This document shows, piece by piece, positions 1 to 64,000 of a stretch of DNA of 64,000 nt (positions within the stretch are counted from its first letter, which is position 1; every line of letters begins with the position of its first letter). The position numbers and the translations under genes are program-made. The stretch is from Haloplanus vescus (GTDB lineage: Archaea; Halobacteriota; Halobacteria; Halobacteriales; Haloferacaceae). The notes beneath the pieces are model-generated. The model had not been told where the DNA came from. It made no database searches and saw only the letters and a program-made list of their open reading frames with translations. The DNA is taken from contig NZ_FNQT01000001.1 of assembly GCF_900107665.1 (NCBI RefSeq), forward strand, positions 1,094,398-1,158,397, in the 5' to 3' direction.

Positions 1-992
1 TCGATGCGCTCGGACTCGGACTGCACCTCGGTCGCGAGCGATTTCACCTCGTCGGCGACGACGGCGAACCCGTCGCCCGCCTCGCCCGCCCGCGCGGCCT
101 CGATGTTCGCGTTGAGCGCGAGGATGTTCGTCTGCTCGGCGATGTCGTTGATGACCTCCACGATGTCGTCGATGGCCGCGACCTGTTCCGCGAGGTTGCG
201 AGTCCGGTCGGCCACCTCGTCGCTCCGCTCGGCCACGTCGCTCATGCGCTCGATGGCGTCGGCGCCCGATTCGGCGCTCTGGGCCGCGAGGCGTTCGGCC
301 TTCGCGGCGCGTTCGTTAACCTCCTCGGCAGAGGCAGCGACCTCTTCGACCGTCGCCGAGAGCGAGCCGACCTCCTCGGCGACCTCCTCCATGTTCTCGA
401 CCTGTTCGTCGGCCAGCGAGCGCGTGCTCTCGATGGCCTCGTCGACGCGTTCGGTCGTCTCGACGGCGCTATCTGCCTTCGTCGACACCTCCTCCGAGAC
501 CTGTGACTGCACCTCGGTGATGGTCTGCTGTTGGTCCACGAGGTCGGTCACGTCGGTCGTCGTCTCCAGGGCGCCGACGAGTTCGCCGTCGGGGTCGCGG
601 AGGGGGACGCCGGTCGATTGAACCCACCGCTCCCCGTCGGCGGTCGGGATGGACCGATACTCGTCTTCGGTCCGCGACTGGCCCTCGCGAGTGACGGTCT
701 GGGCGAACGTCTCGTCGTCTTCGGAGATGGGATAGGCGTCGTAGACGTTCTCGCCGAGCACCGTCTCGGCGTCGAAGCCGGTCACCGCTTCGGCCACGTC
801 GTTGTGGTGTGCGAGGCGGTCCTCGGTGTCGAGGACGACGGCCATCTTCGGGTAGTTCTCGACCAACTGCTCGAAGAGGCCGCGCCAGTAGTCGCGCTCG
901 TATCGAAGCTGTTCGACTTCGCTTTCGGCCTCGACTTCGGGGGCGAGTCCACCGGCATCACGGTGTGTCGACTTCATCGTCGGTGCAGACAT
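1..992 (-). CDS. PAS-domain methyl-accepting chemotaxis-type transducer (C-terminus beyond window)
   Basis: This is a leftward reading frame that runs off the left edge; it opens at ATG 992, with an alternative in-frame ATG at 977. After a short charged N-terminus it has a PAS-like sensor region (about residues 30-140, with residues typical of PAS such as the [15 protein letters not shown] stretch). A long heptad-rich region then leads into the conserved transducer signalling tip, including [17 protein letters not shown] and GFAVVADEV. No transmembrane segment is visible in the part present, so it is probably a soluble (cytoplasmic) transducer feeding CheA/CheW. The family identity is firm from the signalling tip; the stimulus is unknown. 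The inverted repeat at 1038-1049 lies upstream. Confidence 0.9.
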
Positions 993-1037
993 TGCCGGGG
1001 ATATCGGTCGGGGCACCGTAAGCGTCACTCCGATAGA

Positions 1038-1049
1038 ATCACGTGTGAT
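1038..1049. promoter_or_regulatory. inverted repeat ATCAC-N2-GTGAT upstream of the transducer
   Basis: Sequence 1036-1050 contains ATCAC GT GTGAT, about 46 bases upstream of the leftward transducer start. A nearly identical 16-base site (one central difference) occurs upstream of the histidine kinase at 37499. The position fits a binding site for a shared regulator; the protein is unknown. Confidence 0.3.
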
Positions 1050-1108
1050 ACTGGGGCGAGGGGCGATTCGCCGCCGCGTCGACCGCGGACGTTCGAGTCG
1101 CGGGCGGT

Positions 1109-2104
1109 TCAGGCCTCGGGACGGACGCTCGACCGCAGCGCGACGCTGGCGATATTGCCCCCGCACTCGACGGTGCGCTGGAGGCTGGCAAGCACCCGCG
1201 AGAGGGCGTAGGCGCTGGCCGGCGACGACTCGAAGAGCGCCTCGTCGAGCGTTCGAACGTCGTCGACGAGTGCGTCGCGGCGGTCGAGTGCGTCGTGTGC
1301 GTGGTCGGGGTCGGCGTCGAGTGCCGCCGTCGTCGCCACCTCGACCGTCTCGCGGGCGTCGGCGGCGAGGGCAGTGACCTCGTCGAGAGCGTCGGCGTCG
1401 GTGTCGACGCGGTCGGCGAGCGACCCCAACCTGACGGCGTGGTCCGCGACGCGTTCGAGCTGCCGGGCGACGACGTAATACTCGAAGAGGGCGGCGCGCC
1501 GCACGTCGAGGTCGTCTATCTCCTCGAAGTCCGCGAGCGAGCGCGTGAAATGCCGGGTGAGCATGGCGAAGAGGCGGTCGACCTCGTCGTCGCGGTCGGC
1601 GAGGCGGTCGGCGTCCGTCTCCGCCGACAGGGCCTCGGCGGCGGTTCGATGCATGGAGCAGGCGGTGAACCGGAGCTGGGACACCGACTGTCGGATGGAC
1701 ACCTCGGAGGCGTCGAGGACGTTCTCGACGGTGACGTGCGTGTCCGTCTCCTCGGTGACGGAGAGGCCGACGGCCGTCTGGACGAACTGGCGGACCGCGC
1801 GTCGCTCGGCGTCGGTGAAGGTGGCGTCAGCGGGGGCCCGGAGCGTAATCCGGTCGTAGCCGACGGCGTCGGCCGCGCGGAGCGTCCGCCCGACCGCCTC
1901 GGGGTCGGCGCGCGGTAACGTGACCGTCGTAGAGCCGAGCGCACCGCCGTCGTGGGCGGCGCTGCGGACGACGAGCGAACCGTCGGTGTGCGGGTAGAGA
2001 TGAATCGGCATTCCGGCTTCGAGGTGGTGTTCGAGGGCCCACTCCTTCGGCAGCGAGACGGAGTAGGTCGATCCACCGATCTTCTGGAGTTTTCGGGTTT
2101 CCAT
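1109..2104 (-). CDS. phosphate uptake regulator, AbrB-type DNA-binding domain fused to PhoU domain
   Basis: 331 residues. Residues about 3-45 ([20 protein letters not shown] onward) form a SpoVT/AbrB swapped-hairpin DNA-binding domain; residues about 110-320 are helical and resemble PhoU. This is the common archaeal PhoU-family regulator fusion. It is the last gene of the pst operon and starts one base after the phoU stop, so it is almost certainly co-transcribed and coupled. The likely role is sensing Pst transporter state and controlling phosphate genes at the DNA level; this is inferred from architecture and context. A different name or target cannot be excluded. Confidence 0.88.
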
Positions 2105-2105
2105 G

Positions 2106-2780
2106 TTAGACGAGCGTCGGGTCGCTTTCGACCATGTACAGGGTGCGCGCGGCGATGTTGACGGCGTGGTCGCCGACGCGTTCCAGGTCGCGGACGATCA
2201 ACAGCAGTCGGGATACGTCGTCCATCAGTTCCTCGACCGCCCAAGTGTCGCCGTCGTCGACTTCGCGCTCGATCAGGTCGCGAACGATTCGCTCGCTCGC
2301 GCGCTGACACAGCGTATCGAGGTCGTCGTCGCGCTCCGCGACCTCTCGGCAGAGCGCCGCGTCGTCGGTGCGGTAGGCCGTCATCGCGTCGTCGAGCATC
2401 TCGCGGGCGAGGTCGCCGATGGCCGAGAGGTCGACCTCCTCGAACCGCGCCCGGTCGGCCGCGAGCGTATACCGGGCGAGGTTGACCGCCAAGTCGCCGA
2501 CGCGTTCGAGGTCCGTGAGAATCTTGAACGACGACGCGACGAAGCGGAGGTCGCTGGCGACGGGTTGCTGGCGGGCGAACAGCTGGATGCACGTCGCCTC
2601 TAGGTCGAGGTAGCGACGGTCGACCTCGTCGTCGGCCGTCGCCACGTCGCGGGCCGCGTCCTCGTCGACCGTCTCCAGCGCCGTCAGGGCACGGTCGAGG
2701 CGACCGGCGACGAGGTCGGCCATGTCGAGGACGTCCGTGCTGAGGTCGGCGAGCGACTGCTGGTACTCGTCTCGGGTCAT
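2106..2780 (-). CDS. phoU: phosphate signalling complex protein PhoU
   Basis: 224 residues, the normal PhoU length, with the two-fold repeated helical bundle. The repeat is visible as two similar segments, FKILTDLERVGDLAVNLA (about 90-107) and LLLIVRDLERVGDHAVNIAA (about 190-210), which carry the metal-binding acidic/His motif of PhoU. It directly abuts the pstB stop codon. PhoU proteins restrain the Pst transporter and transmit its state to regulators; in archaea the downstream partner is probably the AbrB-PhoU protein encoded next. Confidence 0.95.
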   Translation of the reverse strand: MTRDEYQQSLADLSTDVLDMADLVAGRLDRALTALETVDEDAARDVATADDEVDRRYLDLEATCIQLFARQQPVASDLRFVASSFKILTDLERVGDLAVNLARYTLAADRARFEEVDLSAIGDLAREMLDDAMTAYRTDDAALCREVAERDDDLDTLCQRASERIVRDLIEREVDDGDTWAVEELMDDVSRLLLIVRDLERVGDHAVNIAARTLYMVESDPTLV

Positions 2781-3704
2781 CTACCCGAACTTCCCGGTGA
2801 TGTAGTCTTCGACACGCTGGCTCTGTGGATTCTCGAAGATTTGGTCCGTATCCCCGTACTCGACGAGTTTGCCGCCGGTGAGGAATACGGCGGTCTGGTC
2901 GGAGATACGCGCCGCCTGTTGCATGTTGTGCGTGACGATGACGACCGTATACTCCTCCGCGAGGCTGTCGATGAGGTCCTCGATTTTCGCGGTGGCGATG
3001 GGGTCGAGCGCGGACGCTGGCTCGTCCATCAGGATGACCTCGGGGCCGACGGACAGACAGCGAGCGATACAGAGCCGCTGTTGCTGGCCGCCGGAGAGGC
3101 CGAGGGCGTTGTCGTCGAGGCGGTCCTGCACCTCGTCCCAGAGCGCGGCCTGTTTGAGCGCTCGCTCGACGAGTTCGCGCTCCTCCTCGCTGTCGTCGCG
3201 GCCGAGCATCCGCGCCAACAGCCCGGTTTCGATGTCGCCGTGTTTCCGCGGGCCGTAGGCGATGTTGTCCCGAATCGACTTCGGGAAGGGGTTGGGTGAC
3301 TGGAACACCATGCCGACCCGCTTGCGGAGTTCGACCAGGTTGATGCCGTCCTGGTAGATTTCTTTCCCGTCGAGTTGGACCGACCCGTCGACGCGGGCGG
3401 CGTCGATGCGGTCGTTCATCCGGTTGAGAGAGCGGAGGTAGGTCGACTTCCCACACCCCGAGGGGCCGACGAGCGCGGTGACGCTCTCCTCGGGAATCTC
3501 CATCGAGACACCCTTCAGGGCGTGGTCGTCGCCGTAGTAGACGTCGAGGTCCTCGGCGACCATCTTCGCGTCCCCTTGGAAGTCGTACTCGACCCACGCT
3601 TCCTCCGTCTCCTCGACCGTCTCGCCGCTGGTGGTTTCGAGGGACTGGTCGCTGTCCGTCGTTCTGGTCTGATGCTGACTCGTGGTCTGTTGGGAATTAC
3701 TCAT
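2781..3704 (-). CDS. pstB: phosphate ABC transporter ATP-binding protein PstB
   Basis: 307 residues from ATG 3704. The open frame extends further upstream, but this ATG lies two bases after the pstA stop codon and opens a normal polar N-terminus. Walker [10 protein letters not shown] is at about 80-88, followed by the ABC signature LSGGQQQRL, Walker [13 protein letters not shown] and the switch His in [10 protein letters not shown]. PstB energises phosphate import through PstC/PstA. The roughly 45-residue Gln/Thr/Glu-rich N-terminal extension before the ABC domain is typical of haloarchaeal versions and absent from short bacterial ones. Confidence 0.97.
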
Positions 3705-3706
3705 GG

Positions 3707-5320
3707 TTATTCGTGCTTGAGTCGCTGTCGGAAGTAGTACCGCGCGCCGATGCCAATCGCGTAGAACGAGAGGACGACGAGGAGGAGGATGAGCGCCGTC
3801 GCCCACCGGAACCCGTCGGGGTCCGAGACGTTGCTCCCCAAGCCGACGCCCGCGGTGATGAGGGCGTACAGCTGATAGGGGAGCGCGGAGGTCGCCTGCA
3901 GGAGTTCGGGGTTGGCGACGAAGGGCGGCGAACCGGTGAACTCAAAGCCGCCGATGACGTCGACAGTCTGGCCTCCGGGGACGAACGTCCCGCCCGCCAT
4001 CGTCAGCAGAATCGGCGCCGTCTCGCCCGCAATCCGGCCGACGCCGAGGATGACCCCCGTGATGACGCCCGGAAGCGCGGCGGGGAGGACGACGCTTCGA
4101 ATCGTCTGCCACTTCTTCACGCCGAGCGCCGCGCTCGCGTCGCGATACTCGTCGGGGACCGAGAGCATCGCCTCCCGACTCGTGATGAGCACGAGTGGCA
4201 GGAGCATGAAGCCGAGCGTGAGCATCCCCGCCAGCAGCGATTTCCGGTTGCCGAACCGGGGGATGAGGAAGGCGAACCCGAACAGGCCGAAGACGATGCT
4301 CGGCGTGCTCCAGAGCCCGTTCGTCGCCACCTCGACGGCCTGCGTAAAGCGGCCGCGCTCGGCGTATTCGGTGAGGAAGATGGCCGCACCGACGCCCAGC
4401 GGCACCGCGAACAGCACCGCGCCGACGACCAGCCAAATGGTCCCCACGATGGCCGGGAGGACGCCCTGGAAGTCGTTCAGGAGCGCCACGCCGTTCATCA
4501 CGAAGGGGACGTACACGGGCAACTGAACCGACCCGAACACCTGCGGGCCGACGCCGGCGCCGACGCGGACGCCGTGAAGGAGGCCGGGAAGCCCCCGGAC
4601 GACGACGAAGGCGATGAGGATGAACAGGAAGGCGACGATAGAGAGCGCGTTGAGATAGACGAGGACGTACGCACCCATGTGTCGGCCGCGGGCGCCGAAC
4701 CGGCCGTAGGCCTTCGCGGCGGCCCAGCCACCGTAGAGGGCACAGAACAGCGTCGCGACCGGGACGAGGAACTCGGCCGTGATGGAGGCCTGCTGTTCCC
4801 AGCCGAGGTCCCACAGCCAGTCCGGACCGATAGTTCCGGTGAGGAAGACGGCGCCGACGAATGCGAGTAAGGCGCCGAGCGGCACCGTCGACCCCACGTC
4901 CTCGCGGGGGACAGCGGTAGCGGCAAAGGCCACGCCGCCGGCGACGATACCCCCAACGACGCCCCCGGCGGTGCCGAGGCCGAACGTCTGGGAGGCGACG
5001 CCGCCACCGATGACGAACCACGGGACCGCCGCACCGAAACTGGCTATCAGGCCGGCAGTCGCGTCGGGGTCGGTCTCGACGTAGCCGACCCACGACCCGA
5101 GACCGAAGGCGGCCACCGTGCCGCCGAGTGCGACCAACAGCCCACCGAGCAGTGTCACCGTCGGCAGGCCGACGAGGGTGCCGGTGAGGCTGACTCGCTC
5201 GAACATCGCCGCCACCGCGAGGACGAACAGCGTCGCGGAGAGACCGACCGCCACCGCGGCGACGGCGTCGGTCAGCGTCGTGTCGCCCTCGACGAGTCGC
5301 GACTGCGTCGCGCCCGCCAT
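3707..5320 (-). CDS. pstA: phosphate ABC transporter permease PstA, with long N-terminal membrane extension
   Basis: 537 residues from ATG 5320, whose A overlaps the pstC stop (TGATG), which decides the start. The C-terminal ~290 residues are the conserved permease domain with the EAA loop region ([20 protein letters not shown]). The N-terminal ~230 residues add several extra hydrophobic segments (for example [14 protein letters not shown] and [16 protein letters not shown]), making it nearly twice the length of bacterial PstA. Such extended PstA proteins occur in haloarchaea; the role of the extension is unknown. It works with PstC as the membrane channel. Confidence 0.93.
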
Positions 5321-6447
5321 CAGGCCCCACCCCCGAGCTTGCTCCGCATTCGCCACTCGATGTACTGCGCGCCAATCGAGATGACGAGCACCGTGACGAA
5401 GAGGATGACGCCCGCGACGAACAGGGCGTCCATCTGGAAGCCGTCTGCCTCGCCGTAGTTGCGGGCGATGAGCGACGTGAGCGTCTCCTGACCGTAGAAG
5501 ACGTTCACCAGCGGGTCGGTGAGGCGTGGCACCCCACGGAGCATGACCGTCGCGGCCATCGTCTCGCCGATGGCGCGGCCGACGCCGAGGAGGACCGCGG
5601 CGGAGACCCCCGAGAACGCCGCAGGGAGGGTAATCGAGGTCATGGTCTGCCAGTCGGTCGTCCCGACGGCGAGCGACCCGCTTTTCATCGATTCGGGGAC
5701 GCTACTGAGGGCGTCCTCGGCGACGGAGACCACCGTCGGGAGCGCCATCAACCCGACGACGATGCCGACGAAGAGGTAACTCCCCTGCCCGGTGGTCCGG
5801 AACTGGTCGGACGCCCACGGGCTGAGGATGGTGAAGCCGATGAAGCCGTAGACGATGGAGGGGATGCCAGCGAGGATTTCGACGCCCGGTTTGACGAACT
5901 CCCGGACGACGTCGGGCGCTATCTCCGAGAGGAAGAGCGCGGCGGCGACGCCCAGCGGTCCGGCGACGGCCGTCGCGACGACGGTCACCATCACCGTCCC
6001 GTGAATCATCGGCACCATCGAGTATCGAATCGGCGGCGACACCGCGTCCCAGTTGGACTGGAGGAACATCCGAAGCCCCGGGACGCTCACGCCGAACACG
6101 GTCGCGCTCTCGTACTGAAGGACCGGCACCGACTCCCGGAAGATGAACACGATAATCAGCCCGAGTATCAGCAGGGTCGAAACCGTCATCGTCAGCGTCA
6201 ACACCAGCGCCGTCTCCTCCTGATGTCGCACCCACCCGTACCCCGTCGCCGCGAGGAACACGGCGAACGGCAGGATGGTCAGGTTCGACACCGCGAGGAA
6301 GCCGACGAACGCCGCCAACAGGGAGACGGCGATGACCGTGACGACGACCAGCGCCGCGGGGTCGGTGTCGTGGACGAAATCGCGAACGCACTGGACCTGT
6401 TTGCCGGCGGCCGCGGTCAGTCGTTCACTGCGTGTTACTGGTTCCAT
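5320..6447 (-). CDS. pstC: phosphate ABC transporter permease PstC
   Basis: 375 residues with about six to eight hydrophobic segments; the conserved permease block contains MIHGTVMVTVVATAVAGPLG and the EAA-like loop LAVGTTDWQTMTSITLPAAF. The start at 6447 follows an 82-base gap from pstS, and the stop overlaps the pstA start. PstC forms the heterodimeric inner channel with PstA and receives phosphate from the lipoprotein PstS. Its position between pstS and pstA is the standard order. Confidence 0.95.
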   Translation of the reverse strand: MEPVTRSERLTAAAGKQVQCVRDFVHDTDPAALVVVTVIAVSLLAAFVGFLAVSNLTILPFAVFLAATGYGWVRHQEETALVLTLTMTVSTLLILGLIIVFIFRESVPVLQYESATVFGVSVPGLRMFLQSNWDAVSPPIRYSMVPMIHGTVMVTVVATAVAGPLGVAAALFLSEIAPDVVREFVKPGVEILAGIPSIVYGFIGFTILSPWASDQFRTTGQGSYLFVGIVVGLMALPTVVSVAEDALSSVPESMKSGSLAVGTTDWQTMTSITLPAAFSGVSAAVLLGVGRAIGETMAATVMLRGVPRLTDPLVNVFYGQETLTSLIARNYGEADGFQMDALFVAGVILFVTVLVISIGAQYIEWRMRSKLGGGA

Positions 6448-6529
6448 CGTGGTGGAGTGGGTCGATATGAGTATGTCATAAAAACGGAGTGGCAGTGGTT
6501 GCAGGCGGCGAGCCGAGCGGCCCGCTGGA

Positions 6530-7768
6530 TTAGGGCATGACCAGGTCTTCGGTGGCGAGCGCCGACACCTGCTCTTTCATCGACCGCAGGTCGCTCGTCG
6601 GCAGCGGGATGTAGTTGTTCCCCTCCACGAAGATGGTCTGACCGAACTCGTTGAGGAACATGTTGATGAACGCGGCTTCTCGCGCGTCGTAGCCGCCGCC
6701 GTCGGGGTTGTCCTCCTCGATGAGCGTGTACATGTGGAGGTCCCGATTGAGCGGGTAGTCGCTGTCGAAGATGGTGTGCTCCGCGTCGCGGTCCGGTTCG
6801 TAGAGCGTCCCGTCGAAGTCGATGCCGACCGGAACGACCGACTCGCTGGTGAACGCCAGCGCCATGTACGCGATGGCGCCCTCGTTCTGGGAGACGGCCT
6901 GCGCGACCTGCTGGTTCTGCCCGAAGCGGGTGTCAACGCCCGACATCGAGGCGTTCGCATCACCGAGCATGTTGAGACGGAACGCGGTGTCCGTCCCGGA
7001 GCCCTCGGCGCGACCGATGGCGTAGATTTCCTGGTCGTAGTCGACCCCTTCGATTTGGTTCCAGTTGGTGATCTCGTCCTGATAGATGGCCCGGACCTGC
7101 TCGCCGGTCAGCTCGGTGATGCCGGCGTCGATGACGTCCGAACTGACGACGACCGGCTGGCCGTCGCGGCCGACGACGTTGTCGACGACCGTACTCTGGG
7201 CCTGCTCCTCGCTCCAGTCGAGTTCGGCCGTGATGGGCCCCGAAGAGTTGCCGATGTCGACCAGTCCGTCGGTGACGGCTTCACAGCCGGTCCCCGAGTG
7301 GCTCAGGCCGACCGTCGTCGGGAACGGCGGGCTGGAGCGCTGCTCGGTCGGCTCGAAGCCGAACTTCGAGGCGAAGTAGTCCGCGATGAGCATGTCCGGC
7401 TCGCCGAGCTGTTCCCAGCCGGGGACGGTGCTCTCCGAGTTCGACCCCCAGTACTCGCCGTCGCTCGGCGGTGCGTTGGAGTTCCAGTAGGAACTGCCGG
7501 TGTTCGAGATGGGGTAGACAGTCGAGGACCCCTCCGCGGTGAGCAGCGACGCGTTCTGCCCATCGCTGCTGGACCCCGACTGCGAGCCTTCGCCGTCCAT
7601 GCCGGAGTCAGTCGCAGTGGCGCCGGAGTCGCCACCGCTCTCCCCGCCACTCCCGCCACCACCGGACTGGCCGCCGCAGCCGGCCAGGCCGGCGATGCCG
7701 ACGGTGCCAGTCGTTGCGATGAACGTCCGTCGTGAAACGCGACTGTTTCGGTCTGAGTCGTCAGACAT
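6530..7768 (-). CDS. pstS: phosphate-binding lipoprotein PstS
   Basis: 412 residues from ATG 7768; the upstream in-frame extension lacks a signal, while this start gives SRRTFIATTGTVGIAGLAGC, a Tat motif followed by a lipobox cysteine. A Gly/Ser-rich linker follows (about 35-75), then the periplasmic-binding-like phosphate receptor domain with motifs such as GSSTVYPISNT and RAEGSGTDTAFRLNML. The protein is predicted to be exported folded, lipid-anchored and to capture phosphate for PstCAB. It is the first gene of the operon, directly behind a TATA element near 7803. Confidence 0.95.
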   Translation of the reverse strand: MSDDSDRNSRVSRRTFIATTGTVGIAGLAGCGGQSGGGGSGGESGGDSGATATDSGMDGEGSQSGSSSDGQNASLLTAEGSSTVYPISNTGSSYWNSNAPPSDGEYWGSNSESTVPGWEQLGEPDMLIADYFASKFGFEPTEQRSSPPFPTTVGLSHSGTGCEAVTDGLVDIGNSSGPITAELDWSEEQAQSTVVDNVVGRDGQPVVVSSDVIDAGITELTGEQVRAIYQDEITNWNQIEGVDYDQEIYAIGRAEGSGTDTAFRLNMLGDANASMSGVDTRFGQNQQVAQAVSQNEGAIAYMALAFTSESVVPVGIDFDGTLYEPDRDAEHTIFDSDYPLNRDLHMYTLIEEDNPDGGGYDAREAAFINMFLNEFGQTIFVEGNNYIPLPTSDLRSMKEQVSALATEDLVMP

Positions 7769-7925
7769 CACCTGAAGAAGCCGTACATCTGGTAAAGACC
7801 GTTTATATGAGGTTGGGTTACTAGGTCCCCGTGAAACTGTACCAAACAAACCACTACATACACGTACTTACTCTCACGATGACTGAGGCGGAAATTATAA
7901 CGTCACCACCGCGAAAACGCCGTCT
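7769..7925. promoter_or_regulatory. divergent promoter region between pstS and the coiled-coil gene
   Basis: On the minus strand a TATA-like element (TATAAA, 7802-7808) sits about 35 bases before the pstS ATG, giving a very short leader. On the plus strand AAATTATAA (7892-7900) sits about 28 bases before the GTG at 7926, implying a nearly leaderless transcript. The region between is AT-rich relative to the neighbouring coding DNA. A Pho-type operator could lie here but none was identified. Confidence 0.5.
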
Positions 7926-8894
7926 GTGACCGACAACGACGACTCGCTCGACGGGCAGTCGCTGGACGCGGCCGTGGACAGGGTCGTCGCCCGGACTGGC
8001 GACGACCCCGACACGGTTCGGGAGACGCTGAACCGGGTGACCGAGGAGGGCGAAGTCCGCCGCGAGGCGGTCGACGACGCACTCGCCCACGTCTCGAAGG
8101 TAGTGTCCACGCCCGAGACGCGCGTCGAGAACGCAGGGATGCTGATCGACGACGCTCGCGAGGCCGCCGAGGCCGTCGCACACCTCGACAGCGTGGCCGA
8201 CCGCCTCGACGACTTCGAGGACCGGCACGCGGCCGTCGCGTCTCGGGTCGACGGCCTCGGCGACCGACTCCAATCGGTCATTTCTCTCGCGGACGAGTCG
8301 GGGACCATCTACGAGACGGCGGCCGAGATTCGGCAACTCGAGGCGGCGGCCAACTCGGCCCAGCACACCGCCGACGAACTCGGCGTCGACGCCGAGGAGT
8401 TCGAGGCGTGGGTCCGAAACCCCGACCGACGGCTCGACGCTCTCGACGACGACGCCGACGCAGTCGCGGACTTCGTCGACGGCGTCGAGGAGACCCTCGA
8501 TATGCTCGCGGACGGCGACGCGGACGTCGACTCCGCCGCCGTCTGGTTCGACGCCACCCTCAGATATCGGGTGTCTCGACTCCTACTCGCAGACCTGCGT
8601 GCCGAAGTCGAAGACCTCCGAAACTGGCCCGAACCCGGCCCGAACGACGCCCACGGCGCCGTCGACGCCGAGGCCCTCACCGACCTCGACGACCGCCTCG
8701 CGGGCCTCGAAGAGGAGGTGGCGTCGCTCGGTGACCGCTTCGACGAGGCCGTCGAGTGGCGGGACCGCTACGGCGACCAACTGGCCGACTTCGAAGCTGC
8801 GCTCGACGACCACGCGCCACCCGTCGACTGGGCGGCGGTCGAGTCGTTGCTCGGCGAGTACCGACCGGACCCCGACGACGCGGAGTCGGTCTGA
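7926..8894 (+). CDS. acidic coiled-coil protein of unknown function
   Basis: 322 residues, GTG start supported by the TATA element about 28 bases upstream. It has no signal peptide or membrane segment. Most of the chain is helical with heptads (for example AEAVAHLDSVADRLDDFEDR and LTDLDDRLAGLEEEVASLGD) and about 35% Asp+Glu. Similar haloarchaeal proteins are sometimes labelled halo transducer protein, but I see no MCP signalling tip, so I assign no function. It is a single gene divergent from pst. Confidence 0.75.
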   Translation: MTDNDDSLDGQSLDAAVDRVVARTGDDPDTVRETLNRVTEEGEVRREAVDDALAHVSKVVSTPETRVENAGMLIDDAREAAEAVAHLDSVADRLDDFEDRHAAVASRVDGLGDRLQSVISLADESGTIYETAAEIRQLEAAANSAQHTADELGVDAEEFEAWVRNPDRRLDALDDDADAVADFVDGVEETLDMLADGDADVDSAAVWFDATLRYRVSRLLLADLRAEVEDLRNWPEPGPNDAHGAVDAEALTDLDDRLAGLEEEVASLGDRFDEAVEWRDRYGDQLADFEAALDDHAPPVDWAAVESLLGEYRPDPDDAESV

Positions 8895-8971
8895 CGGGGC
8901 CGTCGACGGGCACGAACGTCCGAAGTCCCCACTCGCGAAACCCATTTGTCGGCCAGCACCGACCGGTGAGT

Positions 8972-9814
8972 ATGGACGGGAGTGACAGGCCCCTCGCCGA
9001 CTGCGAGTGGCGATTGATTCGCGAGGAGTCGTGGTCGGGACCGATGAACATGGCGCTCGACGAAATCGCGGCCGAAACCGCCGCCGACGGCGGGCCCCGA
9101 ACCCTCCGCGTGTACCAGTGGGACCCGAGTACGCTCTCGTTGGGCTACCATCAGGACCCCGACACGGTCGACTGGGACCACTGCGAGGCGGCAGATATCG
9201 ACGTCACACGCCGGCAGACCGGCGGCGGCGGCATCTATCACGACACGCACGGCGACATCTCCTACAGCATCGTCGCGCCGAGCGACGACCTGCCGAGCGA
9301 CCTCTTCGACTCCTATCACCTGCTCTGTCGCCCGCTGCTCGACGCCTTCGACCGCCTCGGCGTGTCCGCGCAGTTCGCGGAGACGGAACAGCCGGCAGCC
9401 TACGCCCCGTCATGTTACCTGCGCGAACGCCACCCCGCTCACGACGTGGTCGTCGAGGCGGACGGCACCGAGCGGAAAGTGAGCGGCAACGCCCAGCATC
9501 GCCGGACGGACGCCATCGTCCAACACGGCTCGCTCACGTACACCGTGCGCCCGGAGCGCCACCTCGCAGTCTTCAGCGACGAGGTAGATACCGAGACGTT
9601 CCGCGAGCGAGTGACGGGCGTTGACGACCACGCCGATGTCACGCGACGGGAGACGGTCGCGGCACTCGAAGCGGCGCTGGAAGCGTGGGCGGACGCAAGC
9701 GAGGGCACGTGGACGGACGACGAACTCGCGCGGGCGCGGGAGCGAGCGGCCGAGAAGTACGCGAGCGACGAGTGGACGAAGCGACGGCCGGGCCGACGAG
9801 AGAGCAGCGAGTGA
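8972..9814 (+). CDS. lplA: lipoate-protein ligase A family protein
   Basis: 280 residues from ATG 8972; the longer upstream frame is low-complexity Arg/Pro and is not coding-like. It has the lipoyl/biotinyl ligase fold motifs RRQTGGGGIYHD (substrate-binding loop) and KVSGNAQHRR with the catalytic lysine. The family attaches lipoate (or octanoate) to E2 and H proteins in the cytoplasm. Haloarchaea often need a separate LplB-like C-terminal piece; at 280 residues this is a stand-alone N-terminal-type enzyme with a short helical tail. Whether the substrate is lipoate or octanoate cannot be decided. Confidence 0.85.
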   Translation: MDGSDRPLADCEWRLIREESWSGPMNMALDEIAAETAADGGPRTLRVYQWDPSTLSLGYHQDPDTVDWDHCEAADIDVTRRQTGGGGIYHDTHGDISYSIVAPSDDLPSDLFDSYHLLCRPLLDAFDRLGVSAQFAETEQPAAYAPSCYLRERHPAHDVVVEADGTERKVSGNAQHRRTDAIVQHGSLTYTVRPERHLAVFSDEVDTETFRERVTGVDDHADVTRRETVAALEAALEAWADASEGTWTDDELARARERAAEKYASDEWTKRRPGRRESSE

Positions 9815-9875
9815 AACTGTCTACACGCCAGATTCTGGATGCCTGAAATCTGGCGTGTGATGGCTTTCACTCGCT
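9806..9875. repeat. nested perfect inverted repeat between convergent genes
   Basis: Outer arms of 11 bases (AGCGAGTGAAA at 9806-9816 and its complement at 9865-9875) enclose inner arms of 12 bases (ACACGCCAGATT at 9823-9834 and its complement at 9847-9858), separated by symmetric 6-base internal loops and a 12-base apical loop. The lplA stop codon lies in the left outer arm. It sits exactly between convergent genes, so it may be a bidirectional terminator or an insertion remnant. Confidence 0.6.
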
Positions 9876-9878
9876 ACT

Positions 9879-10403
9879 CTAAAACCCGAACGTCTCCGTC
9901 TCGGGCGTGCCGAGTTCCTCCGTGATGGCGTCGTGAATGTCGCTGACCGGCGGCGTGTCCCGAGTCGGGTCGAGCCAATGTTCGCCGAGCCAGCGGTAGC
10001 GGACGGTCAGGTCCGAATCGAGCAGGAAACAAGAGCGGCGCGAGCGACGCGAGACGCCGAGCGCCCGGTAGGTGACGCCGAAGGCGTCCGACACCGCGAG
10101 GTCGGGGTCGGCATAGAGCGGGAAACTCAGACCGAGATAGTCGATGAACCGCCTGTGGAGGCCAACGCTCGACTTGCTACACCCGACGACTTCGACGTGG
10201 TCGCCGCTGGTAAACCAGTCGAAATCGCGGAACGAACACCACTCGTCGATGCAGTCGGGGCTGAAATCGGCCGTGTAGAAGCTGAGCAACACCGGTCGGT
10301 CGGTCGTCAAATCTCCGAGAGGGACGTCTTCCACCGTCCCGTCCGGGCGAACGAGCGTGCCGCTCACGTTCGCCACGGTGTCGCCGACGGCTACCGGGTC
10401 CAT
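9879..10403 (-). CDS. peroxiredoxin/AhpC-TSA-like redoxin
   Basis: 174 residues from ATG 10403, preceded by a GGGGG ribosome-binding stretch. It has a thioredoxin-fold with [23 protein letters not shown], where the cysteine in the SPDC position would be the peroxidatic or equivalent residue, followed by a second cysteine in DEWC. Residues 1-30 ([18 protein letters not shown]) match the redoxin start. The usual PxxxTxxC motif is altered (FSPDC), so peroxidase activity is probable but not certain; a general redoxin is the alternative. It is predicted cytoplasmic. Confidence 0.75.
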
Positions 10404-10484
10404 AGAACCCCCTTTGCGGGGCGTCACCAAAACGGTTCGCCCCCGATTCGAAGCGCCTTTGCGCCCCTACCGCCACCAGACGGT

Positions 10485-11318
10485 ATGCGAGTCGGAGCAC
10501 ACGTCTCGATAGCAGGCGGCGTCGACAACGCCGTCGACAACGAGCGCGACGTCGGTGGCAACTGCGGACAGATTTTCACCCACTCTCCGCAGGTCTGGCA
10601 GAATCCGAACATCGGCGACGACGAGGCGTCAGCCTTCCGCGAGGGTACGGACGAACATCTGACGGGGCCGTGGGTGATTCACTCCTCGTATCTCGTCAAC
10701 CTCTGTACGCCCAAGGCGGACCTGCGCGAGAAGTCCGTCGACAGCATGCAACGCGAAGTCGACGCCGCCGCGAAACTCGGCATCGAATACGTAAACGTCC
10801 ACTTGGGCGCGCACACGGGTGCGGGCGTCGACGGCGGCCTCGACAACGCCGTGAGCGCTCTGGACGAGCTCGACATCCCCGACGGCGTGACGGTCCTCGT
10901 CGAGAGCGACGCGGGTAGCGGGACGAAACTCGGCGGCGACTTCGAACATCTGGCCACGGTGCTGGAAGAGAGCCGGCACGACCTCGGGGTTTGTATCGAC
11001 ACCGCCCACGCCTTCGCCGCGGGCTACGACCTCTCGACGCCCGCGGCCGTCGACAGCGCCGTCGACGAGTTCGACGACATCGTCGGCATCGAGAACCTCC
11101 ACTGCATCCACCTCAACGACTCGAAACACGCCTGCGGGACGAACAAGGACGAACACGCCCACATCGGCGAGGGGGAAATCGGCGTCGACGGCATGCGCCG
11201 CATCGTCTCCCATCCGGACCTGCGCGACCAGCCGTTCGTCCTCGAAACCCCCAACGAGGACGGCAAGGGCTTTGCGTGGAACATCGAACGCGTGCAGGAA
11301 CTTCACGACGAGGCGTAG
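10485..11318 (+). CDS. nfo: endonuclease IV (apurinic/apyrimidinic endonuclease)
   Basis: 277 residues from ATG 10485; the longer frame upstream is antisense to the redoxin and not coding. It opens with [17 protein letters not shown], the family's first signature, and carries [14 protein letters not shown] and HIGEGEIG, the metal-ligand signatures of the TIM-barrel endonuclease IV. It cleaves abasic sites in base-excision repair using three zinc ions; the His/Glu/Asp ligands are present. Length is normal. Confidence 0.95.
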
Positions 11319-11359
11319 TCCGCGCCGCTTTTGCCGCGACCGACCATATCGAGTAGTGA

Positions 11360-12601
11360 ATGAGCGACGGAGTCACGAGACGGGGCGCGCTCGCGGCCGG
11401 CGCGAGCGTCGTTGGCGGGCTGGTGGCGTCGGGGCGTGCCCGCGCCCAATCGGGAGCGGTAACGGTCGCCACGCGCAACTGCTATCTCGGTGCCGACCTC
11501 TTTCGCCTCCTCGCCGCGACGGCAACGGACGACCAGACGGTCGAGGCAGCCGTCAGCGACCTGCTACAGTCGGTCGACCGGAGTCAAGTGGCGGCGCGTC
11601 TCGACGGCGTCGCCACCGAACTCGGGCGGACGGAGCCGGCGCTGGTGGGGATTCAGGAGGCGCCGCTGATACGAACGGGCGAGCCGACGGCGGATACGAC
11701 GCCGACGGCGACGGACGTGCGCCACGACTTCCGGGAACGTCTGGCGACGGCACTCGACGACCGGGGCCTGCCCTACCGCGTCGTGAGCGCGGTGGAGACG
11801 ACGGACTTCCAGTTGCCGACGACGATAGACGGCGAGCGACGCGCGGTGCGACTGACCGACCGCGACCTGCTACTCGCTCACGAGCGCGCGTCGACGGCGG
11901 GCGTCACGACGGGGACGTTCGACGCCGCGGCCACGCTGGCAGACGACGGGCGTTCCATCTCGCTCGAACGCGGTTACGGCGTCGTCGACGCGACGGTCGG
12001 CGACCAGCGACTGACGTTCTGTAATACGCATCTCGAATCGGTGTCGGCGGAGACGCGTCTGCAACAAGCGGCGGAACTCGAATCGCTACTCGCCGAGCGG
12101 CGCGACCCGGTCGTCCTCGTCGGCGACCTCAACAGCAGCCCGGGTGACAGCGCCTACGACCGCCTCACGGAGACGTTTCGCGACGCCGCTTCAGGGGTCG
12201 GGAACACCTGCTGTCACCCCGCGGACCTCCGGAGCGACGCGGCGTCGCTCACGGAGCGCGTCGACCACGTGCTCGTCCGCGGCGCGCTTCGAGCGGGGAG
12301 CGCGGAGCGCGTCGGGGCCGACCCCGACAGCCGAATCGCCGTCGGGGGCGACCGCCTCTGGCCCTCCGACCACGCAGGCGTGGTGGCGACGCTGGCCGAA
12401 GGGACGCCGACGGCGACAGCGATGGACACAGCGACAGCGACGGACACGGCGACCAACTCCTCAACCTCGACCGCTGCATCGACCGAGCCACCGGCAGACA
12501 GCAATACGACGGCCGAGCTAGCCGGATTCGGGGGCGTCACGGGACTGGCCGCCGTCGTCGTCGCGGCGCTCGCGGCGCGCCGACGGGGCGAGGACGACTG
12601 A
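11360..12601 (+). CDS. exported endonuclease/exonuclease/phosphatase-family protein with C-terminal anchor
   Basis: 413 residues. N-terminus TRRGALAAGASVVGGLVASG is a Tat-type signal. Residues about 35-350 form an EEP (DNase I-like) fold, with VGIQEAP (metal Glu), FCNTHLES, VVLVGDLNSSPGDS and the terminal SDHAGV motif. A Thr/Ala-rich linker (about 350-385) precedes a hydrophobic segment and Arg-rich tail (GFGGVTGLAAVVVAAL then RRR), the tripartite plan of archaeosortase-processed proteins, although the usual PGF is replaced by GFGG. Substrate unknown: nucleic acid, phospholipid or inositol phosphate are possible. Confidence 0.82.
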   Translation: MSDGVTRRGALAAGASVVGGLVASGRARAQSGAVTVATRNCYLGADLFRLLAATATDDQTVEAAVSDLLQSVDRSQVAARLDGVATELGRTEPALVGIQEAPLIRTGEPTADTTPTATDVRHDFRERLATALDDRGLPYRVVSAVETTDFQLPTTIDGERRAVRLTDRDLLLAHERASTAGVTTGTFDAAATLADDGRSISLERGYGVVDATVGDQRLTFCNTHLESVSAETRLQQAAELESLLAERRDPVVLVGDLNSSPGDSAYDRLTETFRDAASGVGNTCCHPADLRSDAASLTERVDHVLVRGALRAGSAERVGADPDSRIAVGGDRLWPSDHAGVVATLAEGTPTATAMDTATATDTATNSSTSTAASTEPPADSNTTAELAGFGGVTGLAAVVVAALAARRRGEDD

Positions 12602-12631
12602 TTTTTGGCACGCGGTCGGATACAGGGGGCC

Positions 12632-13432
12632 GTGCGCAACTTCTCGGCGGAGTACCTCAGGCGGACGCGCGCGGGCCTGTGGTCGTCGCGGGCGGCCCTC
12701 GAAGACCTGCGGTTAGCGTCGCGTGACCGCGTCCTCGACGTGGGGTGTGGGACGGGCGAGTTCACGCGCGTCCTCGACGAAGAGACGCCAGGGACCGTCC
12801 TCGGCGTCGACGCCGACCCCGAACTCGTCCGCGTCGCCCGCGAGGAGACAGACCTTCCCGTCGCCGTCGGCGACGCCCTGCGTCTTCCCCTTCGAGAGGA
12901 CGGTGCCGACCTCGTGACCTGTCAGGCGGTCCTCGTCAACCTGCCCGACCCGGTCGCGGCGCTCCAGGAGTTCCGCCGCGTCGCGAGCGACGCCGTCGCC
13001 GCCGTCGAACCGAACAATGCGGACGTGGCGGTCGAATCGACGGTCGACCGCGAAGCCGAACTCGACCGCCGGGTTCGGGACGCGTACCTGTCGGGCGTCG
13101 AAACGGATGTGGCTCCCGGCGAGCGTCTGGAAGCCGCATTCGAGCGAGCGGGCCTCGTCGACGTCTCGACTCGGCGCCACTACCACCGGAAGGTAATCGA
13201 ACCGCCGTACAGCGAGGCCGACCTGCGGGACGCGACGCGAAAGGCGACGGGCGCGGGACTGGCAGACCACGAGACAGAGCTCCGGCGAGCGGTCGGCGAC
13301 GAGTACGACGACCTGCGGGCCGCGTGGCGCGAGATGGGGCGCGACGTCGTCGAAGCGATGCGAGCGGAGACGTACCGCCGGGCCGAGGTGGTCCCCTTCG
13401 ACGTCATCGTCGGACGCGTGCCCGAGGCTTGA
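12632..13432 (+). CDS. class I SAM-dependent methyltransferase
   Basis: 266 residues from GTG 12632, chosen because a GGGGG ribosome-binding stretch precedes it; a TTG at 12605 is the alternative. The Rossmann methyltransferase motif I VLDVGCGTGEFTR (about 35-47), the acidic motif II LGVDADPELV and DLVTCQAVLVNLPDP are visible. The target is unknown. It lies 30 bases after the EEP gene and may be co-transcribed. Confidence 0.85.
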   Translation: MRNFSAEYLRRTRAGLWSSRAALEDLRLASRDRVLDVGCGTGEFTRVLDEETPGTVLGVDADPELVRVAREETDLPVAVGDALRLPLREDGADLVTCQAVLVNLPDPVAALQEFRRVASDAVAAVEPNNADVAVESTVDREAELDRRVRDAYLSGVETDVAPGERLEAAFERAGLVDVSTRRHYHRKVIEPPYSEADLRDATRKATGAGLADHETELRRAVGDEYDDLRAAWREMGRDVVEAMRAETYRRAEVVPFDVIVGRVPEA

Positions 13433-13474
13433 AATGCGGAGGCGCGGCCACCCGGCCCGTGACCTGACCGTCGC

Positions 13475-13514
13475 CGCGGGGCGGGCCGCAGTCGCGTGAC
13501 GCCACCGCCCCGCG
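13475..13514. repeat. GC-rich hairpin between convergent genes
   Basis: A perfect 10-base inverted repeat CGCGGGGCGG (13475-13484) and its complement (13505-13514) with a 20-base loop. It lies in the 109-base space between the convergent methyltransferase and the next leftward gene. A transcription barrier role is possible; with DNA this GC-rich, chance is not excluded. Confidence 0.3.
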
Positions 13515-13541
13515 AGCCACCGCCGGCGTCACCTGTTCGCT

Positions 13542-14204
13542 CTATACTACGTCGCCCCGCACCGTCCGCCCCGTCGCTTCGGCGCGACGCTCGCGCATCA
13601 CGTCCGCCGCCTCGGTCGCGGTGTCCTCGTCCAGCCCCAGCATCTCCAACGCGCCCGTGAGCGTCGGGAAGGCAAGTTCGCCGTCGCGGAGCTTGTCCAT
13701 CGCGTCGTCGTCGCGTTGCCCCTCCGCCCACAGACAGACGCCGCGGGGGTCGAGAATCTCGTCGTACGCCTCCCGCGCCATCGCACCACGGAGGCGCTGG
13801 GTGACGTTGTCGGAGAAGGAGGCGTTACACACCTCGAGGTGGACGGGTTCGTCGTCGTCGAGGAGGTGGGCGGCCAGACACTGCTCCGGCGCGACGTGAC
13901 CGTTCTCGTTCGCGCGCAGGTGTTCGGGGTGGGCCGCCGCCCACTCAGCGTCGACGGTCTTGCCGACGCCTGCGACGCCGTAGCGCTCCTCGAACTCGGC
14001 GCCGCGGTCGGTGTCACCGCGCATGTGGAGGTCCTTCGTGACGTACACGTCGAGGCGGTCGATCGGGTCGAGGCCGAGCGCAACGTCGCCGTAGACCCAC
14101 ACTTCGCGGATGGGAACGGGGAGAAGCGACGTCTCGTCGGTCGCCGCGCGTTCGACGAGGTCGACGATATCGGCGGCACGGTCCAACGCAGCGTCTCTAT
14201 CCAT
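13542..14204 (-). CDS. conserved haloarchaeal protein of unknown function
   Basis: 220 residues from ATG 14204. It is soluble and acidic, with no recognisable enzyme motif. The central part (REVWVYGDVALGLDPIDRLD, YVTKDLHMRGD) resembles a nucleotidyltransferase-like fold turn but lacks a clear catalytic GS/DxD signature. C-terminus contains a helical TGALEMLGLDEDTATEAAD segment. It is divergent from ncsA with a 78-base gap that contains no clear TATA. I do not assign a function. Confidence 0.75.
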   Translation of the reverse strand: MDRDAALDRAADIVDLVERAATDETSLLPVPIREVWVYGDVALGLDPIDRLDVYVTKDLHMRGDTDRGAEFEERYGVAGVGKTVDAEWAAAHPEHLRANENGHVAPEQCLAAHLLDDDEPVHLEVCNASFSDNVTQRLRGAMAREAYDEILDPRGVCLWAEGQRDDDAMDKLRDGELAFPTLTGALEMLGLDEDTATEAADVMRERRAEATGRTVRGDVV

Positions 14205-14282
14205 CACTCCGCTTTGCCGCTCGTCGCACAAAGCGGTTGTCCAACGAAACCGTGATACGGCCCGCCCGGCAAGGGGGCGCCG

Positions 14283-15248
14283 ATGGAGTGCGACAAGTGT
14301 GGCCGCGACGCCGTGATGCACGCGGCCTACTCGGGGGCGCATCTCTGCGACGAACACTTCCGCGCCTCGGTCGAGAAACGCGTGCGCCGTCGGGTCCGAG
14401 AAGACGGACTGCTGTCGCCCGACGCCACGCCCGACGACCCCGAAACGTGGGTCATTGGCCTCTCGGGCGGCAAGGACAGCGTTGTCCTCACCCACATCCT
14501 CGACGAGACGTTCGGGCGCGACCCACGGGTCGAACTGGTCGCGCTCTCGATTCACGAGGGTATCGAGGGCTACCGCGACGAGAGCCTCGACGCCTGTCGC
14601 GAACTGACCGAGAGCCTCGACCTCCGACACGAGGTGGTGTCGTACGCCGACGAACTCGGGGTGCAGATGGACGACGTCGTCGAGAAAGACCCCGAAAACA
14701 TGGCCGCCTGTGCCTACTGTGGCGTGTTCCGCCGCGACCTGCTGGAGTCGTACGCCGAGGAGTTGGAGGCCGACAAACTCCTCATGGGACACAACCTCGA
14801 CGACGAAGCGCAGACGGCGCTCATGAACTTCTTCGAGGGCGACCTGAAGCAGATGGCCAAACACTTCGACGCGAGTCTCGGTCCCTTCGACCGCCGCGCC
14901 GAGAGTGCCCACTTCGTGCCACGGGCCAAACCCCTGCGTGACGTGCCGGAAAAGGAGGTGGCGCTGTACGCCCACCTGTCCGACCTCCCGGCTCACATCA
15001 CGGAGTGTCCCCACGCCAGCGAAGCGTATCGGGGCGAGATTCAACAGCTGCTCCTCGAGATGGAGGAACAGCATCCGGGGACGCGTCACTCGATTATGGC
15101 TGGCTACGAAGAACTCGCGGAACTGGCCGCCCAGCGCTACCGCGACGACGACACGAGAGACCTCGGCGAATGCGAGCGCTGTGGGTCGAGCACGGGCGGT
15201 CGCATCTGCCGAAAGTGTCGCCTAGTCGAATCTATCGAAGCGGTGTAA
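14283..15248 (+). CDS. ncsA: tRNA 2-thiolation protein NcsA (PP-loop ATPase)
   Basis: 321 residues. N-terminal zinc finger CDKCGRDAVMH...CDEH (residues 3-22), PP-loop SGGKDSVVLTHIL (about 60-72) for adenylation, CAYCGVFRR and GHNLDDEAQT, and a C-terminal zinc ribbon CERCGSSTGGRICRKC. This is the TtcA/Ncs6 family that thiolates the wobble uridine of tRNAs for Lys, Glu and Gln; in haloarchaea it works with SAMP2. All catalytic cysteines appear present and the length is typical. Confidence 0.93.
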   Translation: MECDKCGRDAVMHAAYSGAHLCDEHFRASVEKRVRRRVREDGLLSPDATPDDPETWVIGLSGGKDSVVLTHILDETFGRDPRVELVALSIHEGIEGYRDESLDACRELTESLDLRHEVVSYADELGVQMDDVVEKDPENMAACAYCGVFRRDLLESYAEELEADKLLMGHNLDDEAQTALMNFFEGDLKQMAKHFDASLGPFDRRAESAHFVPRAKPLRDVPEKEVALYAHLSDLPAHITECPHASEAYRGEIQQLLLEMEEQHPGTRHSIMAGYEELAELAAQRYRDDDTRDLGECERCGSSTGGRICRKCRLVESIEAV

Positions 15249-15280
15249 GACACGCGAGAACGGAAAAGCAGCGGTCGCGG

Positions 15281-16450
15281 TTACCGGATCACGTCGACGC
15301 CGTTGCGCTGGTCGACCTGATCGCGGCCGCCGTCGGACCAAGACGCCTGGTCCTGACCGACGTTCTCGCTCGCGTCGAATTCCGAAACGTCCTCGCCGTT
15401 GAGGCTCTTTCGGGACTTCTCGGCCTGTCGCTGCGTCGACGGGCCGAGCACCTGCGCGCTCTGAACGCCCGTCATGATCGCCATGACGCGGACCTTGCCC
15501 TTGTACTCCTCCTGGATGCGGGCGCCCCAGATGACGTTGGCGCTCGCCTCCAGTCGTTCGGTGATGTTGTTGGCGATGCCCTCGGCCTCTTTCAGCGTGA
15601 GGTCGGGACCGCCGGTGATGTGGACCAGCCCGCCGGACGCGCCGCGGTAGTCGACGTCCAACAGCGGGTGGTTCATCGCGTCGCTCACCACTTCTTGGGT
15701 CTTGTTCTTGTCCTGCGTCTCGCCGACGAGCATCACCGCGACGCCGCCCTGGTTCATGATCGTGGACATGTCGGCGTAGTCCAGATTGATGAGCGAGGGC
15801 TGGGTGATGGTCTCGGAGATGCCCTTGACCGTCTCGGCGATGATCTGGTCCATCACGGAGAAGGCCTTGCCGATGGGCAGGTTGGGCACGTAGTCAAGCA
15901 GGCGGTTGTTGTCGAGGACGATGATCGAGTCGGCTTCGCCGCGAAGCTTCTCGAGTCCCTCCTCGGCCTTGACGGTGCGGGCGCGCTCGACGTTGAACGG
16001 CGTCGACACCATGCCGACGACGATGGCGCCCTGTTCTTTCGCGATCTTGGAGACGACGGGGGCGGCACCGGTGCCGGTCCCGCCACCCATACCGGCCGTG
16101 ACGAAGACGAGGTCGGCCTCGCCGAGGACTTCCTTGATAGTCCCCTGGGCCATCTCGGTCGCTCGCTCACCCATCGAGGGGTCGCCACCGGCGCCCAGCC
16201 CCTGCGTGAGCGACTTGCCGACGAGGATTTTCGTGTCGGCTTCGATCATCTTCAGGTGCTGTTTGTCGGTGTTGATAGCGACCGTCTCGGCGCCGTCGAC
16301 GCCGATGTTGTACAGGCGGTTGACGGTGTTGTTACCGGCGCCGCCAGCACCGACGATGACGATGCGCGGATTGCCGAACTCGTCGTCGTCATCCGCGCTG
16401 CGATCCTCCCGCTCCTCGTGCTTCATGGCCTCGTCGATGAACCCATCCAT
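15281..16450 (-). CDS. ftsZ2: cell division protein FtsZ2
   Basis: 389 residues. Tubulin-like GTPase with [18 protein letters not shown] (about 34-51), the GTP-binding GGGTGTG (122-128) and the synergy loop NLDYAD. The short acidic N-terminus before the fold and the C-terminal [10 protein letters not shown] region match the archaeal FtsZ2 type rather than FtsZ1 or CetZ. FtsZ2 builds the constricting division ring. It starts two bases after the cdrS stop, an arrangement conserved in haloarchaea. Confidence 0.96.
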
Positions 16451-16452
16451 GG

Positions 16453-16629
16453 TTACACCTTGGCCCAGCTGCGGCTACGGTTGTCGTCACGGGACTCGCT
16501 CTGTTCGTTGAGCATCTCGCGGACTGCCGAACGGATGGCCTCACTTCGATTCGGGAACTCGCCCGTTTCGACCATCTGTTCGACCTCCTCGATCTGCTGC
16601 TTCGGAATTCGTAGTGTCACACGCTCCAT
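16453..16629 (-). CDS. cdrS: ribbon-helix-helix regulator CdrS
   Basis: 58 residues from ATG 16629. [19 protein letters not shown] forms the ribbon and first helix, and [16 protein letters not shown] the second helix of an RHH dimer. Its position immediately before ftsZ2 is the known haloarchaeal cdrS-ftsZ2 arrangement, where CdrS acts as a small cell-division transcription regulator. The long leader (about 120 bases from the predicted TATA) contains GTAAGAC elements. Confidence 0.93.
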
Positions 16630-16732
16630 TGTTGCATTCCCCCGGTAAGACGGCGCGGGGCATTGCCCCATCTCGTGTCTCCAGGCCTGAGCCGGCCGGC
16701 AGCGGCGGTATCGCCGTGCGGCCAGTCGCCCT

Positions 16733-16750
16733 GTAAGACGACCGTCTTAC
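16733..16750. promoter_or_regulatory. palindromic operator candidate in the cdrS-ftsZ2 promoter
   Basis: GTAAGAC-GACC-GTCTTAC is a perfect 7+4+7 inverted repeat. Reading leftward, it begins about 3 bases after the transcription start expected from the TATA box at 16776-16783. Additional single GTAAGAC half-sites occur at 16645-16651 and 16796-16802, flanking the promoter. Ribbon-helix-helix proteins bind such short palindromes, so CdrS or CdrL are natural candidates. Seen directly; binding is inferred. Confidence 0.55.
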
Positions 16751-16775
16751 GCGGAAGTACCAAGCAACCAATACC

Positions 16776-16783
16776 TTATAAAA
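16776..16783 (-). promoter_or_regulatory. TATA box of cdrS-ftsZ2
   Basis: The minus strand reads TTTTATAA in the 190-base space between cdrS and cdrL. A perfect 10-base palindrome AACGGCCGTT (16786-16795) lies just upstream where a BRE would be. Transcription would start near 16753, giving a leader of about 120 bases, unusually long for haloarchaea. Confidence 0.55.
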
Positions 16784-16819
16784 CTAACGGCCGTTGTAAG
16801 ACAAACAGGCGAGTGACGC

Positions 16820-17326
16820 TTACGATTTGTCGAGTACGTCCGCCGCTGGCGTCCGACGCCCACAGCCTGGACAGAACGCCCAGTCGGAACGAATTTCGTC
16901 GCCACAGTCGCAGAACACCCGACGTGTGCCCTTCTCGCCGCAGTTGGGACAGTAAACGTGGCCGCTCGACAGTGTCTCGCCACACTGCGAGCACGTGTTA
17001 CGCGACTGGGACTGACCTCGGGGTTCCTCGCGGTCCGTCTTACGCGCCGACGGTTCGGCGCCACGGTCAACGGAGACGTCCGACGGCGTGGCCGTCTCAC
17101 CGTCGATAGTGACGTTTACGTTGATATCGGGTGGGTCGCGGGGCGCAAACGCGTGCTCTGCGAGCAGCGCTTCGAGACGACCCACGCCGTCGTCGCCGGA
17201 TTCCTCACGCTCCGCGTCGTCGAGGTACGTGCGCAACGCTTCGCGCATCACCTCGCTTTTCGAGGCGTCGAACGCCTCGAGGCGCTCGACGAGATCGTCG
17301 TCGGCGCGGAACGTGATTTTACTCAT
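16820..17326 (-). CDS. cdrL: CdrL-like ribbon-helix-helix protein with zinc ribbons
   Basis: 168 residues. N-terminal RHH domain (MSKITFRADDDLVERLEAFD and SKSEVMREALRTYL, residues 1-40), a linker, and a C-terminal zinc-ribbon pair with CSQCGETLSSGHVYCPNCG and CDCGDEIRSDWAFCPGCG (about 110-155). This RHH plus zinc-ribbon plan one gene upstream of cdrS-ftsZ2 matches the haloarchaeal regulator CdrL, which controls the cdrS-ftsZ2 promoter. A TATA-like element near 17350-17356 would give a nearly leaderless transcript. Confidence 0.85.
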   Translation of the reverse strand: MSKITFRADDDLVERLEAFDASKSEVMREALRTYLDDAEREESGDDGVGRLEALLAEHAFAPRDPPDINVNVTIDGETATPSDVSVDRGAEPSARKTDREEPRGQSQSRNTCSQCGETLSSGHVYCPNCGEKGTRRVFCDCGDEIRSDWAFCPGCGRRTPAADVLDKS

Positions 17327-17375
17327 TGATACTTGGTGACGGTCCCCGGTTATTTCAAACCTTCGCGAGTGTCAG

Positions 17376-17399
17376 ACGCCTGTCTGTCACTCAGCCGAC
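17376..17399. repeat. first copy of a shared motif in the cobamide cluster
   Basis: ACGCCTGTCT, 7 bases, AGCCGAC lies in the 126-base space ahead of the HAD-cbiB operon. The same two blocks with an 8-base spacer recur at 20300-20324 ahead of cobD. The first block is the loop and right arm of a CAGAC-GCCT-GTCTG hairpin. It could be an RNA or DNA regulatory element; no B12-box was recognised. Confidence 0.35.
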
Positions 17400-17452
17400 G
17401 AGCGGTCGGACCGCGACGGTCAAGTAGCTCCGTTCCAACCATTCGGAAACCC

Positions 17453-18088
17453 GTGCCCGTGTCGTTCGACCTCTTCGGAACGCTCGTGACAGCGGCGATG
17501 CCGTCCGACCCGGCCGCCACCGTCGCCGACGAGCTGCGGGCGCGCGACGTCGCCGTCCCCGACGACTGGGCGACGGCCTACGCGACGCCACATCTGGACG
17601 TGCCACGGCACACCGAAGTTCCGCTCCCGGCCCACGTCGCCGCAGCGCTCCGGAGCCGCGACGTGGACGCCCCCGACGGCGTCGTCAGACGCGCCGTCGT
17701 CGCCGCCTTCGACCCCGACGTATCCCGTCGGCCCGGCGTCGACATCGCCCTCGACGCCGCGCGCTCGCACGGCCCCGTCGGCCTGTGTTCGAACTGTAGC
17801 GTCCCCGAACTCGTCTCGCGAACGCTCGTCCGCGCGGACCTCCGGGACGCGTTCGACGCCGTCGTCACGAGCGCCGCCTGCGGGTTCCGCAAGCCCCACC
17901 CGCGCCCCTTCGAGACGCTCGCGACCGAACTCGGGAGCGACGCCACCGAGCTGATTCACGTCGGCGACAACGCCGACGCCGACGGCGGCGTGAGAGACGT
18001 CGGCGGCCGGTTCGTCGACCTCACCACTACGTCGCTTGCCGACCTCGACGCCGAACTCCCGGCCGGAGGCGACGACCCGTGTCGCTGA
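17453..18088 (+). CDS. HAD-superfamily hydrolase, first gene of the cobamide operon
   Basis: 211 residues from GTG 17453. HAD motif I is SFDLFGTLV near the N-terminus (nucleophile Asp 6); motif II SNCSVPE, the Lys in FRKPHP (motif III) and motif IV GDNADADGG follow. Position +2 after the nucleophile is Phe rather than the general-acid Asp of ordinary phosphatases. Its stop overlaps the cbiB start, so it belongs to the cobamide operon; a role in removing the alpha-ribazole 5'-phosphate is a reasonable inference because no other phosphatase for that step is in the cluster. Confidence 0.85.
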   Translation: MPVSFDLFGTLVTAAMPSDPAATVADELRARDVAVPDDWATAYATPHLDVPRHTEVPLPAHVAAALRSRDVDAPDGVVRRAVVAAFDPDVSRRPGVDIALDAARSHGPVGLCSNCSVPELVSRTLVRADLRDAFDAVVTSAACGFRKPHPRPFETLATELGSDATELIHVGDNADADGGVRDVGGRFVDLTTTSLADLDAELPAGGDDPCR

Positions 18089-18981
18089 TGGCGGCCGGCA
18101 GCGTCGCGCTCGCGGCGGGACTCGACCGCCTCGTCGCCGAACCGCCCGCAGCACTCCATCCCGTCGCGTGGCTGGGGCGGGCGCTCGGCCCGTTCGACCG
18201 CGAGTGGCGACACCCCCGACTCGCGGGCGCCGCAGTGGCGCTTGCCGTCCCCCTGTTCGTCGCCGCCGCCGCCGCCGCCGTCGTGACGCTGGGCGCTCGA
18301 CTCGACCCCCGCATCGGCGCCGTCATCGCCGGTCTGGGCTGTTTCGCCGCCACCAGTCGGCGGATGCTGCTCGACGAGGCGCGTGCCGTCGTCGCCGCCA
18401 GCGATACCGACCTCTCCGCGGCCCGAACGCGGCTACGAGCGCTCGCCGGCCGCGACGCGACCGACCTCGACGCCGGCGAGGTGCGGAGCGCCGCCGTCGA
18501 GAGCGCCGCCGAGAACCTGAGCGACGGCCTCGTCGCCCCACTCGCTGGCTTTGCCCTCTTCGCACCCATCTCCCTCCCCGCGGCGGCGGGGGCCGCGGCG
18601 TGGGTCAAGGCCGTCAACACGCTCGATTCGACGTTCGGCTATCGCTCGATACCGATGGGCTGGGCGCCCGCACGCCTCGACGATATCGTGATGTGGGTGC
18701 CCGCGCGCGTGAGCGCCGCCCTCCTCGCCGTCGTCGCGGGGCGCCCCGCCGCGCTCCGGGAGGCGCGGTCGTTCGCCCGTCGGCCCGCGTCGCCGAACGC
18801 CGGGTGGCCGATGGCGACCCTCGCCGTCGTCCTCGGCGTCCGCCTGACCAAGCACGGCGCGTACGACCTGCGCCCGTCGGCGTCGCATCCGACGCCCGCC
18901 GAGGCCGAACGCGGCGTCGCCGTCGTCTCCCGGGCCGGGTGGCTGGCCTTCGGACTGACGGGGGTGGTCGCGCTGTGCTGA
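18079..18981 (+). CDS. cbiB: adenosylcobinamide-phosphate synthase CbiB
   Basis: 300 residues from GTG 18079, or 297 from ATG 18088, the latter overlapping the preceding stop as TGATG. Membrane protein with hydrophobic stretches near AAVALAVPLFVAAAAAAVV and the conserved cores AAVESAAENLSDGLVAPL and VKAVNTLDSTFGY of the CbiB/CobD family. It joins aminopropanol phosphate to cobyric acid in the membrane. The downstream cobS start lies inside its last codons. Confidence 0.93.
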   Translation: MSLMAAGSVALAAGLDRLVAEPPAALHPVAWLGRALGPFDREWRHPRLAGAAVALAVPLFVAAAAAAVVTLGARLDPRIGAVIAGLGCFAATSRRMLLDEARAVVAASDTDLSAARTRLRALAGRDATDLDAGEVRSAAVESAAENLSDGLVAPLAGFALFAPISLPAAAGAAAWVKAVNTLDSTFGYRSIPMGWAPARLDDIVMWVPARVSAALLAVVAGRPAALREARSFARRPASPNAGWPMATLAVVLGVRLTKHGAYDLRPSASHPTPAEAERGVAVVSRAGWLAFGLTGVVALC

Positions 18982-19724
18982 CGGCCGCTCGCGGCGCGCT
19001 CGCCTTCCTGACGCGCCTCCCTGTCGGCGGCGGCGAGGCGGCGTGGGACGCCTTCCGAACCACGCCCGTCGCCTTCCTCGTCGCCGGCTACGTCGTGGGT
19101 GGCCTCGCCGCCATCCCCCTCGCGCTCCCGGTGCCCGTCTCGACGGCCGTCGCGGGCTATCTCCTCGCGCTCTACCTCCTCACGGGCGTCACGCACGCCG
19201 ACGGCCTCGCGGACTGTGGCGACGCCGCCGCAACCCACGGCGCCGACGCCGACCGTCGGGCCGCGCTGAAAGACTCCCAGACGGGCGTCGGCGGGGCGCT
19301 CGCGGTGACGCTCGCACTCGTCACGCTCGCCCTCGGCGCCCTCGGCGTCGCGGGCGCTGGGCCGCGGGTGGCCGTCCGTCTCGCGCTCGCGGCGGAGGTG
19401 AGCGCCAAGGCGGGGATGGCCGGCCTCGCCGCCCTCGGGTCGTCCGGCCACGAGGGACTGGGTTCCGCCGTCGTCGGCGCCGCGGACTGGACGGGCCTAC
19501 TCCCGGTCGTTCCCGTCGCGGCGCTGGCCGTCGTCGCCGCACCGCCGGGCAGCGAACCGGCGCTGGTCGCGACCCTACTCGCCGGCCCCGCCGTCGCGGC
19601 CCTCGTCGGACGCTGGGGGACGCGACGACTGGGCGGGGTGACGGGCGACGTGCTCGGCGCCGCGAACGAACTCGGGCGAATCGCGGCGCTGCACGCGGGG
19701 GTGGTCGTGTGGACGCTCTGGTGA
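18975..19724 (+). CDS. cobS: adenosylcobinamide-GDP ribazoletransferase CobS
   Basis: 249 residues from GTG 18975, overlapping the cbiB end by 7 bases. Typical start GALAFLTRLPVGGG and the catalytic HADGLADCGDAAATHGADADRR block (about 66-88; the Asp-rich metal site), with several transmembrane helices after it. It couples adenosylcobinamide-GDP to alpha-ribazole (phosphate), the nucleotide-loop closing step, in the membrane with CbiB. Confidence 0.94.
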   Translation: MLTAARGALAFLTRLPVGGGEAAWDAFRTTPVAFLVAGYVVGGLAAIPLALPVPVSTAVAGYLLALYLLTGVTHADGLADCGDAAATHGADADRRAALKDSQTGVGGALAVTLALVTLALGALGVAGAGPRVAVRLALAAEVSAKAGMAGLAALGSSGHEGLGSAVVGAADWTGLLPVVPVAALAVVAAPPGSEPALVATLLAGPAVAALVGRWGTRRLGGVTGDVLGAANELGRIAALHAGVVVWTLW

Positions 19725-20269
19725 TGTGTGGCGGGCGCGGGACGCGCCTCGGCGGCGAGACGGAGAAACCGCTCGTCGCCGTCGACGGCGTCGCGACCGT
19801 CGACCGCGTGTGCGACGCCCTCGCCGCGAGCCGAGTAGACGACGTTTACGCCGCCGTCTCGCCGCACACGCCCGCGACGCGCGCTCACCTCCGCGAGCGC
19901 GAGGTGACCGTCCTCGACACGCCGGGCGAGGGGTACGTCAGCGACCTGACGGCGGCGCTCGACCGAGTGGGGCGGCCCGCAGTCACCGTCGCCGCCGACC
20001 TCCCGTTGCTCGCCAGCGAGAGCGTAAACGACGTGCTCGACGCCGCGTCGGGGTCGCTCGTGGTCGCCGTCCCCGTCGACCTGAAGCGACGGCTGGGGGT
20101 GAGCGTCGACACGACGTTAGAACGCGAGGGACGGGCCCTCGCGCCCACGGGCGTCAACGTCGTCGCGGCGGGGGACGACGACGTGTACGTCAGCGACGAC
20201 CCGCGACTCGCCGTGAACGTGAATCGACCGCGCGACCTGTGGGTGGCGGAGACTGTTGGCTGTAACTGA
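19709..20269 (+). CDS. cobY: GTP:adenosylcobinamide-phosphate guanylyltransferase CobY
   Basis: 186 residues from GTG 19709, overlapping the cobS end by 16 bases. The nucleotidyltransferase signature is MCGGRGTRLGGETEKPLV (about 6-23), followed by VAADLPLL for metal binding. This is the archaeal replacement for the bacterial CobU guanylyltransferase, lacking kinase activity. Its place between cobS and cobD confirms the pathway assignment. Confidence 0.92.
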   Translation: MDALVMCGGRGTRLGGETEKPLVAVDGVATVDRVCDALAASRVDDVYAAVSPHTPATRAHLREREVTVLDTPGEGYVSDLTAALDRVGRPAVTVAADLPLLASESVNDVLDAASGSLVVAVPVDLKRRLGVSVDTTLEREGRALAPTGVNVVAAGDDDVYVSDDPRLAVNVNRPRDLWVAETVGCN

Positions 20270-20409
20270 TGCAAGACGTTCGGCACTCCGTGGTGTCGAA
20301 CGCCTGTCTCGACTTACAGCCGACAGTACGAGGCGTTGACGTGATGGAGGCCGTCTCGGACGGAACGCTTGAGGTACTGGAGCGTCGTACCGACAGTCAT
20401 GGATCCTGA
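20269..20409 (+). CDS. possible 46-residue ORF bridging cobY and cobD
   Basis: ATG 20269 overlaps the cobY stop (TGATG) and the frame ends 11 bases inside cobD, so the geometry fits translational coupling. Third-position GC is clearly lower than in the flanking genes, and the frame contains the second copy of the ACGCCTGTCT/AGCCGAC motif (20300-20324), which argues that the stretch is instead a regulatory spacer. No domain is recognisable. Left at low confidence. Confidence 0.25.
   Translation: MQDVRHSVVSNACLDLQPTVRGVDVMEAVSDGTLEVLERRTDSHGS
20300..20324. repeat. second copy of the cobamide-cluster motif
   Basis: ACGCCTGTCT, 8 bases, AGCCGAC, 75 bases ahead of the cobD ATG. A GTCGA...TCGAC stem encloses the first block. 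See the copy at 17376-17399. Confidence 0.35.
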
Positions 20410-21403
20410 CGCCGTGGCAGGCCTCGACCGCGTGCCACACGGGGGGGCGTCGGACGCGACGCTACTGGACTTCAGCGCCAACACGAACCCGAACCGGCCG
20501 CGGGGGGTCGCTGGCGTCTACGAGTCCGCGCTGGGCGCCGCGACCCGCTACCCCCGCGATGACTACTGCGAGTTCCGAACCACCGCGGGCGAGTACCTGG
20601 GGTGTGAACCGCTGAACGTGGTGCCGACCGCCGGGGGGATGGCGGCGCTCCGTCTCACCGTCGAGACGACGCTGTCGGACGGCGACGAGGCGCTCCTCCC
20701 GATGCCGAGTTTCGGCGAGTACGAACGCGAAGTGCGCCTGCAGGGCGCCGACCCGACGTTCGTCGCCCACGACCAGATTCTCGAGACGGACCCGGAGCCG
20801 TACGAACTGGTCGTCGTCTGCAACCCGAACAACCCGACTGGCGACGGGTATCCGCGCGCCGACCTCGTGGGCTACGCCGAGCGGTGCCGGGCGTCGGACA
20901 CCGTATTACTCGTCGACGAGGCGTTCCTCGATTTCACCGACGCGCGGACGCTCGCGGGCGAATCCGGCGTCGTCGTCGCGCGCTCGCTGACCAAGATTTT
21001 CGGACTGCCCGGCCTCCGGGCGGGGCTGGCCGTCGCGACGGGCGACCTCCGAGAGCGACTCGACGCTGCGCGCCCGCCCTGGGGCGTCTCGACGCCGGCC
21101 GCGGACGTGGCCGCCCACTGCTTCCGGCAGACCCGCTTCGTCGCCGAGACGCGGGACAGGGTGCGCGGGGAGCGAGAGCGAATGGCCGACGCACTCGACG
21201 CGCGCTTCGATGTTCGCCCCTCCGACGCCCCCTTCCTCCTCCTCCGCGTCGAGGACGGGTCGGTGAACGGCGTTATCGACGACGCCCGGAACGAGGGCAT
21301 CGTCATCCGCGACGCGACCACCTTCCGCGGCCTCGACTCGCACGTCCGGGTCGCCGTCCGCCGCCCCGACGAGAATGACCGCCTCCTCGACGCGCTGCTG
21401 TGA
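20399..21403 (+). CDS. cobD: threonine-phosphate decarboxylase CobD (PLP enzyme)
   Basis: 334 residues from ATG 20399. Fold-type I aminotransferase-like protein with DFSANTNPNRP near the N-terminus, VVCNPNNPTGDGYP (cofactor region, about 148-161), LVDEAFLDF and the PLP lysine in SLTKIFGLPGLRAG. Close to histidinol-phosphate aminotransferase, but the operon position identifies CobD, which makes aminopropanol phosphate for CbiB from threonine phosphate. The stop overlaps the cbiZ start. Confidence 0.92.
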   Translation: MDPDAVAGLDRVPHGGASDATLLDFSANTNPNRPRGVAGVYESALGAATRYPRDDYCEFRTTAGEYLGCEPLNVVPTAGGMAALRLTVETTLSDGDEALLPMPSFGEYEREVRLQGADPTFVAHDQILETDPEPYELVVVCNPNNPTGDGYPRADLVGYAERCRASDTVLLVDEAFLDFTDARTLAGESGVVVARSLTKIFGLPGLRAGLAVATGDLRERLDAARPPWGVSTPAADVAAHCFRQTRFVAETRDRVRGERERMADALDARFDVRPSDAPFLLLRVEDGSVNGVIDDARNEGIVIRDATTFRGLDSHVRVAVRRPDENDRLLDALL

Positions 21404-22110
21404 CCTTCGAGGCGACGGTCCGCGACGGCGTCTGCCGACTCGCGCGCCCGTCCACGCGCTGGCTCTCGACCGGACACGACGGCGGCGAGTGTCGCGCGCC
21501 CGCGGCCTACAACTGCACCGTCCCCGACGAGTGGTCGCGGACCGACCTCGACGCCTACGTGGCCGAGCGACTTGCAGACGCGGGGTTCGGCGACGAGCCT
21601 GCGGGCCCGGTACTCCTGACGGGCGTCGACCAGCGTCACGCCCGCCGGGCGCGACTGGGGAGCGTCGAAGCCGTCGCCACCACGGGCGTCACGAACCCCG
21701 CCGCGCTTCCGGTCGACCCGCGTCCGGAGCGAGACGAAGGCGACGACGCGGTGTCCGTCGCGGGCGACGACCACGCCGGCACCGTGAACGTCGTCGTCGG
21801 GACGACGCGGTCGCTCGCCCCGGGCGCGCTCCCGAACCTCCTGACCGTCGCGGCCGAGGCGAAGGCGGCGACGCTACTCGAACTCGTCGGCGTGCCGGGA
21901 ACGACGACGGACGCCGTCGTCGCGGCCTGTGACCCCGATGGCGACCCGGCGCAGTTCTCGGGCAGTGCGACGCCGGTCGGCGCGGCGGCGCGGGCGTGCG
22001 TCCGCGATGCCGTCGCCGCCAGCCTCCACGCCCGCCACCCCGACGGCGAGTACGAGGCGTCTGCGGGCGTCGTGACCGACGAGCGCGCGACGGTCACCCC
22101 CGTGCGCTGA
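21400..22110 (+). CDS. cbiZ: adenosylcobinamide amidohydrolase CbiZ
   Basis: 236 residues from GTG 21400 (GTGA overlap with cobD). Matches the archaeal CbiZ salvage enzyme: LLTGVDQRHARRARLGSVEA and AVATTGVTNPA near residues 70-105, NVVVGTTRSLAPGAL, and a TEAKAATL-like LTVAAEAKAATLLE. It removes aminopropanol from cobinamides so they can re-enter at cobyric acid. Together with CobY and CbiB it indicates cobinamide salvage through the archaeal route. Confidence 0.92.
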   Translation: MTFEATVRDGVCRLARPSTRWLSTGHDGGECRAPAAYNCTVPDEWSRTDLDAYVAERLADAGFGDEPAGPVLLTGVDQRHARRARLGSVEAVATTGVTNPAALPVDPRPERDEGDDAVSVAGDDHAGTVNVVVGTTRSLAPGALPNLLTVAAEAKAATLLELVGVPGTTTDAVVAACDPDGDPAQFSGSATPVGAAARACVRDAVAASLHARHPDGEYEASAGVVTDERATVTPVR

Positions 22111-22159
22111 CGCCCCGTCAGCCGAACGTTTAACCACGGTGGCGCGCAACTCAGCGCCG

Positions 22160-22933
22160 ATGGTTGAGGCGTTCGCCGTGGCGAGCGGTAAGGGCGGGAC
22201 AGGCAAGACGACGAGCACGCTCGCCCTCGGGATGGCGCTCGCCGAGACACACGACGTGACCGTCGTCGACGCCGACACCGGGATGGCGAACCTGCTCTTT
22301 CACACCGGCTTGGACGAGGCGACGACGACGCTCCACGACCTGCTTATCGCCGACGCCGACGCCGACGTGTCCGACGCCGTCTACGAGCGGTTCGGTATGA
22401 AGGTCGTCCCCTGCGGGACGAGCCTCGCGGCGTTTCGCGACGCCGACCCCGAGCGACTCCGTGACGTGGTGGCGACACTCGCCGCCGACACGGACGTGCT
22501 CCTCCTCGACTCGCCCGCGGCGCTGGGGTCGAAGAGTGCCGTGCTGCCGATTGCGCTCGCGGACCGGACGGTCATCGTCCTCCAGCCCACGGTCCCCGCG
22601 CTCTCTGACGGCCTCAAGGTCCAGGAGTACGCCCGGTCGTACGGTACGTCCACGGCCGGGACGCTGTTCAACCGCGTCCGCGACGACGAGGCGGTGGACC
22701 GAGTCGTCGATCAGGCCGAGGAGTACTTCGGCGGAGAGACCCTCGGCGTCGTCCCCGAGAGCGAGGCGGCGCGGGCGGCGCGGCGCGCGGGCGAACCCCT
22801 GCTGGCACACGCGCCGGACTCGCCGGCGTCGCAGGCGTTCCGCGAGGCGGCGCGTCGACTCGAAGTGCGTGAGGGAGAGAGCGAGGCAGTCGCCGCGCGC
22901 TTCCAGAGCGCGGTCATCCCGGACGAAGTATGA
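22160..22933 (+). CDS. MinD/ParA-family P-loop ATPase
   Basis: 257 residues from ATG 22160, near-leaderless behind GTTTAA. Deviant Walker A ASGKGGTGKTT at the N-terminus with the signature lysine, VVDADTGMANLLFHTG, and LLLDSPAALGSKS. The C-terminus lacks an obvious membrane-targeting amphipathic helix (it ends VAARFQSAVIPDEV), so it may differ from MinD that cycles on the membrane; haloarchaea carry several MinD paralogues, at least one of which positions motility machinery. Coupled (ATGA) to the next gene. Confidence 0.88.
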   Translation: MVEAFAVASGKGGTGKTTSTLALGMALAETHDVTVVDADTGMANLLFHTGLDEATTTLHDLLIADADADVSDAVYERFGMKVVPCGTSLAAFRDADPERLRDVVATLAADTDVLLLDSPAALGSKSAVLPIALADRTVIVLQPTVPALSDGLKVQEYARSYGTSTAGTLFNRVRDDEAVDRVVDQAEEYFGGETLGVVPESEAARAARRAGEPLLAHAPDSPASQAFREAARRLEVREGESEAVAARFQSAVIPDEV

Positions 22934-23466
22934 ACATTCCACGGGGCGAGCTGCACCGGTCGCGCGTCGTCGACGACCCGGGGACGACGCTCTCGCTCGC
23001 GCTGGACCGACAGCTGACGGGCTACGCCGTGTTCGAACCGCAGGACGCGGTGTTGCTGGGCGAGGAGACGCGCGGTGTCGTCACGTTCGAGGACGGCGTG
23101 CCGGTGCTGGCGTACTGCACCGACACGGACAGCGGCGGGGCTGAGGCACTCGCTGACGTCGCAGGGCCGGGGCCGTTCCGGGTCGAACTCTACGAACTCG
23201 ACGCGTCGGCGCTCGAAGACGCCCACGCGAGCGACGACTGCCGCGTGTCGCCCGGGCTGCCGGCCGAGCGTCTGAGTGGCGACCGAGCGCTGGTGACGCG
23301 GACGCGCGACGCGGCGCCCGAGGACCGCCTCGGTACCGACGACGGCACCGCTGTCGAGGATTTTCTGGCCGACGAGTCCCAAATCGAGGCCATCCGCGAA
23401 CAGGCCCGCGAGGAGGCACGGTCGCGGGCCGAGGAGTGGGGCCTGACCGACGTGCTCGACGACTGA
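22930..23466 (+). CDS. unknown partner protein coupled to the MinD-like ATPase
   Basis: 178 residues; its ATG overlaps the ATPase stop as ATGA, which decides the start. Soluble and acidic. A beta-rich core (AVFEPQDAVLLGEETRGVVTFEDG and FRVELYEL) is followed by a helical C-terminus SQIEAIREQAREEARSRAEE. I recognise no domain. Strict coupling suggests it is an adaptor or regulator of the ATPase; this is inference only. Confidence 0.75.
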   Translation: MNIPRGELHRSRVVDDPGTTLSLALDRQLTGYAVFEPQDAVLLGEETRGVVTFEDGVPVLAYCTDTDSGGAEALADVAGPGPFRVELYELDASALEDAHASDDCRVSPGLPAERLSGDRALVTRTRDAAPEDRLGTDDGTAVEDFLADESQIEAIREQAREEARSRAEEWGLTDVLDD

Positions 23467-23552
23467 GCGACGACCGAAATCGACACCCCGGAGAGCGACA
23501 CACAGTTTTAATATCGTCTGAGATAAATGTTAGATAGGATAGCCGTTTTACC

Positions 23553-23855
23553 ATGCGAACTTCACCCACAGATACCGACTGTCACGCCACCGACGACGTG
23601 ACCGTCGTCGACCATCACGAGACGAGCGACGTCGAACTGAGCGTGACCGTCGTCCACGCCGTCCTCGAAGCGACCGGGAAGGAGCCAACGGACGTCAACC
23701 TCAACGACGTGATTCAGCCAGACGCGCTCAATCGGCTCTTCAGCCCCAAGCACGACGGCACGCCGCGACGCGGCGGCAGGGTCTCGTTCGACTTCGCCGG
23801 GTGCCATGTGACGGTGTACGGCGACGGCGAGATTCACGTCGACCCGAATCCGTAG
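23553..23855 (+). CDS. HalOD1 output-domain protein
   Basis: 100 residues. ELSVTVVHAVLEATGKEPTDVNLNDVI then DALNRLF, and RVSFDFAGCHVTVYGDGEIHV match the small halobacterial output domain (HalOD1) found alone or at the end of two-component proteins. A TATA element (TTTTAATA, about 23511-23518) precedes the start. It ends one base before the converging DUF7504-type gene. Function is presumed regulatory. Confidence 0.85.
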   Translation: MRTSPTDTDCHATDDVTVVDHHETSDVELSVTVVHAVLEATGKEPTDVNLNDVIQPDALNRLFSPKHDGTPRRGGRVSFDFAGCHVTVYGDGEIHVDPNP

Positions 23856-24758
23856 TCAGTCCTCGTACTCGTCGGTGAGAAGGCGGTCGAGACGCTCGGC
23901 CGACCAGTCACCCTCGGTGAGTCGCACCGTCTCGTCCTCGCGGTCGAACGCGACGAGGTTCGCCTCGGCCAGTCGCGGCACGTGAATCGACGCCAGCGCC
24001 GTGTACGCGCGGTTCCAGTCGTCGCCGCTGGGGTCGTCGTGTTCGTGGCGAGCGAGCAACGTCGCCAGTCGCTCCAATTCGAGACAGGATACCGACGCGT
24101 CCAACAGCGTCCGCAACACGAACCGTCGGCGGCGGTTCGACAACAGGGTTCGAAAGTCGGGGTCGTCGGTCGCGGCGGGCGTACACACCTCGTCGAACAG
24201 CGACTGGACCGTCCGAATCGTCTGCTCGTCGACCGCCGAGGTATCAACGCGGACGACGACGCTCGCGTCGGCGCGCGCCGCGCTCTGGACGAGGAGGTGG
24301 AGCAACTGGAAGCCGGATTCGGCGTCGCTCGCGTCGAGGAAGGGGGCGAGGGCGTCGAGATAGACGAGGGCTTCGCGGTCGGCGTCGGCCCAGTCGTCGA
24401 GATAGAGCGTGATGGCGGTGCCGAGTCGGCGGAGGTCGGACGGGTCCGACATCGACGTGAGCGTGACGTCGCCACCCGAGAGCGAGCGACGCGAGGGACC
24501 GTCCGTCGCGGACGCGGAGCGGTCGAACTCGGCGTAGGTGACGACGCCGAGGGTGGCGGGAACGGTTCCGGCACGCTGGCGCCACGCCTCAACGACGTCC
24601 CGCATCGTCCGCGCCGCCGAGACGACGAGGACGTTCGTCATCGGGTCGACGTCCAGATGCGCGTCGACCGTCGTCTCGTCGTCGGTCAACAGCAACGTCG
24701 CGGTCGGCCGGGACGCCTCGGGCACACCACTCGACTCACTGCCGTCCGCTCCCCCCAT
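23856..24758 (-). CDS. haloarchaeal regulatory protein, DUF7504-like domain plus winged-helix tail
   Basis: 300 residues from ATG 24758, which lies about 33 bases after TTTATACC on the minus strand. The N-terminal ~200 residues resemble a RecA/KaiC-like fold without an intact Walker A (TNVLVVSAARTMRDVVEAWRQ; ALVYLDALAPFLD). The C-terminal ~95 residues (SNRRRRFVLRTLLDASVSC...LERLATLLARHEHD) resemble the haloarchaeal DUF7344-type winged helix. It is probably a signal-responsive transcription regulator; the ligand is unknown. It converges on the HalOD1 gene, a common pairing. Confidence 0.78.
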   Translation of the reverse strand: MGGADGSESSGVPEASRPTATLLLTDDETTVDAHLDVDPMTNVLVVSAARTMRDVVEAWRQRAGTVPATLGVVTYAEFDRSASATDGPSRRSLSGGDVTLTSMSDPSDLRRLGTAITLYLDDWADADREALVYLDALAPFLDASDAESGFQLLHLLVQSAARADASVVVRVDTSAVDEQTIRTVQSLFDEVCTPAATDDPDFRTLLSNRRRRFVLRTLLDASVSCLELERLATLLARHEHDDPSGDDWNRAYTALASIHVPRLAEANLVAFDREDETVRLTEGDWSAERLDRLLTDEYED

Positions 24759-24762
24759 ACTG

Positions 24763-24780
24763 ACGACAGTTGATTGTCGT
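24763..24780. promoter_or_regulatory. inverted repeat between TATA box and start of the DUF7504-like gene
   Basis: ACGACA-6 bases-TGTCGT sits between the TATA element (24788-24795, minus strand) and the ATG at 24758, covering the expected transcription start. This is a typical repressor position and may be autoregulatory. Confidence 0.4.
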
Positions 24781-24808
24781 GACACGGTATAAATGTAGGT
24801 GAACGTGG

Positions 24809-25060
24809 TTACCGTTCGTCGCGCGAGTCCAGCGGCGTGCCGTCTCGCGGGCAGTATTCGACCGACGGGTCGCGACTGCTGAAGCCACAGGCCGGACAGC
24901 GCCGGACCGACGGCGTCGACGCACTCCGGCGCCACAGCAGGGGCACGAACGGCAACACGAGCAAGAACAACAGGGTGTCGAAGTAGTACCACGCGGCGGC
25001 GCTCACGAGGAGACTCGCGGCGAGTCCGGCGACGGCCGTCAGGGTTCGTGACCCAACCAT
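24809..25060 (-). CDS. small membrane protein with C-terminal zinc ribbon
   Basis: 83 residues. Two hydrophobic segments (about 6-22 and 28-43, including LLFLLVLPFVPLLW) are followed by CPACGFSSRDPSVEYCPRDG, a CxxC...C zinc-binding knuckle. It is predicted to sit in the membrane with the ribbon in the cytoplasm. No function is known to me; it lies just behind the DUF7504-like gene promoter region, which reads the same direction. Confidence 0.7.
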   Translation of the reverse strand: MVGSRTLTAVAGLAASLLVSAAAWYYFDTLLFLLVLPFVPLLWRRSASTPSVRRCPACGFSSRDPSVEYCPRDGTPLDSRDER

Positions 25061-25144
25061 ACGGTGACGAGGAGTGCGTCCCGGCTCACGTAAGTCATCA
25101 CCGGTGGCTCGCCGAGACGGGCATCCACCGGAAAACGGTCCGTA

Positions 25145-25621
25145 TCAGTCGTCCGCGGGCACCACGTCGCGAGCGGTGTCGGCGTCGCCCGGCGGCGCGT
25201 CGAGGACGTCGATGCGAGTGACCCACTTGACCCGCTCCCAGCAGTCGGCGTCGTCGATGAGGAGGCGGACGGGGCCGCCCCGGTCCGTGGGAATCGGGTC
25301 GCCGTCGAGACGGACGGCGAGGTGTGCGTCTCGGAGTCGGTCGAGTTCGAACCCGCAGGCGAACGCCTCGTCAGAGGAGTGGACGAGGGCGTGCGAGGCG
25401 TCGGCGTCGGGCGCGACCCGGTCGAGTAGCGCGCCGACGCGGACGCCACGCCACTGTTCGGCCGGCCTCTCACCTTCGCAGCCCGTCGACGCCGCGACGG
25501 TGGCCGTCGCCACGTCGGCGAGGTCCGGCACCGACATCGTCTGCGCGTCGGCGACGGCGCCGTCGACGGTGACCGTCCAGCGCGCCGGGTCGGTGTCCTC
25601 CGGCGGGTCCGAGTGTGCCAT
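25145..25621 (-). CDS. molybdopterin-dependent oxidoreductase-like domain protein
   Basis: 158 residues from ATG 25621. It matches the sulfite-oxidase Mo-cofactor fold: WTVTVDGAV start, STGCEGERPAEQWRGVRVGALLD with the cysteine in the Mo-ligand position, and PVRLLIDDADCWERVKWVTRIDVLD. It is short compared with full sulfite oxidases, so it is a single-domain YedY-like protein without signal peptide. The electron partner is not visible nearby. Confidence 0.75.
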   Translation of the reverse strand: MAHSDPPEDTDPARWTVTVDGAVADAQTMSVPDLADVATATVAASTGCEGERPAEQWRGVRVGALLDRVAPDADASHALVHSSDEAFACGFELDRLRDAHLAVRLDGDPIPTDRGGPVRLLIDDADCWERVKWVTRIDVLDAPPGDADTARDVVPADD

Positions 25622-25707
25622 ACGGGACGTGAAGCCGCGCACGGACAAATCTGTTTGGCCGAACGTCTCCGTCGTTCGTGGCGACGAGACGAAAGATACA
25701 CCTGTGG

Positions 25708-25725
25708 GTAATTAGATGTAATTAC
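25708..25725. promoter_or_regulatory. perfect palindrome just upstream of a small membrane protein gene
   Basis: GTAATTA-GATG-TAATTAC, a perfect 7+4+7 inverted repeat, ends 4 bases before ATG 25730 and is markedly AT-rich in GC-rich surroundings. It would overlap the transcription start of the downstream gene, so it is a strong operator candidate. Confidence 0.5.
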
Positions 25726-25729
25726 CACG

Positions 25730-25933
25730 ATGACGGACTCGCACGTTCGCTCGACGCCGGAGGTTCCGCGGCGTGTCGACTATCTGCTCGGAGCGATGGG
25801 CCTCGCGCTCTTCGGCGGGGTCGGAATCGGTGTCATCTCGGCTGCACCGGTCGAAATCGCGGCCGGTGTCGGCGCCGTCTTCGCGGCGTGTCTCCTCGCA
25901 ATCGGGCTGACCCGCTACCCGCGCGGCGCCTGA
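25730..25933 (+). CDS. small two-helix membrane protein
   Basis: 67 residues. After a polar N-terminus, two hydrophobic helices (YLLGAMGLALFGGVGIGVI and IAAGVGAVFAACLLAIGL) and a short basic end are seen. The function is unknown. The palindrome at 25708-25725 suggests specific regulation. Confidence 0.6.
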   Translation: MTDSHVRSTPEVPRRVDYLLGAMGLALFGGVGIGVISAAPVEIAAGVGAVFAACLLAIGLTRYPRGA

Positions 25934-25936
25934 GCG

Positions 25937-27535
25937 TCACCGGCGACGGACGAGGATAGCGACGAGGACGACCGGCCCGCCAATCGCCAGTAGCGGCACG
26001 TCGATTGGCCCCACGAACGGCAGTGGGACCGTGACCGAGGCTCCGAGGAGGCTCCCGAGTTGGGGCACGGGAACGACGATACCGACGAACGGAATGCGAA
26101 TCCCGTTCGACCCGGATTCGACAGGGACCGCTGGGGCGTCACCCTCGTCCGCCGCCGCGCTGGACGTTCCCGCCGGGTCGCTCGGCGTGGGTTCTTGGTC
26201 GGTGACGGTCGTGTTCGCCAGATGTTCGGCCCCGCTCGCGTCCCGGACCCGAACTCGGATTCGGGTCTCGTCGGGCGCCCCGTCGAGACGGGTCGCGAAC
26301 GAGCCGTTCGCGTCGAGCGTCGTGGATTGGATGTCGACTATCTGCCCGGTTTCGGGGTCGAGCGTCTCGACGCGGACCGAGCGCACCTGCCCGTCGGTGA
26401 CGCGTCCGCCAACGGCGACCCGTCGGTCGGCGACGTAGCCCGTCTGCTCGTCGTGAATCGTGATATTCGGCGCGAGGAACTCCGAGAGCGTGTAGTTCCA
26501 CGTCTGCTCGTTGCCGGCGGTGTCGTTGACGCCGATGACGACGTAGTCCGTGTCAGGCGGGTGGTAAGCCGTCGTTCCGAACGTGGCGTTGTGTCTGTCG
26601 CGGTCGGGCGCGGTGCCCTGCGAGAAGACGAACGGGTGGCGAGTGACATCGAGAGTGTCGTCTTCGTCGTCCTCGCTGTCGTCTTCGTCGTCATCCCCGC
26701 CCGCGTCCTCACCGGACTCCACCCAGACGCTCTGTACCTGTACGTTGTCGGTGGCGTATCCCTCGATGTAGAGGCGGGTCGGCGACTCCCACTTGATATC
26801 AGTAATCGTCAGCGAGGGTTCCGTGTCGTCCTCGACAGTGACGGTGAACTGGTGGATACGAGCGTTGCCGACGGCGTCCTCGGCCTGCACCGTGAATTCG
26901 TTGTCGCCGAGTGCGAGAAAGACTGGCTGTGAGAAGTTGCCGCCGGGGCCGGCGATGAGGTGTTGGCGCTTGCCCTCGCGCTCGGCGCTGTGGACCGTCT
27001 CGTACGTGTACTCGTGGTCGACGCGGACGGTATCGACGGTCGAGATATCGGTGAGTGACCCGTTGATGGTGACGTTGCCACGGTTCACGGTGAGTTCGTC
27101 CGTCGGCGGTTCGTCGACGTCGTCCGATTCCGATTCGAATGGGTCGGAGTAGTTCACGACCGGGGCTTCGTCGTCGAGTACGACGGTCGATTCGTGGGTC
27201 GCGACCCCGTCGGCCCGAGCGACGACGGTGAGTCGGTGGGCGCCGGTTTCGAGGTCGAGCACGATGCTGCGCTCGAAGTGCTGGCTCGACGGCTCGAAGG
27301 CGTGCCGCGTCGCGCCGTCGACACGCACCTCGATGCGGTCGATTGGCGCTTGGGCGTCTGCGGTCACGTCGACGACCGGGTCGGTCTGGGTGTGGTAGGT
27401 GTCGCCGCGGTCGAGGGGTTGGGCGTCGACGCCGACGGAGACGGTTGGCGAGGGCGGCGACTGCGCCGTCACGAGCGGCGACGCTCCGGCACAGAGAAGG
27501 GCGAGAGCGAGGGCGACGGCGACGCGGGAATCCAT
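25937..27535 (-). CDS. exported Ig-like repeat surface protein with C-terminal membrane anchor
   Basis: 532 residues from ATG 27535 (27553 is an alternative). A Sec signal peptide (VAVALALALLCAGASP) is followed by several beta-sandwich repeats of Ig/bacterial-surface type, each with a phrase like APIDRIEVRVDG, DEAPVVNY, DEFTVQAEDAVGN. An Asp/Glu-rich loop (GGDDDEDDSEDDEDD) lies near the middle and a transmembrane segment plus RRR closes the protein (PLLAIGGPVVLVAILV). It is probably anchored facing outward. Ligand or partner unknown. Confidence 0.75.
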   Translation of the reverse strand: MDSRVAVALALALLCAGASPLVTAQSPPSPTVSVGVDAQPLDRGDTYHTQTDPVVDVTADAQAPIDRIEVRVDGATRHAFEPSSQHFERSIVLDLETGAHRLTVVARADGVATHESTVVLDDEAPVVNYSDPFESESDDVDEPPTDELTVNRGNVTINGSLTDISTVDTVRVDHEYTYETVHSAEREGKRQHLIAGPGGNFSQPVFLALGDNEFTVQAEDAVGNARIHQFTVTVEDDTEPSLTITDIKWESPTRLYIEGYATDNVQVQSVWVESGEDAGGDDDEDDSEDDEDDTLDVTRHPFVFSQGTAPDRDRHNATFGTTAYHPPDTDYVVIGVNDTAGNEQTWNYTLSEFLAPNITIHDEQTGYVADRRVAVGGRVTDGQVRSVRVETLDPETGQIVDIQSTTLDANGSFATRLDGAPDETRIRVRVRDASGAEHLANTTVTDQEPTPSDPAGTSSAAADEGDAPAVPVESGSNGIRIPFVGIVVPVPQLGSLLGASVTVPLPFVGPIDVPLLAIGGPVVLVAILVRRR

Positions 27536-27648
27536 ACGGTCTCGGTCGGGCATTGACCCGACGGCTTATCAGTCAACCGGCCCGATTATCAGTCGTCGAA
27601 TCCGGCGACGTGGTGTTCGCAGTCGTGGCCCGCGTCCGAAAACCGCGT

Positions 27649-28299
27649 TCAGGCGCCTTCGACGAGTCGTCGAAGCTGGGCCGGAGGGACGGCGCCGCGG
27701 GCCGCGTGACCGCCGTAGACGAACGTCGGGACGCCGGTGATGCCCTGTCGCTGGGCCGCCTCGAAGCGGTCGTCGAGGTCCGCGAAGTGGGCGTCGCTGT
27801 CGATATCCGTCGACTCGGTCTCGCCGAGGACGGCGACGACGACGGCGGGGTCGACGTCGGCCGCCTCGGCGCAGTCCCGAAGGACCGCGGCGTCGCCGAT
27901 GTCGCGCCCGTCGGTCCAGAGCGCCTCGAAGACCGCCTCGTCGAAGGCCAGCCACGTCTCGTAGGGTTCGGTCTCCTTCAGGTGAAAGGAGACGGCCTGT
28001 GCGGGACGGGAGTCGACGTCCGTCGCGATGGTCTGGGCCATGTCGGCATCGTACTGTTCCTGGAGTCGCTCGACGTTCTCGCGAGCCTGCGCGTAGTAGT
28101 CGTCGTCTTTTCCGTCGTCGGCCGAGTGGTCGATGGTGCCGTCGGGGTTGCGCTTCCCCGACCGGAGGTCGAAGGGCCGCCAGTCGATTTCGAGAGTGTC
28201 CTCGCGCTCCGCCTGATACTCGGCGAGGGATTTCCGGCCGAGATAGCAGAACGGGCAGACGTAGTCGGAGTAAATCGTGATGGGGTCTGAGTCGCTCAT
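27649..28299 (-). CDS. DsbA-family (FrnE-like) thiol oxidoreductase
   Basis: 216 residues without signal peptide, so cytoplasmic. Thioredoxin fold with catalytic CPFC at residues 15-18 (SDYVCPFCYLGRKSL) and the cis-Pro loop GVPTFVYGG near the C-terminus. This is the DsbA/2-hydroxychromene isomerase-like FrnE group, which handles disulfides in the cytosol. It has an insert with an acidic loop (SGKRNPDGTIDHSADDG). Confidence 0.87.
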   Translation of the reverse strand: MSDSDPITIYSDYVCPFCYLGRKSLAEYQAEREDTLEIDWRPFDLRSGKRNPDGTIDHSADDGKDDDYYAQARENVERLQEQYDADMAQTIATDVDSRPAQAVSFHLKETEPYETWLAFDEAVFEALWTDGRDIGDAAVLRDCAEAADVDPAVVVAVLGETESTDIDSDAHFADLDDRFEAAQRQGITGVPTFVYGGHAARGAVPPAQLRRLVEGA

Positions 28300-28347
28300 G
28301 TACCCAGTTGGCGGTCGAGCCGCTAAAGGGACGCGACTCGGGACTGG

Positions 28348-28554
28348 TCACTCCTCGTCGAGAAGCCCCATGTCCTCGGCGACGAGGTCGGCGAGGCTGT
28401 CGGCGAGGTCGGGGTCGACCATCGCTATCTCCTCGCCGTCGTGGACGTTCTCGTTGTGTCGCTCCACTGCCTCGGCCACGTCGGGGAGCGGTACCCGCGT
28501 CGTCGTCTCGCAGGCGGAACAGACGATGGGCACCGTGGGGTCGTCGTTCGTCAT
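28348..28554 (-). CDS. small acidic protein with CxxC knuckle
   Basis: 68 residues from ATG 28554. A single SACE/T CxxC-like site (VCSACETTTRVP) is followed by helices with EAVERHNENVHDGEE and an acidic tail. It resembles small haloarchaeal proteins of unknown role that sit next to photolyase. No function is assigned. Confidence 0.65.
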   Translation of the reverse strand: MTNDDPTVPIVCSACETTTRVPLPDVAEAVERHNENVHDGEEIAMVDPDLADSLADLVAEDMGLLDEE

Positions 28555-28598
28555 CGGTGACAGACGCTCACGCGCCAGCACAAAAAGACGACGGGTCG

Positions 28599-30002
28599 TT
28601 AGTCCGCCTCGCCGCGGGCCCGTTCGAACATCGTGAGCGCCGCTTCGCGACGCTCGCCGTGGTCGACGATGGGCGCCGGATAGTCGGGGGCGGCGTCACG
28701 ACGCTCCGCGTCCGAGAGTTCGTGCCACCCATGAATCACGTCGGCGTCGACACCCCCGAGTTCGGGGACGTACTCGCGGATGTAGTCGGCGTCGGGGTCG
28801 TGGCGTTCGCCCTGCGTCATCGGGTTGAAGATGCGGAAGTAGGGTTGAGAGTCGGTGCCCGTCGACGCTGCCCACTGCCAGCCACCGTTGTCGTTCGCGG
28901 GGTTGTGGTCGACCAGTTTCCGCCGGAACCAGTCGTACCCCTCGCGCCAGTCGAGGAGAAGGTCCTTGGTCAGGAAGGAGGCGACGATCATCCGCACGCG
29001 GTTGTGCATGTACGCCTCGCGGCGCAACTGTCGCATCCCCGCGTCGACGATTGGGTAGCCCGTCTTCCCCTCTTTCCACGCCTGCAACGCCTCGGGGTCG
29101 TCGCGCCACTCGATGTCGTGTTCGTAGCCGCGGTAGTTCTCCGTGACCACCTCGGGGTTGAAGTAGAGGACGTGGTGGTAGAACTCCCGCCACGCCAGTT
29201 CGCCGCGAAACGTCTCGACGGCCTCGCGGGCCGCGTCGTCCGGTGCTTCCTCGCGGGCGCGCACCACCCGGTCGTGGACGGTCCGAATCCCCACCGTGCC
29301 GTGTGTGAGGTGGGGCGAGAGCCGCGAGGTGGCATCCGTCGCCGGCGCGTCGCGAGCGTCCTCGTAGCGGTAGATGTCGTCCCCACAGAAGTCGTTGAGA
29401 CAGTGGCGAGCTTCCATATATCCGCCCGCCGGAATCGTCGCCTCGGGGTCGTCGAAGCCAAGGTCGGCGAGGGTGGGGATGGCCGTCTCCTCGGGGGCGT
29501 CGGCGAGGCGGTCGGCGCCCGGCGCCGCCACCGACGACGCCTTCTCGCGGTCCCGCCACTTCTTCCAGAAGTAACTGTAGACGGCGTAGGGGTCGCCGTC
29601 GTTCGTCGTTATCGACCCCGGTTCGTGGAGGAGGTGGTCGTGGACGGTGTGGGTCTCGATGCCGGCGTCGGCGAGGCGGTCACGCACCCGGTCGTCGCGC
29701 CGTCGCCCGAGTCCGGAGTAGGCCTGCGCCCACGACACCGCGTCGGCGTCGGTGGCCTCGGCGAGACGAGCGAGTTCGGTCGGCGCCTCGCCCCGGAGGA
29801 TTATCAGGTCGCTCTCGCGGGTGCGATACCACTCTCGGAGGGCGGCGAGGCTGTCGAGGACGAACGCGACCCGCGGGGGGGCGGCGTGGTCGAGAATCCG
29901 CGGGTCGAAGACGTACACCGGGAGAATCGAGTCCGCGTCGGGAGAGACCAAGGCGAGGTTGTCCGACGGGCGCAGGTCCGTCCGGTGCCAGTGCAGGCGC
30001 AT
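28599..30002 (-). CDS. phr: deoxyribodipyrimidine photolyase
   Basis: 467 residues from ATG 30002. N-terminal alpha/beta antenna domain begins MRLHWHRTDLRPSDNLAL; the FAD-binding helical domain contains TGYPIVDAGMRQLRREAYMH and MHNRVRMIVASFLTKDLL, then NGGWQWAASTGTDSQPYFRI and the NPMTQGERHDPDADYIR end. This is the class I CPD photolyase group, repairing UV dimers with light. Length and key residues are complete. A cryptochrome function cannot be excluded from sequence alone. Confidence 0.93.
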   Translation of the reverse strand: MRLHWHRTDLRPSDNLALVSPDADSILPVYVFDPRILDHAAPPRVAFVLDSLAALREWYRTRESDLIILRGEAPTELARLAEATDADAVSWAQAYSGLGRRRDDRVRDRLADAGIETHTVHDHLLHEPGSITTNDGDPYAVYSYFWKKWRDREKASSVAAPGADRLADAPEETAIPTLADLGFDDPEATIPAGGYMEARHCLNDFCGDDIYRYEDARDAPATDATSRLSPHLTHGTVGIRTVHDRVVRAREEAPDDAAREAVETFRGELAWREFYHHVLYFNPEVVTENYRGYEHDIEWRDDPEALQAWKEGKTGYPIVDAGMRQLRREAYMHNRVRMIVASFLTKDLLLDWREGYDWFRRKLVDHNPANDNGGWQWAASTGTDSQPYFRIFNPMTQGERHDPDADYIREYVPELGGVDADVIHGWHELSDAERRDAAPDYPAPIVDHGERREAALTMFERARGEAD

Positions 30003-30039
30003 GGGAGGCCGTGGAGCCAAATCGGCATAAAAGCTGGAC

Positions 30040-30306
30040 TCAGTCCTCGAACCGGTGGGCGATATCGGCAGACTTCGCCGCGGCATCGTCGAATTCCTCG
30101 GCGTCGAGGAGCGTCAACGTCCGCTCGCAGTCCGCCAGGACCGCCGTCCGAAATTCGCCGTGGGGGAGCTTGTTCGTCGCCACCGTCTCGGCGCTCGTGA
30201 GCACCTGGCGAGCGGTGTCGGCGTCGCGGGCGTCGAGCGCCGTCGCCCCCGCGTCGAACAGTTGGCCGAGGACGTCCACCACGTCGCCGGAGAGGTCTTG
30301 CTCCAT
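30040..30306 (-). CDS. small helical protein of unknown function
   Basis: 88 residues, acidic, predicted mostly helical, with Ala-rich repeats similar to a TPR-like or helical bundle (VVDVLGQLFDAGATALDARD, TARQVLTSAETVATNK). It is 37 bases upstream of the photolyase start and may share its transcript. No recognisable domain. Confidence 0.65.
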   Translation of the reverse strand: MEQDLSGDVVDVLGQLFDAGATALDARDADTARQVLTSAETVATNKLPHGEFRTAVLADCERTLTLLDAEEFDDAAAKSADIAHRFED

Positions 30307-30379
30307 GGACTATCGTTCGACGCCAGCCACAAGACGGCGTCGGCAGAGCGTATATCCGCGCCGCGGCCGAACCGACGGT

Positions 30380-30884
30380 ATGTCACGAGTCACGGACATC
30401 TTCGTCGCCGACGCGGGCTCGGAGCCGATGCAGTCGGTCGAGCGCGTCGAGGCCGTCGAGGGCGGGCTTCGCGGCGACCGCTACTGCGAGGGTCGGGGCC
30501 ACTACACCCCCTACGACGTGTGTGAGGTGACGCTGATAGCGAGCGAGGCCATCGCCGAAATCGACGACGCACTCGGCCTGTCGCTCGACGCCGGCCAGCA
30601 TCGACGCAACCTCGTCACCGAGGGCGTCGACCTCCACGACCTGCTCGACCACCGATTCCGCGTCGGCGACGCGACGCTGACGGGGACGCGACCCCGCCCG
30701 CCGTGTTCGCACGTCGAAGAACTCGCCGAACAGGAGGGAGTCGCGCGCTCTCGGCGACGGGCGGGGCGGCATCTGTGCTGAAGTCATCGACCCCGGCGAA
30801 ATCGCCGTCGGGGCAGAGGTCGTCGACCTCGGCTCGACCGACCGCACCGACGACATCGTCGCCCGCTTGCGCTCGGAGGACTAA
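30380..30884 (+). pseudogene. MOSC-domain protein, frameshifted
   Basis: ATG 30380 opens a MOSC-domain frame (QSVERVEAVEGGLRGDRYCE, HRRNLVTEGVDLHDL, RPRPPCSHVEEL) that stops at 30779-30781. The expected C-terminal part, GGICAEVIDPGEIAVGAEVV, continues in another frame to TAA 30882-30884. The break lies in the GCGCGC run at 30742-30748 and would be repaired by 2 additional bases or removal of 1. MOSC proteins move molybdenum-cofactor sulfur. It is either a recent pseudogene or a sequencing error. Confidence 0.8.
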
Positions 30885-30972
30885 CAGACGGGCGCGGGGT
30901 CGACGCCCATCCCCCGGAGAGTTTCGGCGTACTCCTCGTAGGCGACGGCGACTGTCTCCTCGGCGGCGGAGA
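30885..30972 (-). pseudogene. coding-like fragment without a start
   Basis: The minus strand encodes an open frame of about 40 codons ending in TAG at 30885 region, with protein-like sequence SAAEETVAVAYEEYAETLRG then MGVDPAPVC, but it is preceded by a stop and has no acceptable start codon. It may be the tail of a gene whose front was lost, next to the inverted repeat at 30973-31022. Confidence 0.35.
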
Positions 30973-31022
30973 TTCGGTGAGTCGAGGAAGCCTGCCTCGG
31001 CAGTCACTCACGACTCACCGAA
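30973..31022. repeat. 12-base perfect inverted repeat upstream of the dehydrogenase
   Basis: TTCGGTGAGTCG (30973-30984) and its exact complement (31011-31022) are separated by 26 bases. Just downstream is the TTTATC promoter element of the next gene. It could be the trace of an insertion (terminal repeats), a transcription barrier, or a regulatory hairpin. Confidence 0.4.
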
Positions 31023-31062
31023 GCCCACACCCTTTATCACCGCACCCCGACACCCACGCCCC

Positions 31063-32121
31063 ATGTCCTACGACATCGCAGTCATTCCGGGCGACGGAAT
31101 CGGGAACGAAGTCGTCGAGGCGGTCGAACCCCTGCTCATCGACGTGGCGGACGCCCACGGTGTTGGCGTCGAGACGACGTGGTTCGACTGGGGGAGCCAG
31201 CGCTATCTGGACGAGGGTGCGCTGATGCCCGACGACGGACTGGACCAGTTGGAGGACTTCGACGCCATCCTCCTCGGCGCCGTCGGCCACCCCGAAGTCC
31301 CGGACCATGTCACGCTCCGCGGCCTCCGTCTCCCCATCACGAAGGGCTTCAACCAGCACGTCTGCAAGCGCCCGACTTACCTCTTCGATGGCGTCCAGAG
31401 TCCCCTGCGCGACTACGAGGGCGGCGACATCGACTTCGTCGTCTACCGGCAGAACACGGAGGGCGAGTACGCGGACGTGGGCGGCCGAGAACACGAGGGC
31501 TTCGCCAACGAGGTGGCGGTGCAGGCGTCGGTGTTTACCCGCGAGGGGACGGAGAGCCTTCTCCGACCCGCCTTCGAGGCGGCGAGCGAGCGAAGCGGCA
31601 AACTGACGAACGTCACGAAATCGAACGCGCAGGCCCACAGCATGGTCTTCTGGGACGACATGGTCGCGGAGGTGAGCGAGGACTACCCCGACGTAGAGGT
31701 CGAACGCCTCCTCGTCGACGCCGCGAGCATGGACATGGTGCGCCGCCCCGACGAGTTCGACGTGGTCGTCGCCTCCAACCTCTTCGGCGACATCCTCACC
31801 GACATCGGCGGCGGCATCTCGGGGTCGCTCGGCCTCGCACCGTCGACGAACATCAACCCCGACGGCACCTACCCCTCGATGTTCGAACCCGTCCACGGCA
31901 GCGCCTTCGACATCATGGGCGAGGGTATCGCCAACCCGCTGGGCATGGTGCTCTCCGGGTCGCTCATGTTCGAGCATCTGGAGGAGGACGCGGTGGCCGA
32001 GGCGCTGTGGGACGGCGTGGCCGCGCAGTTGGCCGACGACGACGCGCCGCACACGGCCGACATCGGCGGGAGCGCGCCGACCACGGACGTGACCGACGAC
32101 CTGCACGACCGCTTAGTGTAG
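31063..32121 (+). CDS. isocitrate/isopropylmalate dehydrogenase family protein, probably tartrate/D-malate dehydrogenase type
   Basis: 352 residues, nearly leaderless behind TTTATC at 31033-31038. Decarboxylating beta-hydroxyacid dehydrogenase fold: IAVIPGDGIGNEVV start, GAVGHPEVPDHVTLRGLRLP substrate loop, RQNTEGEYADVG, and the metal Asp cluster in NLFGDILTDIGGGISGSLG. GSQRYLDEGALMPDDGLDQL and the PDHVTLRG loop are closer to TtuC/DmlA (tartrate or D-malate dehydrogenases) than to LeuB or Icd. NAD use is likely. The exact substrate is not decided. Confidence 0.85.
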   Translation: MSYDIAVIPGDGIGNEVVEAVEPLLIDVADAHGVGVETTWFDWGSQRYLDEGALMPDDGLDQLEDFDAILLGAVGHPEVPDHVTLRGLRLPITKGFNQHVCKRPTYLFDGVQSPLRDYEGGDIDFVVYRQNTEGEYADVGGREHEGFANEVAVQASVFTREGTESLLRPAFEAASERSGKLTNVTKSNAQAHSMVFWDDMVAEVSEDYPDVEVERLLVDAASMDMVRRPDEFDVVVASNLFGDILTDIGGGISGSLGLAPSTNINPDGTYPSMFEPVHGSAFDIMGEGIANPLGMVLSGSLMFEHLEEDAVAEALWDGVAAQLADDDAPHTADIGGSAPTTDVTDDLHDRLV

Positions 32122-32610
32122 GACGGCGGCGGCGATACCGGCGGTCTGTCCAACCCCGACGGCGACGAGACCGGCGAGTATCGCGGGCGTGCCGAGGACC
32201 ACCCCGAGGGCGCACGCGACGGCGCCGAGCGCGGAGAGGGCACCACTCGCGAGGTAGCCGACGGCGGGCGAAGCGCCGCGCTGGCCCGTGTCCCACAACC
32301 CGATGGCAGGGAGGGCGGCCCAGCCGAGGAGCGCGACCCACAGGAGCGGGCGGAAATCGGTAAGGAGGCCCACGGCGCCGGCGGCGGTGGGGACCAGTCC
32401 GGCGACGATGAGCAGCCACCAGACGCGGAGAGCGCCGGCGGTCATGTCGGCCCGCGAGAGCGCTGCGAACGCGACGAGGAGCGCGAACATGACCAAGTGG
32501 GCGACGAGGAGCGTTCGCTCGGTGACGAGTGAGCGATGGGCAGCGGCGACGACGCCCCACGCGAGGGGGACGAGAACGACCGGACCAGTTGCGCGGAGGC
32601 GATAGAGCAT
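32113..32610 (-). CDS. five-to-six helix membrane protein of unknown function
   Basis: 165 residues from ATG 32610. Hydrophobic helices are spread across the whole chain (for example VVLVPLAWGVVAAAHR, LLVAHLVMFALLVAFAAL, LGALLGWAALPAIGLW-like and AILAGLVAVGVGQTAGIAAAVL). Its stop overlaps the end of the converging dehydrogenase by 9 bases. No family recognised. Confidence 0.65.
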   Translation of the reverse strand: MLYRLRATGPVVLVPLAWGVVAAAHRSLVTERTLLVAHLVMFALLVAFAALSRADMTAGALRVWWLLIVAGLVPTAAGAVGLLTDFRPLLWVALLGWAALPAIGLWDTGQRGASPAVGYLASGALSALGAVACALGVVLGTPAILAGLVAVGVGQTAGIAAAVLH

Positions 32611-32693
32611 CGGTCGGTGGTGGGGCGGGCAGGTAAAGAATCCCACGCGCGACGGGGAAACGGTATAACTACCGGGGCGGCGAACGCCCGACC

Positions 32694-34331
32694 ATGCCGC
32701 TTCGTACTCGGCGCCCTGTCTACTATCTCGGGCTGGTGGTCGCGACGACGCTGCTCTTTACCCTCGTGTACAACACGGGGATGGCGGTCTGGGAGGGGCG
32801 CCCCCAACCGCTGTATCGGTCGCTCGAAGTCGTCGTGCAGAGTTTCACGACGACGGGTTACGGCACGGACGCGCCGTGGCGAACCCCGCAGATGAACGTC
32901 CTCGCCATCGCGATGCAGCTCACGGGCATCGGCCTCATCCTCACCGCTGTCGACGTGTTCGCGGTGCCGTGGCTTCGGGGGGCGCTCTCGCCGTCGGCGC
33001 CCGAGTCGATGCCCGACGCCACCGACCACGTCATCATCTGCGAACACACGCCGCGGACGGACGCGTTCGTGGGCGAACTCGACGCCCGAGAGCGTGAGTA
33101 CGTCCTCCTCGAAGCGGACGACGAGCGAGCGGGCGAGTTACACGAGGAGGGGTATCGCGTCGTCCACGGCGACCCCGAATCGACCGACGACCTGCGGGCG
33201 GCGGGCTTGGAGTCGGCCATCGCCGTCGTCGCCGACGCGGACGACGACACGAACGCCAGCATCGCCCTCGCCGCCCGCGACGCCGACCCCGACGTGCGAA
33301 TCATCACGCTCGTCGAGGACGCGTCGCTCGCCCGCTATCACCGGGCCGCGGGCGCGACGGACGTGCTCTCGCCCCGCCACCTGCTGGGCGAGAGTCTGGC
33401 CAAGCAGGTGCCGACGACGGTCACGACCGACGTCGACGCCGGCGTCGAAGTCGGCGACCACTTCGAACTCGTCGAACTCACCGTCGCGTCGGACAGCGAC
33501 CTCCACGGCCAGACCTTCGGCGAGGCCGACCTGCACGAGCGCTTCGGCGTGAACGTCATCGGGGCGTGGGTCGACGGCGACTTCCGGACGCCCATCGCCG
33601 ACGACGACGAGTTGGCGGGGCGGACGCGCCTCCTCGTCGCCGGCGAGTCGGCACAGGTCGAGACGCTCAAGCAGGCGACGGCGTCGACCGTCCGCCGATT
33701 CGGCCCCCAGCGCGTCGTCGTCGCGGGCTACGGCGACTCCGGGCAGGCCGCCGCGGACGCACTCTCGTCGACCGGCACCGAGTTGACCGTCCTCGACCAG
33801 ACGGCGGGCGATGCGGTCGACGTGGTGGGCGACGCGCGCGACCCGGAGACGCTGGAGGAAGCCGGCGTGCCGAGTGCGTCGGGCCTGATCGTCGCCGTCG
33901 GCGACGACACGACCGCTATCTTCGCGACGCTCATCGCCCGCGAGTTGAACCCCAACCTCTACGTCGCCGTCCGGGCCAACGAGGAGGCGGACGTCCAGAA
34001 ACTCTACCGCGCGGGCGGCGACTACGTCCAGTCGCTGGCGACCGTCAGCGGGCGGATGCTCGCCTCCACCGTGTTCGAGGACGAGGAGGTGCTCGCATAC
34101 GGCGAGCAGGTGAGCGTCGTCCGCCTCCCCGTCGGCGACCTGGCCGGGAGCACCATCGTCGACGAACGCGTGCGAACGGAGACGGGGTGTACCGTCGTCG
34201 CCGTCGTCAGGGAGGGCGAGACGGTCGTCGACTTCGACCCGGAGACACTCGTCTTCGAGGTCGACGACGAGGTCATCGTCGCCGGCACCGACGAGGCGAC
34301 GACGCGTTTCGAACAGGCGTTCGGTATCTGA
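32694..34331 (+). CDS. potassium channel protein with two TrkA (RCK) modules
   Basis: 545 residues. Two N-terminal transmembrane helices surround a pore loop with the selectivity filter TTTGYGTD (about 49-56). Two consecutive TrkA_N/TrkA_C units follow: HVIICEHTPRTDAF... (about 105-330) and RVVVAGYGDSGQAAAD... (about 340-540). The first unit lacks a clean GxGxxG, while the second has GYGDSG. It gates K+ by binding nucleotides. A TATA element GGTATAACT near 32661 precedes the start. Confidence 0.9.
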   Translation: MPLRTRRPVYYLGLVVATTLLFTLVYNTGMAVWEGRPQPLYRSLEVVVQSFTTTGYGTDAPWRTPQMNVLAIAMQLTGIGLILTAVDVFAVPWLRGALSPSAPESMPDATDHVIICEHTPRTDAFVGELDAREREYVLLEADDERAGELHEEGYRVVHGDPESTDDLRAAGLESAIAVVADADDDTNASIALAARDADPDVRIITLVEDASLARYHRAAGATDVLSPRHLLGESLAKQVPTTVTTDVDAGVEVGDHFELVELTVASDSDLHGQTFGEADLHERFGVNVIGAWVDGDFRTPIADDDELAGRTRLLVAGESAQVETLKQATASTVRRFGPQRVVVAGYGDSGQAAADALSSTGTELTVLDQTAGDAVDVVGDARDPETLEEAGVPSASGLIVAVGDDTTAIFATLIARELNPNLYVAVRANEEADVQKLYRAGGDYVQSLATVSGRMLASTVFEDEEVLAYGEQVSVVRLPVGDLAGSTIVDERVRTETGCTVVAVVREGETVVDFDPETLVFEVDDEVIVAGTDEATTRFEQAFGI

Positions 34332-34351
34332 GCCGATGACGCCGGGGGCGA

Positions 34352-34690
34352 CTACCCGCCGCGAAGGAACCGTTCGCACCGCTCGATCATGCGGTCGGTG
34401 AACGCCATCGTGACAGTCCCTTGTGGGTCCGCGATTTCGCGATGTTTGATCGTCCCGATGACCCAGGGCGAACAGTACGACTGCGTGTCGGGATTGCGGC
34501 CGGCGACCCAGTCGTCACCGATGCGGTGATTTGCGGGCAGGTCGCTCGTCGTGAGCGCGGCACAGAGATACTCTTCGCCCGGAAACGGAAGTTGCTCGGC
34601 AGCGAGGACCAACCAGAGGCGAGGGTTCGAGCCGTCTTTGAACGGGTCGGGCGCCCAGAAGACGTCCCCCTTCTGGTACCGGTCACTCAC
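34352..34690 (-). CDS. PemK/MazF-like toxin
   Basis: 112 residues from GTG 34690; translation overlaps the preceding gene by 8 bases. YQKGDVFWAPDPFKDGSNPR is the MazF/PemK start, with LWLVLAAEQLPFPGEEYL and GTIKHREIADPQG. These toxins are sequence-specific RNA endonucleases. The pairing with a winged-helix gene upstream suggests a toxin-antitoxin unit; no classical AbrB- or RHH-type MazE is present. Confidence 0.8.
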   Translation of the reverse strand: MSDRYQKGDVFWAPDPFKDGSNPRLWLVLAAEQLPFPGEEYLCAALTTSDLPANHRIGDDWVAGRNPDTQSYCSPWVIGTIKHREIADPQGTVTMAFTDRMIERCERFLRGG

Positions 34691-35045
34691 GGGTCTCTCG
34701 GGGGTCGACCGCGTGTGCTTGCCACTCGTCGTAGGCTGGCGGTTCGTCTTCGTAACTCGCAGCGACGTCGCTCGCATGGTTCGTCGCCGCCGTCACACTT
34801 CGGGCGTGGTCGCTGATGCGCCAGTAGTTCCCCCGGTGTTCGACGTGGCCTGCGTCCCGCAACCGAACGAGCGTCGGCCCGAGAGAGCCTTTCGTCACAC
34901 TCGTCGCCGCGGCGAGTTCGCTCTGGGTGAACGCCTGGTCGGGGTTGGATTCGAGAAAAGAGAGGAGTTCGTGTGCGTTCGTCCCCGGCGACGTAGCGCC
35001 GTCATCGTCGTCGAGGGCCTCGAACCGCTCGGCGTCGATTGGCAT
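34683..35045 (-). CDS. winged-helix DNA-binding protein, candidate antitoxin
   Basis: 120 residues from ATG 35045 (the GTG three codons upstream is less likely). Winged helix-turn-helix in the middle, with AFTQSELAAATSVTKGSLGPTLVRLRDAGHVE and WRISDHAR (about 40-85), preceded by an acidic segment and followed by an unstructured tail that may contact the toxin. It overlaps the toxin gene and lies behind ATGTA repeats, consistent with an autoregulating antitoxin. Confidence 0.75.
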   Translation of the reverse strand: MPIDAERFEALDDDDGATSPGTNAHELLSFLESNPDQAFTQSELAAATSVTKGSLGPTLVRLRDAGHVEHRGNYWRISDHARSVTAATNHASDVAASYEDEPPAYDEWQAHAVDPRETRE

Positions 35046-35069
35046 ATGTATCACAATGTATTGGATGTA
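35046..35069. promoter_or_regulatory. three ATGTA repeats at helical spacing upstream of the antitoxin
   Basis: ATGTA occurs at 35046, 35056 and 35065, that is at 10- and 9-base spacing on one face of the helix, immediately upstream of ATG 35045 on the minus strand. The placement is typical of an autorepression operator of a toxin-antitoxin unit. Confidence 0.4.
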
Positions 35070-35159
35070 CTAAGCCGTTTGGGGGCAGGTGCCGCCGATG
35101 TCACCGGGTGGCGCGCACGTCGGCGAACGCCTATACTCGTCGCCCGCCTACGACGGGTC

Positions 35160-35228
35160 ATGACGACAGATAGCCGTCGCGCGGCACGGACCGAAGCGCT
35201 CGCACCCGTCGTGGAGGCACAGCGATGA
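35160..35228 (+). CDS. possible 22-residue leader ORF ahead of the esterase
   Basis: ATG 35160 to TGA 35226-35228; the stop overlaps the esterase start as ATGA. It lies about 25 bases behind CTATAC, so it would be translated as a leaderless start with the esterase following by re-initiation. It is rich in Arg, Ala and Glu, with no domain. Confidence 0.3.
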   Translation: MTTDSRRAARTEALAPVVEAQR

Positions 35229-35863
35229 CGGGGCCACACCAAGACCAACCGCTCGTGACGGCCGGCACGTCGCTCGACGAGGCGACGGCGGCCGTCGTCC
35301 TCGTCCACGGCCGGGGCGCGACGGCCCGGAGCATCGTCCAGATGGCCCAAGGGTTCCACCGCGAGGGCGTCGCCTACCTCGCCCCGCAGGCCCAGCGAAA
35401 CACGTGGTACCCCAACCCGTTCACGGCGCCCGTCGAGACGAACGAACCCGGGCGCTCGTCGGGGTTACAGGCCGTCGCGGACGCCATCGAGACGGCGGGC
35501 GACGCCGGGATTCCCAAAGAGCGAGTCATGCTCCTCGGCTTCTCGCAGGGCGCGTGTCTCGCCAGCGAATTCGTCGCCCGCAACCCCGACCGCTACGGGG
35601 GTCTCGCGGCGCTGAGCGGCGGCCTCATCGGCGAACGCATCGACCCCGACGACTACGACGGTGACCTCGAGGACACGCCCGTCTTCGTCGGGTGTAGCGA
35701 TGTGGACCCACATATCCCCGCCGAACGCGTCCACGAGACGACGCAGGTGCTCGAGCAGTTGCACGCCGACGTGACCGAACGGCTCTACGAAGGGATGGGT
35801 CACACCATCAACGCGGACGAACAGCAACACGTCGCGGAGATGGTCGCGGCGCTACTCGACTAG
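35225..35863 (+). CDS. phospholipase/carboxylesterase-type alpha/beta hydrolase
   Basis: 212 residues. Catalytic Ser in LLGFSQGACLASEF (about 105), Asp in VGCSDVDPHIP and His in YEGMGHTINADE complete the triad; the start VVLVHGRGATARSIVQMA holds the oxyanion His-Gly. The family hydrolyses short acyl esters or lysophospholipids in the cytoplasm. It ends inside the end of the converging hydrolase gene (4-base overlap). Confidence 0.85.
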   Translation: MTGPHQDQPLVTAGTSLDEATAAVVLVHGRGATARSIVQMAQGFHREGVAYLAPQAQRNTWYPNPFTAPVETNEPGRSSGLQAVADAIETAGDAGIPKERVMLLGFSQGACLASEFVARNPDRYGGLAALSGGLIGERIDPDDYDGDLEDTPVFVGCSDVDPHIPAERVHETTQVLEQLHADVTERLYEGMGHTINADEQQHVAEMVAALLD

Positions 35864-36792
35864 TCTTTCAGGTTTTCGTCGAGGAAGCGCAGCGTCTTCC
35901 CCCACGCGTCTCGCGTCGCGTTCGGGCGGAAACTCTCACCGCTCGGGTTGGCGAAGGCGTGGCTCGCACCCTCGTAGACGTACACCTCGTGTTCGGCGCC
36001 CACGTCGTCGAGCGTGCGGTCGAACTCGCGGACGTTCTCGATGCCCACGACCTGGTCCTCGGACCCGAAGATGCCGAGGACGGGGTCGTCGATGCGGCGA
36101 AGCGTCGACTCGTTCGTCGTGAGCGTCCCGTAGTAGATGACGGTGGCGTTCAGGTCGGCGTCGCTGAGGCTCAGCTGGAGGCTCTGGCCGCCGCCGAAAC
36201 ACCAGCCGAGGCTGGCCACCTTGTCGGTGGTATCGGACCGGTCACGTAGGCCGTCGACGGCGCGACTCATCTTCGACACCGCCACGTCGGGGTTCTCGCG
36301 CACCTGTCCCGACAGACTGGCCGCCTCGGAGGAATTGGTCGCCACCTCGCCGTCGTAGAGGTCGACGGCGAAGACGACGTAGCCGTGACCGGCGAGAATC
36401 TCCGCCATGTGCTCGACGTTCTCGTTCAGCCCCCACCACTCGTGAATCATGACGACCGAGGGGTAGGTGCCGTTGTCAGCCGGGCGGACGAGATAGCCGG
36501 ACGTACCGTTGATCGTCGTCCGTTCCGTGGTGACTGCGGAGAGGTTCTCCGCGTCGAAGATATTGGCGTTGCTCCCCGAGGCGACGGGCTGGCAGGTGCC
36601 GTTCTGCCGGATGGCCCCCGGCTGACAGCCGGTATGGGGTGTCTGGGTGTACGAAGCGGTGGTCGGTTCGGATGTCGCAGTCGCGGTCGGTGCCTCAGTC
36701 GCCGTCGACGTGTCGCCAGCGAGGCCCCCCGAACATCCGCTCAGGAGGACCAACCCGGCGACGAGGACGGTGCAGAGTCGTGACGAAGCCAT
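35860..36792 (-). CDS. dienelactone hydrolase-family lipoprotein
   Basis: 310 residues. A Sec lipoprotein signal (VAGLVLLSGC, lipobox Cys about 20) and a Thr-rich linker precede a dienelactone-hydrolase alpha/beta fold with the nucleophile in SLGWCFGGGQSLQL (Cys in place of Ser), Asp in FGSEDQVVG and His in YEGASHAFANPS. It is exported and membrane-anchored. The substrate is unknown; the Cys nucleophile is the classical DLH feature. Confidence 0.85.
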   Translation of the reverse strand: MASSRLCTVLVAGLVLLSGCSGGLAGDTSTATEAPTATATSEPTTASYTQTPHTGCQPGAIRQNGTCQPVASGSNANIFDAENLSAVTTERTTINGTSGYLVRPADNGTYPSVVMIHEWWGLNENVEHMAEILAGHGYVVFAVDLYDGEVATNSSEAASLSGQVRENPDVAVSKMSRAVDGLRDRSDTTDKVASLGWCFGGGQSLQLSLSDADLNATVIYYGTLTTNESTLRRIDDPVLGIFGSEDQVVGIENVREFDRTLDDVGAEHEVYVYEGASHAFANPSGESFRPNATRDAWGKTLRFLDENLKD

Positions 36793-36834
36793 TCGTCTTC
36801 CGAAAGGAACGGGTCGCCAAAACGGTTCCGCCGC

Positions 36835-37386
36835 TTACCAGTCGGGGTCGCGCTCGCCCGCCGGGACGACGATTTCCAGCCAGTTCTCTTCGGGCGGGAG
36901 CGGGCAGGAAAAGGCGTCGCTGAACGCACAGAAGGGGGTGTACGCGAGGTTGAAATCAAGCACCACCTCGTCGCCGTCGGTGAGGTCACGGTCCGGCGTG
37001 AGTTCCATGTAGCGCCCGCCGCGGTAGGTCTGCTGACCCGTTGTCTTGTCGCGGAAGGGGACGAAGACATCGTCGTCAGACTCCCGTTGTCGGTAGCCCG
37101 CGAGCGTGTGGGTGTCGTCGCGGAGGTCGAACTCGAAGGTGACGACGTAGAGATAGCGCACTGTCCGCCCGTCGCTGGTCTCCATCTCGACCGGGTCGGG
37201 GTCGTCGTGGACGGACACCGTCGCCGTGACGCGGTAGTCCAGGTCCGGGTCGAAGTAATCGAGGCCCTCGAAGTCGTCGCGCTCCTCGGGCGGGATGGGC
37301 GACCCGCGACGCTCGGCGAACATCCGGTCTTTCTCGGCGCGGTTCTCACGAAGTCGCTCGGCGTACTCCGGCGGCGCGTCAGTCAT
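36835..37386 (-). CDS. DUF1684-family protein
   Basis: 183 residues. FEGLDYFDPDLDYRVTATV, RYLYVVTFEFDL, FVPFRDKTTGQQTYRGGRYMEL and VVLDFNLAYTPFCAFSDAFSCPLPP match the DUF1684 beta-rich family, whose conserved R-Y and FN-AY-P-C motifs suggest a metal- or ligand-binding site. It is soluble and of full length. Role unknown. Confidence 0.85.
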   Translation of the reverse strand: MTDAPPEYAERLRENRAEKDRMFAERRGSPIPPEERDDFEGLDYFDPDLDYRVTATVSVHDDPDPVEMETSDGRTVRYLYVVTFEFDLRDDTHTLAGYRQRESDDDVFVPFRDKTTGQQTYRGGRYMELTPDRDLTDGDEVVLDFNLAYTPFCAFSDAFSCPLPPEENWLEIVVPAGERDPDW

Positions 37387-37436
37387 TACCGCCGGTAGGC
37401 GCGGGCCGGGTTTTAGTCCGACGGTCGACGGACGGA

Positions 37437-37452
37437 AGAATCACGCGTGATA
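37437..37452. promoter_or_regulatory. second AGAATCAC-N-GTGATA site, upstream of a histidine kinase
   Basis: AGAATCACGCGTGATA lies about 15 bases upstream of the TATATG element (37470-37475) of the kinase gene, where activators bind. It differs by one central base from the site at 1036-1050 ahead of the transducer. Confidence 0.35.
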
Positions 37453-37498
37453 AACGAATCGCGTCGCTTATATGATGGGTTATCGAGGGTGCGGGTGA

Positions 37499-38581
37499 AT
37501 GGTGTCGAAGGGGGACTTGGGGGTTGGCTACCTCGTCGCAGTCGGCGTCGTGCTCTGTGGTCTCTTCAGCACCGGCCTCGTCGCGCCGAACGGGAACTCC
37601 CGGTCGATTCTCGGGGTCAGCATCGGAATCATGGTCGCCGGGAGTTTCCTCGCGACGGGCGTCGGCCTCGCGCGGAGCACGCTTGACGACGAGCGCGTCT
37701 GGCGCGTCGCCGGGTGGTCGACACTCGGCCTCGGCCTCCCGACCTTGCTTGTGATTCTGGTCGTCGCGCTCGCGCCCGAGTGGTTCCGCGCCATCGAGTG
37801 GCGAACCGTCGTCATGGTCGACATCGCGGCCGGCGGCATCGTGGGCGTGCTCGTCGGCTCTATCCTCGAACTCCGCGCCGAACACGAGCGGACACGCACG
37901 CTCAACCAGCGCAATACCGTCTTCTTGCGGCTGTTCAGACACGACATCCGCACCAGCCTCAACCTGATTCGTGGCCACCTCGACCTCGCGGCCGACGGCG
38001 GGCAGACGCCGCTGTCCTCGGGCGACGTGATTCGCGACCAACTCGCCCACATCGAACGGCTGAGCGAGGCCGCGAACCACCTCGACGACCTCGAATCCAT
38101 GACGCAGACGGAGCCGATAGACCTCACGTCGCTCGTCCGGGACCGCGCCGCGGAAGTCCGGCGCACCGACGACGTGACCGTCGACACGGACGTCGACCCC
38201 GAGACGTACGTCCGAGCGAACGAACTGCTCTCACCCGTCGTCGACAACCTACTCCGCAACGCCGTCGACCACGGCTGTGCGAACGAGCGTCCCGACCCGA
38301 ACATCGAGGTGACCGTCCGCGACGCGACCGGGCGACGCGACGACGTGACCCTCCGCGTCAGGGATTACGGCCCGGGCTTCGGCGACGCGGAACTGGCCGT
38401 CCACAACGGGGCGACGGAGACGGCACTCCAACACAGCGACGGCGTCGGCCTCTGGCTGGTGCGCTGGATCGTCGACGCCTACGACGGCACGGTCAGCATC
38501 GCGAACGCCGAGCGCGAGGGCGCCGTCGTCACGGTGATGCTTCCCGCGGCGAGTGCGGTGTCGGCGGGCGAGGCGCCGTGA
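37499..38581 (+). CDS. four-helix membrane histidine kinase
   Basis: 360 residues. Four N-terminal transmembrane helices (for example VGYLVAVGVVLCGLFSTGLV and TLLVILVVALAPEWF) occupy about residues 8-125. The dimerisation helix carries the phospho-His in FRHDIRTSLNLIRGHL, followed by a HATPase domain with N-box VDNLLRNAVDHG, G1 DYGPGFGD and G2 GVGLWLVRWIVDAY. It has no response regulator or PAS domain nearby, so its partner is elsewhere. Confidence 0.9.
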   Translation: MVSKGDLGVGYLVAVGVVLCGLFSTGLVAPNGNSRSILGVSIGIMVAGSFLATGVGLARSTLDDERVWRVAGWSTLGLGLPTLLVILVVALAPEWFRAIEWRTVVMVDIAAGGIVGVLVGSILELRAEHERTRTLNQRNTVFLRLFRHDIRTSLNLIRGHLDLAADGGQTPLSSGDVIRDQLAHIERLSEAANHLDDLESMTQTEPIDLTSLVRDRAAEVRRTDDVTVDTDVDPETYVRANELLSPVVDNLLRNAVDHGCANERPDPNIEVTVRDATGRRDDVTLRVRDYGPGFGDAELAVHNGATETALQHSDGVGLWLVRWIVDAYDGTVSIANAEREGAVVTVMLPAASAVSAGEAP

Positions 38582-38588
38582 GTGGAGG

Positions 38589-39140
38589 TCACGGTGAGTT
38601 CGGGTCGGCGACGGTACCACGAACGCCGCGGACGACGAACGTCGCGGAGGCGGTGGCGTCCGGACCGCGAATCGAGACGTCGACAGCGACAGCGACGAAG
38701 GCCGTCGTGTTCGCGCGCGTCTGCGTGACGACGCCATCGGTGGCGACGCAGGTCCCGAACGTCCGTGCCGGGCCGCGCGGACAGGCGTCGCTGGCCCACT
38801 CTCGGGCGGCAGTGGCGTTGCGCTCGACGCTGACCGCGACCCCGCGCTCGGTGCCGCTCTCGCGGAGCGTCGCGGCCGTCTGCTCGAATCGGGTGCCGGC
38901 TCGGGTCGCGACGGTACCGTGTGCGTCCGGGCCGGAGCGGTTCGCGAGAGCGAGCGTCGTCTCACTGACAGAGCGTTCGAGCGTCCGGCGGGTGTCTTCG
39001 AGCGCCGCACGTTCGTCGGCGGTAGGGTCGACCACGGCGTCGCTGGCGCCGACTTGGGCGTACGCGAGCAACATCGGCACCAGCGCGGTGACGACGACGG
39101 CCGCCGCGAGCAAGACGAGTTGGCCGCGACGGCGCGTCAT
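38589..39140 (-). CDS. pilin-like membrane-anchored protein (haloarchaeal type IV pilus cluster)
   Basis: 183 residues from ATG 39140. MTRRRGQLVLLAAAVVVTAL is a short basic start and a single hydrophobic helix, as in pilin-like proteins, followed by an exported-type domain with one CPRGPARTFGTC disulfide candidate. It is the last gene of the leftward pilC operon and overlaps its neighbour by 4 bases. It resembles the DUF726x families seen next to pilB/pilC; exact family not assigned. Confidence 0.78.
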   Translation of the reverse strand: MTRRRGQLVLLAAAVVVTALVPMLLAYAQVGASDAVVDPTADERAALEDTRRTLERSVSETTLALANRSGPDAHGTVATRAGTRFEQTAATLRESGTERGVAVSVERNATAAREWASDACPRGPARTFGTCVATDGVVTQTRANTTAFVAVAVDVSIRGPDATASATFVVRGVRGTVADPNSP

Positions 39141-39541
39141 CCGTACCACACCCAGACGGTGACCGACCCGTATCGTGTCGATGCCGTCGCGGAGCCGACG
39201 GTGGCCGTCGGGGGGCGCGGCGCACCGAACGACCCGACCGGCGTCTGCACCCGAAAGAGCACGTCCACCGGCAACAGCGCACGGATGCGCTCGCGAGCGG
39301 ATACCTGCACCCGAGTGAACGAACTCTCGGAACGGGCGAGCGCGACCAGTCGCGCGCGCTGTCCGTCGTCGACCGGGTCCGACCCGAGGACCGTCGTCGT
39401 GTCGTGAGCCAGCGCGTCGAGTCGGGGCGTCGCCGACGTGGGCGCGGCCGTGCCGAGGGCAAAGCCGGCGGTGACACCGAGGACGAGAACCACGCCGACG
39501 GCCGCCTCGACCAGCGACAGCGAGAGCTGTCCCCTAGACAT
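39137..39541 (-). CDS. pilin-like membrane-anchored protein
   Basis: 134 residues. MSRGQLSLSLVEAAVGVVLVLGV gives the prepilin-like pattern of a short polar/basic start with an RG turn and a Glu five residues into the hydrophobic helix. The remaining ~100 residues form a small exported domain (VTVWVWYG end). Four-base overlaps link it to both neighbours. Confidence 0.78.
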   Translation of the reverse strand: MSRGQLSLSLVEAAVGVVLVLGVTAGFALGTAAPTSATPRLDALAHDTTTVLGSDPVDDGQRARLVALARSESSFTRVQVSARERIRALLPVDVLFRVQTPVGSFGAPRPPTATVGSATASTRYGSVTVWVWYG

Positions 39542-40205
39542 CGACGGTCACCCGGAGCACTCGTGGCTCGTTCGTCTGGCGGCGATACGTCACGGTGACT
39601 CGCCCCGTGGCGTTCTCGGTCGCCTCGACTCGGAGCGGCGTCGACGCGTACCGCGAGAGGTGGACGGTCGCGTTCGTGTCGAGACCCGTGTCGTCGTGGA
39701 GGACGACGCGGTCGTTCGCCCGGACGGTGGTAATCGTCCCGTTCGAACCGGGGTCGACGGAGACGGCCACCCGCCCGACGCCCTGCGGGACGCTCACCGT
39801 CGACTCGCGAGCCACGTCGACGGCCGCTCGGCTCCGAGCGGACCGATTGACGACGACCACGGAACGGCGGACCGTGACGCCGTTGTCCGGCGACCCACGC
39901 TCGACAACAGGGGCACCGTCGAGCGTGATTCGGAAGTCAGCGTCTGCGGCGGGCGGTGCCAACGTCTCGACCAGACTCGCGTCGAGCGTGTCGACCGCCT
40001 CGGAGTCGAGTGCGTTCGCCCGAACCGTCACGGGGGCGTCGGCGGCGACGAGGCGGTCGGCGACGGCCGTCGCCGCGTGCCGGTCGCGCGGGTCGCCCGT
40101 GGCGTCGGTGAGTGCCGCGTCCGCGACGCTGACGCCGATTACCGTCACGCCCGTGAGGAGGAGCAAGGCGACGACGAGGGCGAACAGGTTGGTCTGCGCT
40201 CTCAC
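39534..40205 (-). CDS. pilin-like membrane-anchored protein
   Basis: 223 residues from GTG 40205. One N-terminal helix (TNLFALVVALLLLTGVTVIG) and a beta-rich exported domain with a VTYRRQTNEPRVLRVTVDV end are seen. GTG is preferred because it gives the 4-base overlap with the preceding gene that the whole operon shows. Confidence 0.75.
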   Translation of the reverse strand: MRAQTNLFALVVALLLLTGVTVIGVSVADAALTDATGDPRDRHAATAVADRLVAADAPVTVRANALDSEAVDTLDASLVETLAPPAADADFRITLDGAPVVERGSPDNGVTVRRSVVVVNRSARSRAAVDVARESTVSVPQGVGRVAVSVDPGSNGTITTVRANDRVVLHDDTGLDTNATVHLSRYASTPLRVEATENATGRVTVTYRRQTNEPRVLRVTVDV

Positions 40206-40636
40206 GCGAGAATCACCCGGATTCGGTCGGGGCGACCACGCACCCGGACGACCGTCCGGTCGTCGCTCCGCCACGTCCCGGTGACGGTGACGTTCGCCGG
40301 GAGCGAGAGCGGAATCCGCCCCGAGAGTCTCGACTCGGGGTGGTCGAGAACGAGCGTCCCGTCCACGGCGCGGAGGCGATACGTCGCGCGGTCGATGGTG
40401 TCGGGAATCGAGACGGGGCGTGTCACGGTGACGGTGGTCCCCGGCGTCGGGACCGTCGCCTCGATTCGCTCGGCGGTCGTAACCAGGGTGCGGTCGCTCA
40501 CTTCCGCCGCGGCCGTCGTCCGGTACTCCGGCAGGACGCCGCCGTGGAGGACGGTCACGAGCGAGGAGACGTACAGCAAGACGAGAGCGGCTTCCAGCGT
40601 CTTTCCGACGACAGGCACGAATCCGCGGTCGGTCAC
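40202..40636 (-). CDS. pilin-like membrane-anchored protein
   Basis: 144 residues from GTG 40636; the longer frame upstream is Arg-rich and non-coding. FVPVVGKTLEAALVLLYVSSLV is the membrane helix, followed by a beta domain ending VVRVRGRPDRIRVILA. It overlaps both neighbours by 4 bases. Confidence 0.75.
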   Translation of the reverse strand: MTDRGFVPVVGKTLEAALVLLYVSSLVTVLHGGVLPEYRTTAAAEVSDRTLVTTAERIEATVPTPGTTVTVTRPVSIPDTIDRATYRLRAVDGTLVLDHPESRLSGRIPLSLPANVTVTGTWRSDDRTVVRVRGRPDRIRVILA

Positions 40637-41334
40637 CGTCCCACCTCCAGGTGCAGGTCGTGGACGAACACGTACGTCGAGCGAACGTTGGGGAATCGCG
40701 CGACGACGCTCGGAACGCCGTCGTCGTCGATGTCGCGGCGGGTGGTCGTGGCGTCCGTGCTCTCGAACCACCGCTCCCAGACCGCGGGGGTTCGCGTCTC
40801 GATAGCGATTGCGGTGCCACTACCTCTCAACTCTCGACGGTCGTGAGTGACGTTCGTCCGCAGCGTCACCGCCGTCGCGCCGTCGACGGCGACCGAAGTG
40901 GTGTCGAGAGTGGCGACGTTCAGGAAGAGCGACCGGTTCCGCGTCGTGATTGGCGGCGGCGTGTAGAAGGCGGCGTTCCCGCCGGTACTGCGAATCGTCG
41001 CCCCGGAGAGATACCGGACCTCGCGGTCGGCGGCGGTGAACACGAGGCCGTCGGCGGCGTACTCGAAGGCGACGCTTGGCCCGTCGAGGATTCGAACCGA
41101 GCGCTCGACGGTCCGGAGGCGACCGTCGTAGAGTGGGAGGCGGGCGGTGTGGGGACCGCTCCGCTCGGTGTCGAAGGCGTCGTCAATCGACGCCGCGACG
41201 TCCTGCGACGCCGCTTCGCTCGCACCCTCGTCGATGACGGAGCCGACGGCGACGGTGAGCGCCGCGATGCTCACGACGGCCACCGCGAGCAAGACGGCCA
41301 CGCCGACGATGGACGACTGCGCCCGAGCGGTCAT
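40633..41334 (-). CDS. pilin-like protein with archaeal prepilin-type N-terminus
   Basis: 233 residues from ATG 41334. TARAQSSIVGVAVLLAVAVV resembles an archaeal prepilin start (short charged leader, then a continuous hydrophobic helix). The C-terminal part is an exported beta-rich domain (YAADGLVFTAADREVRYL). It overlaps the pilC stop. The protein is probably a minor pilin or assembly component. Confidence 0.78.
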   Translation of the reverse strand: MTARAQSSIVGVAVLLAVAVVSIAALTVAVGSVIDEGASEAASQDVAASIDDAFDTERSGPHTARLPLYDGRLRTVERSVRILDGPSVAFEYAADGLVFTAADREVRYLSGATIRSTGGNAAFYTPPPITTRNRSLFLNVATLDTTSVAVDGATAVTLRTNVTHDRRELRGSGTAIAIETRTPAVWERWFESTDATTTRRDIDDDGVPSVVARFPNVRSTYVFVHDLHLEVGR

Positions 41335-43259
41335 ATCATCCCCACCCCGGCGAAGACGACGTGACAGACGACGACGAGGGCGCCAGAGTGCAAGAGCGCC
41401 TCGTAGCGCCCGCGGCTCGCGGTGCCGGCGAACCACCCCGAGGCCAGCATGGTCGCTTGCGTGACCACGTAGAGCCGGTAGCGGTCGCGTTCGATGTCGA
41501 TAGCCGACGCTTCGATGACGTGGCCGGTGGTGCCGCGGACGGTCGCAAGCTGTTCGAACCCGTCGAAGACGTGGATGCCGACCGCGGCGGCGATGCCAAC
41601 GACGAGCAGCGCCGTCGTCCAGCCGACGGCGACGTAGGCGAGTAGATTGGCTCGAAGCTGTCGTTTCTCGTGGTAGAGACGCCCGATCTCGGTCTGGAGC
41701 GTGTCGAAGACGGTGCCGGCGTCGCTGCCGGAGTCGAGCGCGCCCGTCACCAGTCCGACGGTCTGTTCGGCCAGTGGCGTGCCGACCGTCTCGACGAAGC
41801 GTTCGAGCGCGGCGGTCCGGGCGTTCTCGTCAAGCCCCGTCTCGGGCGACGTGAAGCCGAGGTTGAGGGCGAGGTCGGCCACGTCCGGGTCGAGCGGGCC
41901 GAAGTCGACGTCGCGAGCGACGATTTCCACCGCTTGTGGGAAGGGACGACCCAGATTCACGTGCCCCGAGACGGCGTGGACGAAGTCCTTGATTTCGCGG
42001 TCTTTGGCGTCGTCGAGGCGGGCACGACGGACGCCGACCAGACCGACTGGGAGGGCGTAGGCGGCGTAGCCGAGGAGCGCGATGTCCGCGGGCGGATAGC
42101 CGACGGCGTAGAGCGCCGCGACGGCGAGCAACGCCGGGCCGAGGGCGACGACGGCGGCGCTCGCGGGGTTTATCGTCGCCGAGGCGAGCGTCGCCACGCC
42201 AGTCTCGGGCCGGTCGTACGTGACGGTCTGTCCCGGTGGGCGGAGGCCGCTGACGACGATGCTCGCGCCGACGCCCAGACCGAGGACGAACAGCGCGCTC
42301 GTGTAGACGATGAGTGCTCGTGAGGTGGTCGTCCCGAACGGCGTCGTGACCGGCGACGAGAGCGAGGGCGCGATGATGGCGAGGACCGTCAACACGATGA
42401 CGAGCAGCGTCGGCAACACGAGCAACACCATGAATATCTCCGAGAGGAGTTCGAGGAGGCCGGCGGCGCGCTGGCGGGCGCGGTCCTGCTGGTGAGCGAG
42501 CATCCGACTCTCCATCTCGAGGTAGTTCGCGAGTTCCGCCTCACCCTGCTGGGCGTGTTCGCTGAACTTCAGCAGGAAAGGTGCGAGCAAGTCACGAGAG
42601 GGCGTATCGCGGGCGATACGGCGAAGCCCCTCGTGGAGGCTGCCGGTGAGGGCCGCGGTGTTCAACACCTTCCGAATCGACACCGCCGTCTCGCCGTACG
42701 GGTCGGTATCGGCGACTTTCCGAAGCATCGCGCGGTTGCTCTGACTCCCCGACGACAAGACGTGCAGATAGCGGACTGCGCTGGGGAGCGTTCGCTCGAT
42801 ATCGGTCCGTCGAGCGTTCGCCACCCAGCGGAGATACCGTCCGCCGAGACGGACCGTCACCGCCTTCGCGACGCCAGCGAGGACGAGTCCGGCAGCGACG
42901 AACAGGGCCGCCGCGGGCGGGACGGGGACGCCGAAGCGCGTGAAAATTGCCGGCAGGCCGACGAGTCGTGCGACCGCAGGCGCGGAATCAGCGAGCGTCA
43001 CGGCGACGGCGACGGCGGGGAGTGCGACGGCGAATGTGACGAGCCACGACAGGCCGTAGACGCGAGCGAGATACACGTCGAAACTGAGTCGGAGGTCGGT
43101 CCCCCGGTATCGCTTCCGGTCGCGGACGTGTCGGCTGTCGTCGGCGTGGCGGGCGAAGAGTGCGTACAGCACGCGGTCGAGCGAGGAGGCGTAGGCAGGG
43201 GTCGGCGACGAGACGGCGTCACTGCGCGCCGCGTCAGTCTCGTGACTGTCCGTCGTCAC
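41331..43259 (-). CDS. pilC: type IV pilus/archaellum-type membrane protein PilC (TadC-like)
   Basis: 642 residues from GTG 43259 (ATG at 43328 would add 23). Two T2SSF domains are separated by transmembrane helices: the first around VRYLHVLSSGSQSNRAMLRKV and FSEHAQQGEAELANYLEMES, the second around FVHAVSGHVNLGRPFPQAVE and LVTGALDSGSDAGTVFDTLQ. It is the platform of a pilus-like machine and works with a PilB/TadA ATPase. That ATPase is not adjacent here; only its C-terminal half is found at 49939-50727. Confidence 0.9.
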   Translation of the reverse strand: MTTDSHETDAARSDAVSSPTPAYASSLDRVLYALFARHADDSRHVRDRKRYRGTDLRLSFDVYLARVYGLSWLVTFAVALPAVAVAVTLADSAPAVARLVGLPAIFTRFGVPVPPAAALFVAAGLVLAGVAKAVTVRLGGRYLRWVANARRTDIERTLPSAVRYLHVLSSGSQSNRAMLRKVADTDPYGETAVSIRKVLNTAALTGSLHEGLRRIARDTPSRDLLAPFLLKFSEHAQQGEAELANYLEMESRMLAHQQDRARQRAAGLLELLSEIFMVLLVLPTLLVIVLTVLAIIAPSLSSPVTTPFGTTTSRALIVYTSALFVLGLGVGASIVVSGLRPPGQTVTYDRPETGVATLASATINPASAAVVALGPALLAVAALYAVGYPPADIALLGYAAYALPVGLVGVRRARLDDAKDREIKDFVHAVSGHVNLGRPFPQAVEIVARDVDFGPLDPDVADLALNLGFTSPETGLDENARTAALERFVETVGTPLAEQTVGLVTGALDSGSDAGTVFDTLQTEIGRLYHEKRQLRANLLAYVAVGWTTALLVVGIAAAVGIHVFDGFEQLATVRGTTGHVIEASAIDIERDRYRLYVVTQATMLASGWFAGTASRGRYEALLHSGALVVVCHVVFAGVGMI

Positions 43260-43494
43260 GAGGGCCTCCCGTGACGGTGCCAAACCCCTCGGCGTCGGTG
43301 CATGAGGCGAGGTGTCTCCCCATCGCATATAAACGTTCGACGGGCGTTCTCAGAACTGATTTCGGTCGTGGCGTGAGCAGTACGCTCGACGGCCGGTGCA
43401 TGCAGTGTCGAATCCGTACAGAGAGCGAGGCCAATTGCGCTCACACCGGCATCGGCAAGGGTATATATGGCCGTACGCCGAAACCGTTTGGACG

Positions 43495-45240
43495 ATGGAA
43501 CGGCTGTCGGCGCGAGTCGTGGGGACCGTCATCGCCGTTGCCGGTCTCTGTCTCGCGGCCGTGCATATGGAATCTGCCGTGCGGCTGCGAGCGCGGCCAG
43601 CGCTGGTGCTCGTGGAAGTCGTCCTGCCGCTTATCCTGTCGCTGGTCGTGGTCGGCGGCGGCGTGCTGATTCGACAGGAACGCCTCGTCCCGCCGCAGTT
43701 CGCCGGGCGCGTCCTCGCTTGGAGCGGCGTGGGCGTGCTGGCGTTGAGCGGCGCCATCGGCTGGCTCTTCCTCAGCGTGGCGATACGGGGCGAGCTCATC
43801 CCGCGTGGCCTGAACCTCGTGGTCGAAGCGGCCACGATGGGCACACTCGTCGGCCTCGTCGTCGGCGTCTACGACGCCCGGAGTGCCGGCCAGCAGGTGC
43901 GTGCCGAGCAGTTGACGCGCATCAACGACACGCTCCGCATCGCGACCCGCGAGGTGGTCGACGCCAGCGACCGCGACGAACTCGAAACGGCCGTCTGCGA
44001 GCGACTGACGGAATCGGACATCTACGACAGTGCGTGGATCGGGCGCTACACCGCCACCGACCAAATCGTGCGCCCGTCGGCGTGGTCCGGCCACGATGAC
44101 GAGTACATCGAGTCGCTGACGGTGACCGTCGACCCCGACGACCCGAACGGACAGGGACCGGGTGGGCGGGCGATTCGAACGCGGGAGATTCAGGCCATCC
44201 ACGACGTGCGCTCGGAACCGCGTCTGGAGCCGTGGTGGGACGCGTTAGAGGAGGCCGGCGTCGAATCGATGGCGGTCGTCCCCCTCCTCGGCATGGACTG
44301 CGTCCACGGCTTTCTGAGCATCTACGCCAACCGGGCGAACGTCTTCGACGACCGAGAGCAGGAGGTACTCAGCGACCTCGGAGAGAGCATCGGGCACGCA
44401 ATCGACGCGATAACGGCGCGGGAGCGCCTCACTCGGCGCGAACAGGAGCTCGCCCGACAGAACCAACGGCTCGACGAGTTCGCGAGCGTCGTCTCCCACG
44501 ACTTGCGAAACCCGCTGAACGTCGCGCAGGGCAACGTCGACCTGGCACGGAAGACGGGTGACGACCAGCATCTGGATCGCGCGGACGATGCGCTCGACCG
44601 AATGGACGACCTGATCGACGACCTGCTGACGCTCGCCCGGTCGGGACGGACGGTGAGCGACGTGGAGCCAGTCGACCTGCGGCGAGTCGTAGAAGACGCG
44701 TGGTCGACGACAGACGCGGGCGACGCCCAGCTCGAGTTCGACGGGGAGCTCGGGACGGTGCGCGCCGACGAGAGTCGCCTCGTCCAACTGTTCGAGAATC
44801 TGTTTCGGAATAGTGTCGAACATGGTTCGACAAATAATCGGCGCGCGGAACGCGCCGATGATAGCGTGGAGCATGGCTCCACGGATAGCCGGACGGAGTC
44901 CGGCGATAGTGTCGAACATGGTTCGACAGATAATCGGACAAAGTCCGATGATAGCGTGGAGCACGGACCCAGTGACGACGACGCGTCGCCTATCACCATC
45001 ACCGTCGGGTCGCTGTCGGACGGATTCTACGTGGCGGACGACGGGCGAGGTATCCCCGAATCGGAGCGGGAACACGTGTTCGAGACGGGCTACACCACCG
45101 TGACATCGGGGACGGGGTTCGGCCTCAACATCGTGCGGACCATCGCGGACGCGCACGGCTGGCGCGTCGCTGTGACCGAGAGCGCCGAGGGCGGGGCGCG
45201 CTTCGAGTTCACGACCGACGGCACGGTGCCGGAGCAATAG
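43495..45240 (+). CDS. membrane GAF histidine kinase with repeat-expanded ATP-binding domain
   Basis: 581 residues from ATG 43495 behind TATATATGG (43461-43469). Four N-terminal helices (to about residue 130), a GAF domain (about 155-305, ESMAVVPLLGMDCVHGFLSIY), a dimerisation helix with phospho-His in VVSHDLRNPLNVAQGNV, and HATPase motifs. In the N-box, where one NSVEHG should occur, a run of four SVEHG units (each about 15-17 residues) is inserted before SPITITVGS. G1 VADDGRGIP and G2 GTGFGLNIVRTIADAH are intact, so it may still be active. Confidence 0.9.
   Translation: MERLSARVVGTVIAVAGLCLAAVHMESAVRLRARPALVLVEVVLPLILSLVVVGGGVLIRQERLVPPQFAGRVLAWSGVGVLALSGAIGWLFLSVAIRGELIPRGLNLVVEAATMGTLVGLVVGVYDARSAGQQVRAEQLTRINDTLRIATREVVDASDRDELETAVCERLTESDIYDSAWIGRYTATDQIVRPSAWSGHDDEYIESLTVTVDPDDPNGQGPGGRAIRTREIQAIHDVRSEPRLEPWWDALEEAGVESMAVVPLLGMDCVHGFLSIYANRANVFDDREQEVLSDLGESIGHAIDAITARERLTRREQELARQNQRLDEFASVVSHDLRNPLNVAQGNVDLARKTGDDQHLDRADDALDRMDDLIDDLLTLARSGRTVSDVEPVDLRRVVEDAWSTTDAGDAQLEFDGELGTVRADESRLVQLFENLFRNSVEHGSTNNRRAERADDSVEHGSTDSRTESGDSVEHGSTDNRTKSDDSVEHGPSDDDASPITITVGSLSDGFYVADDGRGIPESEREHVFETGYTTVTSGTGFGLNIVRTIADAHGWRVAVTESAEGGARFEFTTDGTVPEQ
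44811..44960. repeat. palindrome-built, in-frame repeat expansion inside the kinase gene
   Basis: Units begin at about 44811, 44862, 44907 and 44952 (51, 45 and 45 bases, whole codons). Perfect palindromes are stacked end to end: 44814-44832 and 44910-44928 (TGTCGAAC-ATG-GTTCGACA), 44839-44857, 44865-44883 (CGTGGAGC-ATG-GCTCCACG), 44889-44903 and 44933-44949. The encoded repeat is SVEHGSTDNRT-like. Seen directly in DNA and protein. Confidence 0.9.
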
Positions 45241-45280
45241 TCGACGGAACACGTAAACCAGTCTCGGCCGAACGCCGAGT

Positions 45281-45466
45281 ATGGCGGCTCAACCGGTCTT
45301 CGAGTTGTACGAGGACAGAGGGTCGGAGTGGCGCTGGCGGCTCGTCGCCGCGAACGGCAACATCGTCGCCGACAGCGCCGAGGGATACGTGTCCAAACAG
45401 GGGGCAAAGCGGGGCATCGAGTGCGTCAAGCGCATCGCCCCCGACGCGGACGTCGAGGAACACTAA
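45281..45466 (+). CDS. DUF1508 (YegP/HVO_2922-type) small protein
   Basis: 61 residues. FELYEDRGSEWRWRLVAANG then NIVADSAEGYVSKQGAKRGI is the single DUF1508 repeat, a small beta-beta-alpha fold that dimerises. It is full length for the haloarchaeal form. Function unknown. Confidence 0.9.
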   Translation: MAAQPVFELYEDRGSEWRWRLVAANGNIVADSAEGYVSKQGAKRGIECVKRIAPDADVEEH

Positions 45467-45528
45467 CCAGCCCCCGTGGCGACGTGGCGCGCCACAATCC
45501 CTATGCGCGACGCCCGCCCTCATTCTGT

Positions 45529-47187
45529 ATGAACGCCGCCGCGCTGGGCCCGCTCGTCAAGGCCGTCGAGACGCTGAAGGTGTTCGCACGGAGCGCCCCC
45601 GCACCGTCGACGATACTCGCCAATCGGCGCCAGCGATTCGACTGCCTGCACGCAATCGTGCCGTCGACGGCAACACCGGGCGAGTCGTGCCAGCTCACGG
45701 TGCAGGCGTGGGACCAGTGCGAACGGCTCCACGGGTCGTTCACGGGGACGGCGACGCTGGCGGCGACGGACCCCGACGCGACCCATCCAGAGCGTGTGGC
45801 GTTCGCGGACGCGGACGGCGGCGTCGTCCGCGAGACGGTGCAGTTCGACACGCCGGGGACACACTACCTGACCCTGATCGTCGACGGCGAGCGCTTCGTC
45901 TCGAATCCGATTCGCGTCGCCCCCGAACACGACACCCGGACCTACTGGGGCGATATCCACCTGCATTCGACGCTCTCCGACGGGTCGGGCCACGCCGAGG
46001 CGGGGTATCGCTTCGGGCGCGACGTGATGGACCTCGACGTCGTCGCGTACACCGACCACGACACGATGGGCTTTTTCATCCCGCCGGGGTGGCAGCGCCG
46101 CCGGATGCACGACGGGTACTTCGAAGCGTTGTGTGACCTGGCGGCGTCGTTCGACGACGAAGGCGAGTTCGTCACGCTCCCGGCCTACGAGTGGACGAAA
46201 CAGCCGAACATGGGCGGTCACGTCAACGTCTACTTCGAGGACGAAGCGGACGCGACGCTCATCGACTCGCTCTGGGAGGAGTCGCGCACCTACGAAGACC
46301 TGTGGGCGCGTCTGCGCGAGTGGGACGACGCCCACGACTCGCGAGTGGTGACGATTCCCCACCACCCCGCGGAGGCGATGTACCCCTTCGACTTCGCGAG
46401 CGTCGACTACGACGACGACCTGGCGCCCCTGGTGGAGGTGTACTCCCAGTGGGGGTCGAGCGAGCGCCCGGGCCGCGAGGGCAACCAGTTCCCGCTGGCG
46501 ATGGGACAGGGCGAAATCGACGAGCCAGGTCACTACGTGCAGGACGCCCACGAGTTGGGCTACCGCGTCGGAATGCTGGGCGGCGCGGACTTCCACGGGC
46601 CGAACCCCGGTCACTCGACCATCCACACCGACCCGCACTTCCCCGCACTGGGCGAGTGGCGTGACGCCGGCCTCGGCTGGGGGAACATCTGGCGCGTGTG
46701 GGACGAGCGAAGCTATCCGGGCGGCCTCACCGCCTTCCGGGCGCCGGAACTCACGCGCGAGGCGATTTTCACGGCGCTCCGGTCGCGGTCGGTGTACGCG
46801 ACGACCCAACCCCACCGCATCCTCGTCGACTTCCGGGTGAACGGCGTCGACGTGGCCGACCAAGAGGACGAGGTCGCCGTCGACGAGCCGACATCACCGC
46901 GGACCGTCAGCGTCGACGTGGCGGGGACGGCCCCCATCGAAACCGTCGAAGTGGTGAAGAACAACGCAGTCTGGCGGACCGTCGAGGGGACGAGCGACCC
47001 GGACGCGGCCCTCGACACCTACACCGTGGCCGACGAGTGGACGGACGAGGACCCGATTACGGGGATGAAGTGGGACGAGACGCGCGGCACCGACGGCGAC
47101 GTGTACACGCTCAGGGTGACGCAGGCGAGCGCCGACCGGCATCCCGGGATGGCGTGGGTCGGACCGCTGTGGGTCGTGGCGAAGTAA
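45529..47187 (+). CDS. PHP/DUF3604-type metal-dependent hydrolase
   Basis: 552 residues from ATG 45529. An N-terminal beta domain (about 30-130) precedes a PHP-like metal site: GDIHLHSTLSDGSGH (about 145-159), YTDHDTMGF, LPAYEWT, IPHHPAE and GADFHGPNPGH. The C-terminal ~120 residues are Ig-like (VSVDVAGTAPIETVEVVKNN). No signal peptide is visible. The family is a predicted phosphoesterase or lyase-like hydrolase; adjacency to phnDCE hints at phosphorus metabolism but is not proof. Confidence 0.82.
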   Translation: MNAAALGPLVKAVETLKVFARSAPAPSTILANRRQRFDCLHAIVPSTATPGESCQLTVQAWDQCERLHGSFTGTATLAATDPDATHPERVAFADADGGVVRETVQFDTPGTHYLTLIVDGERFVSNPIRVAPEHDTRTYWGDIHLHSTLSDGSGHAEAGYRFGRDVMDLDVVAYTDHDTMGFFIPPGWQRRRMHDGYFEALCDLAASFDDEGEFVTLPAYEWTKQPNMGGHVNVYFEDEADATLIDSLWEESRTYEDLWARLREWDDAHDSRVVTIPHHPAEAMYPFDFASVDYDDDLAPLVEVYSQWGSSERPGREGNQFPLAMGQGEIDEPGHYVQDAHELGYRVGMLGGADFHGPNPGHSTIHTDPHFPALGEWRDAGLGWGNIWRVWDERSYPGGLTAFRAPELTREAIFTALRSRSVYATTQPHRILVDFRVNGVDVADQEDEVAVDEPTSPRTVSVDVAGTAPIETVEVVKNNAVWRTVEGTSDPDAALDTYTVADEWTDEDPITGMKWDETRGTDGDVYTLRVTQASADRHPGMAWVGPLWVVAK

Positions 47188-47264
47188 TACCGCGCTGTCG
47201 GTCGATATCACTTAGCTAGTTCGGAAGCGTGGGTGTTATTTCTGAGTAATACAACCAGTAGATA

Positions 47265-48158
47265 ATGCGACGGCGTACATATCTCAGTAGTCTCAGCGGT
47301 CTCACACTCGCCGGTGCGGCTGGTTGCCTCGGAACATCGACGACTGACAGGGGTCCCGTGGGGTCGTGGGCCGAGGCCGAAATCGAGTTCGGACTTCCCC
47401 CCTTCGAGAACGCCGAAGATCTCTTGGAGAGCTACCGACCGACGTTCGATTGGCTCGAATCCGGGTTCGAGGATGTCGATTCGGTCACGGGCGTCACGAC
47501 GACGAGCTACAGTGCAGTCGTCGAAAGCGTCGTGAACGGGCACACCGAACTCGCGAACCTTTCGCCAGTCACGTACGTCCTTGCGGCCTCAGACGGCATC
47601 AACCCACTCGTCCTCAACTGGTCGCACGGGCGTGATTTCTACCGGTCATATATCGCGACGCGTGCCGATACGGAAATCGAGTCACTCGACGATATCGCTG
47701 GCAAGACCGTCGCCATGGTCGACCCACTCAGTACCAGCGGCGGGATGTTCCCACGGTATCTGCTCTCGCAGGCGGGACTCGACGTCGGCGATCTGGACAC
47801 CGAACCAGCGGATTTCGACATCGAGTGGGCGTTCGGACACGACGCATCGCTGCGAGCGCTTCAGGAAGGCCACGTGGACGCCGCGGCGTACGGCGACTTC
47901 CAGCATCCTGACAACAGCGATACTATCGTGAAACTCGCCGAAAGCGACCCAATTCCCTTCGACCCTATCGTTGCGCGGCCGGACACACCCGAAGACGTCC
48001 GGACAGCGATCACCGAGCGGCTACTCGAGATTCCATCGGAACGTCTCGAAGACCACCGCATCGACAAGTTCGGCCGTGTCGACGACAGCACGTACGACCC
48101 CGTCCGCGATGTCGTCGAGGAGATGGGCGTCGACATCGGCGATCTCGACGAGAACTGA
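47265..48158 (+). CDS. phnD: phosphonate-type ABC transporter substrate-binding lipoprotein PhnD
   Basis: 297 residues. N-terminus RRRTYLSSLSGLTLAGAAGC is a Tat signal with lipobox Cys. The receptor domain (FGLPPFENAEDLLESYRPTF, VNGHTELANLSPVTYVLAA, VDPLSTSGGMFPRYLL, HVDAAAYGDFQ) is that of PhnD/phosphate-phosphite-phosphonate binders. TTATTT near 47236 would give a leaderless start. It is first of a three-gene transporter set; the substrate could also be phosphite. Confidence 0.9.
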   Translation: MRRRTYLSSLSGLTLAGAAGCLGTSTTDRGPVGSWAEAEIEFGLPPFENAEDLLESYRPTFDWLESGFEDVDSVTGVTTTSYSAVVESVVNGHTELANLSPVTYVLAASDGINPLVLNWSHGRDFYRSYIATRADTEIESLDDIAGKTVAMVDPLSTSGGMFPRYLLSQAGLDVGDLDTEPADFDIEWAFGHDASLRALQEGHVDAAAYGDFQHPDNSDTIVKLAESDPIPFDPIVARPDTPEDVRTAITERLLEIPSERLEDHRIDKFGRVDDSTYDPVRDVVEEMGVDIGDLDEN

Positions 48159-48197
48159 CGCCGTTCGCACACGACCCCCAGCCACCGTCCCGAACCG

Positions 48198-48905
48198 ATG
48201 ACACCGACTCTCACCGTCGACGCGCTCACGAAGCGATACGGTCAGACAGTCGCCCTCGATAGTGTCAGCGTCGACCTCGTCCCGGGAGAGGTGACCGTCT
48301 TGGTCGGGCGCTCAGGCGCTGGCAAGACGACACTACTTCGGTGCGTGAACGGCCTCGAGACACCCGACGAGGGGACCGTCCAGTACGACGGGACACCGTT
48401 GGCACCACCGGATGTCGCACTCGTCTTTCAGGGCGGGGCACTCACGGGGCGGAAGACGGCACTCGAGAACACGCTCGACGGCGGGCTCGCCCGAGAGTCA
48501 CGATGGCGGGAACTCTTCGGCTGGCACGCACCAGCAGAGAAACGCGCCGCCGTGACGCGTCTCCACGATGTTGGCCTCGCTGGGATGGCCGACCGGCGCG
48601 TCCGGACACTCTCCGGCGGCGAACGACAGCGCGTCGGTGTCGCTCGCGCACTCCACCAACGGCCGGTCGTCCTCCTAGCCGACGAACCGGTCGCCTCACT
48701 CGACCCGGCGACTGCTCGCGACATCTTGGCGCTACTCGCCGATGCCATCCGCGAGCATGATCTGGTCGGCCTCATCAGCCTCCACCAGCCGACGCTCGCG
48801 TCGGACATCGCTGACCGATATCTCGGCCTGACTGACGGTCAGATTACCCTCGACACGTCCGCTACCGACGTCTCAGACGACGACATTGCGATGGTCTACG
48901 AGTAG
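48198..48905 (+). CDS. phnC: phosphonate-type ABC transporter ATP-binding protein PhnC
   Basis: 235 residues. Walker A VGRSGAGKTTLLRC (about 38-51), signature LSGGERQRVGVARAL, Walker B VVLLADEPVASLD, and the switch His in LISLHQPTLA. The length is near that of PhnC. It lies 39 bases after phnD and 50 before phnE, same strand. Confidence 0.92.
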   Translation: MTPTLTVDALTKRYGQTVALDSVSVDLVPGEVTVLVGRSGAGKTTLLRCVNGLETPDEGTVQYDGTPLAPPDVALVFQGGALTGRKTALENTLDGGLARESRWRELFGWHAPAEKRAAVTRLHDVGLAGMADRRVRTLSGGERQRVGVARALHQRPVVLLADEPVASLDPATARDILALLADAIREHDLVGLISLHQPTLASDIADRYLGLTDGQITLDTSATDVSDDDIAMVYE

Positions 48906-48955
48906 TCCGCTGGCACACCGCTCGCACGAACTCGCCCACCACACCAAGAGACACG

Positions 48956-49846
48956 ATGACCGACGATATCTCCCCGAACCAAGAAGCGGAGATAGACCCG
49001 GATATAGACCCTGACGAGGAGTTCGCACATCTCCAGCATGCGTGGCGGCGCCGCTACCTCAATCGCGTTGTCGGGCTTCTCGTCGTCATCGTTGCCGTCG
49101 TCGTGGCGGCTGACCAGCTCGGGGTTAATCCCACCTATCTCTACGCACACCGGGAGAACTTCGCGAGTATCTTGCTTGACGAGATGCTTGCCCCCGGCGA
49201 ACTCTGGAACCAGCTTCGCGGCGATGGCCCGATGCTCGTCTTGGCCGCTGTCGAAACGCTCGCAATTGCCGGTGTCGGCACGGCGTTTGGCCTCCCACTC
49301 GCGTTCCTGTTCGGACTTCTCGCGGCCGGGAACGTCACCCCGAGGTGGGTCCACGAACCAACCCGCCTCCTACTGGGGGGCGTGCGTGCCGTCCCGAGTA
49401 TGGTCTATGCACTCCTCTTCGTCGTGCTCGCCGGTCTCGGCCCGGTCGCCGGTGTGCTGGCGATCACCGTCGGAACCATCGGTGATCTCGGACGGCTGTT
49501 TGCCGACGAGATGGAGGAAATCGACCCAAGACCCGTCGAGGCCGTGCAGTCCGCCGGGGCAGCCACGCTGACCGCGACGAGCGCAGCACGGCTCCCCCAA
49601 GTGTCGACCGCGTACATCGCGTGGACGCTCTTCTACCTCGAACTCAACGCACGGAAGAGTACGGTCCTTGGAATCGTCGGCGCGGGCGGGATCGGCTACC
49701 CGCTCATCATGGCGTTTCGCGCACGCAACTACAGTCGCGTGATGGCCGCAATCGTCGCGATTCTCTGTCTCGTCGTCGCCGTCGAGTTCACCGCGACGCG
49801 GCTCCGTGACTACGTCGATACGACGCGACGCACGTGGCGTGAGTGA
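48956..49846 (+). CDS. phnE: phosphonate-type ABC transporter permease PhnE
   Basis: 296 residues. An acidic N-terminus is followed by about six hydrophobic helices; the EAA loop is DPRPVEAVQSAGAATLTATSA. AGVGTAFGLPLAFLFGLLAAG and NARKSTVLGIVGAGGIGYPL are typical of PhnE. It completes the transporter. The following 92 bases separate it from the convergent pilB remnant. Confidence 0.92.
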   Translation: MTDDISPNQEAEIDPDIDPDEEFAHLQHAWRRRYLNRVVGLLVVIVAVVVAADQLGVNPTYLYAHRENFASILLDEMLAPGELWNQLRGDGPMLVLAAVETLAIAGVGTAFGLPLAFLFGLLAAGNVTPRWVHEPTRLLLGGVRAVPSMVYALLFVVLAGLGPVAGVLAITVGTIGDLGRLFADEMEEIDPRPVEAVQSAGAATLTATSAARLPQVSTAYIAWTLFYLELNARKSTVLGIVGAGGIGYPLIMAFRARNYSRVMAAIVAILCLVVAVEFTATRLRDYVDTTRRTWRE

Positions 49847-49938
49847 GACGTACAAACGAGAGACGAATCCAAACGAGTCCCCCACTACTTTCCCTCCCTT
49901 TCGGGATAGAACCGACGCATCGGTCGGCGTTTTACGGA

Positions 49939-50727
49939 TTACCGCGTCTCGCTCCGAGCGCGTTCGACCGTCGCCGCCTCGTCGGTGCGGAGGTCGGAGA
50001 CGAACCCGAACAGGTCGTCGAAATCAGCGATACCCTCTCGCACCAGATACTGAACGTAGCGGTGCTTGCGGTGGAATTCGTCCTCTACGTCCTCGACATC
50101 GCGGTCGGTCGCGTCGGCGAGGCGATGGAAGAGGCGGAAGCCGAGGGCGCGGTGGTCGTCGTCGAGATGCGGGTGCGCGTAGTCCAAACTGAACGCGCCC
50201 TCGGTGTCGCGGCGGGCGACGACGTTCCAGTAGAGGGTGCGCCCGCCCTTCTCGATGGCGCCCGAGGGGAGCGTCCCGCCGCCGTCGAGGGCGTCGTACT
50301 CCGCCTCGCTGAGGAGTTCGACGGCTTCGGCCACGTATCGGTCACCCTCGACGTGATGCGGGAAGACGACGAGGTCGATTTCGCGCAGGAGATACGGCGC
50401 GAGGCCCTGTTCGATGACGCGGTTGACGAGCGTTTCGACGCCCTCCGCGTGTGTGGTGCCGATGACGCCGTGGCCGGTGTTGAGCGTCTCGCCGAACGTC
50501 TCGAAGGAGGCGGGCGTGTTGATTTCGGCGATGACCTCGATATCGGGGTTCAGGTAGTTGGTCTCGGTCATCAGTCGCGCCATCGACACGCGCTTGTACT
50601 CGTTCTCGTGGTCTCGCGTCGTCAGCGAGATGCCCGTCTCGTGGGGGAGCTGGACCTCGCGGCTCCCTTCGTCGATGGAGACGGGGCGGTCGTCGTAGGG
50701 GACGAAGGGCATGTGGGCGTTCCACAT
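49939..50727 (-). pseudogene. pilB: C-terminal half of a PilB/TadA-type secretion ATPase, 5' end lost
   Basis: The frame encodes the ATPase from just after the Walker A region: NAHMPFVPYDDRPVSIDEGS, LPHE, MTETNYLNPDIEVIAEIN (Walker B) and the His box LNTGHGVIGTTHAEGVETL, then the helical C-terminus. Upstream of residue NAHMPF the homology stops, an in-frame TGA (50728-50730) appears, and base composition changes. The first ATG is therefore not a true start. This is the missing partner of pilC at 41331-43259 and marks the left edge of the integrated element. Confidence 0.9.
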
Positions 50728-50960
50728 TCAAGAACTACTAGTAGCCGCTACTGGGTCGAGAATCACTGGCCTGGGCAGGGCTAGCTCTTTGAATCACAAA
50801 AATCCAACATAATTGTGCGGATTCACCGAGTATAGGGTGTGAGTAACCTATTAAACCCGGATTTTCGGATATCTAACTGATCTCGTCATCTGTTTCCGGT
50901 GACGATTTCATATAAATGGATTTCATTTATGTTACTCCTGACACGAGAGTTTGTCGGGCG
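50728..50960. promoter_or_regulatory. left-end intergenic region with promoter of the first element gene
   Basis: A 233-base AT-rich stretch after the pilB break. CATATAAATGG (50909-50919) is a TATA element about 25 bases before a likely start near 50940 for the gene at 50961. Repeated ATTTCAT/ATTTCATTTAT patterns flank it. No gene is seen. Confidence 0.45.
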
Positions 50961-51743
50961 ATGAGCGACCAACCAACCGACTCACAACTGGACGAACGAC
51001 CCCGAGGGATCCTAACACCCGATGACAGACAGTATCTCCGCGGCGAAAAAGATCTCTCGGATAGCGCAGAACGCAACGCCCGCCAGCGTATCAGAGACCG
51101 CATCCAAGAGAGCCTCGCGGACTTCGAACTGCTCTGGACGTGTCTCCCCGAGCGGGACCTCCATCTGCTGTTCGCCCCCGATGACCAACAGGCCCACCAG
51201 AAGCTTCGGTCGTCCGCCCACTATGCAATTGCATTTCTTCGACTTGGGTTGTGGACCAACGAGGATCTGCACCCAGACCGCATCGCAGATGCAATCGAAC
51301 AGGCCGCGTTCGCCGCTGGGAAGCTAGCCCACGCGGACGTGCAACTCGACACCGAACCCGCACCTGAGGGGGATCTGTTGTTGGCGGCGATGCGGGATAA
51401 GAACAACCGCATCGCTGAGATTCGGGACCGCGTCGAGGAGGATGATCTTGAACCGTCACGGGAAGCTGCCCTGCGTCAGGAGGCTCACCGTGAGGCAACT
51501 TTCCTCTACCATCTCTTCGAGAAGGGTCTCGTGGACCCATCAGTGGATCCAGAGGCGTTAGCAGCGATTGACCTGTTCGGACAGGAATCAGATATCGCAG
51601 CGGATGCCGTTGAAAAAGAGCGAACTCCGGTCGTCGAGAGTCCGATTGTTCGCCAACCACTGCCGATTGTCACTGATGTCTCCTACGATTCGCCGGAGGA
51701 CAGTGTCGACCAGTCAGCCATACAAACTAGAGACAACGGATGA
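50961..51743 (+). CDS. element-borne acidic protein of unknown function
   Basis: 260 residues from ATG 50961 (the frame opens at 50916, but this ATG follows GTCGGGCG and gives a normal N-terminus). Soluble, mostly helical, with LTPDDRQYLRGEKDLSDSAE and RQRIRDRIQESLADFELLW near the N-terminus, a signature I associate with hypothetical proteins of haloarchaeal mobile regions. No catalytic motif. It lies first in the element. Confidence 0.75.
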   Translation: MSDQPTDSQLDERPRGILTPDDRQYLRGEKDLSDSAERNARQRIRDRIQESLADFELLWTCLPERDLHLLFAPDDQQAHQKLRSSAHYAIAFLRLGLWTNEDLHPDRIADAIEQAAFAAGKLAHADVQLDTEPAPEGDLLLAAMRDKNNRIAEIRDRVEEDDLEPSREAALRQEAHREATFLYHLFEKGLVDPSVDPEALAAIDLFGQESDIAADAVEKERTPVVESPIVRQPLPIVTDVSYDSPEDSVDQSAIQTRDNG

Positions 51744-51816
51744 TTCGACCCAAGACTCGACCAAGTGAGTGGCACAGTTTGTCAACGACCACCGAGGCAG
51801 AGATGAGGGGTCGCTG

Positions 51817-52326
51817 ATGGCGAGCTCCCCGAGCATTTCGTTTAGAAAACGCGAGGAGGCAGACGAGGTGTACCTGTTCCCCGTGTACCAGGAAAACGCG
51901 ACCTTGAACACGAAAAATTCTACGGTCATGGTGGAGGACCTCGATGAGGGTCGTGTGCGCGTAATCGCTGGAAATATTCCGGGCATGATTCGCTATTACG
52001 TAAATTATCCGGATGAGAGTGATGAGCAAAAGCAACGTGAGCATGCGTTTTCAGAGGAGCTTCTAGAGGAAGCGCTCGAGCGGTTATCCGAGTACGATCC
52101 GGAGACCAGCTACTCGGAAGCAAATTCAGGCAACAGGAGTATGAGAGACATCCACGTCGAGGTAGGCGAGGAGAAGCGCGATGAAGTCGTGATGCAGATG
52201 TGGAAGGTGCTCAACTGGCTCAAAGACGAGCACATCGAGTTCATGGAGGAGTATCGACCTGATGACGTTCGGGAACTGCCAACTCTTGAGGACGAAGTGC
52301 TGCGGATCAGCAAGCGTTTCGATTAA
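51817..52326 (+). CDS. element-borne protein of unknown function
   Basis: 169 residues from ATG 51817 (upstream in-frame start at 51769 less likely). A beta-rich N-terminal half (VYLFPVYQENATLNTKNSTV) precedes a helical, acidic C-terminus (MQMWKVLNWLKDEHIEFMEEY). No domain recognised. It follows the 50961 gene on the same strand with a 73-base gap, so it may share its transcript. Confidence 0.65.
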   Translation: MASSPSISFRKREEADEVYLFPVYQENATLNTKNSTVMVEDLDEGRVRVIAGNIPGMIRYYVNYPDESDEQKQREHAFSEELLEEALERLSEYDPETSYSEANSGNRSMRDIHVEVGEEKRDEVVMQMWKVLNWLKDEHIEFMEEYRPDDVRELPTLEDEVLRISKRFD

Positions 52327-52405
52327 TCCGTCCTATAGGAATTCTCGGGTATCGGTATACTCCTTTACAGGATAGTCTTATTTGGGATTGTTGAGCGCTG
52401 TACAT

Positions 52406-53335
52406 ATGGTCAGCGATTCTGGGTTACGAGTACTGTCGTGGAATGTACAGGGGGCGGTGCCGCCGAATGGGAGTATAGAACGAATCAAGAACCAAATCGA
52501 GTTTCTTGAGAAAGAGGTGAATCTCCCTGATGTGGTGATGCTGAATGAGGTGACGACGATTCAACGGGACTGTTGGCGGGAGTACCTGTTCGAAGTTGGG
52601 TATACAGATATTGTTGATACTTTGGAGTGGGCCGCTGAACTACGGGAAAGTACGGTACCGCCACACCAAGATTACAACCACGTGAATGGCAATCTTATCG
52701 CGTTGCATGAGTTGAGCGATGCGTCCGAACTGACCCGGTTGAGTCCGAGTATTCGGTACGGGCCATGGAAGAACGCTGATCTGAAGGACTGGGATACCAA
52801 TTTCCCTGAAAAAATTCTCAATGCCACGGTTACTCAGAATGGGAGTGAGATCGAACTATGGAATGTGCGTGCAGTCCCTGGCAGTATGCACGGTGAAGAG
52901 AAGATCAAGATTCTTGAGAATACGTACAACCGGATTATGAAGAGGCCTGAATCACCCTGCATTTTAGCGGGAGATTTCAATTCTCCAAAGGAGGAGTTGG
53001 CAGATGGGACGACTATTCCTTGGCGGCATGACCAGAAAGATGAGCTTGCTCAACGATGGGAGGAAGCGGAACTGAATATTCTCGTTGGGCTTGAGGAGAA
53101 GGGAATGGTCGACATCTTCCGATCACAACACGGCTACGGGGAAATCGATATTCTGGATGTGAGTCATGCCACGCAAACCGAACAGCCGGAATTAGTCGAT
53201 CCAGTCGAGGTTAAAGGCAAGAGATTCGACCATATGATTGCCTCCGAAGATCTCGATCCCCAAGACTGCTACTACGATCATGCGGGATTCAAATATAGTG
53301 ATCACGCTCCCCTCATCGCAGAATTCAATGTATAA
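52406..53335 (+). CDS. endonuclease/exonuclease/phosphatase-superfamily protein in the element
   Basis: 309 residues from ATG 52406. EEP motifs in order: VLSWNVQGAV (about 9-18), VVMLNEVTT with the metal Glu, ELWNVRAVPGSMHG, CILAGDFNSPKEEL, and the terminal YSDHAPLIAEF. No signal or anchor. Its role could be a nuclease of the element or of a defence system. Unlike the 11360 gene it is intracellular and AT-rich. Confidence 0.82.
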   Translation: MVSDSGLRVLSWNVQGAVPPNGSIERIKNQIEFLEKEVNLPDVVMLNEVTTIQRDCWREYLFEVGYTDIVDTLEWAAELRESTVPPHQDYNHVNGNLIALHELSDASELTRLSPSIRYGPWKNADLKDWDTNFPEKILNATVTQNGSEIELWNVRAVPGSMHGEEKIKILENTYNRIMKRPESPCILAGDFNSPKEELADGTTIPWRHDQKDELAQRWEEAELNILVGLEEKGMVDIFRSQHGYGEIDILDVSHATQTEQPELVDPVEVKGKRFDHMIASEDLDPQDCYYDHAGFKYSDHAPLIAEFNV

Positions 53336-53640
53336 TCGGCCAGATCTACACGCGCGTTGTATTCAATCCGAGCAGTGAGATCTGTCACGGACAGAGAAAT
53401 GACATCTGGAAGTTGTCGCGGTTGGATTCGCTTTTCTCCTCAATACTTCCTCGTTGGGGGAAGGGACCCGTTGATGTGTCTTCAGTTGAGTAGGGATTGA
53501 TTCCCGTAGGTCAGCAGTGGACGAAGAACACCGATTTCGCGCCAGCTCTGTCTCGAAATAGCTCCAATGATAGTCCTGTTAGCAGGTGAAATCTGAAAAC
53601 ACCCACCGGAATCTTATACTATTCTTGTGATGAACGGACT
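53336..53640. other. 305-base intergenic stretch without a gene
   Basis: No coding-like frame, tRNA or repeat is visible. The last ~35 bases contain TCTTATACTATTC, a TATA element for the gene starting at 53641, consistent with a leaderless transcript. Confidence 0.4.
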
Positions 53641-54153
53641 ATGACCGGTAATGCAGAAGCAGGACACCGAATACTTGAGATATTATATGAAGATCACTTT
53701 GGTGATGACGACACAAACCTGCAATCAGATGATATAGCTGGGAAGATTGACGGTGTTGATGAATCACAAGTGAAGCAGATTCTTGGAAATTTACATCAAG
53801 CGGATTTAGTAGGGAGGCCTACCCGAACACCCAAGCTCACTTCTGAAGGCATCAAAGTCGTTCTTGACCAGAAAGAGCGAGAGGAACGTCAAAATGAACG
53901 AGAGGAGCGAAAATTAGAGAGAGAAGAAAGACAAGAAGACCGAAAGCGCGAGATTCGAATTAACAAGAGCGTAGCTTATCTCACGATTGCACTTGTTCTC
54001 GCAGGTGGATTTCAAGGGGTTGCTCGTAATCTTGTGTACTTCTCTCCGAAGCAACGATTAATTTATTCTTTAGTTGGTGCAGTGGCTATATTTGGGGTCA
54101 CTCTTGTTTTTCTACTATATGTTAATTGGTGGGACAAAGGAGGAGAGACGTAG
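53641..54153 (+). CDS. winged-helix protein with coiled coil and two transmembrane helices
   Basis: 170 residues. Residues about 8-75 form a winged helix (HRILEILYEDHF, VKQILGNLHQADLVGR), followed by a highly charged coiled coil of Arg/Glu heptads (about 77-105) and two hydrophobic helices (KSVAYLTIALVLAGGFQGV and LIYSLVGAVAIFGVTLVFLL). The plan suggests a membrane-tethered regulator or effector. The next gene is also a small membrane protein of a type linked to nucleotide-signal defence. Confidence 0.75.
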   Translation: MTGNAEAGHRILEILYEDHFGDDDTNLQSDDIAGKIDGVDESQVKQILGNLHQADLVGRPTRTPKLTSEGIKVVLDQKEREERQNEREERKLEREERQEDRKREIRINKSVAYLTIALVLAGGFQGVARNLVYFSPKQRLIYSLVGAVAIFGVTLVFLLYVNWWDKGGET

Positions 54154-54368
54154 TCACCCCTATCACGGATTAGTCCCGAGTATCTTCTCAGTTAGTCCAT
54201 AGCTGCTTCAGAGGAAGCCATTTCTAAGGCGAAAATGCCCGCAAGAAAATCTGTTGAGTACGGAGACTCAAGCATTTGGGTAACGACCAAAGGATCAAGG
54301 AGATCAACGAGGAAGTGCTAAACAGTGATCTCGACAATTGATACGCAGCTTGCGTGATGTATGAAACT

Positions 54369-54965
54369 ATGGATGACACTACAGGTCGTAAGAACGTAGA
54401 TTGGAAGGCTCGTAGAAAGCTGTTCAACAAAGCTCTGGATCACCGAGGTTCGGTCTACTATACATACGAGCGAAACTAGTTTGCGGCCAAATACGTCGGT
54501 TGGCTTGGATGGATTCTCGACGGGGTTACCGCGCTATTCGGAGGCATACTCATCTACATCCTCCGAACGAATGCAAACACTCAGACTTCAGTATACCTGG
54601 CTATCGGAATTCTCTCGACATCCCTGATTAGCTCGTTCTACGGACCGAAATTGCGTTCCCGCGATTACTATCAGGCGGGACAAGAGCATCAGGAACTATA
54701 CGACGAGTTTGATCACTTCATCCACTTCGATATCGGCAATCCCAAATTGTCTAACGAGGATATCCGAGGAAGGTTAGAGGATCTGAATAACCGACGACAT
54801 CGACTTAATCAGTCAACTCCGCAGCTGGGTGGCATCTGGTATTACTCAATGAAAGGAGCAGGGAAGACGAAATGGGCGTACAGCAAACTGGTTCCGTGGA
54901 AGGAGGAAAGAGGATGGAGTAGTGAGGCGTACGAGGATGTCATCCCTGACGGGGTATCACTATAG
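54369..54965 (+). pseudogene. SLATT-like two-transmembrane effector gene with in-frame stop
   Basis: ATG 54369 opens KARRKLFNKALDHRGSVYY then TYERN, followed by TAG 54477-54479 and, in the same frame, FAAKYVGWLGWILDGVTALF, two hydrophobic helices, and the tail YQAGQEHQELYDEFDHFIH with N-NNRRHRLNQSTP. This order matches SLATT-type proteins, small pore-forming effectors of SMODS/SLOG nucleotide systems. The single TAG suggests a recent pseudogene (or a read error). The C-terminal 104 codons alone have an ATG at 54651. Confidence 0.6.
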
Positions 54966-55162
54966 ACTACTTGTTTGGCTGTTCCTGATAGTATGGATAC
55001 AGGAGCGTAATAGGGCAAATAGTACAGCTAGTGGTTAATACCGACAAGTGGAGCAGAAACCAGAACGCACTATCGGATTCCAGACAAATGCGTTAGTTTC
55101 GACAATATAACTCTTGATTACGTCAGATTAACTCGACCACCTACTCGGATCTATCTCCCATG

Positions 55163-55390
55163 CTAGATCCACTCGATTACTTTTGCGAGCTCGAAATTCT
55201 CCTAGGCTTCGGTAATCTTGATTTTGACGTTGTCACCAGGACGAGTATTTTCGACTTCAAATAGTGCTACTTTGTAGGCTTACCCTTGCTTCAGTAATCC
55301 GACCTCGATTTCTTTTCTGGGATCACTAAGACGTATAAATTGGCTTCTTGCTTTACCCTACTGGTGAATGTACTGAATCCAGAAAATCAA
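55163..55390 (-). pseudogene. decayed TRAM-domain-like gene fragment
   Basis: Minus-strand reading in one frame gives KEIEVGLLKQG, a stop, AYKVALFEVENTRPGDNVKI then KITEA, a stop, and ENFELAKVIEWI. The RPGDNVKIKIT block and the ENFxLAKV end are those of haloarchaeal TRAM-domain proteins. Two in-frame stops and a probable frameshift near 55350 show it is not functional. About 200 bases on either side (54966-55162 and up to about 55538) contain no other gene. Confidence 0.5.
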
Positions 55391-55538
55391 TCATCAGACT
55401 TTGATCACACCTTAAAACCGAAGAAAACATCGATAGGTTTCAAAATATCTTTTCGGCCGAGCAACCGTATCCATGAGATAGTACGCGCCGTAACTAAATC
55501 CAAGCAGAGTGGTTGAAACTGCCTTAGACGAATGGTGG

Positions 55539-55796
55539 TTAAGAAGAAAGACTCTCGTGAGGCATCGTTGAGGTATGACCAGGATACCACCAGACTACAC
55601 TCCGTCCACCGACTTTTTTCGATTTGAGTAATCCTCTCTCTTCAAGACTTTCTAAACGAGCCAACATTCCTCGACGCCCCATATTGAGTGCGTCTGAAAC
55701 TTCTGAAGCGGTTAATATCGGATCATCTGATCGCTTAAACACGTCAAGTATCTCTTCATCGCTCACATCGGGCTTGCGACCCGGCCCATCACTCAT
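55539..55796 (-). CDS. small winged-helix regulator
   Basis: 85 residues from ATG 55796. KPDVSDEEILDVFKRSDDPI followed by LTASEVSDALNMGRRGMLAR and LESLEERGLLKSKKVGGRSV form a winged helix of the MarR/ArsR-like haloarchaeal type. The C-terminus is short. It is divergent from the 55973 operon (176-base gap), so it could regulate it. Confidence 0.75.
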   Translation of the reverse strand: MSDGPGRKPDVSDEEILDVFKRSDDPILTASEVSDALNMGRRGMLARLESLEERGLLKSKKVGGRSVVWWYPGHTSTMPHESLSS

Positions 55797-55972
55797 CACC
55801 AAACGGGCAGTGAGGACATTTGTTAGGAATTCGCTCCTATGAAAGAAATAATTCCTACAAAGGAGTTAATTAGATGGCCATCTATCCTAGCGGCCCATGG
55901 TCGCTTGGCCAGCCACCCAGTCAAACTGGATTCAGGACAGTCTCTGTAGGATATTAGCTCCGAACAAGAGAA

Positions 55973-56353
55973 ATGGATGACGGGACTGAGTTTCTCTCGA
56001 TCCTCTATCATGCTCTCCGAGCTCCGAGACGTAGGCGAACGATCTGGCACGTAGCAACGAGTAAAGAAGCGGTTATTCCGATTCGACAACTGGCTCGTGA
56101 GATCGCAGCCGAAGAACTGAGAGTGCGGCCCGAGCTGGCGACAGGAGAACCGTACCGGAACGTGTACAACGCTCTTTCGCAGACACATCTGCCTACTCTT
56201 GCCGAGGCAGGCATCCTCATCTATGACCCCAAGCGCCAGACTATCTCTCGCGGAACGAATCTGGCTATCGCAGCCCTTCTAATTGCTACTAACGATGCAG
56301 CCGTGGAATCACTCGAACGGAGTAGTACACTTGGTGGTGAGAACATCCCATAG
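55973..56353 (+). CDS. haloarchaeal winged-helix (DUF7344-like) protein
   Basis: 126 residues. FLSILYHALRAPRRRRTIWH and VIPIRQLAREIAAEELRVRP, then VYNALSQTHLPTLAEAGILI and YDPKRQTISRG are the typical haloarchaeal HTH domain with the RRR-W start. It precedes the TFB paralogue by 3 bases and is therefore its operon partner; a role in controlling element excision genes is possible. Confidence 0.8.
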   Translation: MDDGTEFLSILYHALRAPRRRRTIWHVATSKEAVIPIRQLAREIAAEELRVRPELATGEPYRNVYNALSQTHLPTLAEAGILIYDPKRQTISRGTNLAIAALLIATNDAAVESLERSSTLGGENIP

Positions 56354-56356
56354 AGG

Positions 56357-57193
56357 ATGCAATCGGCGATTGATGATATACGGTGCGCGCCAGCTAGCGA
56401 GTATATGACGGAGTCACCGCTGACAGCCGATGAGAACGATAGCCTGGAGGGCTGTCCTCAGTGTGCTTCTGAAGCGATCTTAGAATCAGAGTTTGGACTC
56501 GATCCGGTCTGTGCATCCTGTGGCGTGGTTATCTCCGATGATCTTGATGAATCCACTTCAGATACATCTACCGAGGAGACTACACAGACTACAGAATCGT
56601 GGACAGACTATTCGAAGGTCACGAATAGCACCGAGAAGCACGTCGTCGACGCACTCCTCTGTTTGGAGCAAATTGGCGACGAACTTGGAGTCTCGAGTTC
56701 CGTTCGACAGGAAGCCGCGAAACTATACGGCGACGTCGCAATCGCAAATGCAACAGACGGTCGGCCGACGCCAGCCGTTATTGGTGCAGTCCTCGTCCTA
56801 GCATCACGGGACGGTGGGGTTCCAATTCCAATCCATCCGGTCGCTAAGGCGGCCGAGATTGATACGAAGTCACTCAAGCGACTAGTTCGGATTTTACCAG
56901 ACGAAATCGGCCACGAGACAGCCACAGCAGTCCCGAGAGATTATCTCACGTTCCTGCGCCAAGAGCTTAATCTCGATGGCGATACCGTCGCCACAGCACA
57001 CTACGTTTTGGAACAGGTCGTGAATACGGGCCGAGTATCGGGAGCAAACCCAGCTGGTGTAGCGGCTGCAGCAGTCTATTCAGCCTCAAAGAGAGATCTG
57101 ACTCAACGAGTAGTAGCGGATGCGGCTGGTATCTCAGTGGAGACAGTGCGTGTTCGTCTCTTGGACTGTCGAGCAGCAGTCTCGGATAGATGA
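56357..57193 (+). CDS. tfb: divergent transcription initiation factor TFB paralogue
   Basis: 278 residues (ATG 56405 is an alternative start). Zinc ribbon CPQCASEAILESEFGLDPVC-ASCG (about 34-58) followed by two cyclin repeats (about 85-180 and 185-275, VVDALLCLEQIGDELGVSS and VLEQVVNTGRVSGANPAG). The region between them is Ser/Thr/Glu-rich and lacks the conserved B-reader/B-linker sequence, so promoter opening ability may be lost or altered. It is tied by ATGA overlap to the recombinase. Confidence 0.85.
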   Translation: MQSAIDDIRCAPASEYMTESPLTADENDSLEGCPQCASEAILESEFGLDPVCASCGVVISDDLDESTSDTSTEETTQTTESWTDYSKVTNSTEKHVVDALLCLEQIGDELGVSSSVRQEAAKLYGDVAIANATDGRPTPAVIGAVLVLASRDGGVPIPIHPVAKAAEIDTKSLKRLVRILPDEIGHETATAVPRDYLTFLRQELNLDGDTVATAHYVLEQVVNTGRVSGANPAGVAAAAVYSASKRDLTQRVVADAAGISVETVRVRLLDCRAAVSDR

Positions 57194-58134
57194 GCGAAAA
57201 ACACGAAGCCTTGCTCAATCCACAGCAAGCGTTACTCAGTGGGGAGACAAAGGGAACTCAAGCAGCAATCTACGCACGAACGTCGTCGACGAGCCAGCGA
57301 TTTGGATATTCACTCGACGAGCAGGTTCGGCAGTGTGTAAGCCGCTGTAGAATGCTCGAATGGGATATTGTCTACGTCTTCCGAGATGAGGCTAAGAGCG
57401 GGAAAGATACAGATCGGCCGATGTTTCAGCAGATGCTGACTCAGGCTGAGAAGGGGGCCTTCGACGTCGTCGTCTTCTGGAAACTCGATCGCTTCTCGAG
57501 GAGCATTATGCACGCCGTACAGCTGGAGAAGAAGTTCCGGGACTGGAACGTCGCTCTTCACAGCGTGACCGAGCAGATCGACACGACGACGGCAGCTGGT
57601 AGATTCAATTTCCGAAATATCGCGAATGCCGCTGAGTTCGAACGCGAGCTCATCAAACAGCGGACAAAGATGGGGCACACTGCTCTCGCGATGGAACACA
57701 AGTGGCCGAACTCTACTCCACCGCTAGGTTATGAAAAGGCCTCTAACGGAAGGTTATCCGTAGTTGGAGGTGAATCAGCACTCGTTCGTTGGATCTTTGA
57801 AACATATCTTGAGGAGTGTTCAATGCCGGTTGTAGCTCAGTTGCTGAATCAACGCGGACAAACGACGAAAGACGGTAACAGCTGGAAATCCAACACTGTC
57901 GGTACAATACTACGAAATAAGCTCTATGCAGGCACATACAACGTAGGAAAGGTCCGAGAAGAAGTTCCAGAATATCAGATATTATCCCAAGAGAAATTCA
58001 ATGCTGTGACTAGCACTCGACGACGATTCCAGACAACAAATCCATCTGAGCGCCCCTCTATGTCCCGACCTCGTAAAAGGAGTCGAATCCAGAATGTATT
58101 AAACCGCTATTTTGATTTCCAAGATAGACAATGA
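57190..58134 (+). CDS. serine recombinase (resolvase/invertase family)
   Basis: 314 residues, ATG inside the TFB stop (ATGA). AAIYARTSSTSQRFGYSLDE holds the nucleophilic Ser; VVVFWKLDRFSRSIMHAVQL the catalytic Arg motif. The recombinase domain (PPLGYEKASNGRLSVV, NTVGTILRNKLYAGTYNVG) follows. It ends soon afterwards without the zinc ribbon and coiled coil of large serine integrases, so the C-terminus is short compared with the copy at 63254. Confidence 0.88.
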   Translation: MSEKHEALLNPQQALLSGETKGTQAAIYARTSSTSQRFGYSLDEQVRQCVSRCRMLEWDIVYVFRDEAKSGKDTDRPMFQQMLTQAEKGAFDVVVFWKLDRFSRSIMHAVQLEKKFRDWNVALHSVTEQIDTTTAAGRFNFRNIANAAEFERELIKQRTKMGHTALAMEHKWPNSTPPLGYEKASNGRLSVVGGESALVRWIFETYLEECSMPVVAQLLNQRGQTTKDGNSWKSNTVGTILRNKLYAGTYNVGKVREEVPEYQILSQEKFNAVTSTRRRFQTTNPSERPSMSRPRKRSRIQNVLNRYFDFQDRQ

Positions 58135-58258
58135 ATATATTACTGCGCAGGAAGATCGAGATCTCTCTAATAGGAGGAGAAGCATAATCTCGGCCTGTAG
58201 ATAGTCGTAAGAATTATAATAAGATATTTGCATTTTCGCCTATAACCTACTTCTAGAG

Positions 58259-58702
58259 ATGAGCATCTGGCGAACGAAACGGCGATATGAAGAAAATCGC
58301 CGTTTCAACGAGCGTGCAGATACTGCGCTCTTAGCCATAGGTATGCTCAGGAATGAGGAAGAAGGTCTTACTGTATCTTGGAGTGAAGAGGAGCTCCGTT
58401 CACAGCTTAGAGAGGGAAGAAAACTTCTTGAAGAGGTGAGGAATGCTCTAAGTGACCCGGAATCATCTGAGGACTATATTTACGCACTCTCACAACGACT
58501 TTGTGATCATTGGAGAATTACTCCATCGAAAGCAGAGGCTCGATTAGCGGAGAATATCAATATACTTGAGAGAGCATCAGAGGAACTGACGGCTGTTGAG
58601 GGGTTATCAGAAGCTGAGAAAACTTTATTCGATATCCACGAAATTGCTGGACAAGCTTCGGAATCAGAGTCCGAGAAATTCAGGGATAAGCTTGTCAATT
58701 GA
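58259..58702 (+). CDS. helical protein upstream of and overlapping the metallopeptidase gene
   Basis: 147 residues. Soluble, charged, all-helical prediction, with EEELRSQLREGRKLLEEVRN and ARLAENINILERASEELTAV. No known domain. Its last codons overlap the in-frame TTG (58692) of the metallopeptidase gene. The sequence continues smoothly in character into the next frame (EKFRDKL then SIELSLERKVRIDE), so a single gene with one frameshift is the alternative. Confidence 0.6.
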   Translation: MSIWRTKRRYEENRRFNERADTALLAIGMLRNEEEGLTVSWSEEELRSQLREGRKLLEEVRNALSDPESSEDYIYALSQRLCDHWRITPSKAEARLAENINILERASEELTAVEGLSEAEKTLFDIHEIAGQASESESEKFRDKLVN

Positions 58703-59798
58703 ACTATCGCTTGAGCGGAAGGTACGCATTGACGAACAAATTTCTCATCTGGAGGATTGCGTCTCTGAATTAGATCTCAACGGGGAACATCCGATCACAC
58801 AGCTGGTAGATCAAATAAATGAAGCACAATCCAAAGCAGAGCGCCGGCAATTGGCTCTTGAAGAAACTGTAGAACAATCTCCAACAGAAGAACAGCTTCG
58901 TAGGGTTTACACACCGTATCTCAACTATTTAAATAATGTTGAATCCCGAGTAGAAGATCTCCAGCACGCAGTCGTATATTTTGCAGTTAATGAGATGCAG
59001 CACCAGGGAGACGGTGCTCGTCTCCGATATACACAGTCTGTATGTGATGAACTAAACAAGCGATTTCAAATTGAGGCAGAATATCTCCCAGTCATTTGGT
59101 CAGCATATGCAGCGTTCGATATTGTGCGGAAAGATTTCTATGCAATCCACATTCCCAGAGATAATAGGCCGATATTGGGGGCTCCGATCCTCGGACATGA
59201 ACTAGGCCACGCAGTCGCAGATCATTTGCAGCGAGAAGATAAGAGAAATTTCCAGAGAAGAGTGGAATCTCTTGCCTCAGAATTTAAACCACGCCAAAGA
59301 GAGATCGTTCGTACTGCATGGAGAGAGTGGTTTTACGAGCTTCTATGTGATGCGTGTGGGGCACTCACTTTCGGTCCAGCATATTTGGTTATATTAACTC
59401 GACGATTATTGTCCTCTTATCCTCATAATCTTCCGGAAGGGATTGCTGGAACCGAGCATCCTCCTGATGAGTTAAGATATAGATTCGTGAGGCAATTATT
59501 AGATCAACGACTGGCCGATTGGGAGATGGATGTATTGGATAGGCATATCTCTAATTTTGACCAACATTTGGAAATCTCTAAAGAATCTAAGCCTACTGAG
59601 TACGATGATTGGATTGACCCAGAAATCCTATCAATTATTGAAACAATTTCTCTCGACTATATTAATCTGGACATTAAAGAATTAATGGAGGAAACTCTCG
59701 GAGAGAGTGAAATCTCTCCCTGCCGGTCACGACGGATAGAGGTGAATAAGCATATATTGGGCATCAAAACGGCGGATAAGATAGAGGAATACCACTAG
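58692..59798 (+). CDS. HExxH zinc metallopeptidase-like protein next to the Argonaute
   Basis: 368 residues from TTG 58692 (a TTG at 58596 is further upstream but runs through the previous gene's frame; no ATG is available). N-terminal ~100 residues form a coiled coil (KVRIDEQISHLEDCVSELD). The zincin site is ILGHELGHAVADHLQ at about 166-180, with a candidate third ligand Glu about 48 residues downstream in WFYELLCDACGALTFG. There is no signal peptide. It converges on, and overlaps by 35 bases, the Argonaute gene. Confidence 0.7.
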   Translation: MSIELSLERKVRIDEQISHLEDCVSELDLNGEHPITQLVDQINEAQSKAERRQLALEETVEQSPTEEQLRRVYTPYLNYLNNVESRVEDLQHAVVYFAVNEMQHQGDGARLRYTQSVCDELNKRFQIEAEYLPVIWSAYAAFDIVRKDFYAIHIPRDNRPILGAPILGHELGHAVADHLQREDKRNFQRRVESLASEFKPRQREIVRTAWREWFYELLCDACGALTFGPAYLVILTRRLLSSYPHNLPEGIAGTEHPPDELRYRFVRQLLDQRLADWEMDVLDRHISNFDQHLEISKESKPTEYDDWIDPEILSIIETISLDYINLDIKELMEETLGESEISPCRSRRIEVNKHILGIKTADKIEEYH

Positions 59799-61962
59799 AG
59801 AGAATATCGTGCATTTGAGACGGGAGTTGGGTCGTTAGGGGATGTTTCATTTTCATCATTGGAGACCCCCAATTGAGGAAGGATAATTTAAACACATCAG
59901 AGGCAATTCCTTCTACAGAGATATCTCCGTTATCAACCGAAACTGAACAGTGCAATGGTGATGGAGATCCTTGATGTATCTCCGGCTTCCCATAGGTGCT
60001 TACAATAACATTCTGTGAGTCCAATCTCATAGCTGCGCCAGTCTCACAAGTTCGGTTTCCTGTATCCGAATACAACCGGTGACCAGAACTTTCAGATATT
60101 TCAATAGCCTGCCAATCAAAGGAACCGTTAATGTGGCCACTATCCTGTAATTCAGAGATACCGTCTCTGATTCCGTCAATTTCTGCATCACCAAACTGTC
60201 CGTTCCGGTGGATAATGAGAGACTGAGGGTCTTCGATCAATCCCCGATCAATCGCTTCTGCTATTAATTGCCGTACTATCCTTCGAGAGACCTCGAAATT
60301 AGTGACGGTACTCGATCCAGTAGCCAAGTTATTGGTAGTTTGATGGATGAGGTCACCATTTGATCCAGATATCAAAACTGCAGCAGCGCTATTGACCTCA
60401 TCACCCGTTACACTCATACCGAGATACAGATCGGCCTCCAGTGGAGACGACAATAAGAAAGGTCGAGTCCCAATCTTCGTGGCTAAGCCACAGACGACAT
60501 TGTATAGTGAGTTGCTAAAGCCGTCAGATCCGAACGACTCACGATATGTTTTAAGTTGAATAGCTTGTGCAGGAAGCCCATCAAGTTCAGCTAGTATATC
60601 ATGGTACTCCTCAGAATGGCTGTCTAAGAGAACGATAACTCCATCAGAATTAGACCTATGCCGTCGAATCCATTCACGTAATTCTTGATAGTCTTGATGA
60701 GATACCGTCCCCGGGCGGTCCTGAATAGTAATGCCGACGTACTCGTTGGCGTATGACTGGAGTTTATCAAACATTTCGAGAGCGGTATCTTCTCGGCCAT
60801 CCGGATGAAGGAGATCTATTTGTGCGGCTCCACGATGTTTTGAAACGGGGCCGAATTCTTCTAAATAATCTCGTAGGACGTATCGCCAATTTCTCTCATG
60901 GATAATCTGATCTGGTTCTATCGCATTATTTTGTCCAGGGACCATCTCATTTCCACCACCGAACTGTAGCGGCGGATAATTAAGCGAAAAACTACCATCC
61001 TGGCGAGGACTATCCGATACGGGGCACTTCGTGTTGAAAACTTGAATATAGTTAATATCCTGCGCAAATCTCTCTGTATCTCCCCACCTACTACGAGATG
61101 ATCGTGACGCATACCCGGTCATCGAAGGTTCGATTTCCTCAGGATGGGGATGGAGTAATGACGGTGCAGAATCAACCGGTTCATCGCTCCAATAAAACTG
61201 TATGCGTGCAAGAGGTTCGGAAGGATCGACACGTTCTGCCTGCTCATCTGAGTAATTGTCATTGTTTTGTATATATTCATATACAGATGTATCCTCACCA
61301 TCAAGAGTCATAGTTTTGTCAGATACAGACAAGTCATCTGCAATCGAAACCAGCTCAACCGTGTGGCGATCATTCGACATCAAAGTACAGTTCCGATCCA
61401 ATAGGAGGTTCTCAACTTTCTTCGAGCCAAATTTTTTCAAATAGTCATATACTGATAGGTCTGAGATGAACTTAACTGTCGGATCAATCGTCAAGTAGTA
61501 TCCGTCGTTAAATTCGATAGAAGTACTATACCCGTGATATGTGTCGTATCCATCGACAATATCGGAGGGGTTCCACTCATAGAATCTTTGACTGTTCCCT
61601 AATTCCCAGTAATCCAGCTGGGTCGTTACGAACCACCCTAGTGAATCTCGAAGAGATTGTATCACAGCTTCCTGATATTTCCCAGATTCGCCTCCTACAG
61701 TCGTATCCCCAATTTTGGTTAATTCTGTTCCATCATTCGTTGTTACACTTGGTTTGGAGTCGTGGGAACCTATGGATAATATGTACCACTTCCCATCCTC
61801 ATTAATTCGCTGAGCAGATCCACTACACTCTGATTTTATGGCTCGTTCATAGTTGTCCAGCTGTTTCCAGGGATCACTGCTCGAAGGCTGAGGATCAATA
61901 CTATATTTTGCTGCAGAAAGTTTCGGAACCTCAATCTCGAACGAATTTGCGAATAGAGCCAT
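59764..61962 (-). CDS. catalytically inactive long prokaryotic Argonaute
   Basis: 732 residues, close to long Argonautes. The MID-domain guide pocket is visible as PAQAIQLKTY and NVVCGLATKIGTRPF (about 464-505). The PIWI domain follows: LYLGMSVTGDE (512-522) has Ser517 where the first catalytic Asp belongs; LIIHRNGQFG (582-591) has Asn587 where the HRDG Asp belongs; the end QGSPSPLHCSVSV...LSFLNWGS...HPLTTQLPS is typical. Guide binding is likely retained and target cutting lost. The N-terminal ~300 residues do not show recognisable PAZ. A TATA box (ATTTAAATT, about 61988-61996) supports the ATG 61962. Confidence 0.9.
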   Translation of the reverse strand: MALFANSFEIEVPKLSAAKYSIDPQPSSSDPWKQLDNYERAIKSECSGSAQRINEDGKWYILSIGSHDSKPSVTTNDGTELTKIGDTTVGGESGKYQEAVIQSLRDSLGWFVTTQLDYWELGNSQRFYEWNPSDIVDGYDTYHGYSTSIEFNDGYYLTIDPTVKFISDLSVYDYLKKFGSKKVENLLLDRNCTLMSNDRHTVELVSIADDLSVSDKTMTLDGEDTSVYEYIQNNDNYSDEQAERVDPSEPLARIQFYWSDEPVDSAPSLLHPHPEEIEPSMTGYASRSSRSRWGDTERFAQDINYIQVFNTKCPVSDSPRQDGSFSLNYPPLQFGGGNEMVPGQNNAIEPDQIIHERNWRYVLRDYLEEFGPVSKHRGAAQIDLLHPDGREDTALEMFDKLQSYANEYVGITIQDRPGTVSHQDYQELREWIRRHRSNSDGVIVLLDSHSEEYHDILAELDGLPAQAIQLKTYRESFGSDGFSNSLYNVVCGLATKIGTRPFLLSSPLEADLYLGMSVTGDEVNSAAAVLISGSNGDLIHQTTNNLATGSSTVTNFEVSRRIVRQLIAEAIDRGLIEDPQSLIIHRNGQFGDAEIDGIRDGISELQDSGHINGSFDWQAIEISESSGHRLYSDTGNRTCETGAAMRLDSQNVIVSTYGKPEIHQGSPSPLHCSVSVDNGDISVEGIASDVFKLSFLNWGSPMMKMKHPLTTQLPSQMHDILSSGIPLSYPPF

Positions 61963-62511
61963 TATCTGTTAAATAGTATACTACAATTTAAATCCAAGCC
62001 TGAATATCGCTTCCTATACTCGTATGTTCAAACACGACAGATATCTTCTGAAATAGTTGTAGAGGAAGGACGAGTGCTCCCCTCTCGATGACACCATTGA
62101 GAATCCGACGTCACAACCAGTCGACGTCGTTCGCAGCGTGAGGAAATAGGCACATCTCCTCACTCCTCACGCGGGGCCCAGAAGACGACTGAAATGGATT
62201 CACTACGTAACTCAGAGAAGACAGGACGCCCCGTAGACTCCCCAATGAGTTCTGGTTTGACGTCCTGTGTAGGGGTAACCCTACAATTACACTGGAATGG
62301 GCATAGTATAAAAAAATCAGTTTGTGAAACCACCTCAAGGAGTGAGCGTCGATAGTATTATTCACCACCGGCCAGCACCACAAAGCGTTCCGTTCTTAGC
62401 CAGTCGTGGCAGCCTCTGTCGCTCTTATCGGTCGGTGAAGGTAGCGTGCGTTACACCGATACACTGTCGCGTAGAGTATCTGTCGCGACTGGTGAGACCG
62501 GGGACTCAGCA
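61963..62511. other. 549-base intergenic region with hairpins and no clear gene
   Basis: The first ~40 bases hold the Argonaute promoter (minus strand). Then a CGTGAGGA...TCCTCACG inverted repeat (about 62140-62174) and a TGTAGGG-GTAA-CCCTACA hairpin (62265-62282) are visible. The rest has short coding-like debris but no complete gene. Confidence 0.4.
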
Positions 62512-62823
62512 ATGACCGAAAACGAAATGCCTCCAATGGCGTCACTGGTACCGCTGATTGATCGTCTTCGTGAAATCGCCGATGAAGAAATTCCGCACCC
62601 CCAAACACTCGAAACCAGGGTATGGGAGGATGGGGACTACCAGATCCGCATCTTCCACAACGGACCAGCAAAAGAACAGATTATGTATAAGCCAGAGATG
62701 GAAAATCCGGTGTGGCAACGTCTGAAGGGGCGGTCAGAAGGATTCACAGAAGACGCCAGTGAATATGGTGAAATCCTCGAACTCGACTACGAAGAGCGGG
62801 AAGAGCGGCAGATAGAGTGGTAA
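62512..62823 (+). CDS. small acidic protein of unknown function in the element
   Basis: 103 residues from ATG 62512 (the frame opens 22 codons earlier, but the upstream part is Arg/Ser-rich and non-coding-like). MASLVPLIDRLREIADEEIP and YQIRIFHNGPAKEQIMYKPE, then an acidic tail DASEYGEILELDYEEREERQ. No domain recognised. Composition fits haloarchaeal proteins, so it is probably real. Confidence 0.65.
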   Translation: MTENEMPPMASLVPLIDRLREIADEEIPHPQTLETRVWEDGDYQIRIFHNGPAKEQIMYKPEMENPVWQRLKGRSEGFTEDASEYGEILELDYEEREERQIEW

Positions 62824-63253
62824 GAGCGCAGGAGTTAGCCCGCAAATAGCAACCTATCTGGTTCGACAGCTACTTGACCGCTACGACGGTTCGATTGATC
62901 TCGTCGATTTGATCGCGGAGATATGCGGTGATGCGGTGTGCGACATCCTCGATCATTAGTAGTCTGTCGAGGGAGCCGAATATAGACTTCTCGACAGAGT
63001 AAAACAGGGTTATCCACCCCATCCTGAGAAGGATAACTAAGTGATGTCACAACACCAATTTCGCCAGCGGTGATAGTTTTATTATAGATTGTATTCACTC
63101 CCAGAACGGGCATCGGGACTCCGTGACGCAGTCCGGAAGCCCATCAGCCAGAGGGAGATTTTGACACCCCTTTCCCCCCTCATTCCTCTCTCCCTCTCTC
63201 GCTGATTGAGATATACCTCCGAAGAACGCCCAGCGAGCGTCTCGGTCTAGGGA
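62824..63253. other. 430-base region with coding debris
   Basis: Directly after the 62512 gene, one plus-strand frame reads ATYLVRQLLDRYDGSIDLVD then LIAEICGDAVCDILDH and stops at 62959, but it has no start codon; it looks like the end of a lost gene. The remainder shows no gene. CT-rich tracts (CTCCCTCTCTC) occur near 63190. Confidence 0.35.
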
Positions 63254-64000
63254 CTATGAAACAGATTCTCGAAGTTGGCTCAGTTCGTTTTCAGTCGGGA
63301 ATTTTCGCTGTCGACCGCACTCAGTACACTTGTAATTGTGAACAGTACGGTCCGTAAGCGTCCGCTGACCGTTCTTCACGACGTCGCCACCACAGTCCAT
63401 GCAGTGCAACTGCGCCATCTCACACGAATCGACGACGGGCTCAAGTCCAAACTCGGCCACCACATCTTCGAGACCATCTGGACTATCCGACTCACCGGAA
63501 TCTGTCGAATACCGTTCCTGGATTACCTCGATTTTCTTTTGAACGCGCTCGAAGAGTTCCTCCTCAACGATCTGCAGATCGCTATCCTCGACGAAGACAC
63601 GCTCACCCGTTTCGGGATGCTCGGCATCAATTCCAGGCTTGCCGATATATACCCGGTTTTGGAGGAGTCGCTTCAGAGCGTGTGAACTCGAGGGAGAGTA
63701 GCCCGCAACACGGGCCTCCGTCGCACTGTACGCGCCCTGGATATCGACCTCAAGAAACGTCTCAAAGAGCCGGAGAACAGTTTCGACCTCGGACGAATCA
63801 ACTGCCAACCAATCGTCGTCCACGTACTGGTAGCCAAGAGGTGCGGAACTGTAGAACGCAGACCAATTCTTCCGACTGAATTGCTCAATCCGTCCCATCC
63901 GAGCGCGTCGTGCGCGGGTTTCGTTCGATCGTTGTGACATCAACGTATCGAGCACTATAGGCACAAGATCCTCGAACTTCGAGACATCCAATTCACCCGA
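63254..64000 (-). CDS. serine recombinase, large form with zinc ribbon (N-terminus beyond window)
   Basis: The frame remains open to the right edge (the ATG near 63991 is internal), so the catalytic domain lies outside. Visible are the end of the resolvase region (FEDLVPIVLDTLMSQRSNET), the recombinase domain (WSAFYSSAPLGYQYVDDD and HALKRLLQNRVYIGKPGID), a coiled coil, and a C-terminal zinc ribbon CMDCGGDVVKNG...CTECG. This is the large serine integrase plan. Position at the far side of the element is what an integrase next to an attachment site would show. Confidence 0.85.
   Translation of the reverse strand, partial: SGELDVSKFEDLVPIVLDTLMSQRSNETRARRARMGRIEQFSRKNWSAFYSSAPLGYQYVDDDWLAVDSSEVETVLRLFETFLEVDIQGAYSATEARVAGYSPSSSHALKRLLQNRVYIGKPGIDAEHPETGERVFVEDSDLQIVEEELFERVQKKIEVIQERYSTDSGESDSPDGLEDVVAEFGLEPVVDSCEMAQLHCMDCGGDVVKNGQRTLTDRTVHNYKCTECGRQRKFPTENELSQLRESVS

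What the first reader, a model, noticed from the sequence alone, without database searches (positions are those of the whole stretch)
58259..61962. Argonaute paired with a HExxH metallopeptidase: candidate protease-armed Argonaute defence system
An inactive Argonaute converges with, and overlaps by 35 bases, a gene whose product carries HELGH plus a downstream Glu about 48 residues away, behind a coiled-coil N-terminus and a helical upstream protein. Effectors described for inactive Argonautes are nucleases, membrane proteins and NAD-consuming enzymes; I know of none that is a protease. The convergent, not co-directional, order is unusual for a two-component system.
Basis: inference. Interest (0 to 1): 0.85.

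Follow-up and report, generated by a model that had tools for sequence, protein, structure and literature searches.

The report
Argonaute paired with a conserved metallopeptidase
In salt-loving archaea, and in several unrelated bacteria, an Argonaute gene (a nucleic-acid-guided immune protein) is always found next to genes for a small helical protein and a zinc peptidase, which suggests a guided immune system whose partner enzyme cuts proteins; in the papers I could search, no such partner has been described for an Argonaute.

Summary
The peptidase gene (58692-59798, +) and the catalytically dead long Argonaute (61962-59764, -) are real, convergent and overlap by 35 nt. A third gene, a 147-aa helical protein at 58259-58702, belongs to the unit. 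In 391 haloarchaeal genomes the peptidase and this Argonaute clade occur in the same 11 genomes, always adjacent. All 15 intact haloarchaeal loci keep the order helical > peptidase >< Argonaute, with TTG as the inferred peptidase start inside the end of the helical gene. The two protein trees share 16 of 18 splits. A distant archaeon and five bacterial plasmids (Rhizobium, Runella, Spirosoma, Emticicia, a cyanobacterium) carry a co-directional version: Cas4-like nuclease > Argonaute > helical > peptidase. These are the operons of the DNA-guided, RNA-cleaving 'D-R' Argonautes (PliAgo/PnyAgo groups, including RslAgo). The paper that defined them named the nuclease and regulators but no protease. 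The peptidase is an M48-like gluzincin (HExxH...ExxCD...HP[PA]..R), below every Pfam cut-off. Best reading: an Argonaute-gated peptidase acting in defence. Linkage is near certain; activity, substrate and direction of control are inferred. New variant of a known kind.

The parts
58259..58702 (+). Gene A: 147-aa all-helical protein (predicted five-helix bundle), possible adaptor or inhibitor
   Evidence: Homologue in all 15 intact haloarchaeal loci, 20-59% identity to this copy; MSxWR-type N-terminus (T for S in some); AF2 pLDDT 90; dN/dS 0.05-0.20; no Pfam, PADLOC or NCBIfam family
58692..59798 (+). Gene B: 368-aa M48-like gluzincin metallopeptidase with helical N-terminal part (residues 3-125) and catalytic part (about 130-300)
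   Evidence: Invariant H169 E170 H173 D177 W213 E216 C219 D220 G223 and HPPxxxR at 256-262 in 15 haloarchaeal sequences; HExxH, ExxCD and HP[PA]..R kept in six distant relatives; AF2 pLDDT 91.5; BepA, 3c37 and ZMPSTE24 among structural matches
58692..58702 (+). Overlap of the gene A stop with the TTG start of gene B (11 nt), suggesting translational coupling
   Evidence: Same TTG position by alignment and an 8-20 nt overlap in 15 of 15 loci; start codon inferred, and annotated at the same place in most plasmid records
59196..59210 (+). HELGH zinc-binding motif
   Evidence: Invariant HExxH
59337..59351 (+). ELLCD: predicted third zinc ligand Glu216, and Asp220
   Evidence: E216, C219 and D220 invariant
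59457..59477 (+). HPPDELR motif, resembling the HPxxxR region of M48 peptidases and a possible histidine switch
   Evidence: H256, P257, P258 and R262 invariant in haloarchaea; HP and R invariant in the six others; BepA His-246 switch in PMC8423444
59764..61962 (-). Gene C: 732-aa long-type Argonaute with inactive PIWI
   Evidence: Pfam Piwi; PADLOC PprPIWI model E 7e-93 over 2-724; hmmsearch against VbAgo 1.8e-46 and PliAgo entries 3e-37; profile comparison with D-R pAgos E 4e-46
60412..60414 (-). Ser517 at the first catalytic Asp position of PIWI
   Evidence: Alignment with bacterial relatives that have GID/GVD
60202..60204 (-). Asn587 (HRNG) at the catalytic RDG Asp position
   Evidence: Alignment with bacterial relatives that have RDG
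59764..59798 (.). 35-nt convergent overlap of genes B and C
   Evidence: other haloarchaeal loci range from a 20-nt overlap to a 1-nt gap, most often a 4-nt overlap, plus one with an insertion

Best explanation
The three genes encode an Argonaute-gated peptidase module that most likely acts in defence against mobile elements. Shown here: genes A (helical bundle), B (M48-like gluzincin) and C (long Argonaute) form one co-inherited unit in haloarchaea, and a related Argonaute-helical-peptidase operon occurs in bacteria and another archaeal class. Inferred: the Argonaute, loaded with short guides, is the sensor; AddAB-like or Cas4-like nucleases, frequent neighbours, may supply guides. Since bacterial relatives are DNA-guided and RNA-targeting, the target may be invader transcripts. 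Target binding is relayed, probably through gene A's product, to the peptidase. The peptidase is held off beforehand, either by A or by a BepA-like histidine switch in the HPP motif, and once released cuts cellular or invader proteins, leading to growth arrest or loss of the invader. In bacteria the Argonaute also cuts the RNA; in haloarchaea that cutting is lost, leaving sensing plus proteolysis.
For: Co-occurrence in the same 11 of 391 genomes, always adjacent. Identical A>B><C architecture in 15 loci with a conserved overlap. On plasmids, 6 of 6 haloarchaeal and 5 of 5 bacterial peptidases sit beside an Argonaute. Co-directional Argonaute-A-B operons. Trees share 16 of 18 splits, distance r 0.96. 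Peptidase homology between the haloarchaeal and other sets: 98.6%, E 7e-16. Invariant metallopeptidase residues. PIWI tetrad lost in haloarchaea. Purifying selection. Neighbours include type I restriction, an Mrr-like nuclease, a CBASS-type phospholipase and a SIR2 gene. AddAB components near 10 of 15 haloarchaeal loci. RslAgo and relatives are DNA-guided RNA nucleases (PMC9360449). Target-activated proteases partnered with guided effectors have precedent in Craspase (PMC9729208).
Against: No activity, substrate, complex or immunity data. Bacterial relatives keep an active PIWI and a separate nuclease, so the peptidase need not be the effector. The convergent haloarchaeal order separates Argonaute transcription from A-B. 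Small-protein homology between haloarchaea and bacteria is not established by sequence (21%, E 0.001). Only some loci have clear defence neighbours, and the window's own is bounded by recombinases.
Confidence: 0.5

Rival explanations
1. Regulatory protease: B works like an ImmA-type anti-repressor protease. On a signal from the Argonaute it cuts a transcription regulator and induces the operon or a mobile element, rather than killing the cell or the invader.
For: Bacterial operons begin with an HTH regulator (Rhizobium, Runella) or a sigma-70 factor plus a small protein (Spirosoma, Emticicia). A TFB gene lies near four haloarchaeal loci including the window. Weak sub-threshold M78/IrrE similarity over residues 123-198 (16.1 of 22 bits).
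Against: No regulator gene is constant across haloarchaeal loci. TFB genes are common in haloarchaea (own knowledge). The HPP..R motif and the structure matches point to M48 rather than M78.
Confidence: 0.2
2. Pro-enzyme activation: the peptidase cuts and switches on a nuclease, as trypsin-like and caspase proteases do in Hachiman, AVAST and canu systems. Here the nuclease would be the Cas4-like or AddAB-like enzyme, or the Argonaute itself.
For: A PD-(D/E)XK nuclease is in every bacterial operon and AddAB parts are near 10 of 15 haloarchaeal loci. Precedent in PMC12799240.
Against: The window and four other haloarchaeal loci have no such nuclease in the stretch examined; in this genome the PDDEXK_1 genes lie elsewhere. 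No gating insertion was searched for.
Confidence: 0.12
3. A-B is a self-contained toxin-antitoxin-like pair (A inhibits peptidase B) that guards the Argonaute or stabilises the mobile element; Argonaute loss rather than target recognition releases B.
For: Small helical gene first, overlapping the peptidase start in 15 of 15 haloarchaeal loci; plasmid location of many copies; both B and C are broken in one Halosimplex copy while A is intact.
Against: The Argonaute is never missing, although a plain toxin-antitoxin pair would often stand alone; in bacteria the Argonaute comes first in the same operon.
Confidence: 0.13
4. Neighbours by coincidence or hitch-hiking, without joint function.
For: Loci lie in mobile, recombinase-rich surroundings.
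Against: 11 of 11 genomes, 16 of 18 shared tree splits, and two gene orders across Bacteria and Archaea.
Confidence: 0.02

Closest known systems
D-R pAgo operons (PliAgo and PnyAgo groups; RslAgo of Runella), Lisitskaya et al. 2022, PMC9360449; PADLOC 'Class II' pAgo with Cas4-like nuclease
   Same: Homologous Argonaute (hhalign E 4e-46) and homologous peptidase at the operon end; the Runella plasmid operon found here is the RslAgo operon
   Different: Haloarchaeal Argonautes lack the catalytic tetrad; convergent order; Cas4-like gene absent or replaced by AddAB-like neighbours. The paper names nuclease, HTH and sigma factor but not the peptidase or the helical gene
Long-B pAgo systems BPAN, BPAS, BPAM (PMC10620215)
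   Same: Inactive long Argonaute with a separate partner gene
   Different: Partners there are a nuclease, a Sir2 NADase or a membrane protein; here a metallopeptidase plus a helical protein
APAP systems of haloarchaea (long-A pAgo with PLD nuclease, PMC11442185)
   Same: Haloarchaeal Argonaute with an associated enzyme
   Different: That Argonaute is active and paired with a phospholipase-D family nuclease
Craspase (type III-E gRAMP with TPR-CHAT, PMC9729208)
   Same: Working idea: nucleic-acid-guided effector switching on a separate protease
   Different: CRISPR effector and caspase-like cysteine protease; no homology claimed
M48 peptidases (BepA, ZMPSTE24, 3c37)
   Same: HExxH, Glu third ligand in an ExxxD motif, downstream HP..R, partial fold match
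   Different: Below the Pfam M48 cut-off; soluble helical N-terminal extension instead of the TPR domain of BepA or the transmembrane helices of ZMPSTE24
Nuclease-protease pairs in Hachiman, AVAST and canu (PMC12799240)
   Same: Protease integrated in an antiviral system, sometimes with a nuclease neighbour
   Different: Trypsin-like or caspase proteases; no Argonaute sensor

Membership tests
Argonaute (long type) | PIWI domain over the Pfam cut-off | tested here: met
   30.5 bits against cut-off 28.9; PADLOC pAgo models
Argonaute (long type) | N-terminal half with N/PAZ regions, not a short MID-PIWI protein | tested here: met
   Profile aligns over residues 86-714 to full-length VbAgo and over 696 columns to D-R pAgos; domains not modelled singly
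D-R pAgo (PliAgo/PnyAgo) system | Homologous Argonaute with intact catalytic tetrad | tested here: not met
   Window has S517 and N587 at two Asp positions; both Asp lost in 13 of 15 haloarchaeal copies, the RDG Asp lost in the other two
D-R pAgo (PliAgo/PnyAgo) system | Cas4-like PD-(D/E)XK gene directly upstream of the Argonaute | tested here: not met
   Absent in the window; own-genome PDDEXK_1 genes are far away
D-R pAgo (PliAgo/PnyAgo) system | DNA guide and RNA target preference | not testable with these tools
   Needs biochemistry
Long-B pAgo with known effector (BPAN/BPAS/BPAM) | Partner is RecB-like nuclease, Sir2 or membrane protein | tested here: not met
   Partner is a HExxH peptidase and a helical protein
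Peptidase family M48 | HExxH with a third Glu ligand and Asp in ExxxD | tested here: met
   Invariant H169 E170 H173 E216 D220, kept in distant relatives
Peptidase family M48 | Pfam PF01435 over curated cut-off | tested here: not met
   12.3 bits against 20.3
Peptidase family M48 | Shared fold of the catalytic domain | tested here: inconclusive
   BepA Z 7.9 (164 aligned, rmsd 5.1), 3c37 Z 7.4, ZMPSTE24 Z 6.6; Z below 8 in a largely helical model; no Foldseek hit at E<0.001
Peptidase family M78 (ImmA/IrrE) | Pfam PF06114 over curated cut-off | tested here: not met
   16.1 bits against 22; 1 of 15 members matches at E 0.01
Anti-phage defence system | Restriction of virus or plasmid in vivo | not testable with these tools
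   Only genomic context supports it

The most novel reading that the evidence does not exclude
A conserved Argonaute-gated proteolytic immune system present in Bacteria and Archaea: guide-directed target recognition by an Argonaute switches on a dedicated M48-like peptidase through a small helical relay, and in haloarchaea the Argonaute has given up cutting altogether.
Probability: 0.45. Interest if true: 0.92.

Novelty: new variant of a known kind. Interest (0 to 1): 0.78.

Why it matters
Argonaute systems are known to act through nucleases, NAD-consuming enzymes and membrane proteins. A conserved peptidase partner would add proteolysis to that list and give a counterpart to CRISPR-guided proteases. 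It also bears on a stated open question, the natural function of the DNA-guided RNA-cutting Argonautes (PMC9360449): their operons carry a homologous peptidase gene, so purified RslAgo with its two neighbours could be tested directly.

Tried and rejected
Single-sequence search of genome contigs found nothing; the profile search found 6 loci, all haloarchaeal. Viral contigs and phage records hold no relatives of the queried families. Peptidase profiles find no solved relative by sequence. Foldseek gave no significant PDB match for the peptidase or the helical protein. FliS-like hits for the helical protein (Z up to 8.9) are within noise for helical bundles and are not used. A weak peptidase hit in G064 (E 1.7e-4) matches only query residues 20-120, the helical part, in a 209-aa ORF and was rejected. 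Comparison with a nearby M48-annotated haloarchaeal protein gave nothing. Sampling bacteria genome-wide failed because only handles from this phylum were available, so bacterial statistics rest on plasmids. The meaning of PADLOC's 'PprPIWI' label could not be found. The last paper search was too broad to be informative on peptidases. Considered and rejected: coincidence; a plain M78 anti-repressor; a protease that simply replaces the lost PIWI nuclease, because active Argonautes have it too.
Full report
OBSERVATION. Gene A is 58259-58702 (+), gene B (peptidase) 58692-59798 (+), gene C (Argonaute) 61962-59764 (-). B and C overlap by 35 nt at their 3' ends. B contains HELGH at residues 169-173 and a Glu 46 residues after the motif's own Glu (E216, in WFYELLCD). 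C has a Pfam Piwi match but Ser and Asn at two catalytic Asp positions.

RECURRENCE. In the PLSDB plasmids the peptidase has six homologues, all haloarchaeal, and each record also holds a full-length relative of the Argonaute. In 391 haloarchaeal genomes the peptidase was found in 11, apart from one 101-residue hit to its helical part only (G064), and the Argonaute clade (E below 1e-90) in the same 11; another 11 genomes with only remote Argonautes had no peptidase. A profile scan of GTDB contigs added no orphan peptidase. In 15 loci read in full the order is A > B >< C, with one insertion-split example in Natrinema. In all 15 the aligned start of B is a TTG inside the 3' end of A (8-20 nt overlap). 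That start is inferred by alignment, and most plasmid annotations agree.

BEYOND HALOARCHAEA. A genome of another class in the phylum (G554) has Argonaute > small helical > peptidase in one direction, behind a PD-(D/E)XK gene and beside a type I restriction locus. With its peptidase as query, four bacterial plasmids came out, then a fifth: Rhizobium, Runella, Spirosoma, Emticicia and a cyanobacterium. All have Cas4-like nuclease > Argonaute > small helical > peptidase. Among plasmids, the five records with a near-full-length relative of the Rhizobium Argonaute are the same five that hold the peptidase. Peptidase homology between the two sets is well supported (98.6%, E 7e-16), as is Argonaute homology (E 4e-46). 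The small proteins match in position and approximate size and look helical, but sequence homology is not shown.

CO-INHERITANCE. Argonaute and peptidase trees share 16 of 18 splits; their distances correlate at 0.96 overall and 0.92 within haloarchaea, where none of 5000 permutations reached it. All three genes are under purifying selection in the measurable pairs. In one of two Halosimplex copies both B and C are broken.

THE PEPTIDASE. Invariant in haloarchaea: H169, E170, H173, D177, W213, E216, C219, D220, G223, GP and Y231, H256 P257 P258, R262. HExxH, ExxCD and HP[PA]..R persist in the six others. No Pfam family passes its cut-off. AlphaFold2 gives pLDDT 91.5: a three-helix N-terminal part and a mixed catalytic part. 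Among structure matches that cover the catalytic part are BepA (Z 7.9), 3c37 (Z 7.4) and ZMPSTE24 (Z 6.6), which I know as M48 peptidases, plus Zmp1, but these values are not decisive. In BepA a histidine downstream of the third ligand binds zinc and acts as an on/off switch (PMC8423444); E201 to H246 is 45 residues there and E216 to H256 is 40 here. That the HPP motif does the same here is an inference.

THE ARGONAUTE. The six non-haloarchaeal relatives keep D, E, D, D at invariant positions (570, 604, 637, 762 in G554's protein). Their closest solved structures include PliAgo (identified through PMC9360449), and the Runella protein is, by organism and operon, RslAgo of that paper, a DNA-guided RNA nuclease. 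Haloarchaeal copies lost both Asp in 13 of 15 cases and the RDG Asp in the other two. So the pairing is older than, or independent of, PIWI inactivation.

CONTEXT. AddAB-like helicase-nuclease parts lie near 10 of 15 haloarchaeal loci, often directly upstream of A; the host genome has six PDDEXK_1 matches in 2.8 Mb, none by the module. Other neighbours include a type I restriction enzyme, an Mrr-like nuclease, a phospholipase of CBASS type and a SIR2 protein. The window's copy lies in a low-GC stretch (0.43-0.53 against about 0.65-0.70) between two serine-recombinase genes.

LITERATURE. [quoted passage not shown] it does not use the word protease at all and its discussion treats only the nuclease. 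The surveys PMC2743648 and PMC6299218 and the long-B paper PMC10620215 do not mention a peptidase partner. PADLOC has no model for A or B. The library lacks most subscription papers and all preprints, so an unseen report is possible.

MECHANISM AND VERDICT. Shown: a conserved Argonaute-helical-peptidase unit with intact metallopeptidase residues. Inferred: the Argonaute senses, A relays or restrains, B cuts. I put 0.5 on an Argonaute-gated peptidase acting in defence. The main rivals are a regulatory protease, a pro-nuclease activator and an A-B inhibitor pair. It is a new variant of pAgo systems rather than a new kind.

Noticed in passing
57190-58134 (+) and 63254-64000 (-): Serine recombinase genes flank the module within a low-GC stretch (about 52000-64000) of an otherwise 65-70% GC window, suggesting an acquired element.
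   Followed up: partly
55973-57193 (+): A DUF7344 gene and a TFB-like transcription factor gene lie tightly before the recombinase and the module; TFB genes are near four haloarchaeal loci, and two Bacteroidota operons start with a sigma-70 factor.
   Followed up: partly
L035, L039, L040, L041, L042, L043, L044, L047, L049, L050: AddA- or AddB-like (UvrD, PDDEXK_1) genes near the module in 10 of 15 haloarchaeal loci, often immediately upstream and co-directional with gene A.
   Followed up: partly
L051 8406-12102 and L057 5406-8999: Halosimplex aquaticum plasmid carries two copies of the module; in one, both the peptidase and the Argonaute are split by frame changes while the helical gene is intact.
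   Followed up: partly
L069 8225-10404; L070 1-1215: Multiubiquitin and ThiF-like genes lie beside the Runella and Spirosoma operons (a ubiquitin-like cluster).
   Followed up: no
L048 1-8286; L051 199-8141: A shared cluster (M48 protease, TIGR02391, AAA ATPase, DNA clamp and others) precedes the module in two different haloarchaeal plasmids.
   Followed up: no
52382-53335 (+): An exonuclease III/endonuclease-phosphatase family protein in the same low-GC stretch.
   Followed up: no
59764-61962 (-): PADLOC-DB has a model named PprPIWI that matches this Argonaute best (E 7e-93); no description or paper for that name was found.
   Followed up: partly
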